Origin: Clavibacter michiganensis
GTDB lineage: Bacteria > Actinomycetota > Actinomycetes > Actinomycetales > Microbacteriaceae
Direction of reading: 5' to 3'
DNA length: 64,000 bases
NCBI GenBank assembly: GCA_002150995.1
Contig: MDHJ01000001.1
Coordinates: 1,426,001 to 1,490,000, forward strand
Position numbers and translations under genes: made by a program. The notes below the pieces were generated by a model that saw nothing but the letters and a program-made list of their open reading frames with translations, made no database searches and was not told where the DNA came from. Positions 1 to 64,000 of the stretch are shown here, piece by piece; positions within the stretch are counted from its first letter, which is position 1; each line of letters opens with the position of its first letter.

Positions 1-2
1 CG

Positions 3-356
3 GGTCGTCGCGCCCTCGTCGAGCTGCACCACCTCGGGGTGCCGCTGCTCGAGAGCGTCGTGCTGCTCGACGGCTCCCACGACTGGCTCACGCCCGCGCT
101 CGCGCATCCCGTCCCGGTGCGCCTCAGGGTCAAGGCCGACCGGGACTGCGCGTCCGTCGCTGCCGCGTCCGTCCTCGCGAAGGTGCATCGCGACCGCCTC
201 ATGGCGGCGTGGCACGAGGAGTCGCCGGAGTACGGCTGGGCCGGCAACAAGGGCTACGGCAGCGCCGCGCACCTCGACGCGATCCGCGCGAGCGGCCCCA
301 GCCGGATCCACCGGCGCACCTGGCTCGGCGGGGTGCTCCAGCCGACGGTCGCCTGA
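3..356 (+). CDS. rnhB: Ribonuclease HII, C-terminal part (truncated by window edge)
   Basis: RNase HII removes RNA from RNA-DNA hybrids and misincorporated ribonucleotides in the cytoplasm. Only the last ~117 residues are present; the reading frame is open to the left edge. The conserved segment [21 protein letters not shown], which lies around the last active-site aspartate of type II RNases H, is visible, followed by the usual G-x-KGYG-H motif ([13 protein letters not shown]). The gene sits directly before the DUF2469 gene, the order normally seen in actinobacteria. Identity is secure; the N-terminal catalytic residues cannot be checked. Confidence 0.93.
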
Positions 357-458
357 CCCGTCCCGCTTCCGTCCCGGTCGCCCTCCCCGCCTGCTCCGGG
401 CCCCGCGCGGCGCGGCCGGCGGCAGGACCGGCCGGACGTCGCGTGCTCCGGGGCCGGA

Positions 459-464
459 TAGTAT
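459..464 (+). promoter_or_regulatory. -10 element of the DUF2469 gene
   Basis: TAGTAT lies nine bases before the ATG at 474. With the usual distance from hexamer to transcription start this leaves a leader of only about two bases. No -35 box is obvious. Confidence 0.45.
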
Positions 465-473
465 CGACGGACC

Positions 474-797
474 ATGGATGACGACGAGTTCGAGGACTAC
501 GACCGCGAGGTGGAGCTCGCGCTCTACCGGGAGTACCGGGACATCGTGTCCCAGTTCAAGTACGTGGTCGAGACCGAGCGGCGCTTCTACCTCGCGAACG
601 AGGTCGAGCTGGTGCGTCGCGACACGGAGCACGACTTCTACTTCGAGCTGAGCATGACCGACGTGTGGGTGTGGGACGTGTACCGCTCCGACCGCTTCGT
701 CAAGTCCGTGCGGGTGCTCACCTTCAAGGACGTCAACGTCGAGGAGCTGTCGGCCAAGGAGTTCGAGCTCCCCAAGGAGCTGGCGATCGACGAGTAG
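474..797 (+). CDS. DUF2469 family protein
   Basis: A 107-residue acidic protein beginning [23 protein letters not shown], rich in Asp, Glu, Tyr and Phe. It matches the actinobacterial DUF2469 family, whose members have this length and lie directly after rnhB. No enzymatic motif is visible and no function is established. The central part (around residues 25-75, with [19 protein letters not shown] and [18 protein letters not shown]) is the conserved core. There is no signal peptide, so it is probably cytoplasmic. The start at 474 is supported by the -10-like TAGTAT just upstream; there is no good ribosome binding site. Confidence 0.9.
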
Positions 798-906
798 GGC
801 TCCTCCGGGTCCCTCCCCAGGGTGCGCCGCGCATGGCGCCGCACCTCGTGGGGTCGATGAGCGGGACGCATCCCGGCGGCAGCGCATCCTGCCCTCGGAG
901 GTGCGC

Positions 907-1263
907 ATGACACGCGAGCACGACCTGGGACGACGCGGCGAGGAGCTCGTCACACGGCATCTGATCGACCACGGCTACGCGCTCGTGGAGCGCAACTGGC
1001 GGTGTCGCGAAGGCGAGATCGACCTCGTGATGACGCATGGGGGCACGACCGTCCTGGTGGAGGTCAAGACGCGTGCGGGCCTCGGCTTCGGGCACCCCCT
1101 CGAGGCGGTGACGCGCGCCAAGGCCGCGCGGCTGCGGGTGCTGGCGGGGCTCTGGTGCGCGGCCCACCCGGAGCGTCGCGGGCGCGTGCGGATCGACGTG
1201 GTCGGCGTGGTCTGGCCGCGCGGGGGACGGCCGTCGATCGAGGTCGTGCGGAGCGCCTGCTGA
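907..1263 (+). CDS. YraN family (UPF0102) putative endonuclease-fold protein
   Basis: 118 residues with the restriction-endonuclease-like fold signature of the YraN/UPF0102 family: G-x-x-GEELV near the N terminus, then [14 protein letters not shown] and a TVLVEVKTR strand that carries the E-x-K pair. The biochemical role is not settled; in many bacteria the gene sits beside DNA-processing genes, as here. The ATG at 907 is preferred over the in-frame GTG at 901 because a GGAGG sequence at 897-901 sits at correct spacing. The stop codon overlaps the start of the next gene by one base (TGATG), so the two are probably translationally coupled. Confidence 0.88.
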
Positions 1264-2819
1264 TGGCCGTCGGTCGCACGCTCGCGGTCGCGCTCTCGGG
1301 ACTCGAGGGGGCGCTGGTCGACGTCGAGGCGGACATCACCAGCCAGCTCCCCGGGTTCGTGCTCATCGGCCTCCCGGACGCGGCGCTGAGCCAGGCCCGC
1401 GAGCGCGTCCGCGCCGCGACCGGCAACGCGGGATGCGAGTTCCCCGTACGCCGCGTCACCGTCAACCTCTCGCCGGCCGTGCTGCCCAAGCACGGGTCGG
1501 GCTTCGACCTCGCCATCGCCCTGGCGGTGCTCGCGGCGGGCGGCTCCGTCTCCGCGGAGTCGGTCGCCGGCACGGTCCACCTGGGCGAGCTGGGGCTCGA
1601 CGGGCGGCTCCGTCCGACGCACGGCATCCTCCCGGCGGTGCTCGCCGCGAGTCGAGCGGGTGTGCGGCGCGTCATGGTCCCGCGCTGCCACGCCGACGAG
1701 GCGTCCCTCGTGCCCGACGTGAACGTCATCCCGGTGTCGGGGCTGCGCGACGCGGCGATCCACCACGGGGCGGAGCTCGACCCGGAGCCCGACGACGTCG
1801 TCGGGCCGGCGGTCGCCGCATCGAGCGTCGGGGAAGCGCGGCCCACCGGGGACGTGGGCGCCCCGGAGCCGTGCCTGGGGGACGTCGTCGGCAACGAGGA
1901 GGCGGTGGAGGCGCTCGTCGTCGCCGCGGCGGGCGGCCACCACATGTTCCTCCTCGGCCCGCCCGGGGCCGGCAAGACGATGCTGGCCCAGCGGCTCCCG
2001 GGGCTGCTGCCCGACCTCGACGAGGAGGCGGCGCTGGAGGTCGGCTGCATCCGCTCGCTGTGCGGGGAGAGGCTCGGCCCGGAGCTCTCCGTCCGGCCTC
2101 CGCTCGAGGCCCCGCACCACACCGCGAGCGCCGCCGGCATCGTCGGCGGCGGCAGCGGACGCATCCGCCCCGGGGCCGCCGTCCGCGCGAGCGGGGGAGT
2201 GCTCTTCCTCGACGAGGCACCCGAGTTCTCGGGTGCGGTGCTCGACTGCCTCCGCCAGCCGCTGGAGTCGGGCGTCATCAGCATCCACCGCGCCAACGGC
2301 ATCGCGCACTTCCCCGGTCGGTTCCAGCTGGTCATGGCCGCCAACCCGTGCCCGTGCGGTTCGTACGGCATCCCGGGCGCGGAGTGCTCGTGCCCGCCCC
2401 AGGCGCGGCGGCGCTACCTGGCACGTCTGTCCGGGCCGCTCATGGACCGCATGGACATCCGTCTCGCCGTGCGTCGGGTCACGACCGCGGTGCACCTCGC
2501 CGCCGATGCGTCGCCCCGGACCACCACGGCGTCGGCGCGCGTGCGCGTCGCGGCCGCGCGCGAGGCCGCCGCCGAGCGCTGGGCGCAGACGTCCTGGAGC
2601 ACCAACGCGCGTGCATCCGGCACGTGGCTCCGTCGTGAGGCGCGCGTGGCCCGCGCGGCGACGGCGTCGCTCGACCGCGCCCTCGACCGCGGAATGCTCA
2701 CCATGCGCGGGTACGACCGCGTCCTCCGCATCGGGTGGACGCTGGCCGACCTCGAGGGCGCTGCCGGTCCTGACGCGGACCACCTGGGGCGGGCGCTCCT
2801 CCTCCGGGGTGCGTCGTGA
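1263..2819 (+). CDS. YifB/ComM-type Mg-chelatase-like AAA+ ATPase
   Basis: 518 residues. The N-terminal ChlI-like (Lon-protease-fold) domain covers roughly residues 20-140 (IGLPDAALSQARERV, LAIALAVLAAGG). A Mg-chelatase AAA+ domain follows, with a Walker A motif GPPGAGKTMLAQR near residue 235, Walker B FLDEAPEF, and a cysteine cluster (NPCPCGSYG and CSCPP) near residue 360. The C-terminal Mg_chelatase_C domain ends the protein. ComM of naturally transformable bacteria is a helicase that promotes branch migration during uptake of divergent DNA. In actinobacteria the gene nearly always sits between yraN and dprA, as here. The stop overlaps the start of dprA (GTGA). Confidence 0.95.
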   Translation: MAVGRTLAVALSGLEGALVDVEADITSQLPGFVLIGLPDAALSQARERVRAATGNAGCEFPVRRVTVNLSPAVLPKHGSGFDLAIALAVLAAGGSVSAESVAGTVHLGELGLDGRLRPTHGILPAVLAASRAGVRRVMVPRCHADEASLVPDVNVIPVSGLRDAAIHHGAELDPEPDDVVGPAVAASSVGEARPTGDVGAPEPCLGDVVGNEEAVEALVVAAAGGHHMFLLGPPGAGKTMLAQRLPGLLPDLDEEAALEVGCIRSLCGERLGPELSVRPPLEAPHHTASAAGIVGGGSGRIRPGAAVRASGGVLFLDEAPEFSGAVLDCLRQPLESGVISIHRANGIAHFPGRFQLVMAANPCPCGSYGIPGAECSCPPQARRRYLARLSGPLMDRMDIRLAVRRVTTAVHLAADASPRTTTASARVRVAAAREAAAERWAQTSWSTNARASGTWLRREARVARAATASLDRALDRGMLTMRGYDRVLRIGWTLADLEGAAGPDADHLGRALLLRGAS

Positions 2820-4194
2820 GCACCGCGGACGCTCCCGATCGCGGACCGGGTGCCCGACGCACCCTCGCGGTGTCGCGTCTCGGGCTCCCGGCCAGGGAGC
2901 TCCGCGACCTGATGACCGCGCTCCGCCCCGATCGGGTCGAGCCCGGCGACGTGGACGACGGGTGGACCCCGGAGGAGGACGCCGCGCGATGCACCTGGTC
3001 CGGCATCGCCGAGCCCGGCGACCGCGTGGCGGGTGCCGTCATCGGCGTCCTCGGGCCGGCACCGCCCTGGCTGCCCTGGTCGACGGCTGTCCCGCGCCCG
3101 CCGTCGTCGGCTCGATGCGGGATGCGGGCCTCGATCTCGACGAGGACGGACGCGTCGCCCTCGAGCACGAGGTGGGAGCAGCGGTCGAGCGATGGCGACC
3201 CCGGGTGGTGCGGACCGAGGCTCTGGCCCGGCTGCGTGCCGCGCGGGCCGTGGGCGCCCGCGTCCTGGTGCCGGGTGCCGCGCTGTGGCCTCTCGGCGCC
3301 GACGACCTGGGACCCCACGCACCGCTGGTCCTCTGGTCCACCGGCTCACCGGAGGCGCTCGCGGCGCTGTCGCGCTCGGTGGCGATCGTCGGGGCCCGGG
3401 CCGCGACGGGCTACGGCGAGCACGTCACGGCGGACATCGCGGCGGGTCTCGTCGATCGCGGCGTCGCCGTCGTGTCGGGCGGCGCCTACGGCATCGACGG
3501 CGCGGCGCACCGCGCGGCCCTGGGATCCGGTGGCCGGACGGTCGCCTTCCTGGCCGGAGGGGTGGACCGCCTCTACCCGGCGGGGCACGCGGACCTCTTC
3601 GAGCGGATGCGGCGCGAGGGCGCGGTGGTGTCGGAGCTACCGTGCGGAGCGTCCCCCACCCGGTGGCGCTTCCTGTTGCGGAACCGGCTCATCGCGGCGG
3701 TGAGCGCGGCCACCGTCGTGATCGAGGCGGGCGCGCGCAGCGGCTCGCTCAACACCGCCAACCACGCCCTCGCGCTGGAGCGTCCCCTCGGGGCCGTTCC
3801 CGGGCCGGTGACGAGCGTGTCCTCCTCCGGCTGCCATCGGCTGATCCGCGAGTCGGGAGCCGCCCTCGTCGCCTCGGCCGACGACGTGATGGAACTGGTG
3901 CCCGGCTGGAGCGGCGTCGCCGCACGGCACGAGGCCGACGGCGGGCCGCTGGGTCCGCCATCGGAGGCTCCGCCCGGCGTCACGGAGCAGGCGGGAGAGC
4001 CGTCCCACGGCGATCCGCGCGTCGGGCGCGTCCTCGACGCGCTGGCTCTGCGGCGGGCCCGGGAGACGTCGGACGTCGCGGCCCGCGCCGGACTCGGCGT
4101 GGCCGAGACGTCGTCGGTGCTGGGGCTGCTCGAGCTCGAGGGGCACGTGGCGCGGCCCGACGGTGGATGGGTGCGACGGCCGTCGGCGCGGTGA
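2816..4194 (+). CDS. dprA: DNA processing protein DprA (frameshifted)
   Basis: DprA binds single-stranded DNA and loads RecA. About 459 residues once one frame break is repaired. The first ~80 residues (LGLPARELRDLMTAL, AEPGDRVAGAVIGVLG) are in one frame and the rest in the minus-one frame. Adding one G to the run at 3053-3055 restores the text ...VIGVLGAGTALAALV. The downstream part has the Rossmann-like DprA core (VAIVGARAATGYGEH, VVSGGAYGIDGAAHR, RFLLRNRLIAAVS, EAGARSGSLNTA) and a C-terminal winged-helix region from about residue 395. The GTG start at 2816 overlaps the comM-like stop. Because coding quality continues on both sides, I read the break as a sequence error. A true pseudogene is possible but less likely. 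Confidence 0.88.
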
Positions 4195-4336
4195 CCGGCA
4201 CGAGCGTCGAGGTGACGGGGACGCTGCGGCTCGGCCTGCCGCTCCCGGCACCGTCCGGGCCTCGACGGATCCTGGTCCCGCTGCGTCCAGCCGCCGCCCG
4301 CTCCGCGCGCCGACGAGCGCGATGCGGCGGTGCCCG

Positions 4337-4342
4337 TAGCCT
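4337..4342 (+). promoter_or_regulatory. -10 element, leaderless xerC promoter
   Basis: TAGCCT is followed by six bases and then the xerC ATG at 4349, so the transcript probably begins at or next to the start codon. It lies in the 154-base gap after dprA, which otherwise shows nothing recognisable. Confidence 0.5.
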
Positions 4343-4348
4343 TCGGGC

Positions 4349-5320
4349 ATGGGAGGAGCGCGAGCTGATGACGGCAGCGACGGGCGGTCCGCCACATCCG
4401 GCCCGGCGGGCGGGACACCGCTGGAGCGCGACATCGCGGAGTTCGCGACGTCCCTGAGCCAGGAGCGGGGGAGCGCCGCCCACACCGTGCGGGCGTACTC
4501 CGCGGACCTCCGGGATCTCGCGGCCCACGCCGCCCGCCAGGGCGTCACCGTCTCCCGGAGCCTCGACCTCGAGGTCCTGCGCGACTGGCTGTGGCGGGGA
4601 TCGCAGGCCCGCCTCGCGCCCGCGACCCTCGCACGTCGTTCGGCGGCCGTCCGCGGCTTCGGGGCATGGCTCCTCCGCACGGGCCGGGTCGATGCCGACC
4701 CCGCCGTGCGCCTCAAGGCCCCTCGCGCGGGAACGCACCTCCCGCGGGTCCTCGCTCGGGAGCAGATGGCGGCGCTCCTCGTCGAGCTCGCCGAGAGGGC
4801 GGCCGAGGACGACCCGGCGGCGCTCCGCGACCTCGCGGTCATCGAGCTGCTCTACGCCTCGGCCCTGCGGGTCTCCGAGCTCACCGGGCTCGACCTGGGC
4901 GACGTGGACGACTCGCGGCTCACCGTGCGCGTCGTCGGCAAGGGCGACCGGGAGCGGGTGGTGCCCTTCGGCGTCCCCGCCGCGGACGCACTCGCGGCCT
5001 ACGTCGACCGTGGGCGCCCTCGGCTCGTCGCGGCCCGTACCGGATCCGCCCTGTTCCTGGGGGCCCGCGGCGGACGCCTCGGCTCCCGCGCCGTGTACGG
5101 CCTCGTGGCCGCGCTGCTCGCGGACCTCCCCGGGTCGGGCCCCCAGGGGCCGCACGCGCTCCGGCACACCGCAGCGACCCACCTCCTCGACGGCGGGGCG
5201 GACCTCCGCACGGTCCAGGAGATGCTGGGTCACGCGAGCCTCGGGACGACGCAGATCTACACGCACGTGTCCGTCGAGCGCCTGCGTCGCAGCTACGAGG
5301 GAGCCCACCCGCGGGCCTGA
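4349..5320 (+). CDS. xerC: Tyrosine recombinase XerC
   Basis: 323 residues. The N-terminal SAM-like DNA-binding domain (residues ~25-125, [23 protein letters not shown]) precedes a tyrosine recombinase catalytic domain. Catalytic residues are visible: Arg in [11 protein letters not shown], Lys in VVGKGDRER, HxxR in [11 protein letters not shown], His in [12 protein letters not shown] and the nucleophile Tyr in TQIYTHV. XerC with XerD resolves chromosome dimers at dif during division. Its place after dprA and before rpsB is the housekeeping location, and the protein is close to XerC in length, so this is not an island integrase. No dif site was recognised in the window. Confidence 0.93.
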
Positions 5321-5461
5321 TGCATCCGGGCCGCGCTCCGGAGACGGCGTTCCGCGACGGCGGCGGCCGGGCCTGGTGCGCCCGGGACCTCGCGCGTCAT
5401 GGACGTCGCGGCGCTCACGGAGATCGGGGCGCCGGACGCCTCCCGCCTCCCTCCTCGAGCC

Positions 5462-6025
5462 TCACGGATCGAGGGGCAGGAGCACCGCGTGGCGAAGGCC
5501 GGCGAGGAGCGCCTGCGGGTCCACGTACGCGCCGTGGAGTCGGGCGCCGAGGTGGAGCCCGCCGTCGGGCTCGTGCCGTGGTCCCTCGGCGAGGACGCCG
5601 ACGACCTGGCCGGCGGAGACCGCGTCGCCCGTGGAGACGCCCGGCACGACCGGCTCCATCGAGGAGACGAGCCCGTCGGCGTGCTGGATGCTGACGACCG
5701 GCCGGTCGACCACCACGCCGGCGAAGGAGACGATGCCGTCGGCGGGCGAGTGCACCGCCGTGCCCGGTCCGACGGCGATGTCGATGCCGCGGTGGCCGGG
5801 CCCGTAGGGGGTGCTCGGCGCCTCGAAGCGCCGGGTGACCGCATGCGGAGGATCCACCGGCCAGGACCATCGCGGCGCCGCGGTCCGCGACGCGAAGGTC
5901 GCGGACAGGGCGGGCGGGACCCCGCGCGGGACGGCATCTGCCGACGTCGACGCCCCGATCCCGCTGAGGAGGCCCGACGCCACCAGGACCGCGCCCACCC
6001 TCCTCACGGCAACGCCGTCGCGCAT
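5462..6025 (-). CDS. Exported M23 family metallopeptidase
   Basis: 187 residues with an N-terminal export signal (VAVRRVGAVLVASGLLSGIGAS) and a peptidase M23 (LytM-type) domain. The zinc ligands are visible as H-x4-D in GPGHRGIDIAV and as H-L-H in GGLHLGARLH. Such enzymes cut peptidoglycan cross-bridges outside the cell. An M23 gene near xerC and rpsB on the opposite strand is common in actinobacteria. The ATG at 6025 has a good AGGAGG ribosome binding site six bases upstream. The gene converges with xerC across a 141-base gap in which I saw no clear terminator. Confidence 0.9.
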   Translation of the reverse strand: MRDGVAVRRVGAVLVASGLLSGIGASTSADAVPRGVPPALSATFASRTAAPRWSWPVDPPHAVTRRFEAPSTPYGPGHRGIDIAVGPGTAVHSPADGIVSFAGVVVDRPVVSIQHADGLVSSMEPVVPGVSTGDAVSAGQVVGVLAEGPRHEPDGGLHLGARLHGAYVDPQALLAGLRHAVLLPLDP

Positions 6026-6123
6026 GGGCGCCTCCTCTCCCGGGCAGCGCGCACGGCTGCCGGGGGAGGCAGCATCCCGCGCTCGGAGGGTGCATCCTGC
6101 GGGGTGACCGGTCCGGCGGAGAA

Positions 6124-7599
6124 GTGGCAGAGTGGACCGTTGTGGACGAGACGACGACCCCCCGGGATGACAAGAAGCTCCAGCGACGCGCGATCGGGCT
6201 GGCGGTCTCGGCAGCGGTGGGGGGCTTCCTCTTCGGGTTCGACTCGTCCGTCATCAACGGCGCGGTCTCCGCCATCCAGGGCCGGTTCGAGCTCAGCGAG
6301 ACGCTCATCGGCTTCGCCGTGGCGAGCGCGCTCCTCGGGTGCGCGGTCGGCGCGTACCTCGCCGGCCGGATCGCCGACCGGTTCGGCCGCCGCTGGACGA
6401 TGATCGTCGGCGCCGCGTTCTTCTTCGTCAGCGCCTTCGGCTCCGGGTTCGCCTTCAGCGTCTGGGACCTCACGATCTGGCGCGTCGTCGGCGGGCTCGG
6501 AATCGGCATCGCCTCCGTCGTCGCCCCCGCGTACATCGCGGAGATCTCCCCGAAGCTCCTCCGCGGTCGCCTGGCCTCCCTGCAGCAGCTCGCGATCACC
6601 CTCGGCATCTTCACCGCCCTGCTCTCCGACGCCGTGTTCGCCGAGGCGGCGGGTGGGGCGTCCGAGGGGTTCTGGTTCGGGCTCGAGGCCTGGCGCTGGA
6701 TGCTGCTCGTCTGCGCCGTGCCGGCGATCGTCTACGGCGTCCTCGCCTTCCGCCTCCCGGAGTCCCCCCGCTACCTGGTCGAGAAGGGCCGGAAGGACGA
6801 GGCGCAGGAGATCCTGGCCAGCGTCTGGAAGCAGGAGGACATCGACCGCGCGAGCCGGGACCTGGCGCGCCAGATCGAGGAGGACCGCGTCGCCAAGCGC
6901 ACGGGGACGCTCCGGGGGAACCGGTTCGGGCTGCAGGGGATCGTCTGGATCGGCATCATCCTGTCCGTCTTCCAGCAGTTCGTCGGCATCAACGTGATCT
7001 TCTACTACTCCACGACCCTCTGGCAGGCCGTGGGCTTCGACGAGTCCCAGTCGCTGCTGACATCGGTCATCACCGCCGTGACCAACGTCGCGGTGACCTT
7101 CATCGCCATCGCGCTCGTCGACCGCATCGGCCGTCGCCCCATCCTCCTGTCCGGCTCGCTCGCCATGGCGGTCTCGCTCGCCGTCATGGCGATCTGCTTC
7201 AGCCAGTCCTCCACCGAGGGCGGCGAGGTCTCGCTGCCGCAGCCCTTCGGCGTGATCGCGATCATCGCGGCCAACGTCTTCGTCATCGGGTTCGGCGCGT
7301 CGTGGGGACCGCTGGTCTGGGTCCTCCTCGGCGAGATCTTCCCCAACCGCATCCGCGCGAAGGCGCTGGGCGTCGCGGCCATGGCGCAGTGGATCGCGAA
7401 CTTCGCGATCACCGTGTCGTTCCCCGCCCTGTCGGCCTTCTCGCTGCCCTTCACCTACGGGATGTACGCGGCCTTCGCAGCGCTCTCGTTCGTGTTCGTC
7501 CTCACGAGGATCCCGGAGACGAACGGCATGTCCCTCGAGGAGGCCGAGACCCTGTTCGTCGACAAGCCCCGGAAGCGCAAGGACGCCGCGCGCGCCTGA
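6124..7599 (+). CDS. Sugar porter family MFS transporter
   Basis: 491 residues and about twelve hydrophobic segments. Sugar porter signatures are all present: GFLFGFDSSVINGA in TM1, DRFGRR after TM2, PESPRYLVEKGR after TM6, QQFVGINVIFYYS in TM7, DRIGRRPILL in the second half and PETNG near the C terminus. It most likely carries a monosaccharide by proton symport; the substrate cannot be read from the sequence. The start is uncertain: the GTG at 6124 is only two bases from a GGAG, and a GTG at 6142 would begin VDETTTPRDD. The gene interrupts the usual M23-rpsB neighbourhood. Confidence 0.9.
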   Translation: MAEWTVVDETTTPRDDKKLQRRAIGLAVSAAVGGFLFGFDSSVINGAVSAIQGRFELSETLIGFAVASALLGCAVGAYLAGRIADRFGRRWTMIVGAAFFFVSAFGSGFAFSVWDLTIWRVVGGLGIGIASVVAPAYIAEISPKLLRGRLASLQQLAITLGIFTALLSDAVFAEAAGGASEGFWFGLEAWRWMLLVCAVPAIVYGVLAFRLPESPRYLVEKGRKDEAQEILASVWKQEDIDRASRDLARQIEEDRVAKRTGTLRGNRFGLQGIVWIGIILSVFQQFVGINVIFYYSTTLWQAVGFDESQSLLTSVITAVTNVAVTFIAIALVDRIGRRPILLSGSLAMAVSLAVMAICFSQSSTEGGEVSLPQPFGVIAIIAANVFVIGFGASWGPLVWVLLGEIFPNRIRAKALGVAAMAQWIANFAITVSFPALSAFSLPFTYGMYAAFAALSFVFVLTRIPETNGMSLEEAETLFVDKPRKRKDAARA

Positions 7600-7635
7600 T
7601 CCGCCGCGTCGCCCGGTCGCGGGCCGTGCGGGTGG

Positions 7636-7641
7636 TACCAT
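7636..7641 (+). promoter_or_regulatory. Possible -10 element of the rpsB-tsf operon
   Basis: TACCAT lies about 200 bases before the rpsB start. If used, the mRNA has a leader of roughly 190 bases that contains a 7-bp hairpin at 7766-7782. The -35 region is not recognisable, so this is tentative. Confidence 0.3.
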
Positions 7642-7765
7642 CGACCAGCACCCGATCCAGGTCGGGTGACTACGCGTGCCCATCAGGCCGCCGCATCCAC
7701 TCGGTCTCCTCTCGGTGACGATCCCTGTCGCCAGCGGAGCGGATGCGCGCCGGGCACCAGGATCA

Positions 7766-7782
7766 GCGGTCGTCCCGACCGC
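7766..7782 (+). promoter_or_regulatory. Hairpin in the rpsB leader
   Basis: GCGGTCG and CGACCGC form a perfect 7-bp stem around a three-base loop about 55 bases before the rpsB start. It could be a site for autoregulation by protein S2 or simply a chance GC-rich hairpin. Confidence 0.25.
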
Positions 7783-7837
7783 CGAGCGAACCGACGAGGC
7801 GCGCCGCACAGCGACGCGCCGGAACAGGAGTACGGCC

Positions 7838-8800
7838 ATGGCCGTCGTCACCATCCGCCAGCTGCTCGACTGCGGCGTCCACTTCGGTCACCCGAAGACG
7901 CGCTGGAACCCGAAGATGAAGCGGTTCATCTTCACCGAGCGCTCCGGCATCTACATCATCGACCTGCAGCAGTCGCTGGCCCTCATCGACAAGGCGTACG
8001 ACTTCGTCAAGGAGACGGTCGCCCACGGCGGCACCATCCTCTTCGTCGGCACCAAGAAGCAGGCGCAGGAGTCCATCGCCGAGCAGGCGCAGCGCGTCGG
8101 CCAGCCCTACGTGAACCAGCGCTGGCTGGGTGGTCTGCTGACCAACTTCCAGACGGTGCACAAGCGCCTCAACCGCCTCAAGGAGCTCGACCTCGTCGAC
8201 TTCGACGACACGACGCGCGGCTTCACCAAGAAGGAGCTCCTCATCCAGCGCCGCGAGCGCGACAAGCTGGAGAAGAGCCTCGGCGGCATCCGGAACCTCA
8301 CCAAGACGCCGTCGGCGATGTGGGTCGTGGACACCAAGAAGGAGCACCTCGCCATCGACGAGGCGCGCAAGCTCGGCATCCCCGTCATCGGCATCCTCGA
8401 CACCAACTGCGACCCCGACGAGGTCCAGTACCCGATCCCGGGCAACGACGACGCGATCCGGTCCGTCGCGCTGCTGACGCGCATCATCGCCGACGCCGCG
8501 GCCGAGGGCCTCATCCAGCGCCACCAGAAGCCCGACGCCGAGGGCTCCGCCCCGGCCGAGCCGCTGGCCGACTGGGAGCGCGAGCTCCTCGAGCAGGGCG
8601 ACGCCGCCAAGGCGGCGCTGCCCGTCGAGGAGAACGACGTCGACGCCGAGGTCTCCGCCAAGAACGCGGCCAAGTCCGACGACGAGGTCGCCGCTCCCGT
8701 CCACGCCCCCGAGTCCGACGCCACCACCGAGGCGAAGCTCGAGGCCGAGGCCACCGACGCCGAGGCGACGCCCGCCGCGACGGCCACGGTCTCCGAGTAG
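7838..8800 (+). CDS. rpsB: 30S ribosomal protein S2
   Basis: 320 residues, starting [20 protein letters not shown], the canonical S2 N terminus. [32 protein letters not shown] and the [12 protein letters not shown] strand are typical. S2 is assembled late into the 30S subunit and contacts S1 and the 16S rRNA. The protein is longer than the usual ~250 residues because of an acidic Ala/Glu/Asp-rich tail from about residue 255, common in actinobacteria. ATG 7838 has a GGAG ribosome binding site (7827-7830). The frame stays open about 160 bases upstream, but that part has no S2 similarity. The tsf gene follows after a strong hairpin. Confidence 0.98.
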
Positions 8801-8818
8801 TCCGAGCACACGCACCAT

Positions 8819-8858
8819 CCCGACGGGCGGGCGCGGGCAACCGCGCCCGCCCGTCGGG
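8819..8858 (+). terminator. Strong rpsB-tsf intergenic hairpin with GNRA tetraloop
   Basis: Bases 8819-8836 and 8841-8858 form a perfect 18-bp GC-rich stem closed by the loop GCAA, a GNRA tetraloop. No T-run follows. It may act as a partial terminator or mRNA stabiliser that sets the rpsB to tsf ratio. Confidence 0.65.
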
Positions 8859-8911
8859 CACTCACCACCGGGAGACCCCCGGATCATCACCTACAGAAGG
8901 AGTCCATGAGC

Positions 8912-9739
8912 ATGGCGAACTTCACTGCCGCTGACGTCAAGGAGCTGCGCGACCGCCTCGGCGCCGGCATGATGGACAGCAAGAACGCGCTGGTCGAGGC
9001 CGACGGCGACATCGAGAAGGCCATCGAGATCCTGCGGCTCAAGGGCCAGAAGGGCAACGCCAAGCGCGGCGACCGCTCCACCGCCGAGGGCCTCGTCGCC
9101 GCGTCCGAGAAGGACGGCGCCGCCACCCTCATCGAGCTCGCGTGCGAGACCGACTTCGTCGCCAAGAACGACAAGTTCATCGCGCTCTCCGAGTCCGTCC
9201 TCGCCGCCGTCGTCGCGGCCGGCGCATCCACCGTCGAGGAGGCCCTCCAGGCCCCCGCCGGCGAGCAGACCGTCGACCAGCTGATCAGCGACCAGGCCGC
9301 GATCCTCGGCGAGAAGATCGCCCTGCGCCGCGTCGCCCGCCTCGACGGCGAGCACCAGGAGATCTACCTGCACCGCACGTCGAAGGACCTGCCGCCCCAG
9401 GTCGGCGTGGTCGTCGACTACACCGGCTCGGACGCCGAGACCGCGCGCAGCATCGCCCAGCACATCGCGTTCGCCAACCCGGAGTACCTCGCCCGCGAGG
9501 ACGTCCCGGCGGACAAGGTCGAGGCCGAGCGCGGCATCGTCACCGAGATCTCGCGCAACGAGGGCAAGCCCGAGGCCGCCCTGCCGAAGATCATCGAGGG
9601 TCGCCTCACCGGCTTCTTCAAGCAGGTCGCGCTCCTCGAGCAGGACTACGCGAAGGACAACAAGCAGTCGGTCAAGAAGGTCGTCGAGGCCGCGGGCCTC
9701 ACGGTCACGGGCTTCGCCCGCTTCAAGGTCGGCGCCTAG
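8912..9739 (+). CDS. tsf: Translation elongation factor Ts
   Basis: EF-Ts is the GDP/GTP exchange factor of EF-Tu. 275 residues, beginning [22 protein letters not shown], the canonical UBA-like N-terminal domain. The TDFVAKND motif near residue 80 is the EF-Tu-contacting segment. Two in-frame ATGs exist; the one at 8912 is preferred because GAAGGAG (8896-8902) lies nine bases before it and only three before the ATG at 8906. It follows rpsB after a 105-base gap with a strong hairpin, and is followed by a terminator-like structure. Confidence 0.97.
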
Positions 9740-9748
9740 CACCACCAC

Positions 9749-9781
9749 GGGGAGCCCGGTCGCATGCGACCCGGGCTCCCC
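9749..9781 (+). terminator. Terminator-like hairpin after tsf
   Basis: GGGGAGCCCGGTCGC pairs with the following GCGACCCGGGCTCCCC over about 15 bp with one bulge and a two-base loop, ten bases after the tsf stop. A pyrimidine-rich stretch (CTCTCC) follows instead of a T-run. Confidence 0.65.
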
Positions 9782-9841
9782 TCTCCATGCCCGCCGGGGT
9801 GCGGCGCCGCGATCCGCCGCCGCCCCCGCCGGGCGTCGCAC

Positions 9842-9847
9842 TAGATT
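9842..9847 (+). promoter_or_regulatory. -10 element of pyrH
   Basis: TAGATT lies 49 bases before the pyrH ATG, just after the tsf terminator, and would give a leader of about 43 bases. Confidence 0.4.
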
Positions 9848-9896
9848 GGACCGGGGCCGGATCCGGCGACCGGAACGCAAGGACGGGAACAGCACC

Positions 9897-10613
9897 ATGA
9901 CCGATGACACCACCACCCGCCGCGTCCTCCTCAAGCTCTCCGGGGAGTCCTTCGGCGGCGGCCAGATGGGCGTCGACCCGGACGTCGTGAGCTCGCTGGC
10001 CCGCGAGATCGCCGAGGCCGCGAAGACCGTCGAGGTCGCCATCGTGGTCGGCGGCGGCAACTTCTTCCGCGGTGCCCAGCTCTCGCAGCGCGGCATGGAC
10101 CGCGGCCGCGCCGACTACATGGGCATGCTGGGCACCGTCATGAACGCCCTCGCCCTGCAGGACTTCCTGGAGCAGGCGGGTGCCGCCACCCGCGTGCAGT
10201 CGGCCATCTCCATGACCCAGGTCGCCGAGCCGTACATCCCGCGTCGCGCCGTGCGCCACCTCGAGAAGGGCCGCATCGTCATCTTCGGCGCGGGCGCCGG
10301 GCTGCCCTACTTCTCGACCGACACCGTGGCCGCCCAGCGGGCGCTGGAGATCTCGGCCACGGAGGTCCTGGTCGCGAAGAACGGCGTCGACGGCGTCTAC
10401 ACGGGCGACCCGCGCACGGACTCCTCCGCGACCCTCCTCGAGACCGTCACCTACCAGGACGCGCTGCAGCGCGGCCTCAAGGTCGTCGACTCCACCGCCT
10501 TCAGCCTGTGCATGGACAACGACATGAAGATGGTCGTCTTCGGCATGGAGCCGGGCGGCAACGTGACCCGCGCGATCCGGGGCGAGCGCATCGGCACCAT
10601 CGTCTCCAACTGA
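9897..10613 (+). CDS. pyrH: UMP kinase
   Basis: Phosphorylates UMP to UDP with ATP, a step of pyrimidine nucleotide synthesis in the cytoplasm. 238 residues, the usual length of the bacterial hexameric enzyme of the amino-acid kinase fold. Visible motifs are [12 protein letters not shown] at the N terminus, [10 protein letters not shown] (phosphate-binding loop), [15 protein letters not shown], the [17 protein letters not shown] segment and [12 protein letters not shown] 9897 has a weak GGGA-type ribosome binding site. The order tsf-pyrH-frr-cdsA is conserved across bacteria. Confidence 0.97.
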
Positions 10614-10622
10614 CGAGAGCCG

Positions 10623-10659
10623 CCGCCCGGCGCGATGCCCCGTGGGCCGTGCCGGGCGG
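10623..10659 (+). terminator. Weak hairpin between pyrH and frr
   Basis: CCGCCCGGC (10623-10631) and GCCGGGCGG (10651-10659) form a 9-bp stem with a 19-base loop shortly after the pyrH stop. There is no T-run, so termination is uncertain. Confidence 0.35.
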
Positions 10660-10679
10660 TCGTGCCGCCCCGACCGCGT

Positions 10680-10685
10680 TAAGAT
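10680..10685 (+). promoter_or_regulatory. -10 element of frr
   Basis: TAAGAT 43 bases before the frr start, directly after the weak hairpin, suggests frr and cdsA can be transcribed independently of pyrH. Confidence 0.45.
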
Positions 10686-10727
10686 CGATCGGACGCCCAC
10701 CGCGTCCGCGCTACCGAAGGAGATCCC

Positions 10728-11285
10728 GTGACCGTCGCCGAAGTACTCGCAGATGCCCGAGACCGGATGGGCAAGGCCGTCGAGTCGGTGAAGGAGGACT
10801 TCGGCACCGTGCGCACGGGCCGTGCCAACCCCGCCCTGTTCCAGAAGGTCATGGTCGAGTACTACGGCAGCCCCACGCCCCTCGGTCAGCTCGCCAGCAT
10901 GAACAACCCCGAGGCCCGCACGCTCATCGTCACGCCCTACGACAAGACGGCCCTCAAGGAGATCGAGAAGGCCCTCGTCAACGTCCCCAACCTCAGCGCC
11001 ACGGTCGGCAACGACGGCGAGATGGTGCGCCTGACGCTCCCCGAGCTCACCGAGGACCGCCGCAAGGAGTTCGTGAAGATCGTCCGCGGCAAGGCCGAGG
11101 AGGGGCGGGTGAGCGTCCGCAACGTCCGCCGCCGCTCGAAGGACGAGCTCGACGCGCTCAAGGGCGAGGTCGGCGACGACGAGGTCGCCCGCGGGGAGAA
11201 GGAGCTCGAGGCCCTCACCAAGACGCACACGGACCAGGTCGACGACGCGCTGAAGCGCAAAGAGACCGAACTCCTCGAGGTCTAG
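10728..11285 (+). CDS. frr: Ribosome recycling factor
   Basis: RRF, with EF-G, splits the post-termination ribosome. 185 residues, the family norm. The sequence runs [19 protein letters not shown] at the N terminus, then [20 protein letters not shown] and [15 protein letters not shown], and the helical C-terminal arm with [18 protein letters not shown]. The GTG start at 10728 has an AAGGAG ribosome binding site six bases away. The stop codon is directly followed by the cdsA start codon with no intervening base, so the two are probably coupled. Confidence 0.97.
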
Positions 11286-12325
11286 GTGGTCAGCCCCGAG
11301 GATCCCGCCGAGCGGGCGCCCGTGGTCCCGCCCGCATCGGGGCCCGACGGGGCGCCGCGGATCCGCCGTCATCGCGGCCGCGTGACGCGCGCCGACTTCG
11401 AGGCCCAGGTCCAGGCGACGCGCGCCGACCTCACCGCGCAGGTCCGAGCCACGCGCGCCTCCCTCGAGGCGACCAACGACCGCATCAACGCGCGCACCGG
11501 CCGCAACCTCCTCTTCGCGGTCGCCGTCGGGCTCCTGCTCGGCGGCGTGGTGCTCGTGAGCCTCGTGGTGGAGAAGCAGCTCTTCCTGCTCATCGCGATC
11601 GCCCTCATGGCGTTCACGGCCTACGAGCTCGCCACGGCGCTCCGACAGGCCGGGCGCCGTGTCCCGCGCGTGGGGTCGGTCATCGCTGTCGTCGCGCTGC
11701 TCCCGATCACGTACTACGGGCGTCCGGACGGCCAGTGGCTCGGGCTCCTCGGCGCGATGGCCTTCCTCGCCCTGTGGCGCATCGTCGAGCAGGTGCTGCC
11801 CGCGCGGCGCACGTCGACGCGGGCGGTGCTCGGCGACATCGGATCGAGCACCTTCCTCCTCGCCTACGTGGGGCTCCTCGGCTCCTTCGCCGTGCTGCTC
11901 ACCGCCGAGGACGGCGGGGAGTGGTGGACGCTCGCCTTCCTGATCCTCGTCGTCTGCTGCGACACCGGCGCCTACATCGCGGGGCTCAACTTCGGCAAGC
12001 ACCCCATGGCGCCGACCATCAGCCCCAAGAAGACGTGGGAGGGCTTCGCCGGCGCCGCGGCGGCCGCGGTGCTCGCGGGCATCCTGCTCTCGCTGTTCAT
12101 GATCCAGCAGGCGTGGTGGTTCGGGATCGTGCTCGGCCTCGTCATCCTGGTCACCGCGACGCTGGGCGACCTGGCCGAGTCGCTGATCAAGCGCGATCTC
12201 GGTGTGAAGGACATCAGCTCCTGGCTCCCGGGCCACGGGGGTTCCTCGACCGCCTCGACTCCGTGCTGCCGTCGGCCGCCGTGGCCTATGCGCTGTACCT
12301 CATCGTCACGGGCGGTGCCTCGTAG
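11286..12325 (+). CDS. cdsA: Phosphatidate cytidylyltransferase (frameshifted near 3' end)
   Basis: Makes CDP-diacylglycerol from phosphatidate and CTP, the entry to membrane phospholipids. About 346 residues. A hydrophilic, helical N-terminal extension (residues ~30-70, with the repeated pattern QVQATRADLTAQVRATRASL) precedes about eight membrane segments. The family signature region contains GKHPMAPTISPKKTWEGF and LGDLAESLIKRDLGVKD. The frame breaks at the G-run 12237-12241: one more G restores the family ending SSWLPGHGGFLDRLDSVLPSAAVAYALY. Because cdsA is essential, the break is almost certainly a sequence error. GTG 11286 abuts the frr stop. Confidence 0.92.
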
Positions 12326-12328
12326 GAT
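12323..12328 (+). promoter_or_regulatory. -10 element, leaderless promoter overlapping the cdsA stop
   Basis: TAGGAT begins with the cdsA stop codon TAG and is followed by seven bases and the ATG at 12336. This is the promoter pattern used throughout the window and decides the start of the next gene. Confidence 0.5.
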
Positions 12329-12335
12329 GTCCCGG

Positions 12336-12881
12336 ATGACCACCACCTTCCCGAGCGCCGGGCGCCGCCAGCGCGGCTACGAACCGGCCCAGGTCGATGC
12401 GTTCCTGCGCGATGCGCGCCGCGCGTACGACGACGAGGCCGACCGGTCGCTGACCTCCGAGACGATCCGCCGGGTGTCCTTCGACATGCGGCGCGGCGGC
12501 TACGCCGCGGCTGCGGTGGACCGGGTGCTCGAGCGCCTGGAGGACGCCTTCGCCGTCCGCGAGCGCGACCGCACCGTCGCCCGGGTCGGCGCCGACGCGT
12601 GGAACGCCGAGGCCCGCCGGGCCGCCCAGGAGATCCTCGACCGGGTGAGCAGGCCGTCGGGGGAGCGGTTCGACCGCGCAGGGCTCCTGACGACGGGGTA
12701 CGACCGGCGCGAGGTGGACCGGTTCGCGGACCGCATCGCCAAGTACTTCCGCGGCACGAAGCCCATGAGCGTCGACGACGTGCGCACGGTCGCGTTCCAC
12801 CCCCGCCGGGGCGGCTACCGGGAGGCCCAGGTCGACCTGCTCCTCGACGCGGTCATCGACGTGATGAACGCCGTCCGCTGA
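12336..12881 (+). CDS. DivIVA-domain-like protein with two tandem modules
   Basis: 181 residues made of two related modules. Module 1 (~residues 1-70) has RGYEPAQVDAFLRDARRAY, then TIRRVSFDMRRGGYAAAAVDRVLERLE. Module 2 (~95-180) has TGYDRREVDRFADRIAKYF, then DVRTVAFHPRRGGYREAQVDLLLDAV. Both carry the G-Y-x3-x-VD-F pattern of the DivIVA/Wag31 N-terminal domain, which recognises negatively curved membrane at poles and septa. There is no long coiled coil, so this is not Wag31 itself. The start at 12336 is preferred over 12327 because of the TAGGAT leaderless promoter. Its precise role is unknown. Confidence 0.75.
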   Translation: MTTTFPSAGRRQRGYEPAQVDAFLRDARRAYDDEADRSLTSETIRRVSFDMRRGGYAAAAVDRVLERLEDAFAVRERDRTVARVGADAWNAEARRAAQEILDRVSRPSGERFDRAGLLTTGYDRREVDRFADRIAKYFRGTKPMSVDDVRTVAFHPRRGGYREAQVDLLLDAVIDVMNAVR

Positions 12882-12970
12882 GCGCACCTGCGGTCCCTCC
12901 CCGGTGGGGTCCCCGCCTGGGTGCACGCCCCGGATCCGCTCCTGGAGTCGCCATCTCGGTAACGGTTCGG

Positions 12971-12976
12971 TAAAGT
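12971..12976 (+). promoter_or_regulatory. -10 element of the transglycosylase-like gene
   Basis: TAAAGT lies eleven bases before the ATG at 12988, giving a leader of about four bases. Confidence 0.35.
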
Positions 12977-12987
12977 CGATGCCAGAC

Positions 12988-13701
12988 ATGGGTAGACACG
13001 CGCACGATCTCGCTCCTCGCCAGCCGCTCACCGCCGCACCGAGGTCCGTCCCGCGACGGCGGTCGGCGTTCTCGCGCGCGGTCGCCCCCACCATCGCCTT
13101 CGGTGCCGCAGCCGCGTTCATGCTCGTCAACGTGGTCGACCCGACGTCCGGCGCGGTCGCGAACCCGCAGTACCAGGAGTACCAGACCACCGTCGCGCAG
13201 CTGGCCCGGGCGGACGCCCAGAGCCTCACGGTCGCGGACGCCGAGACGGCCGTGGACATCGAGCCGGGCTTCGAGGGCGTGGCGCCGCCGCCGCCGCCCC
13301 CGCCGCCGCCCGTGGAGACGCCCTCGCCGTCCACCGGATCCGGCTCGGCCGCGAAGTCCCCGGGCACGGGTTCGGGCGGCGGCGCCATCGCCATACCGGA
13401 CCCCGGGAGCGCGAAGGGCATCGCCCGCAGCATCCTCGCCGCGCGGGGCATGGGCGACGACCAGTACGCCTGCCTCGACTACCTGTGGACCAAGGAGTCC
13501 GGGTGGCGGGTCAACGCCTACAACCCGAGCGGCGCCTACGGCATCCCGCAGGCCCTGCCCGGCAGCAAGATGGCGTCGGCAGGTGCGGACTGGCAGACGA
13601 ACCCCGCCACGCAGATCACCTGGGGCCTCGGCTACATCGACTCGCGCTACGGCTCCCCGTGCGGTGCGAAGGCGCACAGCGTCCTGAAGAACTGGTACTG
13701 A
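12988..13701 (+). CDS. Exported lytic-transglycosylase-like protein
   Basis: About 237 residues. A basic N terminus and one hydrophobic segment (AVAPTIAFGAAAAFMLVNVV, ~residues 30-50) act as signal or anchor. A proline run of nine residues and a Ser/Gly-rich linker (~105-145) lead to a compact C-terminal domain with YLWTKESGWRVNAYNPSGAYG, then GADWQTNPATQITWGLGYI. This matches the lysozyme-like/aggregation-promoting-factor C-terminal fold; the Glu in TKESGW is the likely catalytic residue. It probably remodels peptidoglycan outside the membrane. Starts at 12979 or further upstream are also open; 12988 is chosen as the last ATG before the hydrophobic segment. Confidence 0.75.
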   Translation: MGRHAHDLAPRQPLTAAPRSVPRRRSAFSRAVAPTIAFGAAAAFMLVNVVDPTSGAVANPQYQEYQTTVAQLARADAQSLTVADAETAVDIEPGFEGVAPPPPPPPPPVETPSPSTGSGSAAKSPGTGSGGGAIAIPDPGSAKGIARSILAARGMGDDQYACLDYLWTKESGWRVNAYNPSGAYGIPQALPGSKMASAGADWQTNPATQITWGLGYIDSRYGSPCGAKAHSVLKNWY

Positions 13702-13756
13702 CCGGGAGCCTGTCCGTCCCCTCCCGCGCGTGACGCCGGGGGATCCTGTGCCGGGC

Positions 13757-13762
13757 TAGCCT
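13757..13762 (+). promoter_or_regulatory. -10 element, leaderless antiporter promoter
   Basis: TAGCCT followed by six bases and the ATG at 13769. Confidence 0.5.
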
Positions 13763-13768
13763 CGGTGC

Positions 13769-15498
13769 ATGGACTACGCGGCTCTCGGCGTCGCCGGGAT
13801 CGCGATCCTGGTCGCCGTCACGCTCCTGGCACGGCGGATCCGGGTGGCGACACCGCTCGTGCTGGTGCTCGTCGGCGTCGGCATCTCGTACCTGCCCGGC
13901 GTGCCGCCCGTGGAGGTGCCGCCCGAGCTGATCCTCGCCGGCGTGCTGCCGCCCCTGCTCTACGGGGCCGCCGTCACCGTCCCGCTCGTCGACCTGCGTC
14001 GCAACCTCCGCACCATCGTCAGCCTGTCGGTCGTCCTGGTCCTCGTCTCGGCCTTCGGGATCGGCCTCCTCCTGTACGCGCTCTTCCCCGACCTGTCCTT
14101 CGCGGGCGCCCTCGCGCTCGGCGCCGTCGTGAGCCCGCCCGACGCCGTCGCGGCCACGAGCATCGCCCGGCGCCTGGGGCTCCCGCCGCGCCTCGTCACG
14201 GTGCTGGAGGGGGAGGGGCTGGTCAACGACGCGACCGCGCTCGTGCTCCTGCGCACGTCCATCGCCGCCGTCGGCGCGTCCGTGGACCTGTGGGCGGCGG
14301 CCGGCGGCTTCCTCCTCTCCGCCGCCGGCGCGCTGGCGATCGGGCTCGCGGTCGGCGTGGTGACCACCGAGGTGCGGCGGCGGCTCGACGATCCCGTGCT
14401 CGACACGGCCATCTCGTTCGCGGTGCCCTTCGTCGCGTTCATCCCCGCCGAGGAGGTGGGCGCCTCGGGCGTGCTCGCCGTGGTGGCGGCCGGCATCTGG
14501 TCGGGGCACCGGAGCGCGTCGACGCTCTCGGCGTCGTCGCGCATCAACGAGCGGCTCAACTGGCGGACCGTCCTGTTCCTCCTCGAGAACGGCGTGTTCC
14601 TGCTCATGGGGCTCGAGCTCCGGGACATCGTCGACGAGGTGCACGAGGCGGACCTCGGAGTCGGCACGGCCGTGGCGTACGGGATCCTCACCCTCGTCGT
14701 CCTGACCCTCCTGCGCTTCGGCTTCCTGGTGCCGCTCCTGCTCGGGCTCCGGCGCCACGAGGCGCACGTTGCGGCGCGCACGCGGCGGGTCCGGCGCGGC
14801 CTCGAGCGGCTGCGGAGCGCGCGCGGCGACGAGCGGCCCTCCCGACGGGAGCGGGCCGCCGCTCGGATCCTCCGCCGCCGGGGCGCGGACCTGCGCGCCC
14901 TCCGATCGCAGGGGCTCGGCTGGCGCGGCGGGCTGGTGCTCGCTGGGCGGGGATGCGCGGCGTGGTGACGCTCGCGGCGGCGCAGTCGCTGCCGTCGGAG
15001 ACGCCGTACCGGGCACAGCTCGTGCTCATCGCCTTCACGGTCGCCATCGGCAGCCTCCTCGTCAACGGAGGGACGTTGCCCACCGTCATCCGCCTGAGCG
15101 GGATCCGCGGGAGCGACGCGGTGGAGGACCAGCGGCACCTCGCCGAGCTCGTCGCGGAGCTGACCCATGCGGGCATGCGCGCCGTGGACGAGGGGGTGCG
15201 GGCGCTCCCGGAGGGGACCGTGGTGGACGACGAGACCGTCGAGCGGGTGCGCCGGGACACCGCGATGAAGGCCGAGCGGGTCGCGGAGCGGGCCGACGAC
15301 ATGGCGGCCGACCTCGACGCGTCACTGACGCCGCGCGCCGCCTACCTCCTCCTCCGGCGGAAGGCCCTCGACGCCGAGCGCGAGGCCCTCCGGGAGGCCC
15401 GCGGGGCGGGGGAGCACCCCTCGCGCGTGCTCGCCCGGGCGCAGCGGATCCTCGACCAGGAGGAGGCGCGCCTCGGCCGGCGGGGCGACGCCGGCTGA
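13769..15498 (+). CDS. CPA1-type Na+/H+ antiporter (frameshifted)
   Basis: About 576 residues once repaired. Roughly ten or more hydrophobic segments cover residues 1-430. CPA1 signatures are visible: ALGAVVSPPDAVAATSIARRL and GEGLVNDATALVLLRTS, whose Asp residues belong to the ion-binding site of NhaP/NHE-type exchangers, and MRGVVTLAAAQSLP. The frame breaks at 14943: restoring one base (GC to GCG or GCC) before TGG gives ...VLAWAGMRGVVTLAA. A cytoplasmic helical tail of ~150 residues follows. It exports Na+ (or K+) in exchange for protons. The break is read as a sequence error. Confidence 0.87.
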
Positions 15499-15520
15499 CG
15501 GGAGGCCCGCCGGGTCGGCC

Positions 15521-15526
15521 TAGGAT
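15521..15526 (+). promoter_or_regulatory. -10 element, leaderless promoter
   Basis: TAGGAT followed by six bases and the ATG at 15533. Confidence 0.5.
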
Positions 15527-15532
15527 CGGATC

Positions 15533-15829
15533 ATGCCGCGCAGCAATCGACCCCGGGGGAGACGGCTGCGCGAGGACGAGGAGGAGGACGTCCTGGCGCG
15601 TCTCCTGAGCGGCTCGCAGCACACCGAGACCCGTCGCGGACGCGTCTGGAACGTGCAGCCCGTCTCGGCCGCCCGGGCCGTCAAGGTCTACCGCTGCCCC
15701 GGCTGCACGCTCGACATCGAGCCCGGCCACGCGCACGTCGTCGCCTGGCGCGCCGACGGGATGATGGGCGAGCAGAGCGACCTCGCCGCCCGCCGCCACT
15801 GGCACACCCACTGCTGGAAGGTCTCATGA
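15533..15829 (+). CDS. Small putative zinc-binding protein, actinobacterial
   Basis: 98 residues. A basic, then acidic N terminus (RGRRLREDEEEDVLARLL) is followed by a possible metal-binding module: CPGC near residue 60, GHAHVV, then HWHTHCW at the C terminus. Relatives in other actinobacteria are usually left as hypothetical or given a vague ATP/GTP-binding label; I see no nucleotide-binding loop. The TGA stop overlaps the ATG of the next gene (ATGA), so the two are probably co-translated. The Cys/His ligand set is my inference. Confidence 0.7.
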   Translation: MPRSNRPRGRRLREDEEEDVLARLLSGSQHTETRRGRVWNVQPVSAARAVKVYRCPGCTLDIEPGHAHVVAWRADGMMGEQSDLAARRHWHTHCWKVS

Positions 15830-16559
15830 CGGACACCGCCCCCGCCCCATCACGAGCTCCACCGAGCTCCCCGCCCGCCGCGAGGACGTCGAGCTGCGGA
15901 CGGCCGACGGCCTCACGCTCGTCGGCGAGCTCGCGCTGCCGGCGGACCGGGATCCCGTCGCCACGCTCGTGACCCTGCACCCGCTGCCGACGGCCGGCGG
16001 CTTCATGGACTCCCACGTGCTGCGGAAGGCCGCGCTCCGGCTCCCCGCGATGGCGGACCTCGCGGTGCTCCGCTTCAACACCCGCGGCACCACGTCGGCG
16101 CGCGGCACGAGCGACGGCGCCTTCGACGGCGGGGAGGCCGAGCGCCACGACCTGGCGGCCGCGATGGACCTCGTCGCCGAGCGCGGGCTGCCCGCCCCCT
16201 GGATCGTCGGCTGGTCCTTCGGCACCGAGGTCGCGCTCCGGCACGGTCGGCAGCACCCCGTGGAGGGCGCGATCCTGCTGTCCCCGCCGCTGCACCGGGC
16301 GACGGCCGACGAGGTGGCCGCCTGGCACGGCGATCCGCGCCGCCTCGTGATCCTGGTGCCCGAGCACGACGACTTCCTGCAGCCCGCCGAGGCCCGCGAG
16401 CGGTTCGCGTCGGTGCCCGAGGCGGAGCTCATCGCCGTGGACGGCGCGAAGCACCTGTGGGTGGGGGAGACCCAGGTGTCGCGCGTCCTCACCGAGATCG
16501 TCCGGACCGTCCACCCGCAGGCGCTGCCGCTCCCGACGGAGTGGCCGCCCGCGGGCTGA
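15826..16559 (+). CDS. Alpha/beta hydrolase (frameshifted at N terminus)
   Basis: About 244 residues with an alpha/beta hydrolase fold. Nucleophile elbow GWSFGTE near residue 130, acid residue region PEHDDFLQP and the catalytic His in GAKHLWVGE. The ATG at 15826 overlaps the stop of the preceding small gene. Reading from it hits an early stop, but one extra C in the run 15845-15848 joins it to the long frame with a continuous text (ITSSTELPARREDVELRTAD). It resembles the small dienelactone-hydrolase-like proteins that act on esters of unknown identity. Substrate unknown. Confidence 0.78.
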
Positions 16560-16586
16560 TGCCGCGGGCCGCGCGAGGCGGGGCGG

Positions 16587-17645
16587 TCAGCGCTCGTTCT
16601 GCAGCGGGATGGCGACCTGCCGGATGATGAGCAGCACCGCCGCGGCCACCGGCACGGCGATGAGCGCTCCCAGGACCCCGAGCAGGGTGCCGCCCGTCAG
16701 CGCCGCGATGACGACGATGACGCCCGGCACCTTGACCGCCCGGTTCATGATGTTCGGGCTCAGCACGTACGCCTCGACCTGCATGTAGACGAGGTAGTAG
16801 ACCGCCACGGCGATCCAGGTGTTCATCGACTCGGGCAGGAGCACGATCTGCCCGACCACGATCAGCGCCGAGCCCGTGATGGTGCCGACGAGCGGCAGCA
16901 GCGAGAACAGGAACGCGATGAACGCCCACACGGCGGGGAGCGCCGCGCCCACGATGCTCAGGTAGATGAAGCTGAGCACGCCGTTGCAGAGCGCGAGCCC
17001 CACCTGGCCGGTGACGTAGCGGCCGACGGACTGCGTGATCTGCTCGGCGATGTCGGCGAAGCGCGCGCGCCGTGTAGCCGGCACGAGCTTGTAGAGGCCG
17101 CTCTTGAAGGAGTTGAGCGAGGCCGTGAAGTACATGGTGAGGATCACGATGATCACCATGCCGAACAGGAAGTTGCCGATCGTGAAGGCGACGTTGAGGA
17201 CGTTGCCCGTGATCGTCGCGACGTTGGCCGCGTTGGTGAGGTACTGGATGAGCTGGTCGGCGCCGCTCTGCACGTCGAAGACCTCGCGCGGCACGAACGA
17301 CTGCAGGTTCTCGATGAACTGGTCGCCGCTCACGCTCTGCGCGTACTCGACGATCTGCGTCACGAGCAGGCTCGCCTGGTTGACGACGACCGGGATGACC
17401 GCGAGCAGGATGCCCGCGAGGGATCCGAGCAGGACCAGGAAGATGACGAGGATGGCGAGCGGACGCGGCACGCCCTTGCGCTCGAGGAAGGTGACGAGCG
17501 GGTCGATGCCGAGCGCCAGGAAGATCGCCGTGCCCACGTAGGTGAGGACGGTCCCGAGGGAGACCAGCGCGCCGCCGATGACGAGCGCGGTGAGGACGCC
17601 GAGACCCGCGAGCAGGCCGAGACGGTAGGGGTTCTGGATCTTCAC
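16587..17645 (-). CDS. AI-2E family transporter
   Basis: 352 residues with about eight membrane segments and the typical AI-2E (formerly UPF0118) text, for example FLALGIDPLVTFLERKGVPR near residue 45 and LPLVGTITGSALIVVGQI near residue 235. Characterised members export autoinducer-2 or act as Na+/H+ antiporters, so the substrate here is open. The GTG start at 17645 follows the coiled-coil gene by 26 bases, which implies one transcript. The pairing with a polar scaffold-type protein may mean a role at the cell pole, but that is inference. Confidence 0.88.
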   Translation of the reverse strand: MKIQNPYRLGLLAGLGVLTALVIGGALVSLGTVLTYVGTAIFLALGIDPLVTFLERKGVPRPLAILVIFLVLLGSLAGILLAVIPVVVNQASLLVTQIVEYAQSVSGDQFIENLQSFVPREVFDVQSGADQLIQYLTNAANVATITGNVLNVAFTIGNFLFGMVIIVILTMYFTASLNSFKSGLYKLVPATRRARFADIAEQITQSVGRYVTGQVGLALCNGVLSFIYLSIVGAALPAVWAFIAFLFSLLPLVGTITGSALIVVGQIVLLPESMNTWIAVAVYYLVYMQVEAYVLSPNIMNRAVKVPGVIVVIAALTGGTLLGVLGALIAVPVAAAVLLIIRQVAIPLQNER

Positions 17646-17671
17646 GTGGGCTCTTCCGAGTCGGCGGGCGC

Positions 17672-19444
17672 TCAGCGCGCGGTGCGGGGTGCTTCGTCGG
17701 AGGAGGAGCCGTCCGCCTGGGTCAGCACGCCGCGGACGTTCTCGAGGTACGCGGCCACCGCCTCGCGCTCGATCCTAATGCGGTCGAGGCGCTCCTCGGC
17801 GTCGGCGACGGCCTCGCGCGCACGGCGCTCGGCGTCGGCGACGGTGTCGCGCGCACGGCGCTCCGCGTCGGCGACGGCGGCGCGGGCGTCGTGGTCGGCG
17901 TCCTCCCGCGCCTTCCGCGCGCCCTCGCGGCTCTCGACCGCGAGGGCCTCGGCCTCGTCGCGGGTGGAGGAGAGGAGCGCCGTGACCTCATGGAGGCGCG
18001 CCTCGGCCTCGGCGAGGTAGGCGGCGGTACGATCGGCGGCCTCGCGCTGGCGGTCGGCCGTCTCGCGGACGTCGTGGTCGCGCCGCGCGGTGATCTCCGC
18101 ATCGAGGTCGAGGTGGCCCTGCTCGATCTCGCGGCTGAGGAGCAGGCGCGCCTCCTCGGCCTCGGCGGCGATGCCGCGCCGGACGTCGGCCGCCTCGCGC
18201 TCGAGGCGGAGCCGCTCCGCCTCGCGGCGGTCGGCCTCCAGGGCCTCGGCCTCGGCGATCTCGCGCTCCAGCGCCGAGCGCGCGGTGACCGACTCCAGCT
18301 CCAGCTGGGCGCGCGTGGCGCGCGTCTCGCGCTCCAGGGTCTCGGTCCCCTGGGCGATGTCGCGGGCCAGGTCCGTCCGCGCCTCGTCGACGTCGCGCAC
18401 GAGGTCGCCGCGCACGGTCGCCACCTCCAGGTCGAGCGCCTCGCGCGTCTCGGCGATCTCCCGCTCGAGGGCGGCGCGGGTCTCCTCGACGTCGCGGTCG
18501 AACGCGGTGCGGTCCGCGTGGATCCGCCGGTCGAAGTCGTCGCGCGACGCCTGCAGCTCGCGCTCCCAGTCGGTGCGCGCCTGCTCGATCTCGCGGTCGA
18601 GGTCGGCGCGGGTCTGCTCGTCGAGCCGCGTCAGGGCGATGCGCTGCGTCTCCTCGTCGAGCCGCAGGCGCTCCTCGGTCTCCCGCACGTCGCGGTCGAG
18701 GTCCGCGCGCTCCTCGGCGACCGTCTCGTCGTGGCGGGCCCGGGCATCGGCCAGCTCGCGGTCGAGCGCTCCGCGGGCCAGCGCGGTGTCACGGGCGAGG
18801 TCGGCCGCATCGCGCCGGGCCTCGTCCGTCTCGCGGTCGACCCGGGCCCGGAGCTCCGCCACCTCGCGGGCGGCCTCGGCGCGTTCGGCGTCGGTGTCGC
18901 GGCGGGCGGCCCCGCGGAGGTCGGCGACCTCGGTGCGGGTGCGCAGCAGGAGCGCCGCGGCCTCGCGCTCCGCGTCGCTGCGGAGCCCCTCGGCGCGGTC
19001 GTCGGCCCGCTCGCGCAGGTCGTCCGCCTCGCGACGGGCGGCGTCCAGGATCTGCGCCGCCTGCGCGCGGGCGGAGTCGACGAGGTGGCGGGCGGTGGCC
19101 TCGGCCTCGGCGCGCTGCGCGTCCGTCTCCTCCTGCGTGGAGCGGCGGAGGCGCGCCGCGTCGGCGTCCGCCTGCGCCACGAGCCGGGTGGACTGCTCCT
19201 CCGCCACGCGGAGGGTCGCCTCGAGCCGCGTGCCGAGGCCCGCGAACGTCGGGCTGCCGACCTCCTCGAGCTCGTCGCGCAGCTCCTGCTCGCTGCGGCG
19301 GAGGCGCTCCGCCTCGGCCCGGCTCTCGGCGCCCTGCTGGTTGGAGCGGATGAGCTCGCGGCGGAGGTCGGCGACGGCCCGGTCGACCTCGTCGCGGTTG
19401 TAGCCGCGCATGGCGGGGCTGAACGGCGTGTCGTCGTGGGGCAC
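17672..19444 (-). CDS. Large DivIVA-like coiled-coil protein
   Basis: 590 residues. The first ~35 residues (FSPAMRGYNRDEVDRAVADLRREL) have the GYNRDEVD motif of DivIVA domains. Almost all the rest, up to about residue 560, is a continuous heptad-like coiled coil rich in Arg, Glu, Asp and Ala, with recurring phrases such as REIAETREALDLE and DRDVEETRAALERE. It resembles the polar scaffold class (Scy, FilP, long DivIVA relatives) that organises growth zones and septa in actinobacteria, but I cannot assign it to one of these. GTG 19444 has an AAGGAG ribosome binding site six bases away. It heads a two-gene unit with the AI-2E permease. Confidence 0.78.
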   Translation of the reverse strand: MPHDDTPFSPAMRGYNRDEVDRAVADLRRELIRSNQQGAESRAEAERLRRSEQELRDELEEVGSPTFAGLGTRLEATLRVAEEQSTRLVAQADADAARLRRSTQEETDAQRAEAEATARHLVDSARAQAAQILDAARREADDLRERADDRAEGLRSDAEREAAALLLRTRTEVADLRGAARRDTDAERAEAAREVAELRARVDRETDEARRDAADLARDTALARGALDRELADARARHDETVAEERADLDRDVRETEERLRLDEETQRIALTRLDEQTRADLDREIEQARTDWERELQASRDDFDRRIHADRTAFDRDVEETRAALEREIAETREALDLEVATVRGDLVRDVDEARTDLARDIAQGTETLERETRATRAQLELESVTARSALEREIAEAEALEADRREAERLRLEREAADVRRGIAAEAEEARLLLSREIEQGHLDLDAEITARRDHDVRETADRQREAADRTAAYLAEAEARLHEVTALLSSTRDEAEALAVESREGARKAREDADHDARAAVADAERRARDTVADAERRAREAVADAEERLDRIRIEREAVAAYLENVRGVLTQADGSSSDEAPRTAR

Positions 19445-19498
19445 GGGGACTCCTTCGCGGGGGCGCGCGCACGCCGGACGGAGGCGCGGCAGGTGCCG

Positions 19499-19504
19499 AT
19501 CCTA
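19499..19504 (-). promoter_or_regulatory. -10 element of the coiled-coil gene
   Basis: On the minus strand this reads TAGGAT, about 55 bases upstream of the GTG at 19444, so this gene has a normal leader with a ribosome binding site. Confidence 0.4.
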
Positions 19505-19581
19505 CCGAGTCGGCGGTTCGCGGGCCCGGCCGTCGCCCCGGGTGCCGAGCGGCCGGCGGAGGCGCTCCCAGGGTCGTCCGG

Positions 19582-19587
19582 TATCCT
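19582..19587 (+). promoter_or_regulatory. Possible -10 element of the membrane protein gene
   Basis: TATCCT about 142 bases before the GTG at 19729. The gap 19445-19728 otherwise holds only the divergent promoter region and a long GC-rich leader with no structure I could name. Confidence 0.3.
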
Positions 19588-19728
19588 TCGATGTCGTCGT
19601 CCGCCGCCGGTCCGCCCGCAGCACGGCGGAACGTCGCGAGAGCACCCGTGCTCGCCGGCAGCCGTGGTCGGCCCGCCCGACCGCCGCTCACGCAGCTTCC
19701 GCCCGCGACGACACGAGAGGAGACACCC

Positions 19729-21593
19729 GTGCGATTCGTCCTGGCGATCGCGACCTTCGTGGTCGCGGCCCTCATGATCGGGCTGGGGATCGCCCAGCAC
19801 ACCTTCCTGGCCGGGCCGGACCGCCTCACCGCGGCCACGACGTCCGCGGGAGGCGCCGCGTACACGGTCGTCGACGGGAAGGCGCTCAACGCCAACCCGG
19901 GCCTGCAGGACACCGTCATCCGCGGGACGGCGAGGTCTTCGCGGCATACGCGCCCACCGTCGACGTCGAGGCCTGGGTGGGCACGAGCCCGTACACCCGC
20001 GTCGCGGTCGACGACCAGGGCGCCATGACGACCGAGGTCGTGCGGGCCGACGCCCCCGCCCCCGCGCCCACGCCGAGCCCCACCGCCGACGCTTCCGGGA
20101 CGGACGCGGGGACGGACGCCGGCACCGACGCCGGCACGGAAGCCGCGGTCACCGACCCGCGCGGATCCGACCTCTGGCTCGCGGAGCAGACCGGCGACGG
20201 CGAGCTCGAGCTCAGCACCCGGCTCCCCGACGACGTGAGCCTCCTCGTCGCCACCGACGGGCAGGCCGCCGCGCCCGCGGAGGTCTCCGTCTCCTGGCCG
20301 ACCGAGGGCGAGTCGCCCTGGGTCGTCCCGCTCGTGATCGGCGGCATCGTGCTGCTCGTCGTCGGCCTCGTGCTGTACCTCCTCGCCATCCGCCACCTGC
20401 GCCGCAGCCGCGGCCCGCGCCGCAACCTGCCGCCGCGCGGCGGCCCGCGCATCCCGCGCGTCGGCCCCGGTGCCCGGCGCGCGGCGCTGACCGCGGGCAC
20501 GGGCGCCGCCCCGGCCCCCCGCGGGCGCGGGCGCCGCGGCATGGTCGCGCTGCCCGTCCTGGTCGTCACCGGCCTCGCCCTCGGCGGCTGCACCGCCCAG
20601 GGCGCCCCGGCCGACCTCGCCGCGGGCGTCGGGTCGACGGCGACCCCCACGCCGTCGTCGTCGCTCGACGCGGCGCGCGAGGCGGAGGACGCGGACCCGC
20701 CCGTCGTCACCGAGGACCAGGCGGAGCGCATCGTCTCCCGCGTCGCCGAGGTCGCCGCCACGGCCGACGAGTCCCTCGACGCCGCGACGCTCGCCCCGCG
20801 GTTCGCCGGTCCCGCGCTCCAGGAGCGCACCTCCGACTACCAGGTGCGGAAGGCGAAGCCCGACATCCCGGCGGTGCCGGCCATCCCCGCCGGCGACCTG
20901 CAGCTGACCCTCCCGCAGGCCACGCTGACGTGGCCGCGCACGATCGCCGCCGTCGTCAAGGACCCGGACGCCGACGACGCGCCCACGCTGTCCCTGACGC
21001 TCGTGCAGGACAGCCCGCGGGAGAACTACCGCGTCGTCTACGCCATGCCCGTCAGCACCACGGCCGCGCTCCCGGACGTCGCCCCCGCCGCCATCGGCGC
21101 GGCCCGCCTGGCCGCGGACGTGAAGCTGCTCGCCCTCCAGCCCGACCAGCTGTCCGAGGCGTACGCGGACGTGCTGAACAACGGCGACGGCAGCCAGTAC
21201 GCCGACCTGTTCGACGCCACGGACGACGGCGTGCGGGCGCAGGACGCCAAGCGGAAGGTCGACTTCCCGGCCTCCATCGGCGAGACCGGCACCGTCGAGT
21301 TCGCCGCGACGGCCGACACGGCGACGCCCGTCGCGATGTCGACGGTCGAGTCCGGCGCGCTCGTGAGCGTGACCGTGCAGCTCGGCATCGTGGCCAAGCC
21401 CACGACCGAGGGCGCGAAGGTCAACGCCAACCCCGAGGTCCAGGCGATCACGGGCCTCACCGACTCGGCCAAGGGCTTCGACACCGTCCGCACGGCGCAG
21501 ATGCTCATGTACGTGCCGCCCGTGAACTCGGGCGAGAAGATCCGCCTGTACGCCTCCAGCACCCACATCACCTCGGCCAAGGAGCTCCCATGA
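19729..21593 (+). CDS. Three-segment membrane protein of unknown function (frameshifted)
   Basis: About 621 residues. Segment 1 (FVLAIATFVVAALMIGLGIA) is at the N terminus; an extracytoplasmic domain of ~190 residues follows with a DAGTDAGTDAG repeat; segment 2 (VVPLVIGGIVLLVVGLVLYL) is near residue 205; a basic Arg/Pro/Gly loop leads to segment 3 (MVALPVLVVTGLALGGC), which ends in a cysteine like a lipobox. The remaining ~330 residues form an Ala/Thr/Asp-rich exported domain. The frame breaks at the G-run 19924-19926; one more G restores it. GTG 19729 has a GAGGAG ribosome binding site. The ATGA overlap with the thioredoxin-like gene suggests a shared task. I do not recognise the family with certainty. 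Confidence 0.7.
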
Positions 21594-22579
21594 CGAACGT
21601 GCCCCCCTCCGCCGCGAGCCTCCGCGGCGCCGTCGACCTGTCCTCGCTCGTGAACCGGGCGCCCGCCGCGACCCCCGGAGGGCCCGCGCCCGCCGGGGCA
21701 GCTGCGTCGCCCGGAGCCCCCGCCGACGCCGCGGGCGCCCCGCAGACGGTCGACGTGCCCGGCCTCGTGCTCGCGGCGGATGACGGCACCTTCACCCAGT
21801 TCCTCGACATCTCGTCGGTTGTCCCGGTCATCGTCGAGCTCGTCTCGACGGGGCTCGCGTCCAGCCGCGAGCTGTCGCCCGTGCTGGAGCGCGTCGTCAC
21901 CGAGCAGGGCGGCCGGGTCCTCCTCGTCCGCATCGACGTCGACCAGAGCCCGCAGCTCGGCCAGGCGTTCCAGGCCCAGACCGTGCCGACCGTGGCCGCC
22001 CTCATCGGCGGGCGCCCCGTCGGCCTGTTCGCGGGCGTGATCCCCGAGGACCAGGTGCGCGACGTCATCCAGCAGGTGCTGGAGCTCGCCCAGCAGAACG
22101 GCGTCACGGGGTCCGCCACGGCGCCCGGCGGATCGGCCGTGCCCGCCGCCCCGGTCGAGGAGCCGCTGCCGCCGCACCACGCCGAGGCGTACGCCCACAT
22201 CGAGCAGGGCGACTACGCGGCCGCCGCGGCCGAGTACCGCACCGCGATCGCGCAGAACCCCCGCGACTCCCTCGCGGTCGCGGGCCTCGCGCAGGTCAGC
22301 CTCCTCCACCGCCTCGACGGCACCGCCGCCGACGAGATCCGCGCCGCCGCGGCCGCCGCGCCAGCGGACGTCGACGCGCAGCTCCTCGTCGCCGACCTCG
22401 ACCTCTCGGGCGGGCACGTGGAGGATGCGTTCGACCGGCTCCTCGCGCTGTTCCCCTCGCTCGACGCGGACGGCCGGGAGGCCGTGCGCCTGCGGCTGCT
22501 GGAGCACTTCGAGGTCGTCGGGCTCGACGACCCGCGCGTCGCGGTCGCCCGCCGCCGCCTGACGCGCCTGCTGTACTGA
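21590..22579 (+). CDS. YbbN-like thioredoxin/TPR co-chaperone
   Basis: 329 residues. An Ala/Pro-rich N terminus (~50 residues) precedes a thioredoxin-fold domain (~60-170, RVLLVRIDVDQSPQLGQAFQAQ, TVPTVAALIGG with the cis-proline) that lacks a CxxC active site, then a TPR region (EAYAHIEQGDYAAAAAEYR, PRDSLAVAGLAQVSL) and the C-terminal LLEHFEVVG-DPRVAVARRRLT segment of YbbN/CnoX proteins. Family members act as redox-linked holdases rather than disulfide reductases. The ATG at 21590 overlaps the previous stop. The final codons are part of a 17-bp tandem repeat that runs past the stop. Confidence 0.85.
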   Translation: MTNVPPSAASLRGAVDLSSLVNRAPAATPGGPAPAGAAASPGAPADAAGAPQTVDVPGLVLAADDGTFTQFLDISSVVPVIVELVSTGLASSRELSPVLERVVTEQGGRVLLVRIDVDQSPQLGQAFQAQTVPTVAALIGGRPVGLFAGVIPEDQVRDVIQQVLELAQQNGVTGSATAPGGSAVPAAPVEEPLPPHHAEAYAHIEQGDYAAAAAEYRTAIAQNPRDSLAVAGLAQVSLLHRLDGTAADEIRAAAAAAPADVDAQLLVADLDLSGGHVEDAFDRLLALFPSLDADGREAVRLRLLEHFEVVGLDDPRVAVARRRLTRLLY

Positions 22580-22637
22580 CGCGCCTGCTGTACTGACGCG
22601 CCTGCTGTACTGACGCGCCTGCTCTGCTGACGCGCCT
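22561..22637 (+). repeat. 17-bp tandem repeat carrying the ybbN-like stop codon
   Basis: The unit GACGCGCCTGCTGTACT occurs three times exactly (22561-22577, 22578-22594, 22595-22611), then once with two changes (22612-22628), then as a partial copy. Each exact copy is followed by G, so each repeats the codons for the end of the protein and its TGA. The copies after the first are untranslated. Confidence 0.9.
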
Positions 22638-22648
22638 CCCGCCCGCAC

Positions 22649-22690
22649 GACGACGGCGCCGCACCCCCGTGGGGATGCGGCGCCGTCGTC
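22649..22690. terminator. Bidirectional terminator-like hairpin
   Basis: GACGACGGCGCCGCA (22649-22663) and its exact complement TGCGGCGCCGTCGTC (22676-22690) form a perfect 15-bp stem; the loop can add a CCCC/GGGG pairing. It sits between the convergent YbbN-like gene and glgB and could serve both. Confidence 0.7.
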
Positions 22691-22702
22691 ATGCGGGGCG
22701 GG

Positions 22703-25273
22703 TCAGACCGTGGGCACCGGCGGGGTGCCGTCGTCCGAGGCCGGTGCGTCGTCCGTCGAGGACAGTGCCTCGACGGGCGGCTGCTCGTCGGACGACTGCG
22801 GCAGCACGGCCGCGTCCTCGACGCCGCCGAAGGGCGTGCCGTCGGCGCGCGACTCGTCGGCGTCCGGCGCCGCGTGCGCGGGCGCCTCGACGGCGACGAG
22901 GTCGGCCGGGTCCTGGCGCAGGCGCAGCCACAGTCCCGCGAGCGGCGGGAGCGTGAGCTCCGCCGACGCCGGCCGGCCGTGCCAGCCGTCGTCGCCCGCG
23001 TGCACGGCGCCGAGGTTCCCGACGCCGGATCCGCCGAACTGCTCCGCGTCCGTGTTGAGGATCTCCTCCCACACGCCCGCCTGGGGCAGCCCCAGACGGT
23101 AGCCGGAGATCGGCGCGCCGGAGAAGTTGTGCACGACGGCGACCTGGTTGCCCTCGCGGTCGCGGCGGAGGAAGGCGAGGACGTTGCGCTGCGCATCACC
23201 CGCGTCGATCCACTCGAAGCCGGCCGGATCGTTGTCGAGCGCCCAGAGGGCGGGCGTGTCGACGTAGGTGCGGTTCAGGGAGCCGACGAGGTCGAACAGG
23301 GCGCGGTGGACGGGCTGGTCGAGGATCCACCAGTCGAGCCCGCGCTCCTCGCTCCACTCGGACGGCTGCCCGAACTCCTGGCCCATGAACAGCAGCTGCT
23401 TCCCCGGGTGCGACCACATGAAGGAAAGGTAGGCGCGCACGTTGGCGAGCTTCTGCCAGTGGTCGCCCGGCATCTTGCCGAAGAGCGAGCCCTTCCCGTG
23501 CACGACCTCGTCGTGGCTGATGGGGAGGAGGAAGTTCTCGGTGTACGCGTAGACCATCGAGAACGTGATCTGGCCGTGGTGGTAGGCGCGGTACATGGGG
23601 TCGACGGCCGAGTAGTCGAGCGTGTCGTGCATCCAGCCCATGTTCCACTTGAGCCCGAAGCCGAGGCCGCCGTCGCTCGTGGGGCGCGTGACGCCGGGGA
23701 AGCTCGTGGACTCCTCGGCGATCATGACGACGCCGGGGTGGGTGCGGTACGCGGTGGCGTTGACCTCCTGCAGGAAGCTGATCGCCTCCAGGTTCTCGCG
23801 TCCGCCGTGCACGTTGGGCAGCCACTGGCCCTCCTCGCGCGAGTAGTCGAGGTACAGCATCGAGGCCACGGCATCGACCCGGAGGCCGTCGACGTGGAAC
23901 TCCTCGAACCAGTACAGCGCGTTCGCGACGAGGAAGTTGCGGACCTGCGAGTGGCCGAAGTCGAAGACGAGCGTGCCCCAGTCCTGCTGCTCGCCCCGAC
24001 GGGGGTCGGTGTGCTCGTAGAGCGGCTGGCCGTCGAACTGCGCGAGCGCGAACGCGTCCTTCGGGAAGTGGGCCGGGACCCAGTCCACGATGACGCCGAT
24101 GCCCGCCTGGTGCAGGGTGTCGATGAGGTGCTTCAGGTCGTCCGGGCTGCCGAAGCGCGAGGTGGGCGCGTAGTAGCCGGACACCTGGTAGCCCCAGGAC
24201 CCGCCGAACGGGTGCTCCGCGAGGGGCAGGAACTCCACGTGCGTGTAGGCGAGCTCCTGCAGGTACGCGACGAGCTCACCGGCGACCTCGCGGTAGCCGA
24301 GGCCGGGCCGCCAGGAGCCGAGGTGCATCTCGTACACGCTCATGGGGGACTCGTGCGGGTCGCGCGCCGCCCGCTGCTCGAGCCAGGCGGCGTCGTCCCA
24401 GCTGTAGTCGCTGGTCTCGACGCGCGACGCGGTGGCGGGCGGGACCTCGGTCATGCGGGCCATCGGGTCCGCCTTCTCGATCCAGGAGCCCGCCTGCGTG
24501 AGGATCTCGAACTTGTACGAGACGCCGGGCTCGACGCCCGGGACGAAGAGCTCCCAGACGCCGTTGCCGTCGAGGCGGCGCATGGCGTGCTGGACGCCGT
24601 CCCAGCCGTTGAAGCCGCCGATGACGCGGACGGCGCGGGCGTGCGGCGCCCACACCGCGAACGCGACGCCGACGTAGGTGCGGGCGACGCCCCAGTGCTC
24701 GCGGTGCTGGGCGCCGAGGACGTCCCAGAGGCGCTCGTGGCGGCCCTCGCCGAACAGGTACAGGTCGAGGTCGCCGACGGTGGGGAGGAAGCGGTACGGG
24801 TCGTCGGAGGTCCAGGTGCCGCCGTCGGAGTAGCGTGCCTCGACCTCGTAGTCCTGGAGGCCGAGCTCGTGCGCGCCCTGCCAGACGCCGTGCCCGAGGT
24901 GCGCGAGCTCGACGCGGGCGCCCGAGGCGAGGACCACGGCGACGCCCTCGGCGAGCGGCCGGAGGGCGCGGACCACGACGAGGTCGTCGCCCACGGGGTG
25001 CTGGCCGAGGACCGAGTGCGGGCCGGAGTGCACGCCCTCGGCGACGGCCCGCAGGTCGTCGTCGGCCACCTCGGGGAGGGGCGCCGCGTCGGGTGCGGCG
25101 TCGCCGGGCGCGCTGTCCGATGCCGCGGCGGTCGCCGCGTCGTGGTCGACGGTGACGTCCGCGCCGCGCGCGGGGTCGGGCTCGGCCGCGGGCGGCACGA
25201 CGACGTCGGCGCCGTCGCGCGGGTCGGGGGCGCTCTCGTCGCGGGGATCCTGCTGGGGGGTGGTGTCGGTCAT
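22703..25273 (-). CDS. glgB: 1,4-alpha-glucan branching enzyme
   Basis: 856 residues, longer than the usual ~730. An acidic Asp/Pro/Ala extension (~70 residues) precedes the N-terminal beta-sandwich and CBM48 domains ([20 protein letters not shown]), the GH13 barrel ([26 protein letters not shown] with the nucleophile Asp, IAEEST with the acid Glu, [15 protein letters not shown]) and an acidic C-terminal tail of ~60 residues. It forms alpha-1,6 branches in glycogen-like glucan. The ATG at 25273 lies nine bases after an AAGGG; the ATG at 25282 would overlap the glgE stop. It is co-transcribed with glgE. Confidence 0.95.
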
Positions 25274-25278
25274 GTCCG

Positions 25279-27727
25279 TCATCCCTTCGATGCGGTCGGG
25301 TGGACCCGGAGCACGTGCACGGGGTGCGTGAACGCGTCGAGCCGGACGAAGTTGGAGGTCGACCAGGTGTAGACGTCGCCGGTGAGGAGGTCCTCGACGT
25401 CGAACACGGCGTCCTCGGCGAGGCCGAAGCGGGTCGGGTCGAGGTAGACCTGCGTCTCCCGCGCCGAGTGCGGGTCGACGTTGGCGACCACGAGCACCGT
25501 GTCCGCCTCGCCGGTGCCCGTGTGCTCGGCCGCGAGGTGCTTGGAGTACACGAGGATCGAGTCGTCGTCGCTCCAATGGACGTCGAGGTTCCGCAGCTGG
25601 CGGAGCGCGGGGTGCTCCCGACGGATCTCGTTGAGGCGCGTGATCTCCGCCGCGATGGACCCGCCGAGCTCCTCCTGCCGCGCCCAGTCGCGGGGCTTGA
25701 ACTCGTACTTCTCGTTGTCGATGTTCTCCTCGGCGCCGGGGCGCGCGACGTTCTCGATCAGCTCGTAGCCGGAGTAGATGCCCCACGACGGCGACGAGGT
25801 CGCCGCGATGGCCGCGCGGATGCGGTACGCGGCGCGCCCCCCGAACTGCAGGTACGGCGTGAGGATGTCGTGCGTGTTCGCGAAGAAGTTCGGGCGCAGG
25901 TAGTCGCTCGTCTCGTGGCTGACCTCGGTGAGGTACTCCTCGAGCTCCTTCTTCGTGTTGCGCCAGGTGAAGTACGTGTACGACTGCTGGAAGCCGATCT
26001 TGGCCAGGGTGCGCATCATCGCGGGCCGCGTGAACGCCTCGCTGAGGAAGATCGCGTCGGGCTCGTCGCGCATCACCTGGTGGATGAGGCGCTCCCAGAA
26101 CACCAGCGGCTTGGTGTGCGGGTTGTCGACGCGGAAGATCCTCACGCCGAGGCCGAGCCAGACCCGCATGACGCGGAGCATCTCCCGGTACGACCCCTCC
26201 GGGTCGTTGTCGAAGTTCAGGGGGTAGATGTCCTGGTACTTCTTCGGCGGGTTCTCCGCGAACGCGATCGAGCCGTCCGGCAGCGTCGTGAAGAGCTCCG
26301 GGTGCGTGGTGACCCACGGGTGGTCGGGGGAGGCCTGGAGCGCGATGTCGATCGCGAGCTCCATGCCGTGCGCGGCGACCGCGTCGACGAACGCACGGAA
26401 GTCGTCCGCCGTGCCGAGGTCGGGGTGGATGCTGTCGTGCCCGCCGTCCTCGGAGCCGATGCCGTAGGGCGAGCCCGGGTCGTGCGGTCCCGCGGTGAGG
26501 GTGTTGTTCGGGCCCTTGCGGTTCGTGCGGCCGATGGGGTGCACCGGCGGGATGTAGACCACGTCGAAGCCCATGTCGCGGATCGCGGGCAGGCGGTCGG
26601 CCGCGGTCCGGAAGGTGCCGCTCGTCCAGGAGCCGTCCGCGTGCTGGACGGCGCCCTCGGAGCGGGGGAAGAACTCGTACCAGGATCCGACGGCGGCGCG
26701 CTCGCGCTCCACCACGATCGTGCGCGCGGGGAGAGGGTGACGAGGCTGCGGACCGGCACGCGGTCGACGGCGGCGTGGACCTCGGGCGAGGTGGCGGCGG
26801 CGAGGCGCTCCTCGGCCGTGCGTCCGGTGTCGGCGAGGCCGGCGAGCGCATCGCGGAGGACGCCCTGGTCGTCGGGGGTGCGGGCGTCGTCCGCGGCGGC
26901 GCGCTCGAGGAGCTCCGCGCCGAGGGCGAGCATGACGTCGACGTCGAGGCCCGCGGGGACCTTGATCTCGGCATTGTGCAGCCAGGTGCCGTAGTCGTCC
27001 GACCAGGCGCTCACGCGCCACGTCCAGACGCCCTGGGTCTCCAGCTGCGCCCGGGTGGTCCACCGGTCGAGGCCGGGCTTCGCGGCGTCGAGGGACATGC
27101 GGTGCGAGGTGGTCCGCCCGGCGGGGTCGGTGAGCTCGACGTCGGCGCCGATGAGGTCGTGGCCCTCGCGGAAGATCGTCGCGCCGAAGGGGACGACGTC
27201 GTGCACGAAGGACTTGGCGGGCCAGAGGTCGTCCTCGATCTGCGGGTGAGCGACAGGATCGGGATGCGGCCGATCACGGGGACGTACTCGTCGTCCGCCG
27301 GCTCGGGTGCCGCGGGCTCGGGGGCCGTCGGCCGGGGTGCGGCCATCGCGGCGGCCGGCTCGGAGCGCGGCGCGGCGTCGGCCGCGGGCGTCGCCGGCCT
27401 CGCGTCGACCTCGGCGTCCGGGGCGGCGTGACGGGGAGCGGGGGAGGCCGCCGGCACGGCCGCGGCCTCGGGTGCGGCGGGCTGCGCGATCGGCGCCTCC
27501 GGCTCGACCGCCTCGACCTGCTCGACCGGCGCGCGCACGGGCTCCGGGTCGACCGGCTCGGGCAGGGGCGCGGGCGCTGCCTGCGCGGGCGCCTCGGGGA
27601 TCAGCGGGGGCCTCGGGGCCGCCGGCTTCTGGGCGTCCTGGAGCTTCTGGGCCTTGGCGAGCTTGCGGGCTGCACGGCCGCGCACCGGGCGGGAGAGGGG
27701 ATCGGTTCCGTCCTGGGGTGTGGTCAC
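25279..27727 (-). CDS. glgE: Maltose-1-phosphate maltosyltransferase GlgE (two frameshifts)
   Basis: GlgE extends alpha-1,4-glucan using alpha-maltose-1-phosphate. About 816 residues if two bases are restored. A Pro/Ala-rich extension of ~140 residues comes first, unusual for the family, whose members are ~670-700 residues. Then PVIGRIPI, the N domain, and the GH13 barrel: [34 protein letters not shown] (nucleophile Asp in RVDNPH) and FLSEAFTRP (acid Glu). The breaks lie at G-runs 27244-27246 and 26728-26731 (C-runs on the coding strand); one added base at each joins all three segments. GTG 27727 is six bases from a TACGGT hexamer. It sits divergent to glgP. Confidence 0.9.
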
Positions 27728-27733
27728 TGTTCG

Positions 27734-27739
27734 ACCGTA
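27734..27739 (-). promoter_or_regulatory. -10 element, leaderless glgE-glgB promoter
   Basis: TACGGT on the minus strand, six bases before the glgE GTG. Confidence 0.5.
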
Positions 27740-27874
27740 GCCCGTGCGCCGTCCCGCCGTCGCTCGGCGCGGCGGTGTCGGACGCCGTCCGGATGCCCGA
27801 CACGCGGCCGTCACCGCCTGTCCGCCGGAGCGCACCCGCGCTCGGGCACCCTGGTGCGGTCCCTCCCGCGCCCC

Positions 27875-27880
27875 TAGGCT
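27875..27880 (+). promoter_or_regulatory. -10 element of glgP
   Basis: TAGGCT about 51 bases before the glgP start. Unlike glgE this gives a leader of roughly 45 bases ending in the ribosome binding site GAGGGAG (27921-27927). Confidence 0.4.
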
Positions 27881-27931
27881 CGGGTCCCATCCGCGCGCAT
27901 CCGCCCGCCGCCGCCGGTCCGAGGGAGTCCC

Positions 27932-30486
27932 GTGAAGGCCATCCGCAGATTCACCGTCCGTGCCGTCCTCCCAGAGGAGCTGTCCGCGCTGGACGAGCTC
28001 GCCGGGAACCTCCGGTGGTCCTGGTACGAGCCCACCCGCCGCGTGTTCGCGCACGTGAGCCCGGAGCTGTGGGAGGGCACGGGCCACGACCCGGTGGCGC
28101 TCCTCGGCGCGGTCGACCAGGGGCGGCTGCGCGAGCTCGCCGCCGACGACGCCTTCGTGGCCTGGGCGGAGGAGCAGCGCGCCGACCTCCGCGCCTACGT
28201 GCGGGAGCCCCGCTGGTACCAGTCCCTCGACGGCGACGTGCCCGAGGCCGTCGGCTACTTCTCGCCCGAGTTCGGCATCGCCGCGGCCCTGCCGCAGTAC
28301 TCCGGCGGCCTCGGGATCCTCGCCGGCGACCACCTGAAGAGCGCCTCCGACCTCGGCGTCCCGCTCGTCGGCGTCGGCCTCTTCTACCGCTCCGGGTACT
28401 TCCGGCAGGGCATCTCGTCCGACGGCTGGCAGCAGGAGACCTACCCGGTGTTCGACCCCGACGGCCTGCCGCTGCAGGTGCTGCGCGACGGCGAGGGGGC
28501 GCCCGTGCAGGTCTCCCTGGGGCTCCCCGGCGACCGCACGCTGCACGCGCGCATCTGGGTGGCGCGCGTCGGCCGGATCCCGCTGCTGCTGCTCGACACC
28601 GACGTGCCCGACAACGACGACGAGCTCCGCCGCGTCACCGACCGCCTCTACGGCGGCGGCGGCGAGCACCGCCTGCACCAGGAGCTCCTCCTCGGCATCG
28701 GCGGGGTGCGCGCCATCGCCGCCCACTCCCGCGTCACCGGGTCGCCCGTGCCGCGCGTCTTCCACACCAACGAGGGGCACGCCGGGTTCCTCGGCGTCGA
28801 GCGCATCTCCACGCTCATGGCCGAGGGCCTCGGGTTCGACGAGGCCCTGCAGGTGGTGCGCGCCGGCACGGTCTTCACGACGCACACGCCCGTGCCCGCC
28901 GGCATCGACCGCTTCGACGTCCAGCTCGTCCGCGCGCACGTCACGGACGCGCTGCTGCCCGGGGTGCCCGCCGACCGCGTCCTCGCGCTCGGGGCCGAGA
29001 CCCACGACGGCGGCAGCCGGGACGTGTTCAACATGGCGCTCATGGGCCTGCGTCTCGCGCAGCGGGCCAACGGCGTCTCGCAGCTGCACGGCGAGGTCAG
29101 CCGCGGCATGTTCTCGGGGCTCTGGCCGGGCTTCGACACCGAGGAGGTGCCGATCACGAGCGTCACCAACGGCGTGCACGCGCCGACCTGGACGGATCCG
29201 ATGCTCATGTCGCTCGCCCGCGAGCGCCTCGGCACGTGGGACACCACGGCGGCCGACTGGTCGTCGTCCGCCGTCACCGACGGCGAGCTGTGGGACGTGC
29301 GCGGCCGCATGCGCCGCCAGCTCGTCGCCGACGCGCGCCGCCGGGTCACCCGCGCCTGGCGCGAGCAGAACCCGGGCGCGGTCGAGCCCGCGTGGCTCGA
29401 GGACGTGCTGGACCCCGAGGTCCTCACCATCGGGTTCGCGCGCCGCGTGCCCACCTACAAGCGCCTCACGCTCATGCTCCACGACCGGGAGCGCCTCCGC
29501 CGCATCCTCACCGACCCGGACCGGCCCGTGCAGATCGTCGTGGCGGGCAAGTCGCACCCGGCCGACGACGAGGGCAAGCGCCTCATCCAGGAGCTCGTGC
29601 GGTTCGCCGGGGAGCCCGGCATCCGCGGGCGGCTGGTGTTCCTCCCGACTACGACATCGGCATGGCGCAGCTGCTCTACCCCGGCACCGACGTCTGGCTC
29701 AACAACCCGCTGCGCCCGCTCGAGGCGTGCGGCACCTCCGGGATGAAGGCCGCGCTCAACGGCGCGCTCAACCTCTCCATCCTCGACGGCTGGTGGAACG
29801 AGTACTCCGACGGCCGCAACGGCTGGGCGATCCCGTCGGCCGACCGCGCGCACGACGGCGCCGAGCGCGACGCCATGGAGGCGACCGCGCTCTACGACCT
29901 CATCGAGAACCGCATCGCGCCGCGCTTCTACGAGCGCGACGCCGACGGGGTGCCCGCCGGCTGGGTGCAGGACATCCGGCACACGCTCGCGACGCTGTCG
30001 CCCGAGCTCAGCGCCGACCGCATGGTGCGCCAGTACGTCGAGCGGCTGTACGTGCCCGCGGGTCGCGCGCAGCGGATCGTCGCGGCGGACGACCACGCCC
30101 GGGCCCGCGAGCTCGCGGCCTGGCGGGGCCGCGTGGCGGCCGCCTGGCCGTCGGTGCAGGTCGCCCACGTCGAGTCCGAGGGCGTGGGGCAGCAGGCGCA
30201 GGTGGGCGACGAGCTCCGGGTGCGCGCCTGGGTGGACCTCGGCGGGCTCGGCCGCGACGACGTGACCGTGGAGGTCGTGCACGGGGCGACCGGAGACGGC
30301 GACGTGCTCACCGACGTCGTCCGGCACCCGCTCGAGGCCGTCGGGAGCGGGGACGGCCAGCAGGAGTACGCCGGTGCCGTGCCGCTCACGAGCGCGGGGC
30401 CCTTCGGCTACACGGTCCGGGTCGTCCCGCGCCACGAGCTGCTGGCCTCGAGCGCCGAGCCCGGGCTGGTGGCGGTCGCGGGCTGA
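27932..30486 (+). CDS. glgP: Alpha-glucan phosphorylase (frameshifted)
   Basis: Releases glucose-1-phosphate from alpha-glucan ends with pyridoxal phosphate. About 851 residues after repair. The N-terminal DUF3417-type domain (LDELAGNLRWSWYEPTRRVF) marks the actinobacterial/archaeal branch of the family. Further motifs are PQYSGGLGILAGDHLKSASD, FHTNEGHAGFLGVERI, TSVTNGVHAPTW, PTYKRLTLM and, after the break, the PLRPLEACGTSGMKAALNG segment near the cofactor site. The break is at the C-run 29644-29646: one more C gives FLPDYDIGMAQLLYPG. It is divergent from glgE-glgB. The gene ends five bases before the convergent SGNH gene. Confidence 0.93.
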
Positions 30487-30490
30487 CCCG

Positions 30491-31811
30491 TCAGGCGGGG
30501 GTCGCCTGGAGCTTCGCCGCGAGCACCTCGGCGAAGCGGGCGTACCCCCGGTCGTTCGGGTGGTTGTCGGGGCCCATCCAGCCGTAGGGGTCGGAGGCGC
30601 CCTCGCCGACCATGCGCGGGATGTAGGCGCCGATCTCGAACACGTCCGCGAGCGGATCCGCCGACGCGGCGTCGCGGAGCGCCCCGATGTAGTCGGCCCA
30701 CGTCGTGCCCGCGACGGGGAGCGTCGTGCGCTCGTACGGCGGCGTGAAGAGGATGGGCGCCTTGCTCGTCGTGCGGATCAGCTCGATGAGCACCCGGGCG
30801 TCCGAGCGCACCTGCTCGGGGGTGCGGACCACCACGTCGTTGATGAGGTGCTCCGGCATCCACAGGTCGAGCTCGAAGCGCGGCGCCGAGCGGATCCATG
30901 TGCTCACCCCGTCCGGGCGGGCGAGCTCCGAGAGCTGCCAGAGCTGCGAGCCGGAGTTGCCGCCCTCGATGACGTGCACGCCGCGCTCCTCGTCGCCGTC
31001 GAAGAGCCAGGCGCCCTCGAGCTCGGGGCGCCCGCCCGCGCCGGCGACCGTGAGGGTGTGCTCGCCCGGGTCCAGCTGCGGGCTCGTCCACGTGAGGGAG
31101 CCGCCCGCCTCGGCGCGGACCGCCTCGGGCGCCCCGTCGTCGACCTGGACGGTGATCGCGGCATCGAGCCCGGGCGCCCACCAGCAGATCCGCGCCGACG
31201 TCATGCGCGCCGTGTAGGTGCCGGGCCCCGAGGCCTCCGTCAGCGGCACGACGCGGCGTCCCCAGCCGTGCCGGCCTCCCGCCGTGGGCGTCCCGGAGAA
31301 CCGGAACCCCTGGTCGGCGGGGACGGTGATCTGGTGCCGGGATGCGATGTAGTCGAGCCCGCCGCGTGCGCCCGACGGGTAGGCGCCCCGCAGCCGGTCC
31401 CGCAGCTGGGCGGGGTACGCGTGCTGGAGGGTCGACGCGCCCTGTCCCTCGGCGATGCTGTCGCCGAGCACGCCGATGGTCAGGCGCCGTTCGCGGACGC
31501 TCTCCCGGAGCGCGTAGAAGCCCGCGAGCGCGTCGTCGGGCGCGTACGTCATGGGCTCCACGGGCGGGCCGCCCGACTCCGTCACGGCGGGCGCGGGCGG
31601 GTCGTCGGGGTCCGCGGACGGCGCGGGTTCCGGATCGGCGGTGGGATCGGCGGGGCGCGGCGTCGTGGTGCAGCCGGCGATCGCCGCCACGGCGGAGAGG
31701 GCCGCGACCCCGCCCGCCGCGACGAGCGCGCGCCGGGACAGCCGGCGGCGCGCAGCGGGAGGGCCGTCCTCGGGGAGCGGTCGGCGTGCGGGCGGGGGTC
31801 TCGTCGGTCAC
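30491..31811 (-). CDS. SGNH/GDSL hydrolase, putative Tat-exported lipoprotein (N-terminal frame uncertain)
   Basis: The body (~400 residues) has block I GVLGDSIAEGQGAST and block V PDNHPNDRGYARFAEVL, giving the Ser and Asp-x-x-His of an SGNH esterase, with a carbohydrate-binding-like insertion in between. Directly before it is a twin-arginine segment LSRRALVAAGGVAALSAVAAIAGC that ends in a lipobox cysteine. This frame has no start codon. A GTG at 31811 (MTDETPARTP) is in a different frame; two missing bases would join them (total length then divisible by three), for example at the runs near 31760 and 31740. The exact start is therefore unproven. It may deacylate a cell-surface glycan, but the substrate is unknown. 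Confidence 0.72.
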
Positions 31812-32024
31812 GTGCGGCGTCCTCGGTCTCGGGCGCGGCGGAGCGCGGGGGATCGTGCGGGCCCGTCCAGCAGAGCACACGACCGCCCGGCGACGCGAAC
31901 CCGCCGCGGCCCCCGTCCGGGAGCGGCGTCCCGCCCGCAGGCGCCGGACCCTCCACGCGGGCGGACCAGGTGGCGGCCCGGCGGGCGGACGAGCGGACGG
32001 ACCCGCGGGCGGGCCGGCGCGCGG

Positions 32025-34082
32025 TCAGCGGGCGCGGTAGACGCGCAATGAGGGCCCCTGCACCGCGACCCGGTCGCCCGGGGCATCGTCCTCCGTCACC
32101 GGCTCGGGGCGCTCCCACTCGCTCGTCCACAGCAGGTGCCACGCGGCGACGCCGGGCTGCGCGGGGAGCGTGACGTCGACGCCCCCCTCGAGACCGTGCA
32201 CGACGACGAGGACGGTGCTCGGCTCCTCCGTCTCGGGCGTGGAGGTCGTGATCCACTGCAGGGTCCGCGTGTCGGCGGAGGCCCACGCCCCCTCCGTCAT
32301 CGGCCGGCCCTCGGCGTCACGCCACGAGAGCACCGACGCGCTCGGCACCGCGGCCTCGGGCGAGGCGTAGCGCACCGGGCGCAGCGCCGGGTTCTCCCGA
32401 CGGATGCGCAGCAGGTGCCGGGTGGTGGCGTGCAGGTCGAGGCGCCAGGCGTCCTCGTCCCAGTGCACCCAGGTCGCCTCGTTGTCGAGGCAGTAGCCGT
32501 TGTTGTTGCCGCGCTGCGTGCGGCCGCGCTCGTCGCCCATCGTGAGCATCGGGATGCCCGCGGACACCAGCAGGGTGCCGAGCAGGTTGCGCGACGTGCG
32601 GCGCCGCGCGGCGAGGACCGCCGCGTCGCGCGTCGGTCCCTCCACCCCGTGGTTCCAGGAGCGGTTCGCGTCCGTCCCGTCGCGGTTCGACTCGCCGTTG
32701 CCGCTGTTGTGCTTGCGGTCGTACGAGGTCAGGTCCGCCAGCGTGAAGCCGTCGTGCGCCGTGACGAACGAGACGGACGCCAGCGGTCCGCGCTCGGCCG
32801 CGAACGTGTCCGACGACCCCGCCAGGCACGACGCCAGCGCCCCGACGCCCTGGGGCGCGCGTCCCGAGCGGCGGGCCTCGGCGACGTCGGCGAGCCAGAA
32901 GTCGCGCACGCGGTCGCGGTAGCCGTCGTTCCACTCGCTCCAGCCGGATCCGAACCCGCCCGTCCGCCAGCCGCCCATGCCCACGTCCCACGGCTCGGCG
33001 ATCATCAGGAGGCCCGCGAGCGCCTCGTCCTCGACGATGGCGCGGAGGAGCGGGTGCCCCGGGTCGAAGTCCACGTGCTCGTCGCGCCCCAGAGTGACGG
33101 CGAGGTCGAAGCGGAAGCCGTCGACGCCCATGACATCGGACCAGTGCTCGAGGCTGTCGAGCACGAGCCGCTGCGCGTCGGGCCGGGAGAGGTCTAGCGT
33201 GTTGCCGCAGCCGGTCACGTCGATGGGCGTCCCGTCCGGGGTGTGCCGGTAGTAGCGCGACCCGTCGATGCCCCGGAGGCTCGTGACCGGGCCGTCCGCG
33301 CCCTCCTCGGCGGTGTGGTTGTACACCACGTCGAGCACGACCTGGATGCCGGCGGCGTGCAGGGCGTCGACCATGGCCCGGAACTCGTCCGCGACCGCGT
33401 CGGCCCCCGCGTCGCGGGCGCGGCGGGTGGCGTAGGGCGCATGCGGCGCCAGGTAGGCGAGCGTGTTGTAGCCCCAGTGGTTGATGCGCCCCTGGGCGCG
33501 CAGCCGCTCCTCGCTCGTGGAGGCGTGCACCGGCAGGAGCTCGACCGTCGTGATCCCGAGGTCGACCAGGCGCGCCACCGACTCCGCGTGGCCGAGCCCC
33601 GCGTAGGTGCCGCGCAGCTCCTCGGGCAGGCGCTCGTCGAGCTTGCTGAATCCCCGCACGTGCATCTCGTAGACGACCTGGCGGTCCCGCGGCACGACCG
33701 GCCGGGCGGCGCGGCGGGCGGCGCGCTCCGCGTCGGGCACGGGGCGCGTGACGACGGAGCGCCACGCGGCCGGGCCGACCTGCACGAGGCCGCGGGCGTA
33801 GGGGTCGAGCAGGTGCCGGGTCGGGTCGAACGCGTCGCCGGGGGAGGGATCGCCGTCGACCCGCACCGAGTACGCGGTGCCGGGCACGAGGAGCTCGCTG
33901 GACCCCGTCCACACGCCGTGCTCGTCGCGCTCCATCGGGACCACCTGCGCCACGCGCCGGGGATCGTCGACCGCCGAGACGGTGAGCTCCACGCTCGAGG
34001 CGCCGTGGCTCACGAGGCGCAGCGTGCCGCCCGTGTCGGCGGGGGTCAGCCCCAGGGGCTCGGGCGGTCCGGGGCGCGGCAT
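32025..34082 (-). CDS. glgX: Glycogen debranching enzyme GlgX
   Basis: 685 residues. CBM48 domain at residues ~10-100, then the isoamylase-type GH13 barrel: VVYEMHVRGFSKL, GITTVELLPVH, WGYNTLAYLAPH, VVLDVVYNHTAE, DGFRFDLAVTLGRDEH with the nucleophile Asp, LLMIAEPWDVG with the acid Glu, and FVTAHDGFTLADL. NRDGTDANRSWNHG is typical of GlgX. It removes short alpha-1,6 branches after phosphorylase action. The ATG at 34082 is chosen because TACCCT ends seven bases before it; an ATG at 34103 in the same frame would overlap the divergent gene's start. It completes the glycogen set with glgB, glgE and glgP. Confidence 0.93.
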   Translation of the reverse strand: MPRPGPPEPLGLTPADTGGTLRLVSHGASSVELTVSAVDDPRRVAQVVPMERDEHGVWTGSSELLVPGTAYSVRVDGDPSPGDAFDPTRHLLDPYARGLVQVGPAAWRSVVTRPVPDAERAARRAARPVVPRDRQVVYEMHVRGFSKLDERLPEELRGTYAGLGHAESVARLVDLGITTVELLPVHASTSEERLRAQGRINHWGYNTLAYLAPHAPYATRRARDAGADAVADEFRAMVDALHAAGIQVVLDVVYNHTAEEGADGPVTSLRGIDGSRYYRHTPDGTPIDVTGCGNTLDLSRPDAQRLVLDSLEHWSDVMGVDGFRFDLAVTLGRDEHVDFDPGHPLLRAIVEDEALAGLLMIAEPWDVGMGGWRTGGFGSGWSEWNDGYRDRVRDFWLADVAEARRSGRAPQGVGALASCLAGSSDTFAAERGPLASVSFVTAHDGFTLADLTSYDRKHNSGNGESNRDGTDANRSWNHGVEGPTRDAAVLAARRRTSRNLLGTLLVSAGIPMLTMGDERGRTQRGNNNGYCLDNEATWVHWDEDAWRLDLHATTRHLLRIRRENPALRPVRYASPEAAVPSASVLSWRDAEGRPMTEGAWASADTRTLQWITTSTPETEEPSTVLVVVHGLEGGVDVTLPAQPGVAAWHLLWTSEWERPEPVTEDDAPGDRVAVQGPSLRVYRAR

Positions 34083-34088
34083 GCGACC

Positions 34089-34095
34089 TAGGGTA
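34089..34095. promoter_or_regulatory. Overlapping divergent leaderless promoter, glgX and cysteine desulfurase
   Basis: On the plus strand TAGGGT (34089-34094) is seven bases before the ATG at 34102. On the minus strand TACCCT (34095-34090) is seven bases before the ATG at 34082. The two hexamers share five base pairs, and only 19 bp separate the two start codons. Confidence 0.6.
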
Positions 34096-34101
34096 GATGG
34101 C

Positions 34102-35303
34102 ATGACGGTCTACCTGGACCACGCGGCCACGACCCCCCTGCGGCCGGAGGCGATCGCGGCGCTCGCCGGGGCGCTCACGCTGGTCGGCAACCCGTCCTCC
34201 ATCCACTCGCACGGCCAGGAGGCCCGTCGCGTGCTCGAGGAGGCCCGCGAGTCCATCGCCCGCGCCCTCGACGCGGAGCCCGTGGAGGTCGTCCTCACCT
34301 CGGGCGGCACCGAGTCGGTGAACCTCGGGATCAAGGGCCTGCACGCCGCGCGCACGGCCGCCGACCCCCGTCGGACGCGCATCCTCGTGCCCGACGGCGA
34401 GCACCACGCCACCGTGGACACCGTCGGGTGGCTCGAGCGCCAGGGGGCCGTCGTCGAGCGGCTGCCGCTGGACGCCCTCGGCCGCATCGACGTCGCCGCC
34501 GTCGCGACCGCGCTCGCCGCGGATCCCGGCTCCGTCTCGCTCCTCACCTTCCTCGCCGCCAGCAACGAGGTCGGCACCATCCAGCCGGTGGAGGAGCTCG
34601 CGGCGCTCGCCGCGGCCCACGGCGTGCCCGTGCACGTCGACGCGGTCGCGGCCCTCGGTCACGTGCCGGTCCCGTTCCGGCGGTGGCGCGACGCCGGCGT
34701 CCATGCCGTGAGCGTCTCGGCCCACAAGGTCGGCGGGCCGGTCGGATCCGGCGCCCTCGTCCTCGCCCGCGACGCACGGGTCGACGCGCTCATCCACGGC
34801 GGCGGGCAGCAGCGGCAGGTGCGCTCGGGCACGCAGGACGCCGCGTCCGCCGTGGCCTTCGCCGTGGCCGTGACCCTCGCCGTCGCCGAGCTCGACGCCG
34901 AGCGCGTCCGCCTCGCCGCCCTCCGCGACCGGCTCGTCCGCACGGTGCTGGGCGACGTCCCCGGCGCGGTCCTCCGCGGCGACCCGGACCCCGCGGGCCG
35001 GCTCCCCGGCAACGCGCACCTCACCTTCGCCGGGTGCCAGGGCGACTCGCTCCTCCTGCTCCTCGACATGGCCGGCGTGTCCGTCTCGACCGGCTCCGCC
35101 TGCCAGGCCGGCGTCCCCGAGGTATCGCACGTGCTCCTCGGCATGGGCGTGCCCGAGGACGAGGCGCGCGGCGCCCTCCGCATGACGCTCGGCCGGACGA
35201 CCACCGACGCCGACGTGGACGCGGTCCTCGCCGCCCTCCCGGACGCGGTCGCGCGGGCCTCCCGGGCGGGGCTCGCGGGACGCGCGGCGCGTAGGCTCCG
35301 AGG

Positions 35304-35307
<4 letters not shown>
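34102..35307 (+). CDS. Cysteine desulfurase (NifS/IscS family)
   Basis: 401 residues. A PLP-dependent class V aminotransferase: [14 protein letters not shown] at the N terminus, [22 protein letters not shown] with the PLP-stacking His, the [12 protein letters not shown] strand with Asp, [16 protein letters not shown] with the Schiff-base Lys, and STGSACQAG with the catalytic cysteine. It mobilises sulfur from cysteine as a protein persulfide. The next gene, mnmA, uses sulfur for tRNA, so this copy is probably its donor, as in the actinobacterial IscS-MnmA pair. The stop overlaps the mnmA start (GTGA). Confidence 0.93.
35292..35297 (+). promoter_or_regulatory. -10 element inside the desulfurase gene, before mnmA
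   Basis: TAGGCT followed by six bases and the mnmA GTG at 35304. It would allow mnmA and ligA to be transcribed separately from the desulfurase gene. Confidence 0.4.
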
Positions 35308-38892
<3,585 letters not shown>

Positions 38893-39005
38893 CCGGCCCT
38901 GTGCTCTCGGGCGCGGCGCCGATAGCATGACCGGGTGCGTCGGCGCGCGGCCCGCCAGTCCCCGGTGCGAGCCCTCCCGCTCCGGCTCTCGGGGGATCTG
39001 GAATC

Positions 39006-40383
39006 GTGCCGTCTCGCGTCCGCGTGGTGCTGACCGTCTCGGCCATCGTCTGCGGACTGGTCGGGGCCGTCGTCGCGCCTGCGGACGGCGCCCGGGCGGC
39101 GACGCGTCCGCCCGCGGTGCTCGCGGGTCCCGACGCCGGTTATCCCGCGGCGGGAGCGCGCCTGCCCGGCCCCGGGAGCGTCGTGCAGCGGCTCCTCGAC
39201 GGGGACGTCTCCGACGCCGCCCTCCGCGACGCGTCCCCGGTGGCGATCCTCGGCGGGCTGCCCGCGCTCGACGTGCCCGAGCTCCAGAGGCTGTCGTCCC
39301 GCATCCCGACGACGATCCGCGAGCTCATCCGCCGCCCACCCGCGGCGTCGGGCGTCGCGGCGTGGTGGTCGGGCCTCGCCCCCTCCGCGCGTCGTGCCCT
39401 CTCGGAGGGCATGCCGGAGCTCGTCGGCAACCTCGAGGGCCTGCCCGTCGTCGACCGCGACGCCGCCAACCGCCGGCTCCTCGACGAGCGGGAGGCCGCC
39501 CTGCGCGCCGCCGCCCGGACCACGTCGGGTCGCGGCGCACAGCAGCTCCTCGGGCGGGACCTCCGCATGCTGGCCGAGGTGCGCGACGCGCTCCAGGCCT
39601 CTCCGGGGGGACCCGAGCGCTCCCTGCTGACGCTCGACACGGCGTGGCCGGGACGCGCCGGCATCGTGCTGGGCGACCTCGATACGGCGGCCTACGTCAG
39701 CATCGTCGTGCCCGGCATGTACTACTCCGTCGCCGACCGCCTCGTCGACTGGACGGACGTGGCGGCGCGCCTGCAGCAGCAGCAGGCGGCGCTCCTCGGA
39801 CGCGTCCCCGGCGAGGGGGACCGGGAGGGGCCGCCGCGATCGCGTGGATCGGCTACCGCACGCCCGACCTCACGGGCATCGGCACGCTCGCGCTCGCGGA
39901 GGAGGGCGCGCAGTACCTGGAGGGCGCCATCCAGGGCATCCAGGGGATCCGGTCGGACGACCCGCCCTACGTGAGCGTCATCGCGCACTCCTACGGGTCG
40001 ACGGCGTCGATGCTCGCGCTCTCGAGCGGCCGCGCGGCCGTCGACGCGCTGGCCATGGTCGGGTCGCCCGGCGGCGCGGTGCGCCAGGCCGCGCAGCTCG
40101 ACGTGCCCGCCGGTCGCGTGTTCGTGGCGAGGCGCCCTGGGACCCGGTCGTCGGCTCGTCGTACTTCGGCTCGGATCCGGGCAGCGCGTCGTTCGGGGCG
40201 GAGCACTTCGGCGTCGCCGGCACGGGATCGTCCGCCGGCGTGTCCGCCGACGGCGCGCTCGCGGGCGTCGTCGGGCACAACAGCTACTTCGACCGCGGCA
40301 CGGAGTCGTTCCGGAACCTCGCGCTCATCGGGCTCGGCCGCACGGTGGCCGAGGACGCGATGACGGACGCGAGCGGCCGGTAG
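39006..40383 (+). CDS. DUF1023-type alpha/beta hydrolase, exported (two frameshifts)
   Basis: About 459 residues after repair. Signal peptide VVLTVSAIVCGLVGAVVAPADG at the N terminus. A helical region (~50-210) precedes the DUF1023 core: IVVPGMYYSV, then YVSVIAHSYGSTASMLALS with the nucleophile Ser in HSYGS, DALAMVGSPGG, and GVVGHNSYFDRGTES near the C terminus with the likely catalytic His. The frame breaks at the G-run 39827-39830 and at GG 40126-40127; one G at each joins the segments (GAAAIAWIGYRTPDLTGIG; VFVGEAPWDPV). Related actinobacterial proteins are called hydrolases of unknown substrate. The GTG at 39006 is chosen because the signal peptide begins there. Confidence 0.82.
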
Positions 40384-40407
40384 CGGCACCGCAGCCGGCC
40401 TGCCGGC

Positions 40408-40854
40408 TCAGCCGCGGCTGCGCTCGGCGTACTCCAGCCGCACGTCGTCGGGTCCGGATGCCACGAGGTGGCCGTCCTCGACCGCGAGGGCGGACACCCC
40501 GGCGAGGTCGCGGAGGTAGCGCGCCTCGAGGCCCCCGTCGCCGCAGGGGAGCTCGCCGGGCACGACGTCCCGCAGCATGCCGGGCCCCGGGTCGCCGATC
40601 GGGCCGGAGTAGTCGTTGCAGGGGCCGCGGCCGCTCACCTGCCCGCCGCCGACGCGCATCGTCACGAGCGCGTCGGCCACGCCCAGGTCGCCGTCGGCGT
40701 CGCTGCCGGCCACGAGGTGCCAGTTGCCGCGCACGTCGCTCACGGGCGCGCAGCCGGACAGGGCGACGAGGGCCAGGGCCCCGGCGGCCGCCACCCGGAG
40801 GCCGAGGCGGCGCCCGGATCGGCATCGGGTGGGCTTCCGGGCTGCGGTGGGCAT
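40408..40854 (-). CDS. META-domain lipoprotein
   Basis: 148 residues. Basic N terminus, hydrophobic segment and lipobox (GLRVAAAGALALVALSGC), then a META (DUF306-like) domain with VRGNWHLVAGSDADG, GQVSGRGPCNDYSGPI and LPCGDGGLEARYL. META domains occur in HslJ and in stress-related surface proteins; no activity is established. It is predicted to be tethered outside the membrane. The ATG at 40854 is seven bases from a TAGCGT hexamer. It is divergent from gatC. Confidence 0.78.
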   Translation of the reverse strand: MPTAARKPTRCRSGRRLGLRVAAAGALALVALSGCAPVSDVRGNWHLVAGSDADGDLGVADALVTMRVGGGQVSGRGPCNDYSGPIGDPGPGMLRDVVPGELPCGDGGLEARYLRDLAGVSALAVEDGHLVASGPDDVRLEYAERSRG

Positions 40855-40861
40855 GGGGGCC

Positions 40862-40874
40862 ACGCTAATAGAAT
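40862..40874. promoter_or_regulatory. Divergent promoter region, META lipoprotein and gatCAB
   Basis: Minus strand: TAGCGT (40867-40862), seven bases before the lipoprotein ATG. Plus strand: TAATAG (40866-40871) or TAGAAT (40869-40874), 36-40 bases before the gatC ATG, whose transcript keeps a ribosome binding site. The two promoters nearly abut. Confidence 0.5.
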
Positions 40875-40910
40875 CTCCCGGTACCCCCGCTCACAGTCCT
40901 TTGGAGACGC

Positions 40911-41294
40911 ATGTCCGACACCCGGCCCGAGCCCGCCGACGCGACCGGCGGGGAGACGACCCCCGCCCGCGGCGCCGACGGCGCGCAGACCCCCACGGAG
41001 CAGATCAGCCGGGAGCAGGTGGAGCACCTCGCGGGCCTCGCGCGGATCCGCCTGAGCCCCGAGGAGATCGCGACCCTCACCGAGGAGCTGGGCCTCATCG
41101 TGGACTCGGTCGCGAAGGTCACGGCGGTCGCGACGCCCGACGTCCCCGCCACGAGCCACCCGATCCCGCTGGTCAACGTCTACCGGCCCGACGTGCCGGG
41201 CGAGACCCTGACCACCGCCCAGGCGCTCGCGGGCGCCCCCGAGCACGACGGCAGCCGCTTCAAGGTGTCGGCCATCCTCGGCGAAGAGCAGTAG
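40911..41294 (+). CDS. gatC: Asp-tRNA(Asn)/Glu-tRNA(Gln) amidotransferase subunit C
   Basis: 127 residues, somewhat longer than the ~100 usual because of an acidic N-terminal extension. The GatC core is recognisable: [20 protein letters not shown] and [22 protein letters not shown]. GatC stabilises the GatA-GatB complex that converts Glu-tRNA(Gln) to Gln-tRNA(Gln) (and Asp to Asn). A TTGGAGA ribosome binding site precedes ATG 40911. gatA follows after seven bases. Confidence 0.94.
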
Positions 41295-41301
41295 GAGCAC
41301 C

Positions 41302-42848
41302 ATGACCGACGACCTCACGCGCCTCAGCGCCTCCGCCCTCGCCGACCGGCTCGCCACGGGCGACGTGTCGAGCGTGGACGCCGTGCGCGCGCACCTCGAC
41401 CGCATCGACCAGGTGGACGGCGACGTCCGCGCGTTCCTCCACGTCTCCGGGGAGGCGGCGCTCGGGCGCGCCGCCGAGATCGACGCCCAGCGCGCCGACG
41501 GCGCTCCGCTCGGCCCCCTCGCGGGCGTCCCCATCGCCATCAAGGACGTCCTCTGCACCGTCGACATGCCGTCCACCGCCGGCTCGCGCATGCTGGAGGG
41601 CTGGACCCCGCCCTACGACGCCACCGTCGTGCGGCGCCTCCGCGCCGCGGGCCTCGTGCCGCTGGGCAAGACCAACATGGACGAGTTCGCCATGGGCTCC
41701 TCCACCGAGCACTCCGCCTTCGGGCCCACCCACAACCCGTGGGACCTCGACCGCATCCCCGGCGGCTCGGGCGGCGGATCCGCGGCCGCGGTCGCCGCGT
41801 TCGAGGCGCCCGTCGCGCTCGGCTCCGACACGGGCGGCTCCATCCGGCAGCCCGCCGCCGTGACCGGCTCCGTCGGCGTCAAGCCCACCTACGGCGGCGT
41901 CAGCCGCTACGGCGCCATCGCGCTCGCGTCGAGCCTCGACCAGGTCGGCCCCGTGTCCCGCACGGTGCTCGACTCCGCGCTCGTGCACGACGTCATCGGC
42001 GGGCACGACCCCCGCGACTCCACGTCCCTCACCGACGCCTGGCCCTCCTTCGCCGAGGCGGCGCGCGCCGGCCAGCGGGACGGGTCCGTGAAGGGCCTCC
42101 GCATCGGCGTCGTGAAGCAGCTGGACGGCGAGGGCTTCCAGGCCGGCGTCACGCAGCGATTCCGCGAGGCGCTCGCGCTCCTCGAGCAGGCGGGCGCCGA
42201 GATCGTCGAGGTCTCCGCCCCGAACTTCGAGCACGCCATCGCCGCGTACTACCTGATCCTGCCCGCCGAGGCCTCCAGCAACCTGGCCAAGTACGACTCC
42301 GTGCGGTTCGGCCTCCGCGTGAACCCGCCCGGCGGCGGCACGGTGGAGGACGTCATGGCCGCCACCCGCGAGGCCGGCTTCGGCCCCGAGGTCAAGCGCC
42401 GCATCATCCTCGGAACGTACGCGCTGAGCGCCGGCTACTACGACGCCTACTACGGCAGCGCGCAGAAGGTCCGCACGCTCATCCAGCGCGACTTCGACGC
42501 CGCGTTCCAGCAGGTCGACGTGCTCGTCACGCCGTCCGCGCCGACCACGGCGTTCAAGCTGGGGGAGAAGCTCGACGACCCGCTGGCGATGTACCTCAAC
42601 GACCTCACGACGATCCCCGCGAACCTCGCGGGCGTCCCCGGCATCGGCCTCCCCATCGGGCTCGCGCCGAGGACGGGCTGCCCGTCGGGATCCAGTTCAT
42701 GGCGCCCGCCCGCGAGGACGCGCGCCTCTACACGGTCGGCGCCGCGCTCGAGCAGATCCTCGAGCGGCAGTGGGGCGGGCCGCTGCTCGCCCAGGCACCC
42801 GAGCTCGCGCGCGCGGCGACCCGCACCACGGACGGAGACACGCACTGA
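41302..42848 (+). CDS. gatA: Asp-tRNA(Asn)/Glu-tRNA(Gln) amidotransferase subunit A (frameshifted)
   Basis: Amidase-signature subunit that releases ammonia from glutamine. About 515 residues after repair. The Ser-cisSer-Lys triad region is seen in [12 protein letters not shown] (Lys), [15 protein letters not shown] and [14 protein letters not shown] (Ser nucleophile). The frame breaks near CC 42667-42668, before the conserved end: one more C gives [23 protein letters not shown]. The gene is essential in organisms that lack GlnRS, so this is taken as a sequence error. The stop overlaps the gatB start (TGATG). AGGAG lies five bases before ATG 41302. Confidence 0.94.
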
Positions 42849-44345
42849 TGGCCAAGGCCGAGCTGATGGACTACGAGAAGGCCATCGAGATGTTCGAGCC
42901 CGTGCTCGGGTTCGAGGTGCACGTGGAGCTGAACACGCGCACGAAGATGTTCTCCGACGCGCCGAACTTCTTCGGCGGGGAGCCCAACACCAACATCACG
43001 CCGGTGGACCTCGGGCTGCCGGGCTCGCTGCCCGTGGTCAACGAGCAGGCCGTGCGCTACTCGATCAGCCTGGGGCTCGCGCTCGGCTGCGAGATCGCCC
43101 CGAGCTCGCGCTTCGCCCGGAAGAACTACTTCTACCCCGACCTCGCGAAGAACTACCAGATCAGCCAGTTCGACGAGCCCATCGCGTTCCGCGGGCAGGT
43201 GGACGTGGAGATGCCCGACGGGCGCATCGTGACCGTGCCCATCGAGCGCGCGCACATGGAGGAGGACGCCGGCAAGCTCACGCACGTGGGCGGCGCGACG
43301 GGCCGCATCCAGGGCGCCGACCACTCGCTGGTCGACTACAACCGCGCCGGCGTGCCGCTCGTGGAGATCGTCACCGACATCATCTACGGCGCCGAGGCCG
43401 AGGCGCCCGAGCTCGCCAAGGCGTACGTCTCGACCATCCGCGACATCGTCGTGGCCCTCGGCATCTCCGACGCCAAGATGGAGCGCGGCAACCTCCGCTG
43501 CGACGCCAACATCTCGCTGAGCCCGCGCGGCTCCGGGAAGCTCGGCACCCGCACGGAGACCAAGAACGTCAACTCGCTGCGCTCGGTGGAGCGGGCCATC
43601 CGCTACGAGATCCAGCGGCAGGCGGCCATCCTCGCCGCGGGCGGCACCATCACGCAGGAGACCCGGCACTGGCACGAGGACACCGGGCGCACGTCGGCCG
43701 GCCGCCCCAAGAGCGACGCCGACGACTACCGCTACTTCCCGGAGCCCGACCTGCTGCCCGTCCAGCCGAGCCCCGAGCTGATCGAGGAGCTCCGCGCCGC
43801 GCTGCCCGAGGCGCCCGCGATCCGCCGCCGCCGCCTCAAGGGCGAGTGGGGCTTCACCGACCTCGAGTTCCAGGACGTCGTGAACTCGGGCCTCCTCACC
43901 GAGCTCGTGGGCACGGTCGAGGCGGGCGCCGCGCCCCAGGCCGCGCGCAAGTGGTGGACGGGCGAGATCGCCCGCATCGCCAACGCGCGGGGGTCGACGC
44001 CGCCACGCTCATCACGCCCGAGCAGGTCGCGTCGGTGATCGAGCTGGTCGAGGCCGGGACGCTCACGAACCGGCTCGCCCGCGACGTCGTCGAGGGCGTC
44101 ATCGACGGCGAGGGCACGGCGCAGGAGGTCGTGGACGCCCGCGGTCTCGCGGTCGTCTCCGACGACGGCCCGCTCATCGCGGCGATCGACGCGGCGCTCC
44201 AGGCGCAGCCCGACGTGCTCGCGAAGATCCGCGACGGCAAGGTGCAGGCCGCCGGCGCCGTCATCGGCGCCGTGATGAAGGCCATGCGCGGCCAGGCGGA
44301 CGCAGCCCGCGTGCGCGAGCTCGTCCTGGAGCGCGCGCAGGCCTC

Positions 44346-44349
<4 letters not shown>
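42848..44349 (+). CDS. gatB: Asp-tRNA(Asn)/Glu-tRNA(Gln) amidotransferase subunit B (frameshifted)
   Basis: GatB binds the misacylated tRNA and performs the phosphorylation-amidation step. About 500 residues. Family signature text is present: [67 protein letters not shown] and [18 protein letters not shown]. The frame breaks at the G-run 43989-43993; one added base gives [18 protein letters not shown] and the YqeY-like tail domain (~residues 410-500). ATG 42848 overlaps the gatA stop, and the gatB stop overlaps the ABC-F start. Confidence 0.95.
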
Positions 44350-45982
<1,633 letters not shown>

Positions 45983-46075
45983 GCGCCACCGCCCCAGCCG
46001 TCACGCGCGGACCCGCATCGTCGCCGGGCGGCACCGTCGCGGTCTGCGCGTCGCGCGCCGTGCCCGGACCCGCTC

Positions 46076-47743
46076 CTACTGGTAGGTGACGAGGTCGGGC
46101 ACGGGGGAGACGTCGCGCATCGTCTGCTCGGGCGTCAGCATGGGCGTGTCCTCGTCGATGAAGTTCTTCCAGCCCCACGCGAGGCCGGCGGGGGCGTCGG
46201 CGTGCAGCGCCCGCCACGTGGCCTGCTTGTCGCGCTGTCCACCCTGTCCGTCGGCGTGCACGAGCATCGCGAGCTCGGGATGGGACAGGTCGAGGGTCGA
46301 GCGGTCCTGGATCATCGCGAGCCGGAACTGGTGCAGGACCAGCATCTTCTGCGGCAGGCCCCGGTCGCGCACGAGGCCGGCGAGCCAGTCGGCGGTCGCG
46401 TCCACCTCGGCCGCGGACACGCTGCCGATCTGCTCCAGCGGCACCTGGTCGGGCCCCAGGCGCCACTCCGGGTCGAGCGCGAGGCCCACTCCGGGCTGCG
46501 CGAGCACGGACTCGTAGCGCTTCGCCTGCGTGAGGAAGTCGGTGCGGCCGGGCTGGAGGTCGAGGACGACGTAGACGCCGGCGTCGCGGGCCGCGTCGAT
46601 CCAGGGCTGGAGCGTCTCGACGGGCACCTCCGAGGAGTAGTCGCCGTCATCCCCGGCGGCACCCGCGGCGACCGTGGCGATGAGCTCGAACATGGGGATG
46701 ACGGGCTCGTCGGAGAAGGGCTGGTACTCGGCCGCCTGCGCCTTGGCGCGGGCCACCGCATCGGCGGGACCCTGCTCGCCGAGGACGCCCAGCGCGCCGG
46801 TGCCGGCGGCGCCGTAGAGGGCGACGTAGCGCTTGCCGGGGAGGACGAGCTGGCCGCCACCGGGCAGCTCGTCGCCGGTGGAGGCGCTGCGGATCCGTCC
46901 CTCGAGCGCGGCGTCGTCGGCGTAGGCGGCGCCGACGGCGATGGTGCTCGTGGCACCGGCGTCGTGCAGGGCGGTCACCGCGTCGGCGGAGCCCCGGGGG
47001 TCCGGGGCGGCCTCGGGGAGGACGGTCACGCCGACGCCCGCGGCGCGCGCCGTGGCCACCGCGGCGAGGGAGGCGGCGGCGTCGGTGGCCAGCGCGTGCA
47101 CCCCGGTGAGGGCGGCGGCGGGCGCGGTGGGCGGCAGGGCGGCGCCGTCGGATCCCGTCGGTGAGGTGGCCGGGGCGGCCGCCGGGGTCGACGCGTCCGC
47201 GTCGGGAGCCGGGAGGGCGGCGACCCGCGCGACCGCGGCCGCCGGGTCGGCGTCCGCGTCGGCATCCGCGACCGCCGCTCCCGTGAGGCGCGCGACGTCG
47301 TCCGCGTGGTCGGCGCGCACCACGGTCGTCGACCCGGGGAGCGCGTCGGCGTCGTCCTCCGGCAGGTCGCCGACCGCGAGCACCCCGGAGGATCCGAGCC
47401 GCTCGATCTCCGGCGCGGCTCCCGCGCCCTGGACGATCAGCGGGGCTCCGAGCGCGACGGCGGCCTCGGCGCCGAGCTCCTGCGCGGCGGCGTCGTCCGC
47501 GGGCACGAGCACGGCCACGGGCGCGGAGCGGAACAGGCTCCCGCTCATCGCGACGGACGCGGCGGAGCCGTCGGCGTCGCCGACGACGGTCAGCGGCGCG
47601 TCGGGGCTCGCGGTGACGGGCCGGAGCACCTCGGGGGCGGTGTCCTGGGCGGTGCACGCACCGAGTCCGGCGACGAGGCCGGCGGCGGCGAGGAGCGCGA
47701 GGGAGGTGCGGAGCGGAGGGGGGAGGCGGGTCGGGGACGGCAC
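46076..47743 (-). CDS. Large secreted lipoprotein of unknown function
   Basis: 555 residues. Lipoprotein signal SLALLAAAGLVAGLGACTAQ. An Ala/Asp-rich first half (~30-270) has strands such as APVAVLVPADDAAAQELGAEAAVALGAP and GVLAVGDLPEDD, reminiscent of cell-wall-binding repeat folds. The second half (~280-555) resembles a TIM-barrel region: GVYVVLDLQPGRTDFLTQ, YESVLAQPGVGLALDPEWRLGP, LVLHQFRLAMIQDRSTL and GLAWGWKNFIDED. I cannot name the family. The GTG at 47743 is six bases from TAGCGT. It faces away from the DedA gene, whose start is 123 bases off. Confidence 0.65.
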   Translation of the reverse strand: MPSPTRLPPPLRTSLALLAAAGLVAGLGACTAQDTAPEVLRPVTASPDAPLTVVGDADGSAASVAMSGSLFRSAPVAVLVPADDAAAQELGAEAAVALGAPLIVQGAGAAPEIERLGSSGVLAVGDLPEDDADALPGSTTVVRADHADDVARLTGAAVADADADADPAAAVARVAALPAPDADASTPAAAPATSPTGSDGAALPPTAPAAALTGVHALATDAAASLAAVATARAAGVGVTVLPEAAPDPRGSADAVTALHDAGATSTIAVGAAYADDAALEGRIRSASTGDELPGGGQLVLPGKRYVALYGAAGTGALGVLGEQGPADAVARAKAQAAEYQPFSDEPVIPMFELIATVAAGAAGDDGDYSSEVPVETLQPWIDAARDAGVYVVLDLQPGRTDFLTQAKRYESVLAQPGVGLALDPEWRLGPDQVPLEQIGSVSAAEVDATADWLAGLVRDRGLPQKMLVLHQFRLAMIQDRSTLDLSHPELAMLVHADGQGGQRDKQATWRALHADAPAGLAWGWKNFIDEDTPMLTPEQTMRDVSPVPDLVTYQ

Positions 47744-47749
47744 CCGGCC

Positions 47750-47755
47750 ACGCTA
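47750..47755 (-). promoter_or_regulatory. -10 element, leaderless lipoprotein promoter
   Basis: TAGCGT on the minus strand, six bases before the GTG at 47743. Confidence 0.5.
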
Positions 47756-47853
47756 CGCGACGGCCGTGCGGCGGCGTCCGCGGTGCCGCGGGATGTCGCG
47801 CCCGCGGCCGATCCGCCCGGCGACGCGTCCGCGTCCTCCCGGGGACGGCCCGG

Positions 47854-47859
47854 TACCGT
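47854..47859 (+). promoter_or_regulatory. -10 element, leaderless DedA promoter
   Basis: TACCGT followed by six bases and the GTG at 47866. Confidence 0.5.
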
Positions 47860-47865
47860 GGACGG

Positions 47866-48578
47866 GTGATCGCCCTCCTGCCGCCGACCATCCTGCCGAC
47901 GACCGCCATCGCGGGCCTCCACCCCGCCGCAGCGGGGAAGGACCCCCTGGAGGGCCTCGACGGGCTCGTGGGCACCGCCGCGCGCGTCATCGAGGCGCTC
48001 GGCGAGGTCGGCGTCGGCGCCATGACGTTCATCGAGACGGTGTTCCCGCCCATCCCCAGCGAGGTGGTGCTGCCGCTCGCGGGCTTCGTCGCCGCGACCG
48101 GCCGCATGAACCTGGTCCTCGTGATCGTGGCCAGCACGCTCGGCGCCTACCTCGGCGCCCTCCTCCTGTACTGGCTCGGGCGGAAGGCCGGCGAGGAGCG
48201 CACGATCCGCGTGCTCGCCCGGCTGCCGCTCGTCGAGCGCCACGACTTCGAGGTCGCGGCCGCGTGGTTCCACCGGCACGGCCGCTCGGCCGTGTTCTTC
48301 GGCCGGCTGGTGCCGGGCGTCCGCAGCCTCATCTCGCTGCCGGCCGGTGCCGCCGGCATGCACCTCGGCACCTTCAGCTTCTACACGATCGCCGGCAGCG
48401 GGCTCTGGAACGGGGCGCTCATCGGCCTCGGCGCCGCGCTCGCAGCCAGTACGAGCTCATCGACCAGTACGCGCAGTACCTCGACTACGCGGTGTACGCG
48501 GTGCTGGGGATCCTCCTGCTCCTGCTCGTCGGGCGCGCCGTCCGCCGTCACGGGCAGCGACGCCGCGCGGCGCGCTGA
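47866..48578 (+). CDS. DedA family membrane protein (frameshifted near 3' end)
   Basis: About 237 residues. The DedA/VTT domain covers residues ~55-200: FIETVFPPIPSEVVLPLAGF, YLGALLLYWLGRKAG, FHRHGRSAVFFGRLVPGVRSLISLPAG. DedA proteins take part in moving polyprenyl or phospholipid carriers and in membrane homeostasis; conserved E and R residues in the quoted segments match. The frame breaks at 48442, where one more G restores LGAALGSQYELIDQYAQYLDYAVYAVLG. Start GTG 47866 is supported by the leaderless promoter. Confidence 0.9.
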
Positions 48579-48687
48579 CCTGATCCCCATCCCGCTCCCA
48601 CGGGTCTCCCCGGTGGGCGGAATACGTTGGCGTCGGCTGACGCGGTCGGCGAGACGCGCCGATCCGGCCCCGGCGAGAGGCATGACG

Positions 48688-49362
48688 ATGGGATTCCTGG
48701 ACAGGCTCCTGGGCCGCGACGAGCAGCCCGACGACCAGCGCGCCCGGGCCTCCGCCCGCAGCGCCCCCGAGCGCAGCCCCGACGAGGTGGCCGTCGAGCG
48801 CTACCGCTACCTGCTCCGCACCGCCCCGCCGGAGCGCATCGAGGAGGTGCACGTCGAGGCCTTCCAGAAGCTCAGCCCCGAGCAGCGCGAGATCCTCTTC
48901 CGCCAGCTCAGCTCCGACGCGGCCGAGGGCGACGCCCCCGTCGACGACCGCCCGGAGTCCCTCGCCCGGTCGGCCACGCGCTCCGAGATGCGCGCCCCCG
49001 GCACCCTGGAGCGGACGCTCGGACCGCGCGGGGGCCTCGCGGGCGCGGGTGGCGGCATGGGCATGGGCGGGATGATCGCCGGATCCATGCTCGGCACCAT
49101 CGCGGGCGTCGTGGTCGGATCGGCGATCGCCCAGGCCCTCATCCCCGACGGCGTCGGACAGGACCAGGCCGGCGCGGATGCGGCCGGCGGCGACGCGGGG
49201 GCCGGCGACGCGGGGGCCGACGATGCCGGTGCGGGCGATGCCGGTGCGGGTGACGCGGGCAGCGACCCCGGCAGCGGGGACTTCGGCAGCGGCGACTTCG
49301 GGAGCGGCGACTTCGGCGGCGCGGACCTCGGCGGCGGCTTCGGCGGCGGCGACTTCCTCTAG
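48688..49362 (+). CDS. Glycine-rich membrane-associated protein of unknown function
   Basis: About 224 residues. The first ~100 residues are soluble and helical (MGFLDRLLGRDEQ, VERYRYLLRTAPPERIEEVHVEAFQKL, PEQREILFRQLSS). Then comes a glycine-zipper-like hydrophobic stretch (GMIAGSMLGTIAGVVVGSAIAQAL) and a tail of repeats, GDAGAGDAG-type first, then GSGDFG three times, ending GGGFGGGDFL. The N-terminal region recalls small actinobacterial proteins of no known function. ATG 48688 has GAGAGG seven bases upstream; ATG 48682 is also in frame. The 3' end converges with the ligase gene, overlapping by four bases. Confidence 0.72.
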   Translation: MGFLDRLLGRDEQPDDQRARASARSAPERSPDEVAVERYRYLLRTAPPERIEEVHVEAFQKLSPEQREILFRQLSSDAAEGDAPVDDRPESLARSATRSEMRAPGTLERTLGPRGGLAGAGGGMGMGGMIAGSMLGTIAGVVVGSAIAQALIPDGVGQDQAGADAAGGDAGAGDAGADDAGAGDAGAGDAGSDPGSGDFGSGDFGSGDFGGADLGGGFGGGDFL

Positions 49363-51047
49363 CCGCCCGCCACGATCCCCTCGCGCACCTTCCGCCGCAG
49401 CACCTTGCCGAGGAGCGACGTCGGCAGCTCGTCGAGCACCACGATCCGGCGCGGCACCTTGTAGGCCGTCAGGCGGTCGCGGAGCTCGGCGCGCGCGGCC
49501 CCCTCGTCGAGCGTCGCGCCGTCCTCGAGCACGACCGCGGCGACGACCTCCTCGTCGCCGCCCTCGCGGGGGATGCCCACCACGGCGGCGTCGCAGACGC
49601 CGTCCAGCTCGCGCACCGCGTCCTCCACCTCCGACGGCGAGACGTTGAAGCCGCCCGTGATGATCAGCTCCTTGATGCGGTCGGCGATGCGGACGAAGCC
49701 GTCCGCGTCGATCGTCACCACGTCCCCCGTGCGGAACCAGCCGCCCTCCAGCAGCACGGCGGCGGTCTCCTCCGGTCGGCCGTGGTACCCGCGGAACACC
49801 TGGGGCCCGCGCACGAGGAGCTCGCCGGGCTCGCCCGCGGGCCGGTCCAGCGACGGGTCCTCGGGATCCACGACGCGCACCTCCGTGTTGGGCAGCGGGA
49901 GCCCGACCGTGCCGGCGCGCCGCGTATCGCCCACGGGGTTGGCCATGAGCACGGGGGAGCACTCGGACAGGCCGTAGCCCTCGACGAGCCAGCCGCCCGT
50001 CTGCTCCTCCCACGGCACCACGACGGACTCCGGGAGCGCCATGGCCCCGGAGATGGAGATGGAGATGCCGGCCAGGGACACGCCGTCCGCCGCGGCCGCC
50101 TCCCGGAGGCGCGCGTAGATGGGCGGCACGGCGGGCAGGAACGTCGGCGGGTGGCGGCGGATCGCCTGCAGGACGAGGTCCGGCTCGAAGCGGGGGAACA
50201 GCACGAGGCGGGACCCCATGCTCATCGCGAACGTGAGGCACAGCGTCAGGCCGTAGGCGTGGAACATCGGCAGCACGGCGTAGACGACGCTCGTGCCGCG
50301 GGGGATCGTGGGCACCCACGCCCGCGACTGGGCCGCGTTGGCGCTCAGGTTGAGGTGCGTGAGCTCGGCGCCCTTCGGCGCTCCCGTCGTGCCGCTCGTG
50401 TACTGGATCACCGCCAGGTCCTCCGCCGACGGACGCGGGTGGTCGGCGGCGAGCGGCTCCGACGCCGTGATGCGCTCCCAGCGCGTGGTCCCGGTGACCT
50501 CCGCCGCGATGGCCGCGCGCGCGGCGCGGGCCCTCGGCACCGGCAGCCGGAGCAGCAGGCGCGTGCGGAACGGCATGGCATGCGTGACGTCGACGGACAC
50601 GATGCGCTCGGGGCGCACGGCGTCGGGCAGGGCCTGGATGGCGGCCACCGACCTGTCCCACGCGATCACGGTGCGGGCGCCGTGGTCCTCGAACTGGTGC
50701 TGGAGCTCGCGCGGCGTGTAGAGCGGGTTGTGCTCCACGACGACCGCCCCGAGGCGCAGGACCGCGTAGAAGGCCACCACATGCTGCGGGCAGTTCGGGA
50801 GGACGATCGCCACCGGGTCGCCGGCGCGCACGCCCAGGTCGTGCAGGCCCCGGGCCGCGCGGGCGATGAGCGCTCCGAGCTCCCGGTAGCTCGTCTCCGC
50901 CCCGAGGAAGTCGAGGGCGATCCCGTCGGGGAAGCGCAGCACGGACTGGTCGACGATGTCGACGAGCGATCCCTGCGGGAGGTCGATCTCGTGCGGGACG
51001 TCGGGCGCGTAGCTGGCCAGCCAGGGCCGGTCCGTGGGGATGGTCAC
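49359..51047 (-). CDS. Long-chain acyl-CoA ligase, paralogue 1
   Basis: 562 residues of the ANL adenylating superfamily. AMP/ATP-binding loop IQYTSGTTGAPKGAELTH near residue 210, GYGLSECSPV, then GGWFRTGDVVTIDADGF and IKELIITGGFNVSPSEVED; the C-terminal LPTSLLGKVLRRKVREG holds the catalytic Lys. It resembles fatty acyl-CoA synthetases (FadD-type), activating a carboxylic acid with ATP and CoA. A second ligase at 54168-55856 has the same length and nearly the same phrases throughout. The GTG at 51047 is preferred over the GTG at 51056 because TAGAGT ends seven bases before it. Confidence 0.9.
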   Translation of the reverse strand: MTIPTDRPWLASYAPDVPHEIDLPQGSLVDIVDQSVLRFPDGIALDFLGAETSYRELGALIARAARGLHDLGVRAGDPVAIVLPNCPQHVVAFYAVLRLGAVVVEHNPLYTPRELQHQFEDHGARTVIAWDRSVAAIQALPDAVRPERIVSVDVTHAMPFRTRLLLRLPVPRARAARAAIAAEVTGTTRWERITASEPLAADHPRPSAEDLAVIQYTSGTTGAPKGAELTHLNLSANAAQSRAWVPTIPRGTSVVYAVLPMFHAYGLTLCLTFAMSMGSRLVLFPRFEPDLVLQAIRRHPPTFLPAVPPIYARLREAAAADGVSLAGISISISGAMALPESVVVPWEEQTGGWLVEGYGLSECSPVLMANPVGDTRRAGTVGLPLPNTEVRVVDPEDPSLDRPAGEPGELLVRGPQVFRGYHGRPEETAAVLLEGGWFRTGDVVTIDADGFVRIADRIKELIITGGFNVSPSEVEDAVRELDGVCDAAVVGIPREGGDEEVVAAVVLEDGATLDEGAARAELRDRLTAYKVPRRIVVLDELPTSLLGKVLRRKVREGIVAGG

Positions 51048-51054
51048 CCCTCCC

Positions 51055-51060
51055 ACTCTA
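51055..51060 (-). promoter_or_regulatory. -10 element, leaderless ligase-1 promoter
   Basis: TAGAGT on the minus strand, seven bases before the GTG at 51047. Confidence 0.5.
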
Positions 51061-51111
51061 GGTCGCGGGCGGGTCGCGGCCGGTGTCGCGGGGGCGACGG
51101 GCGGGCGTGGA

Positions 51112-51558
51112 TCAGGACCGTCCGGCGTGCCGGCCCTCGGCGAGGTAGGCGAGGCGGCGGAGCGTCTCGACGTTCCGGGCGTGCAGCAGCAGGTCCATCA
51201 GCGGTGCCGGCACGAACCGGCCCGGCCCGCGCACGGCGCGCTCGGTCATGCGCACCTCGCACCCGTCCGCGAGCGTCCGCACCTCGACCGTGACGCGCGC
51301 CTCGCCGAGCGGCCAGCCCTTCGGCTGCATGACCATGCGCAGGGGCGGGTCCCACTCCAGCATGGTTGTGGCGTCGTCGATCAGCACGGGCCAGGAGCCG
51401 AACGAGTGGTGCAGCCGCGAGCCCGCCGCCGGCCACGCGTCGTCCACGGCGCGCATGCGGGACGCGCCCACCACCCACGCGGGGAACAGCCAGCCGTCGG
51501 AGAGGACCTCGACGACGTCGGACGGGGAGCAGCGCATGCGGCGACGGGTGAGGGACAT
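51112..51558 (-). CDS. SRPBCC family protein
   Basis: 148 residues. Starts MSLTRRRMRCSPSDVVEVLS and has the SRPBCC (START-like) pattern: GWLFPAWVVGASRMRAVDDAWP, LHHSFGSWPVLIDD, VRTLADGCEVRMTE and a C-terminal helix ending LMDLLLHARNVETLRRLAYL. Such proteins bind a hydrophobic ligand in a helix-grip pocket. The start at 51558 is chosen because the fold begins there; a longer frame upstream runs to 51762 but lacks family similarity. It lies between a ligase and a flavoprotein gene, in keeping with a lipid-like substrate. Confidence 0.8.
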   Translation of the reverse strand: MSLTRRRMRCSPSDVVEVLSDGWLFPAWVVGASRMRAVDDAWPAAGSRLHHSFGSWPVLIDDATTMLEWDPPLRMVMQPKGWPLGEARVTVEVRTLADGCEVRMTERAVRGPGRFVPAPLMDLLLHARNVETLRRLAYLAEGRHAGRS

Positions 51559-51614
51559 GCCCCCAGTCTGCCGCGGACGCTCAGGCTGCGGTAATCCATC
51601 CGCTGGACACGCGG

Positions 51615-53062
51615 CTAGAGCCCGAGGCTCGGCCCGCGGTCGATGCCGAACTCGTGCCGGAGCGCGCTGCGCGCCGCCTGGTACCCGGCCATCCCGTGCA
51701 CGCCGGGGCCGGGGGTGGCCGAGCTCGAGGCGAGGTAGACGCCCGTGGCGGGCGTCCGCCACGGATCCGGCGAGAGGACCGGGCGGGCGAGCAGCTGCCG
51801 CACCGTCGCGGCGCCGGCCGCGATGTCGCCGCCGATGTAGTTGGGGTCGTGCTCCTCCATGCCCACGGCGTCGATGCTCGAGGACGCGAGGATCAGGTCC
51901 CGGAAGCCGGGCGCGAACCGCTCGATCTGCCGCGTGATCGCCTCGGTCTGGTCGACCGTCGATCCGCGGGCACGTGCGTGTACGCCCACAGCACGTGCTG
52001 CCCGGCGGGTGCGCGACCGGGGTCGACGATCGACGGCTGCGCGACCAGGACGTACGGGTCGTCGCTGTGCCGTCCGGCGGCGACGTCGCGTTCCGCGGCC
52101 TGGATCTCGGCGCGCGTCCCGCCCACGTGCAGGGTCCCGGCCCGACGCAGCTCGGGATCCGTCCACGGCACGGGTCCGGACAGGGCGAAGTCGACCTTGG
52201 AGGCGGCGTTCCCGTAGCGGAACCGGCGGATGGCCCGGAGGTAGCGCGCGGGCAGTCGGTCGCCCGCGATGCGCGCGAGGGCCCGGGCGCTCGTGTCGAG
52301 CAGCACCGCGCGGGCGCGGGGCAGCTCGTCGAGCGAGGCGACCTCGGAATCCGTGACGATGTCGCCGCCGTGGGCCCGCAGGTCGTCCGCCATCGCGTCG
52401 ACGATGGCCTGGCTCCCGCCGACGGGCACCGGCCAGCCGCGCGCGTGCGCGTACGTGCCGAGGGCGAGCGCGGCGGCGGCGGTCGAGATGCTCGGCATGG
52501 TCTGGATGGCGTGGGCGGCGACGCCCGTGAACATCGCGGGCGCCACGTCGCCGCGGAAGCGCACGTCCCAGAGCGGCGAGCCCTGCTCGAGCGCGCGGAG
52601 CCCGAGGCGGATCGCGGTGGGCGGGTGCCGGGGCACCTGCAGCAGCGGGCCGTTGGTGAACTGCGCCACCCGGTCGGCCTCCGCCGCGAGCGGGCCCATC
52701 AGCCGGCGCCAGGCACGGCCGTCCACGCCCAGCGCGTCCGCGGTGCGGTCGAGGTCGCGGTAGGCGACGCCCGACCGTCCGCCGTCGAGCGGATGCGCGT
52801 AGGAGATGTCCGGCACGACGAGGTCGATGCGGCGATGGAGCTGGAAGGCCCGGAAGAAGCCCGAGGCGAGCGCCATGGGGTGCACCGCGGAGCAGATGTC
52901 GTGGTGGAAGCCCGGGAGCGTGAGCTCCGCGGTGCGGCTGCCGCCGCCGATGGTCGCGGCGCGCTCGTGCACCTGGACGCGGAGCCCGGCCCGCGCCATC
53001 GTCACGGCCGCGGCCAGCCCGTTCGGTCCGGAGCCGACCACGATCGCGTCGATGTCACCCAT
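51615..53062 (-). CDS. Phytoene-desaturase-like FAD-dependent oxidoreductase (frameshifted)
   Basis: About 482 residues. The N-terminal dinucleotide-binding motif DAIVVGSGPNGLAAAVTMARAG binds FAD; VPVGGSQAIVDAMADDL and the C-terminal PGPGVHGMAGYQAA segment are typical of the NAD(P)/FAD amine-oxidase-like family that includes phytoene desaturase and retinol saturase relatives. The frame breaks at CC 51964-51965 (GG on the coding strand); one more G gives THVPAGSTVDQTEAIT. The ATG at 53062 is six bases from TAGCCT. The substrate is unknown: the context suggests a lipid rather than a carotenoid, since no crt genes are nearby. Confidence 0.85.
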
Positions 53063-53068
53063 GGTCCG

Positions 53069-53074
53069 AGGCTA
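53069..53074 (-). promoter_or_regulatory. -10 element, leaderless flavoprotein promoter
   Basis: TAGCCT on the minus strand, six bases before the ATG at 53062. It overlaps the stop codon of the upstream dehydrogenase gene at 53072. Confidence 0.5.
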
Positions 53075-54070
53075 GCGGCGTCGGAGCGCGACGGCCCCGG
53101 CGACGACGCCGGAGAGCGCGGCCCCCGCGCCGATGGCGACGGCCTTGGCGCGGTTGCGGACGAGCCAGACCTGAGGGCTCATGGTGCGGGCCCGGTCGCT
53201 GAAGATGCCGCGCGCGCCCTGGTCGCCGGGGATGGGGGAGTAGAGGTTCGTCGGCAGCATGGGCTGCGTCTTGTCCTCGGCCTGCTGGCCCGTGTAGCCG
53301 GTCTTCGCGAGGTACCCGTCGAGCCAGTTCGCGACGAAGCGGTTGCCCAGCACCGTCATGACGGTCGGCTCGCCTACCCAGTTGCGGCGCTTGGGCTTCT
53401 CGGCGACCGCTGCGATGGCCTGCGCGCCCACCTCCGGCTCGAAGATCGGAGGCACCGGCTGCGGGTGGTGCGGGAGCTGCGACTTGACCCAGTTGAACTG
53501 GATGGTGTTGAGCGCGGGCATGTCGACGGTGGAGATCCGGACGGCGCTGCGGTTGTGGATGAGCTCCGTCGTGACGGACTCGGTGAAGCCCTGAACAGCG
53601 TGCTTGGCGGCGCAGTACGCGGCCTGGAGCGGGATCCCGCGGTGGGCGAGCGCCGAGCCGACCTGGATCACGTGACCGCGGTCGCGCGGGACCATGCGGG
53701 ACAGTGCGGCGCGCGTGCCGTTGACGAAGCCGAAGTAGTTGACCGCCGTGGCCCGTTCGAAGTCGGCGGGGTCCGTGCTGAGGAACTCGCCGAAGACGCC
53801 GACCATGGCGTCGTTGACCCAGAGGTCGATGGGGCCGAGCTCGTCCTCGACCCGGTCGGCGGCGGCCTCGACGGCCAGGCGGTCGGCGACGTCGGTCGAG
53901 ATGCCGAGCCCGCGGCGTCCGCGGGCCTCGATGTCGGCCAGGGCGCCCGCGAGGCCGTCCTCGCCGCGGGCGAGCACGGCGACGTCCCAGCCGCGGTCCG
54001 CGAGCTCGCGGACGGTCGCGCGGCCGAGCCCGGCCGATCCTCCGGTGACGACGGCGATGCCTCGGGTCAT
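53072..54070 (-). CDS. Short-chain dehydrogenase/reductase with C-terminal anchor
   Basis: 332 residues. Classical SDR: VVTGGSAGLGRATVREL cofactor loop, NDAMVGVFGEF strand, active site Ser in IQVGSALAHRGIP, and YCAAKHAVQGFTESV (YxxxK). It is longer than the ~250 norm; the last ~60 residues end with a probable membrane segment AVAIGAGAALSGVVAGAVAL and an Arg tail. This fits a membrane-linked oxidoreductase acting on a hydrophobic alcohol or ketone. The ATG at 54070 has a GAGGAG ribosome binding site four bases away. A frame upstream to 54256 is open but has no SDR text. Confidence 0.87.
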   Translation of the reverse strand: MTRGIAVVTGGSAGLGRATVRELADRGWDVAVLARGEDGLAGALADIEARGRRGLGISTDVADRLAVEAAADRVEDELGPIDLWVNDAMVGVFGEFLSTDPADFERATAVNYFGFVNGTRAALSRMVPRDRGHVIQVGSALAHRGIPLQAAYCAAKHAVQGFTESVTTELIHNRSAVRISTVDMPALNTIQFNWVKSQLPHHPQPVPPIFEPEVGAQAIAAVAEKPKRRNWVGEPTVMTVLGNRFVANWLDGYLAKTGYTGQQAEDKTQPMLPTNLYSPIPGDQGARGIFSDRARTMSPQVWLVRNRAKAVAIGAGAALSGVVAGAVALRRR

Positions 54071-54167
54071 GGTGCTCCTCAGATCATTGGTGCACGAACG
54101 GTGCGTTCCCACCGTAGGGCCGCGGCCCGGTCCGGCCCGCACCGGGGAGCGTCCTGCCAGGCGGCGG

Positions 54168-55856
54168 TCAGCCTTCGCGCTGCAGGTCGTCGCGCACCTG
54201 GCGGCGGAGCACCTTCCCGATGAGCGACGTGGGGAGCGCGTCGACCTGCACGACACGGCGGGGGACCTTGTAGGCGGTCAGGTGCGCGCGGCAGTGGGCG
54301 CGGATCGCGGCCTCGTCGAGGGTCGCGCCCGGCTCGAGCACCACGGCGGCGGTCACGTCCTCGCCGCCGTCGGACGACGGGAGTCCGACGACCGCGGCGC
54401 CCTGCACGCCCGGGGCGCCGCGCACGACGTCCTCGACCTCGCTGGGCGAGACGTTGAAGCCGCCCGTGATGATGAGCTCCTTCATCCGGTCGACGATGGT
54501 CGTGAAGCCGTCCGCGTCGACGCGCACGATGTCGCCCGTGCGGAACCAGCCGCCCTCCAGGAGCGCCGCGCGCGTCTCGTCCGGTCGACGCCAGTAGCCC
54601 TGGAAGACCTGGGGCCCGCGGATGAGCAGCTCGCCCTCCTCGCCGGGTGCCCGGTCCACGGTCGGGTCCTCGGGATCGACGACGCGCACCTCGGTGCTCG
54701 GGAACGGCACGCCCACGGTCCCGGGCCGCCGCGACGGGCCGATCGGGTTGCCGAGCGCGACCGGCGAGGTCTCGGTGAGGCCGTAGCCCTCCACGAGGTA
54801 CCCGCCCGTCAGGCCCTCCCAGAGCTCGACGGTGGAGACGGGCAGGTTCATCGCGCCGGAGATGGCGAAGCGGACGCCTGACAGGTCGACGCGCTTCGCC
54901 TGCGCGCCCCGGGCCAGCCGCTCGTAGATGGGCGGGACGGCGGGAAGGAACGTCGGCGGGTGCTTCCGGGCGGCGGCGAGGACGAGGTCCACGTCGAACT
55001 TGGGGAACAGCACGAGGCGGGCGCCGATGCTCATGGCGAAGGTGAGGCAGAGCGTGAGGCCGTAGGCGTGGAACATCGGCAGCACGCCGTAGACGGTCTC
55101 GCCGCCATCCGCGAGGCCGGGGACCCAGGCACGGCCCTGCATGGCGTTCGCGTGCAGGTTGCGGTGGGTGAGGACCGCGCCCTTGGGGCTCGCGGTCGTA
55201 CCGCTCGTGTACTGCAGGATCGCGACGTCGTCGAGCTCCGGACGGGGCCTCGACGCGGCGATGCGGCGGTGGCCGACGAGCTCCTCCCAGGTGGTCGTGC
55301 CGGAGACGGGCGTCGTGATCGCGGCGCGGGCGCGGCGCGCGGCCGGCACGGGGAGGCGGAGCTTCAGGCGGGTCGCGAGCGGCATCGCGGCCGGCAGGTC
55401 CACCGAGACGATCGTGTCGACCGGCACGTCCCGCGGCATGTCCTGGATCGTCCCGACGACCGTGTTCCACGCGATGACGACGCGGGCGCCATGGTCCTCG
55501 AACTGGTGGCGGAGCTCCCGCGGGGTGTACAGCGGGTTGTGCTCGACGACGATCGCGCCGAGCCGGAGCACCGCGTAGAACGCGACGATGTGCTGCGGGC
55601 AGTTCGGCAGCACGAGCGCCACGCGGTCGCCCTTGCGCACCCCGAGCCGGCGGAGCCCCTCGGCCGCGCGGCTGATCTGGTCGCCCATCTCGCGGTACGT
55701 GGTCTCGCGTCCGAAGAACTCGAGCGCGACGGCCTTCGCGTGCCGCTGGATGGACCGCTCGACCATGTCGACGAGGGACCCGATCACCGGCGGGATGTCC
55801 GCCGACACCCCGTCCGCGTAGCTGCGTACCCAGGGCCGGTCGGCGTCGATGCTCAT
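54168..55856 (-). CDS. Long-chain acyl-CoA ligase, paralogue 2
   Basis: 562 residues, same length as the paralogue at 49359-51047. ANL motifs: LQYTSGTTASPKGAVLTH, GYGLTETSPV, GGWFRTGDIVRVDADGF, MKELIITGGFNVSPSEVED and the terminal LPTSLIGKVLRRQVRDD with the catalytic Lys. The longest differences lie in the substrate-facing middle (for example RGAQAKRVDLSGVRFAISGAM against REAAAADGVSLAGISISISGAM). It is probably a duplicate with a changed acid preference; this is inference. The ATG at 55856 is six bases from TATGGT. Confidence 0.9.
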   Translation of the reverse strand: MSIDADRPWVRSYADGVSADIPPVIGSLVDMVERSIQRHAKAVALEFFGRETTYREMGDQISRAAEGLRRLGVRKGDRVALVLPNCPQHIVAFYAVLRLGAIVVEHNPLYTPRELRHQFEDHGARVVIAWNTVVGTIQDMPRDVPVDTIVSVDLPAAMPLATRLKLRLPVPAARRARAAITTPVSGTTTWEELVGHRRIAASRPRPELDDVAILQYTSGTTASPKGAVLTHRNLHANAMQGRAWVPGLADGGETVYGVLPMFHAYGLTLCLTFAMSIGARLVLFPKFDVDLVLAAARKHPPTFLPAVPPIYERLARGAQAKRVDLSGVRFAISGAMNLPVSTVELWEGLTGGYLVEGYGLTETSPVALGNPIGPSRRPGTVGVPFPSTEVRVVDPEDPTVDRAPGEEGELLIRGPQVFQGYWRRPDETRAALLEGGWFRTGDIVRVDADGFTTIVDRMKELIITGGFNVSPSEVEDVVRGAPGVQGAAVVGLPSSDGGEDVTAAVVLEPGATLDEAAIRAHCRAHLTAYKVPRRVVQVDALPTSLIGKVLRRQVRDDLQREG

Positions 55857-55862
55857 GTCCCC

Positions 55863-55868
55863 ACCATA
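55863..55868 (-). promoter_or_regulatory. -10 element, leaderless ligase-2 promoter
   Basis: TATGGT on the minus strand, six bases before the ATG at 55856. Confidence 0.5.
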
Positions 55869-55920
55869 GGGAATGCGCCCGGGCGGAACCCGGGCGCATC
55901 GGCCGTGCATCGGTCGCGGG

Positions 55921-56849
55921 CTAGGCCGGGTAGACGACCCCGGTCAGCTGCTCGGACGCGTCCCAGAGGCGGCGCGCGAGCTCCACGTCCTTCGACCAGG
56001 GGCTGGACGCGGCCAGGTGCGGCATCCCGCTCATGCCGCCGGCGCCCGAGGGTCCGTAGTAGTCGCCCGGGTGGACGCCCAGGCCCGTCGCCGCCTGGAT
56101 CTGCGGGAGGGCGCCCACGCGGACGTCCTGGCCCTGCGCGGCCGGGCCGAAGCGGGCGGCCAGATCGCTCATGGCGCCCTTCGGGCCGGATCCCGGTCCG
56201 TTCTTCGCGAGGTTCGTGGAGGTGACGCCGGGGTGCGCGGCCGCGGCCGTGATGCCCCACCCGCGCTCGTCGGACAGCGCCTGGAGGCGGCGCATGAACA
56301 GCAGGTTCGCGAGCTTGGCCTGGCCGTACGCGGCCCACGGGCTGTAGCGGCGCTCCGACTGGAGGTCGCCGAACGCGATGCGGCCCATCCAGTGCGCGAG
56401 GCTCGAGACGACGACGACGCGCGGCGCCTCCGCGGCACGGAGCGCGGGGAGCAGCAGCCCGGTGAGGGCGAAGTGCCCGAGGTGGTTCGTCCCGAGCTGG
56501 ATCTCGAAGCCGTCCGCCGTCTCGCGGCGGTCCGGCGGCGCCATGACGCCCGCGTTGTCGACCAGCACGTCGATCGGCCCGCGCTCCCGCTCCTGGTCGG
56601 CGAAGGCGCGGACGGAGGCGAGGTCGGCGAGGTCGAGCGAGCCGACCTCGACGTGGACGCCCGGGTGGCGGTCCCGGATGGTGCCCGCCGCCTCCTCGCC
56701 GCGCTCGGGGTCGCGGAGGTGAGGACGACGGACGCGCCCGCGGCGGCCAGCCGGCGGGCGGTCTCGAGGCCGAGGCCGCTGTTGCCGCCGGTGACGACGG
56801 CGCGCTTCCCGTCGAGCGGGCTGATGATGATGTCGGTGGGACGGGGCAC
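55921..56849 (-). CDS. Short-chain dehydrogenase, retinol-dehydrogenase-like (frameshifted)
   Basis: About 309 residues. VVTGGNSGLGLETARRLAAAG is the cofactor loop; after the break come VDVLVDNAGVM-type text (IDVLVDNAGVMAPP), GTNHLGHFALTGLLLP, VVVSSLAHWMG with the active-site Ser, and YGQAKLANLLFMRRL with Tyr and Lys. This is the RDH/WW-domain-oxidoreductase-like branch. The frame breaks at GG 56715-56716; one more base on the coding strand gives SVVLTSRDPERGEEAAGTI. The GTG at 56849 has GGAGGAG five bases upstream. Substrate unknown. Confidence 0.86.
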
Positions 56850-56876
56850 GCGGACTCCTCCTGGGGTGGGATCCCC

Positions 56877-56882
56877 ACGCTA
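56877..56882 (-). promoter_or_regulatory. -10 element of the second dehydrogenase gene
   Basis: TAGCGT on the minus strand, 27 bases before the GTG at 56849. The transcript would keep a short leader with the ribosome binding site. Confidence 0.4.
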
Positions 56883-57020
56883 GCCGCCGTGGCCGGGCGT
56901 CGCCCGTGCGGCCAGCGGCGGCGGAGCCCCTGCGCGGCACCGCCGCCGCGCGGCCGCCGCCGCGGGACCGCCGCCGCGCGCCGGGCGTCGGCGCGGGACG
57001 CCCGATGGGAGGATCGGGGC

Positions 57021-57397
57021 ATGTGGACGAGACGCGGCCGGGACGGATCCGACGACGAGGGCGACGCGACCGCCTCGCATGCGATCGGCGTGGGCGCCGT
57101 GGTGGTCATCGTCGACGGCGCGTCCGCGACGGGCGACCCGGGCCTCGACGGCGAGCCGGTCGGCCTGGTGGTCGCGACCGCCTCGGACGGCCTACGGAGC
57201 GTCAGCCCGGTTCCGACCGCCCGGGGACGGTCGTGGATCGTGGAGCTCGGCGCGGACGATGCGGACGGCGACGTCCCGGCACGCCGGGTGGTCGTCCCGC
57301 AGAGCGCCCTGCGCCTCCTGGACGAGATGGGCGACGCGGACGACACGGGCCCCGGCGCTCCGGGCGCCCGGCGGACGACCTCCCCCCGCGTCCGTGA
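57021..57397 (+). CDS. Small hypothetical protein, probable frameshift near its end
   Basis: About 125 residues. It begins MWTRRGRDGSDDEGDATASHA; the middle has strands VGAVVVIVDGAS and GEPVGLVVATASDGLRS, then a WIVELGADDAD segment and VVVPQSALRLLDEMGDADD. No family recognised. In the first frame the text turns into Arg-rich nonsense after GARRTTSP. One extra C in the six-C run 57382-57387 would end the protein at TGA 57395-57397, which overlaps the GTG of the peptidase gene in the same GTGA fashion as other pairs in the window. The repair is inferred, not proven. Confidence 0.55.
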
Positions 57398-58653
57398 GCT
57401 CGGCGGTGGACGCAGCCCGGCCCGGCGACGAGGACGAGCGCGCTCACGCGGGCGACGTCGATCCCGTCGACCTCGCCGTCGAGCTCATCCGCATCGACTC
57501 GACCAACCCCGACCTGGTGGCGGGAGGGGCGGGCGAGGCCGCCATGGCCGCTCACGCCGCCGCGTGGCTGCGCGCCCGCGGCTTCGTGGTGCGCGTGCTC
57601 GAGGGCACCCCGGGCCGACCCACCGTGCTCGCGACCGCGCCGGGGACGGGCGGCGGCCGGACGATCCTCCTCGACGGGCACCTCGACACCGTCCCGCCCG
57701 GCGACCCGGTGCGTGGCGGGACCGCGCCCGTGGTCGAGGACGGGCGGCTCCTCGGCCGCGGCGCCTTCGACATGAAGGCGGGGCTCGCCGCGATGATGGT
57801 CGCCGCCGACCGCGCCCGGCGGATCGGAACGCGCGGCGACGTCGTGCTCGCGCTCGTCGCCGACGAGGAGTTCGCCAGCATCGGCACGGAGGAGGCGCTC
57901 CGCGCGCTCGCCGCGGACGGCACGGTCGTCGACGGCGCCGTCATCTCCGAGCCCAGCCAGTCGGAGGCGATCGTCGCGCACCGCGGCTTCGGCTGGTACG
58001 AGGTCCGGCTGCGCGGACGTGCCGCCCACGGGTCGATGCCCGAGCAGGGCGTCGACGCGATCGCGCACGCCGGCCTCGTCCTGCGGGAGCTCGACGCGCT
58101 CGCTGGCCGCCTGGCGGACGGGCCGCGCCATCCGCTGCTCGGGACGGGCGCGGTGCGCGTCTCGCGGATCCACGGCGGCTCGGATGCGGCGACGGTCGCC
58201 GACGCGTGCGTCCTCACGGTCGAGCGGCGCTTCCTGCCCGGGCAGTCCACCGCCGAGGTCGAGGCCGAGCTGCGCGCCGCGCTCTCCGCCGTGGCCGCCC
58301 GCACGCCGGGGATGGCCGCCGAGCTCGTCGTGCTCGTGGCGCGCGCGGCGTTCGAGGCGGACATCGAGGGCCCCCTCGCCCGGGCGGTGCTCGACAGCGG
58401 CGCCCGCGTCACGGGCGCACCGATCCCGCACCGCGGCGAGCCGTTCTGGACCGACGCAGGGCTCGTGCAGGCGGCGGGGATCCCCTGCATCCTCCTCGGG
58501 GTCACGGGCGGCGGCGCGCACGCGGACGAGGAGTGGGCCGAGGTCGACTCCGTCCGGCGGCTCGCCGACGTGCTGGAGGGCGCGATCCTCGACTTCTGCG
58601 GAAGCGTCGGCGACGCCGAGGCCGAGGCCGCGCCCCCGGTTGCCGCCGGCTAG
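57394..58653 (+). CDS. M20 family metallopeptidase/deacylase
   Basis: 419 residues. ArgE/DapE/CPG2-type fold: LIRIDSTNPDLV at the N terminus, LLDGHLDTVPPGDP with the first zinc His and Asp, GRGAFDMKAGLAAMM with the bridging Asp, ADEEFASIGTE with the catalytic Glu pair, then the lid domain and VTGGGAHADEEWAEVD with the last His. Family members hydrolyse N-acyl amino acids or small peptides; the substrate is open. The GTG at 57394 overlaps the likely stop of the upstream small gene. The 3' end lies three bases from the convergent phosphoesterase gene. Confidence 0.88.
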   Translation: MSSAVDAARPGDEDERAHAGDVDPVDLAVELIRIDSTNPDLVAGGAGEAAMAAHAAAWLRARGFVVRVLEGTPGRPTVLATAPGTGGGRTILLDGHLDTVPPGDPVRGGTAPVVEDGRLLGRGAFDMKAGLAAMMVAADRARRIGTRGDVVLALVADEEFASIGTEEALRALAADGTVVDGAVISEPSQSEAIVAHRGFGWYEVRLRGRAAHGSMPEQGVDAIAHAGLVLRELDALAGRLADGPRHPLLGTGAVRVSRIHGGSDAATVADACVLTVERRFLPGQSTAEVEAELRAALSAVAARTPGMAAELVVLVARAAFEADIEGPLARAVLDSGARVTGAPIPHRGEPFWTDAGLVQAAGIPCILLGVTGGGAHADEEWAEVDSVRRLADVLEGAILDFCGSVGDAEAEAAPPVAAG

Positions 58654-58656
58654 TCG

Positions 58657-59163
58657 TCAGTCGCGGGTCGCGGACCGGTGCAGCTCGACGTCCAGCCGGC
58701 CGTCCGCCGCCGTCCCGGTCATCCAGGTGAAGTCGGGCTGGCGCCGACGGTCGGTGGGCGAGCCCGGGTTCAGCAGACGGAGCCCCGCGGGCGTCACGGT
58801 GTCCCACGGGATGTGGCTGTGGCCGAAGACGAGCACGTCGGTGTCGGGGAACGCCGCGTCCATGCGCAGCTCCCGTCCCGACGACGCCCCCGTCTCATGG
58901 GTCACCGCGATGCGGACGCCCTCGATGAGCACCCGAGCGATCTCCGGCAGCCGCGCCCGGAGGCCCTCGGGATCGTTGTTGCCCCAGCAGGCGACGAGGC
59001 GGGCCGACCGCGCCTCGAGCGCGTCGAGCGTCGCCTCGTCGACCCAGTCGCCCGCGTGCACGACCACGTCCGCGGCATCGATCGCCTGCCAGAGCGCCTG
59101 CGGCAGGTCCTTCGCGCGCTTCGGCAGATGGGTGTCGCTGATCAGCACGAGCGAGGTGGTCAC
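58657..59163 (-). CDS. Metallophosphoesterase (YfcE/MJ0936-like)
   Basis: 168 residues. Calcineurin-like motifs in order: LVLISDTHLPKRA, VVHAGDWVDEATLDALE, ACWGNNDPEGLRARL (GNxD), IAVTHETGASS and LVFGHSHIPWDT (GHSH). These hold the dinuclear metal centre. This small YfcE-type branch hydrolyses phosphodiesters in vitro; the physiological substrate is not known. The GTG at 59163 lies six bases from TAGCGT. Confidence 0.9.
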   Translation of the reverse strand: MTTSLVLISDTHLPKRAKDLPQALWQAIDAADVVVHAGDWVDEATLDALEARSARLVACWGNNDPEGLRARLPEIARVLIEGVRIAVTHETGASSGRELRMDAAFPDTDVLVFGHSHIPWDTVTPAGLRLLNPGSPTDRRRQPDFTWMTGTAADGRLDVELHRSATRD

Positions 59164-59169
59164 CCGCCC

Positions 59170-59175
59170 ACGCTA
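59170..59175 (-). promoter_or_regulatory. -10 element, leaderless phosphoesterase promoter
   Basis: TAGCGT on the minus strand, six bases before the GTG at 59163. Confidence 0.5.
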
Positions 59176-59295
59176 CCGACGGCCGGCCGCGTCGGCGGAT
59201 ACGGCGGATCCGTCGACGTCGCGCCCCCGCGCCCCGCATCCCGCGCGCCATGATGGACACGACCCGTCCGCCCACCGCCCCTCGAGGAGGCGCCC

Positions 59296-59910
59296 ATGAC
59301 CGGCATCACCCGCGGCTTCGTCGGCCGCCCGCGGAAGGGACCGGCCGACCGCCTCCCTCCCGGCCAGTACGACACGCACGGCGGCTGGCCCGTGCTCACG
59401 GCCGAGGCGGTGCCGAACCTGCCGGAGTCGCGGTGGTCCATCGCGGTCGACGGCCTCGTCGAGCGCCCGACTGCATGGGACTGGGACGAGGCGCACGCCC
59501 TGCCCCGCTCCGAGTACGCGGGCGACATCCACTGCGTGACCACGTGGAGCCGCCTCGACACGCGCTTCGCCGGCGTCAGCGTCGACACGCTGCTGGACGC
59601 GGCGGGCCCGCTCCCGGAGGCTCGCTTCGTCCTGGCGACCTCGCACTCCGGCTACACGACCAACCTGCCGCTGGAGGACGTCCGCGGCGGCCGGGCCTGG
59701 ATCGCGTGGGAGGCCGACGGCCGGCCGCTCAGCCCCGACCACGGCGGTCCGGCGCGGCTGCTCGTGCCCCACCTCTACTTCTGGAAGAGCGCCAAGTGGA
59801 TCGCCCGGCTCACGCTCCTCGACCGGGACCAGCAGGGGTTCTGGGAGCGCAACGGCTACCACGACCGGGGCGACCCGTGGCGCGAGCAGCGCTACCAGGG
59901 GGACCGCTGA
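59296..59910 (+). CDS. Sulfite-oxidase-fold molybdoenzyme (YuiH-like)
   Basis: 204 residues. The oxidoreductase molybdopterin-binding domain is visible: W-S-I-x-V-D-G-L-V at residues ~45-60, GDIHCVTTWSRLDTRFAGV with the cysteine that ligates Mo, and FVLATSHSGYTTNLPLEDV and VPHLYFWKSAKWIARL further on. There is no signal peptide and no twin-arginine motif, so the protein is probably cytoplasmic, unlike MsrP. It overlaps or nearly abuts a flavin reductase gene that probably supplies electrons. ATG 59296 has a strong GAGGAGG site. The substrate (sulfite, a sulfoxide or another oxyanion) cannot be read from the sequence. Confidence 0.85.
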   Translation: MTGITRGFVGRPRKGPADRLPPGQYDTHGGWPVLTAEAVPNLPESRWSIAVDGLVERPTAWDWDEAHALPRSEYAGDIHCVTTWSRLDTRFAGVSVDTLLDAAGPLPEARFVLATSHSGYTTNLPLEDVRGGRAWIAWEADGRPLSPDHGGPARLLVPHLYFWKSAKWIARLTLLDRDQQGFWERNGYHDRGDPWREQRYQGDR

Positions 59911-59936
59911 GCGCCGCCGCCACCGGGCCCGCCTCG

Positions 59937-60626
59937 GTGGGCGGCGAGTGGCGGACCGCGACCATCACCGGGATCGAGCACCCGACGCCGGCGACGGTTC
60001 TCCTCCGCTTCGACGTGCCCGACCGGATCCCGCACCTCCCCGGGCAGCACTGCGTCGTCCGCCTCCGCGCGGAGGACGGGTACACGGCGCAGCGCTCGTA
60101 CTCCCTCCTCTCCGCCCCGCACGAGCCGGGGGTGGAGCTGTTGATGGAGCGCTACGAGGACGGCGAGGTCAGCGGCTTCTTCGCCGACGTCGCCCGCGTC
60201 GGCGACGAGATCGAGATGCGCCTGCCGATCGGCGGGTTCCTCGTCTGGGACGGCGCGACCCCCGCGGTCGCCCTCGGCGGCGGCACGGGCGCCGTGCCGA
60301 TCGTGTCGATGATCAGGCACGCCCGGCACCTCGGCGTCCCCGGCCTCGTCCGCGCGGCCGTGTCGGCGCGCACCGCGGCGGACGTGCCCTGCCTCGACGA
60401 GCTCGAGGCCGCGGGCGCGCTCGTCGCGACCACGCGGGAGCGCCGCGGTGCGCGCGGATTCGGCCGGCTCCGGGCGGAGGAGGTCGCCGGACTCGCCGAG
60501 GGCGCCGACGTGGCCTTCGTCTGCGGGTCCACGGCCTTCGCCGGAGGAGCGACGCGGCTCCTCCTCGACGCGGGCGTCGGCCGCGACGCCATCCGCATCG
60601 AGCAGTTCGGCCCGTCGGGGGAGTGA
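59937..60626 (+). CDS. FAD-binding oxidoreductase (ferredoxin-NADP reductase fold)
   Basis: About 229 residues. FAD-binding barrel with TVLLRFDVPDRIPHLPGQH and QRSYSLLSAP (RxYS motif), then an NAD-binding domain with VALGGGTGAVPIVSMIRHA and VAFVCGSTAFAGGATRLLL. No iron-sulfur domain is attached. It follows the molybdoenzyme and is likely its NAD(P)H-dependent reductase. The start is unsure: the frame contains no ATG near the front; GTG 59937 is used here, while a CTG at 59907 would overlap the previous stop and add ten residues. Confidence 0.82.
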   Translation: MGGEWRTATITGIEHPTPATVLLRFDVPDRIPHLPGQHCVVRLRAEDGYTAQRSYSLLSAPHEPGVELLMERYEDGEVSGFFADVARVGDEIEMRLPIGGFLVWDGATPAVALGGGTGAVPIVSMIRHARHLGVPGLVRAAVSARTAADVPCLDELEAAGALVATTRERRGARGFGRLRAEEVAGLAEGADVAFVCGSTAFAGGATRLLLDAGVGRDAIRIEQFGPSGE

Positions 60627-60817
60627 CGCCCGCGCGCGTGCGTCCGCCGCGCGCACGGCCGTCGCGAGCACGTCCGTCGTGTGCGCGCCCGTCGCGCCCG
60701 GCATCGGGCCGGCCGGACGCGGACAGGCCGTCCGGTGGGGCCCCGGCCGTACCGCCGGCGGCCCGCGCGCGGCACACTGGTCACGACGGCGACGGAGCCG
60801 CGGGGAGCGGGTGGCGC

Positions 60818-61351
60818 GTGGAACGGACGGTCGTGCTGCTGCGCGGGATCAACGTCGGGCGGGCGAAGCAGGTGCCCATGGCCGACCTGACGGCGGCCTT
60901 GGAGGGCCTCGGATACCGGAGCGTCCGGACGCACCTGCGCAGCGGCAACGCGGTCGTCGACCACGATCGGCCGCCCGGCCGCGGGGCGGCGGTCGCGATC
61001 GAGGACGCCGTGCGTCTCGCCACCGGGGTCACGGCCGACGTGCACCTGGTCGCCGCCGACGACTTCCGGCGGATCGCGGCGAGCATCCCGTCCGCGTGGG
61101 TCGCGGACGATCCCTCCCGGCTCATCGTGTCGTTCCTCGACCGGCCGCAGCGGCCGATGCCGCCCGCGCCGCCCGAGGACGACATCGCCCCCGACCTCGT
61201 GTCGGTCGGGCCGGACGCCGTCTACTCGTGGCACCCCGACGGGGTGTCCCGGTCCCGCGTGCCCGCGTCCTTCTGGCGCGGGCTGGGCGTCTCGGTCACG
61301 GCACGCAACGCCCGCACGGTCGCCGCGCTGGTCGCGCTCCTCGATGCATGA
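60818..61351 (+). CDS. DUF1697 family protein
   Basis: 177 residues. It has the DUF1697 pattern: VVLLRGINVGRAKQVPMADL, GYRSVRTHLRSGNAVVDHD, a middle segment with FRRIAASIPSAWVADDPSRL and the ending ASFWRGLGVSVTARNARTV. The family is widespread and of unknown function. GTG 60818 is preceded by GGGGAG at looser than usual spacing. The 191-base gap before it (60627-60817) is GC-rich with nothing recognisable. Confidence 0.88.
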   Translation: MERTVVLLRGINVGRAKQVPMADLTAALEGLGYRSVRTHLRSGNAVVDHDRPPGRGAAVAIEDAVRLATGVTADVHLVAADDFRRIAASIPSAWVADDPSRLIVSFLDRPQRPMPPAPPEDDIAPDLVSVGPDAVYSWHPDGVSRSRVPASFWRGLGVSVTARNARTVAALVALLDA

Positions 61352-61459
61352 CGGGACGCGCGCGACCACGCCCCCGCACGGGGGTGGCGCCCAGAGACCC
61401 GTCATGGCCCCCGCGGGCATCGCGGGCGCGTGGGCCTCCTCACGGCCCGGACGGGGGGA

Positions 61460-61465
61460 TAGGTT
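61460..61465 (+). promoter_or_regulatory. -10 element, leaderless MpaB-family promoter
   Basis: TAGGTT followed by seven bases and GTG 61473. It decides the start, since the frame is open further upstream. Confidence 0.5.
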
Positions 61466-61472
61466 CGTGGAC

Positions 61473-62462
61473 GTGAGCAGATTCGCGGAGCGCTGGAAGT
61501 CCCACATCCTGGAGACGTTCTCGGCGGACTCCGAGGGCCGGCCCCAGTGGATCCAGGACCTGGAGCGGGGCGAGGACGAGGGCTGGTTCGGGCCGGGCTC
61601 GGCCGTGTGGGCCGTGCACGGGGGCATGCCGTCGCTCGTCGCCGGGATCCGCGCCCTCCTCATGCAGACGCTCCACCCGGGTGCCATGGCGGGCGTGCAC
61701 GACTGGTCGCGCTATCGCGAGGACCCGCTCGGCCGGCTCGCCGGCACGGTCCGCTGGGTCGTGACCACGTCGTTCGGCGACCGCGACACGGCGGTCGACG
61801 TGAGCCGGCGCGTCCGCGGGTACCACCGCAAGGTGCAGGGCACCTTCGTCGACGGGCGCGGCGTCGAGCGCCCCTACAGCGCGAACGACCCCGACCTCCT
61901 GTCGTGGGTGCACATCGTCTTCACCGACGCGTTCCTCAGCACGCACCTCCAGTGGGGGCCCCCGATCCCCGGCGGCCCCGACCGGTACGTCGCCGAGTGG
62001 GCGAAGGCCGGCGAATTGATGGGCGTCGATGCGCCGCCGCGCTCCCACGCGGAGCTGCACGCGCAGATCGACGCCTTCCACGACCAGGGTCTCCTGCGTG
62101 CCGACGAGCGCACCCGCGAGACGATCTCGTTCCTCCGCGAGCCGCCGCTGCGCGCCTCGATGCTCCCGGCCTACCGGGTCCTCTTCGCCGGCGCGGTCGC
62201 GTCCCTGGAGCCGCGCTACAGAGAGCTCCTCGGCCTCGACCGGGCGTCGTTCGGGCCCTTCCCGCTGCCGGCCCTCGCCTCGACCCGCGTGATGCTCGGC
62301 GTCGCCGGACGGGTCATGGGCGAGCAGTCCACCAGCCACGAGGCCGCCCTGAAGCGCATCGCGCGGCTCGCGGACGGGCCCGGTGCCTCGGGGTCCTCGC
62401 CGGTCGACCCGCGCCCCGGTCGGGGCGACGATGCCGATGACCGGGAGCGGCCCGCGGCCTGA
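61473..62462 (+). CDS. MpaB/DUF2236-family oxygenase
   Basis: 329 residues, all-helical. MpaB/Lcp/DUF2236 signature text: AVHGGMPSLVAGIRALLMQTLHPGAMAGVHDWSRY with HPGAMAGVHDWS near residue 70, WVHIVFTDAFLSTHLQW near residue 145 and YRVLFAGAVASLEPRYRELLG. The family includes latex-clearing haem proteins and MpaB; a histidine pair in these segments could hold a haem, which is inference. The Arg in FGDRDTA and the HRKVQGTFVDGRG region match too. GTG 61473 is chosen for its leaderless promoter; a frame back to 61344 is open. Confidence 0.82.
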   Translation: MSRFAERWKSHILETFSADSEGRPQWIQDLERGEDEGWFGPGSAVWAVHGGMPSLVAGIRALLMQTLHPGAMAGVHDWSRYREDPLGRLAGTVRWVVTTSFGDRDTAVDVSRRVRGYHRKVQGTFVDGRGVERPYSANDPDLLSWVHIVFTDAFLSTHLQWGPPIPGGPDRYVAEWAKAGELMGVDAPPRSHAELHAQIDAFHDQGLLRADERTRETISFLREPPLRASMLPAYRVLFAGAVASLEPRYRELLGLDRASFGPFPLPALASTRVMLGVAGRVMGEQSTSHEAALKRIARLADGPGASGSSPVDPRPGRGDDADDRERPAA

Positions 62463-62480
62463 GCGGCCTCCGTCCTGCGC

Positions 62481-62507
62481 CGCCGGGGCTCCGAACGGCT
62501 CCCGGCG
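62481..62507 (+). terminator. Weak hairpin after the MpaB-family gene
   Basis: CGCCGGG (62481-62487) and CCCGGCG (62501-62507) form a 7-bp stem with a 13-base loop between the two genes; no T-run follows. Confidence 0.3.
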
Positions 62508-62528
62508 TCCGATGTCGGGGGGCCCGGC

Positions 62529-62534
62529 TAGCGT
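62529..62534 (+). promoter_or_regulatory. -10 element of dinB
   Basis: TAGCGT nine bases before the ATG at 62544, implying a leader of about two or three bases. No SOS box was recognised. Confidence 0.4.
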
Positions 62535-62543
62535 GGACACGAC

Positions 62544-63836
62544 ATGAGCAGGCAGGACGGATCCACCCGACGCACGTCCGACGCGAGCGCGGACGACTCG
62601 GCGGCCACGATCCTGCACATCGACATGGACGCGTTCTTCGCGGCCGTCGAGCTGCTCGAGCGCCCCGAGCTGCGGGGCACGCCCGTCATCGTCGGCGGGT
62701 CCTCCGGTCGCGGCGTGGTCACGAGCGCCACGTACGAGGCGCGTCGGTTCGGCGTCCGGTCCGCCATGCCCATGGCGCAGGCCCTCCGGCTCTGCCCGCA
62801 GGCCACCGTCATCGGCGGGCACATGGAGAAGTACGCGCACTGGTCGAAGGTGGTCATGGGCATCTTCCGCGACGTCACCCCGCTCGTCGAGCCCCTCAGC
62901 ATCGACGAGGCGTTCCTCGACGTCGCGGGCGCCCGGGGGCTCTTCGGCCCACCCGCCGAGATCGGCGCGATGATCCGGCGCCGCGTGCACGCGGAGACGG
63001 GCCTCACCTGCTCCGTCGGCGCGGCGTCCACCAAGTTCGTCGCCAAGCTGGCGAGCACGCGCTGCAAGCCCGACGGGCTGCTCGTCGTCCCGGCGGCCGA
63101 GACGCTGCCCTTCCTCCACGCGCTGCCCGTCGGCGCGCTCTGGGGCGTGGGGCGGACGACGGAGGAGGCGCTGGTGCGGCGCGGTCTCCGCACCGTCGCG
63201 GACATCGCCGACACGCCCCTGCCCGCCCTGCAGTCGATGCTCGGCGAGTCCGCCGGCGCCCGCCTGCACGACCTCTCCTGGGGCCGCGACCCCCGCCGCG
63301 TGAGCACGCACCGCGAGGAGAAGAGCATGGGCCACGAGAACACGTTCCACGACGACGTGACCGACCCGGAGATCATCCGGCGGGAGCTCCTCGGCCAGGC
63401 CACGCGCGTCGCCGAGCGCCTGCGGCGGGCGGGCCTCACCGCGCGCACCGTCTCGCTCAAGCTCCGGTACTCCGACTTCCGCACCATCACGCGCTCGCGC
63501 ACGCTGTCCGAGCCGACGGACGTGGCCCGGCGCATCTACGACGAGATCCGCGCCGTCTACGAGCAGGTCGCCCGGCCGGGGGACCGCATCCGGCTGGTAG
63601 GGGTGCGCGCCGAGCAGCTCGACGACGCCGACAGCCGCCCCGTGGCGCTGTGGGACGTCGACGAGGGGTGGCGCGAGGCCGAGCGCACGGTCGACCAGGC
63701 CGCGCAGCGCTTCGGCCGCGGGGCCATCGGCCCGGCGTCGCTCCTCCGCCGGCCCGGTGCGAAGGGCGCGACCGTGTCGGATCCTCGCACCGAGGCGGCC
63801 GCCCGCGGTATCCTCCCGGGACATCCGCCCGACTGA
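62544..63836 (+). CDS. dinB: DNA polymerase IV
   Basis: Y-family translesion polymerase. 430 residues. Palm and catalytic motifs: ILHIDMDAFFAAVELLE with the first metal Asp, GVVTSATYEARRFGVRSAMPM, EPLSIDEAFLDVAGA with Asp-Glu, GLTCSVGAASTKFVAKLAS, the helix-hairpin-helix region (LWGVGRTTEEALVRRGLRTV) and the little-finger domain (RRAGLTARTVSLKLRYSDF). It extends mismatched or damaged ends in the cytoplasm. No clear beta-clamp motif was picked out at the C terminus. The start at 62544 fits the promoter and the conserved N terminus. A proline-rich gene follows eleven bases after the stop. Confidence 0.95.
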   Translation: MSRQDGSTRRTSDASADDSAATILHIDMDAFFAAVELLERPELRGTPVIVGGSSGRGVVTSATYEARRFGVRSAMPMAQALRLCPQATVIGGHMEKYAHWSKVVMGIFRDVTPLVEPLSIDEAFLDVAGARGLFGPPAEIGAMIRRRVHAETGLTCSVGAASTKFVAKLASTRCKPDGLLVVPAAETLPFLHALPVGALWGVGRTTEEALVRRGLRTVADIADTPLPALQSMLGESAGARLHDLSWGRDPRRVSTHREEKSMGHENTFHDDVTDPEIIRRELLGQATRVAERLRRAGLTARTVSLKLRYSDFRTITRSRTLSEPTDVARRIYDEIRAVYEQVARPGDRIRLVGVRAEQLDDADSRPVALWDVDEGWREAERTVDQAAQRFGRGAIGPASLLRRPGAKGATVSDPRTEAAARGILPGHPPD

Positions 63837-63847
63837 CGAGGACCACG

Positions 63848-64000
63848 ATGACCGATCCCGCCGCTCCCGTTCCCGACGACCGACCCGCACCGGCCCCGGT
63901 CGGGGAGCACGTCGAGGCGGTGCCGGCCAGGAGTCCCGCGCCTTCGCCTGCGCCCTGGGCGCCGGGGCCCGCGCCGTACGGCCTGGCGCCGGCGCCCGTG
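63848..64000 (+). CDS. Proline/alanine-rich N terminus of a hypothetical protein (truncated by window edge)
   Basis: Only 51 residues are in the window, beginning MTDPAAPVPDDRPAPAPVGEH and continuing as a Pro/Ala-rich stretch (SPAPSPAPWAPGPAPYG). Such tails often precede membrane domains in small actinobacterial proteins, but nothing here identifies the family. The ATG at 63848 has a weak GAGGA six bases upstream, right after dinB. Confidence 0.55.
   Translation, partial: MTDPAAPVPDDRPAPAPVGEHVEAVPARSPAPSPAPWAPGPAPYGLAPAPV

What the first reader, a model, noticed from the sequence alone, without database searches (positions are those of the whole stretch)
34083..34101. One nearly palindromic core drives two divergent leaderless genes (glgX and cysteine desulfurase)
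CTAGGGTA provides TAGGGT for the right-hand gene and TACCCT for the left-hand gene, each exactly seven bases from its ATG. The start codons are separated by only 19 bp, so polymerase bound for one direction should block the other. This would couple glycogen debranching inversely to sulfur transfer and tRNA thiolation.
Basis: partly seen in the sequence, partly recalled or inferred. Interest (0 to 1): 0.7.

Follow-up and report, generated by a model that had tools for sequence, protein, structure and literature searches.

The report
One shared promoter, two opposite genes
A seven-base, nearly mirror-image promoter core appears to start two opposite genes at once; it is kept across a bacterial family and has repeatedly been squeezed so tight that little but the core lies between the genes.

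Summary
CATGCGACC-TAGGGTA-GATGGCATG (34080-34104) holds TAGGGT (+) and TACCCT (-), each 7 nt from an ATG, with 19 bp between the start codons. It is the only CAT-N6-TANNNTA-N6-ATG in the genome.

Comparison across the family makes it more than a curiosity. In 108 family loci with glgX facing the desulfurase gene, ANNNTA (+ strand) sits 6-7 nt from the glgX start. In 91 the extra T that completes TANNNTA, needed only by the desulfurase gene, is present; its counterpart occurs at 4 of 73 other leaderless-type promoters sampled in two genomes. Where that T is lost, another forward TANNNT usually appears (13 of 17, against 2 of 57). Gaps are 17-19 bp or at least 33 bp, as expected for a leaderless versus a Shine-Dalgarno start from the same core. 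The compact form is not one clade (AU p 2e-10).

Best reading: a conserved bidirectional -10 element beside a leaderless glgX, convergently double-leaderless. Inverse coupling of glycogen debranching and sulfur transfer is not shown; five E. coli bidirectional promoters did not compete at basal activity. I had no RNA data.

The parts
34089..34095 (.). TAGGGTA (TANNNTA) symmetric core shared by both promoters
   Evidence: unique in genome in the CAT-N6/N6-ATG geometry; TANNNTA kept in 91 of 108 family loci
34089..34094 (+). -10 hexamer TAGGGT for the cysteine desulfurase gene, 7 nt before its ATG
   Evidence: TANNNT peak at spacing 6-7 in this genome
34090..34095 (-). -10 hexamer TACCCT for glgX, 7 nt before its ATG
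   Evidence: glgX-side TANNNT in 109 of 112 loci
34083..34101 (.). whole intergenic spacer, 19 bp
   Evidence: 18 or 19 bp in all 18 genomes of the genus held
34080..34082 (-). conserved glgX start codon (ATG; MPRPGPPEPLGL...)
   Evidence: this in-frame Met is conserved in all 18 genus genomes; the upstream ATG at 34103 is not
34102..34104 (+). start codon of the cysteine desulfurase (ATG; MTVYLDHAATTP...)
32025..34082 (-). glgX, glycogen debranching protein, 685 aa
   Evidence: TIGR02100 663.5 bits, above cut-off 640.9
34102..35307 (+). NifS/IscS-type cysteine desulfurase, 401 aa plus stop
   Evidence: Aminotran_5; best NCBIfam TIGR03402 353.1 bits, below its cut-off 530.75, so the exact subfamily is not fixed
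35304..36470 (+). mnmA, tRNA 2-thiouridine synthase; its GTG overlaps the desulfurase stop by 4 nt, probably one operon
   Evidence: NF001138 394.6 bits, above cut-off 284; coordinates

Best explanation
The site is a bidirectional sigma-A-type promoter reduced to its -10 element. TANNNTA reads TANNNT on each strand, offset by one base, so RNA polymerase can melt the same bases in either orientation. In this genus both transcripts should start at or one base before the A of the start codon, so both mRNAs are leaderless and the 19-bp spacer is only the core plus the two spacings to the start sites. The shared core is old: it sits next to a leaderless-type glgX start in most of the family loci examined. 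In most of them it would start a cysteine desulfurase mRNA with a leader and a Shine-Dalgarno site. In several lineages, including this genus, the leader is missing and both genes are leaderless. Shown: sequence, conservation, spacing classes, co-variation. Inferred: use by sigma A, start sites, mutual exclusion of polymerases, loss rather than gain of the leader.
For: (1) Leaderless signal in this genome: TANNNT at spacing 6/7 in 26/7 of 814 candidate starts, 0-4 at every other spacing 0-30. (2) Family: glgX-side TANNNT in 109 of 112 loci; of the 108 left after one duplicate was dropped, spacing is 7 in 96 and 6 in 12. (3) The T needed only by the forward gene is kept in 91 of 108 (91 of 107 distinct). 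The equivalent A after TANNNT is found in 0 of 32 other leaderless-type promoters sampled in this genome and 4 of 41 in G068, a long-leader relative (Fisher p 3e-28, not corrected for kinship; 51 of 61 genus labels keep it throughout). (4) Where the T is lost, another forward TANNNT lies before the desulfurase gene in 13 of 17 (12 of 16 distinct), against 2 of 57 long-gap loci that keep it (Fisher p 2e-9); in three of these (L124, L171, L149; two labels) it lies 6 nt before the start. (5) Gaps are 17-19 bp (34 loci) or at least 33 bp, none 20-32; the forward spacing in T-keeping loci is 6-7 or at least 21. (6) SD-like motif before the desulfurase in 60 of 74 long-gap and 1 of 34 compact loci; before glgX in 2 of 108. 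(7) 34 of 34 compact loci keep TANNNTA. (8) The core is an island: flanking consensus fades outside CATgCG...TAgAGTA. (9) The compact state needs 12 changes on the 108-row tree, at least 4 forced by well-supported branches, and is rejected as one clade on a 60-row tree (p-AU 2e-10).
Against: No RNA 5'-end data. No -35-like partner in either direction, so strength is unknown. The T at -18 typical of E. coli bidirectional promoters is absent here if transcription starts at the ATG (34084 is C). The glgX start was chosen among in-frame codons with an ANNNTA 5-8 nt away, so the 109 of 112 is partly built in; the T-kept test is not. Four of 17 T-lost loci show no replacement TANNNT (L050, L132, L150, L177), and in L088 the replacement is 130 nt before the start. 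Loci are related, and L040 and L146 are the same sequence, so counts overstate independence. With kinship taken into account the loss/replacement test has only 2 starred pairs (on average 1.6 the same way, 0.0 opposite, 0.4 no difference; median p 0.5). The start of L165 (gap 17, the only g89 locus) is uncertain. The geometry as such is not enriched: CAY-N6-TANNNTA-N6-RTG gives 84 forward matches in 120 family genomes against 154 for the reversed-pattern control; at least 12 of the 84 are this locus.
Confidence: 0.85

Rival explanations
1. The core is the promoter of glgX only; the desulfurase mRNA starts elsewhere, and TANNNTA next to its ATG is chance or a relic.
For: The glgX-side hexamer is the more constant one (109 of 112), and 17 loci have lost the forward T while keeping it.
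Against: The forward-only T is kept in 91 of 108 against 4 of 73 elsewhere. All 34 compact loci keep it with spacing 6-7. Its loss goes with another forward TANNNT (13 of 17 against 2 of 57). The 20-32 bp gap class is empty, and SD presence follows the gap class.
Confidence: 0.08
2. One reading: the overlap is a selected inverse switch; polymerase bound for one gene excludes the other, so glycogen debranching and sulfur transfer are oppositely regulated.
For: The two hexamers share five bases (34090-34094), so simultaneous binding is impossible by geometry. Compaction recurred. In E. coli, strong activation of one direction can repress the other (PMC12825309).
Against: All five tested E. coli bidirectional promoters show no competition at basal activity. 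No -35-like element was found here; activator sites were not searched. No expression data. Lineages that lost sharing mostly have another forward TANNNT and keep both genes, so sharing is not essential.
Confidence: 0.15
3. TAGAGTA and its flank are an operator for a transcription factor, and the promoter reading is secondary.
For: High conservation of TAgAGTA with a conserved CATgCG side. Two 6-bp palindromes, GCATGC and CCTAGG, lie at 34079-34084 and 34087-34092 in this window.
Against: Conservation is in register with the glgX start codon at 6-7 nt, as for other leaderless-type -10s of the genome. The middle three bases vary (GAG, CAG, GGG, GGT, GGC, CCC, GCG) as in TANNNT, which breaks CCTAGG in most relatives. 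No longer inverted repeat is centred on the core (arms of 6 nt or more).
Confidence: 0.04

Closest known systems
Prokaryotic bidirectional promoters (Warman, Grainger and colleagues; PMC10268837 passages and PMC12825309 named sections read; their 2021 Nature Microbiology paper is recalled only, not held)
   Same: Shared, pseudo-symmetric -10 element; -7 and -11 of the two promoters reciprocally paired; start sites (inferred here) about 18-20 bp apart.
   Different: Here both mRNAs look leaderless in this genus, so the whole intergenic region is the promoter core and its spacings. It has no -35-like partner and not the typical -18T, and its symmetry can be followed across a family with relatives that lost one side.
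Leaderless TANNNT genes of Actinobacteria (BMC Genomics 2011, PMC3160421, passages read)
   Same: TANNNT about 12 bp before the start codon and no SD site; widespread in Actinobacteria (average 19.2 percent in its table).
   Different: One core serves two leaderless genes in opposite directions.
EcoRV restriction-modification divergent promoters (PMC5333194, passages read)
   Same: Divergent promoters with overlapping polymerase binding sites; transcription of the two sides is strongly coupled in the model.
   Different: There a C protein regulates one direction and the C transcript is not leaderless; here no regulator is known.
M. tuberculosis lysG/lysE (PMC5648196, passages read)
   Same: Actinobacterial divergent pair with overlapping promoters; one lysE promoter gives a leaderless transcript.
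   Different: 108-bp intergenic region with a LysR-type regulator; only one leaderless product described in the passages.

Membership tests
Prokaryotic bidirectional promoter | Shared -10 element with -7T/-11A reciprocally paired on the two strands | tested here: met
   TANNNTA at 34089-34095; kept in 91 of 108 loci
Prokaryotic bidirectional promoter | Divergent transcription start sites 7-25 bp apart (definition in PMC10268837) | not testable with these tools
   Inferred 18-20 bp from the leaderless geometry; no RNA data
Prokaryotic bidirectional promoter | T at -18 of each direction (usual, not obligatory) | tested here: not met
   If the start is A34102, -18 is 34084 = C
Leaderless actinobacterial gene | TANNNT about 12 bp before the start codon | tested here: met
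   First T 13 bp before both ATGs; genome peak at spacing 6-7 after the hexamer
Leaderless actinobacterial gene | No Shine-Dalgarno site | tested here: met
   SD-like motif in 1 of 34 compact desulfurase genes (L205, not this one) and 2 of 108 glgX genes, loci not printed; none visible in the 19-bp spacer
Leaderless actinobacterial gene | mRNA 5' end at the start codon | not testable with these tools
   No 5'-end data held; one search for Clavibacter start-site papers gave none that looks relevant (listing seen)
Inverse regulatory switch by polymerase exclusion | Change of one direction alters the other | not testable with these tools
   Needs reporters; E. coli precedent negative at basal activity

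The most novel reading that the evidence does not exclude
A bidirectional -10 element conserved across a bacterial family has repeatedly and independently collapsed into a minimal double-leaderless form of 17-19 bp because mutual exclusion of polymerases between glgX and the desulfurase-mnmA operon is itself useful. It would be a regulator-free switch, or noise limiter, between glycogen use and sulfur transfer.
Probability: 0.15. Interest if true: 0.8.

Novelty: new variant of a known kind. Interest (0 to 1): 0.55.

Why it matters
Bidirectional promoters are known mainly from start-site maps, and whether their symmetry is conserved or incidental is hard to tell. Here a family supplies a natural series: symmetric core with a leader, symmetric core without a leader, and symmetry broken with another forward hexamer. 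That makes 'is two-way use of one -10 selected?' approachable from sequence and testable with a few reporters. The empty 20-32 bp class also fits the idea that a 5' end is either leaderless or long enough for a Shine-Dalgarno site.

Tried and rejected
Longer glgX start at 34103 (MPSTLGRMPRPG): rejected, because it is out of frame in the nine 18-bp relatives and would put the -10 inside the gene. ATG at 34097: rejected, two-codon frame. A general class in this genome: CAY-N5-TANNNTA-N6-RTG gave 0 matches in G000. CAY-N5-TANNNTA-N5-RTG gave 3 forward matches in 18 genus genomes, none in G000, against 13 for the control. CAY-N6-TANNNTA-N6-RTG in 120 family genomes gave 84 forward matches against 154 for the control (summed), so the pattern alone is no evidence; the recurrence at one locus is. 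The second N6/N6 match in G000 (1082047, permease against a doubtful GTG start) was left as probable chance. -35 search: none. 'TANNNTA' in the paper library: one unrelated paper (listing). 'Leaderless + divergent + bidirectional promoter': 3 papers, none that looks relevant (listing). 'Leaderless + divergent + overlapping promoters + intergenic': 6 papers, two read in passages. 'Bidirectional promoters + Mycobacterium + TANNNT': 0. 'Clavibacter + leaderless': 9, none that looks relevant (listing). Searches gave the lists from which the other papers read were taken.

Rows dropped: family genomes were not all used; from the listed rows (231 of 249 genomes had a match) I took roughly one to a few per genus code. 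One search set aside 63 loci with no glgX match at E 1e-8 or better (mostly outside Microbacteriaceae; within it L026, L143, L173, L064, L072, and L053 with no upstream DNA). One search dropped L043 and L055 (no start codon found) and found no glgX-side TANNNT in L151, L164, L167. L032 (same contig as L004) was dropped from then on. L040 and L146 are the same sequence and both were counted; without L146 the set is 107 with 91 kept. The tree left out L155, L165, L088, L147, L024, L051 (short or long-branched) and kept one row per genus label and state, two for g1 and g92.

Full report
What is there. The window lies in a genome (G000, one 3.27 Mb contig) whose genus-mates include G010; its contig matches in length and range one titled Clavibacter michiganensis CFBP8019 (identical over the 350 bp compared). 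The species of the window is not identified. Left is glgX (TIGR02100, above cut-off). Right is a NifS/IscS-type cysteine desulfurase followed, with a 4-nt overlap, by mnmA. TAGGGTA lies exactly in the middle of CAT-N6-TANNNTA-N6-ATG.

Is it chance? The pattern occurs once in the window (0 in 100 shuffles) and once in the genome (control 0). In a 464-kb sample of this genome (window plus 20 stretches), TANNNT lies 6 or 7 nt before 26 and 7 of 814 candidate start codons, against 0-4 at each other spacing from 0 to 30 (a first run with other gene filters gave 34 and 7 of 843). That is the leaderless signal reported for Actinobacteria (PMC3160421, passages). Both genes here fit it.

The genus. All 18 genus genomes held keep the pair: 9 of 18 match the 19-bp pattern, and the other 9 have 18 bp, one base fewer on the desulfurase side. 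The middle of the core varies (TAGGGTA, TAGGCTA) while T, A, T, A do not.

The family. I collected upstream DNA from part of the family genomes, giving 112 loci with both genes and usable starts. In 109 a TANNNT lies 5-8 nt before an in-frame glgX start; after dropping a duplicate, 108 were counted, with spacing 7 in 96 and 6 in 12. The commonest core is TAGAGTA (48), then TACAGTA (19) and TAGGGTA (17). The 108 loci (88 with genus codes, 20 named) carry 61 genus labels, 48 codes and 13 names that may overlap with codes.

Test 1, the private base. glgX alone needs only ANNNTA on the + strand; the leading T serves the other gene. It is present in 91 of 108. In leaderless-type promoters elsewhere the same position is filled in 0 of 32 (this genome, without this locus) and 4 of 41 (G068). 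At genus level 51 of 61 labels always keep it, 9 never, 1 is mixed.

Test 2, loss and replacement. Of 17 loci without the T, 13 have another forward TANNNT before the desulfurase gene; of 57 long-gap loci with the T, 2 do. By genus label the counts are 8 with and 3 without replacement after loss, against 2 with and 41 without where the T is kept; a label can be counted in more than one class. Curtobacterium is the clearest case: CAGGGTA or AAGGGTA keeps the glgX hexamer, and TATCCT lies about 21 bp downstream in most (not in L050). In L124/L171 and L149 the other hexamer lies 6 nt before the start, i.e. a leaderless-type promoter. Controlled for kinship this test has almost no power (2 starred pairs, 1.6 the same way and none opposite on average), so I treat it as supportive only.

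Test 3, empty gap class. Gaps are 17-19 bp in 34 loci and 33-191 bp in the rest; none is 20-32. In T-keeping loci the distance from forward hexamer to start is 6-7 or at least 21. SD-like motifs precede 60 of 74 long-gap and 1 of 34 compact desulfurase genes. If the start site is about 7 nt after the core, the mRNA is either leaderless or has at least about 14 nt, room for an SD site. This fits forward transcription from the shared core in both classes.

Convergence. The compact form is found in 12 genus labels (one, g89, rests on an uncertain start), and three (g9, g76, g54) hold both forms. On a glgX tree of 108 rows the label needs 12 changes, at least 4 forced by well-supported branches. 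On a reduced tree of 60 rows a single compact clade is rejected (p-AU 2e-10; one glgX fragment of at most 260 residues per row, quick tree, group defined by the trait). Within g9, L020 and L175 share CATGCGATCTAGAGTAATTGAGTGCA; the compact one then goes straight into the gene with that GTG as start, as if about 49 nt had been removed. The tree cannot tell loss from gain of the leader; loss is my inference from the majority state.

How it works. Most likely sigma-A polymerase uses the same bases in either orientation. The two complexes cannot coexist. Whether that matters depends on occupancy. Warman et al. 2026 found no competition at basal activity in five E. coli bidirectional promoters, and repression upon activation of one direction (PMC12825309). 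With no -35 match in either direction I expect moderate or low occupancy here, hence little coupling.

Place among known things. It works like, and is best filed as, a bidirectional promoter of the Grainger kind: the defining pairing is met, the start-site spacing is untested, and the usual -18T is not met. Double-leaderless output, family-wide conservation and repeated compaction make it a new variant; I found no paper on such a case in the searches named in Tried and rejected. A second example of the same design, purD against a small gene, turned up in other genera. The geometry is nonetheless not enriched over the control across 120 family genomes (84 against 154), and in this genome I found no other convincing case with spacings of N6/N6, N5/N6 or N5/N5 around the core.

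Noticed in passing
L199:1501-1525 (G082), L200:1501-1525 (G147), L201:1501-1525 (G019), L210:1501-1525 (G126): A second divergent double-leaderless-type TANNNTA pair: purD (VKILVLGSGAREHAI..., named from recall) against a small gene (MARARI...ATAVRYTLQLL..., SCP2-like from recall). Similar pattern hits in G153, G073, G125 and G021 were not translated.
   Followed up: partly
L213 (G000 near 723767, minus strand): In the window's own genome purD also looks leaderless (TAGGGT, 6 nt, GTG), without a close divergent partner sharing the hexamer.
   Followed up: partly
L036, L037, L039, L040, L046, L129 (upstream of the desulfurase gene): In Curtobacterium and g53 the forward T is lost (CAGGGTA/AAGGGTA) and TATCCT lies about 21 bp downstream: a natural case of a bidirectional promoter splitting into two.
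   Followed up: yes
window 35304-35307: Desulfurase stop and mnmA start overlap by 4 nt (GTGA), suggesting translational coupling in one operon.
   Followed up: no
window 36478-38892: An ORF that looks like ligA (recalled from sequence, not searched) follows mnmA by 7 nt and may belong to the same operon.
   Followed up: no
window 30491-31690 (-): A GDSL-lipase-like gene (Pfam Lipase_GDSL_2) follows glgX on the minus strand.
   Followed up: no
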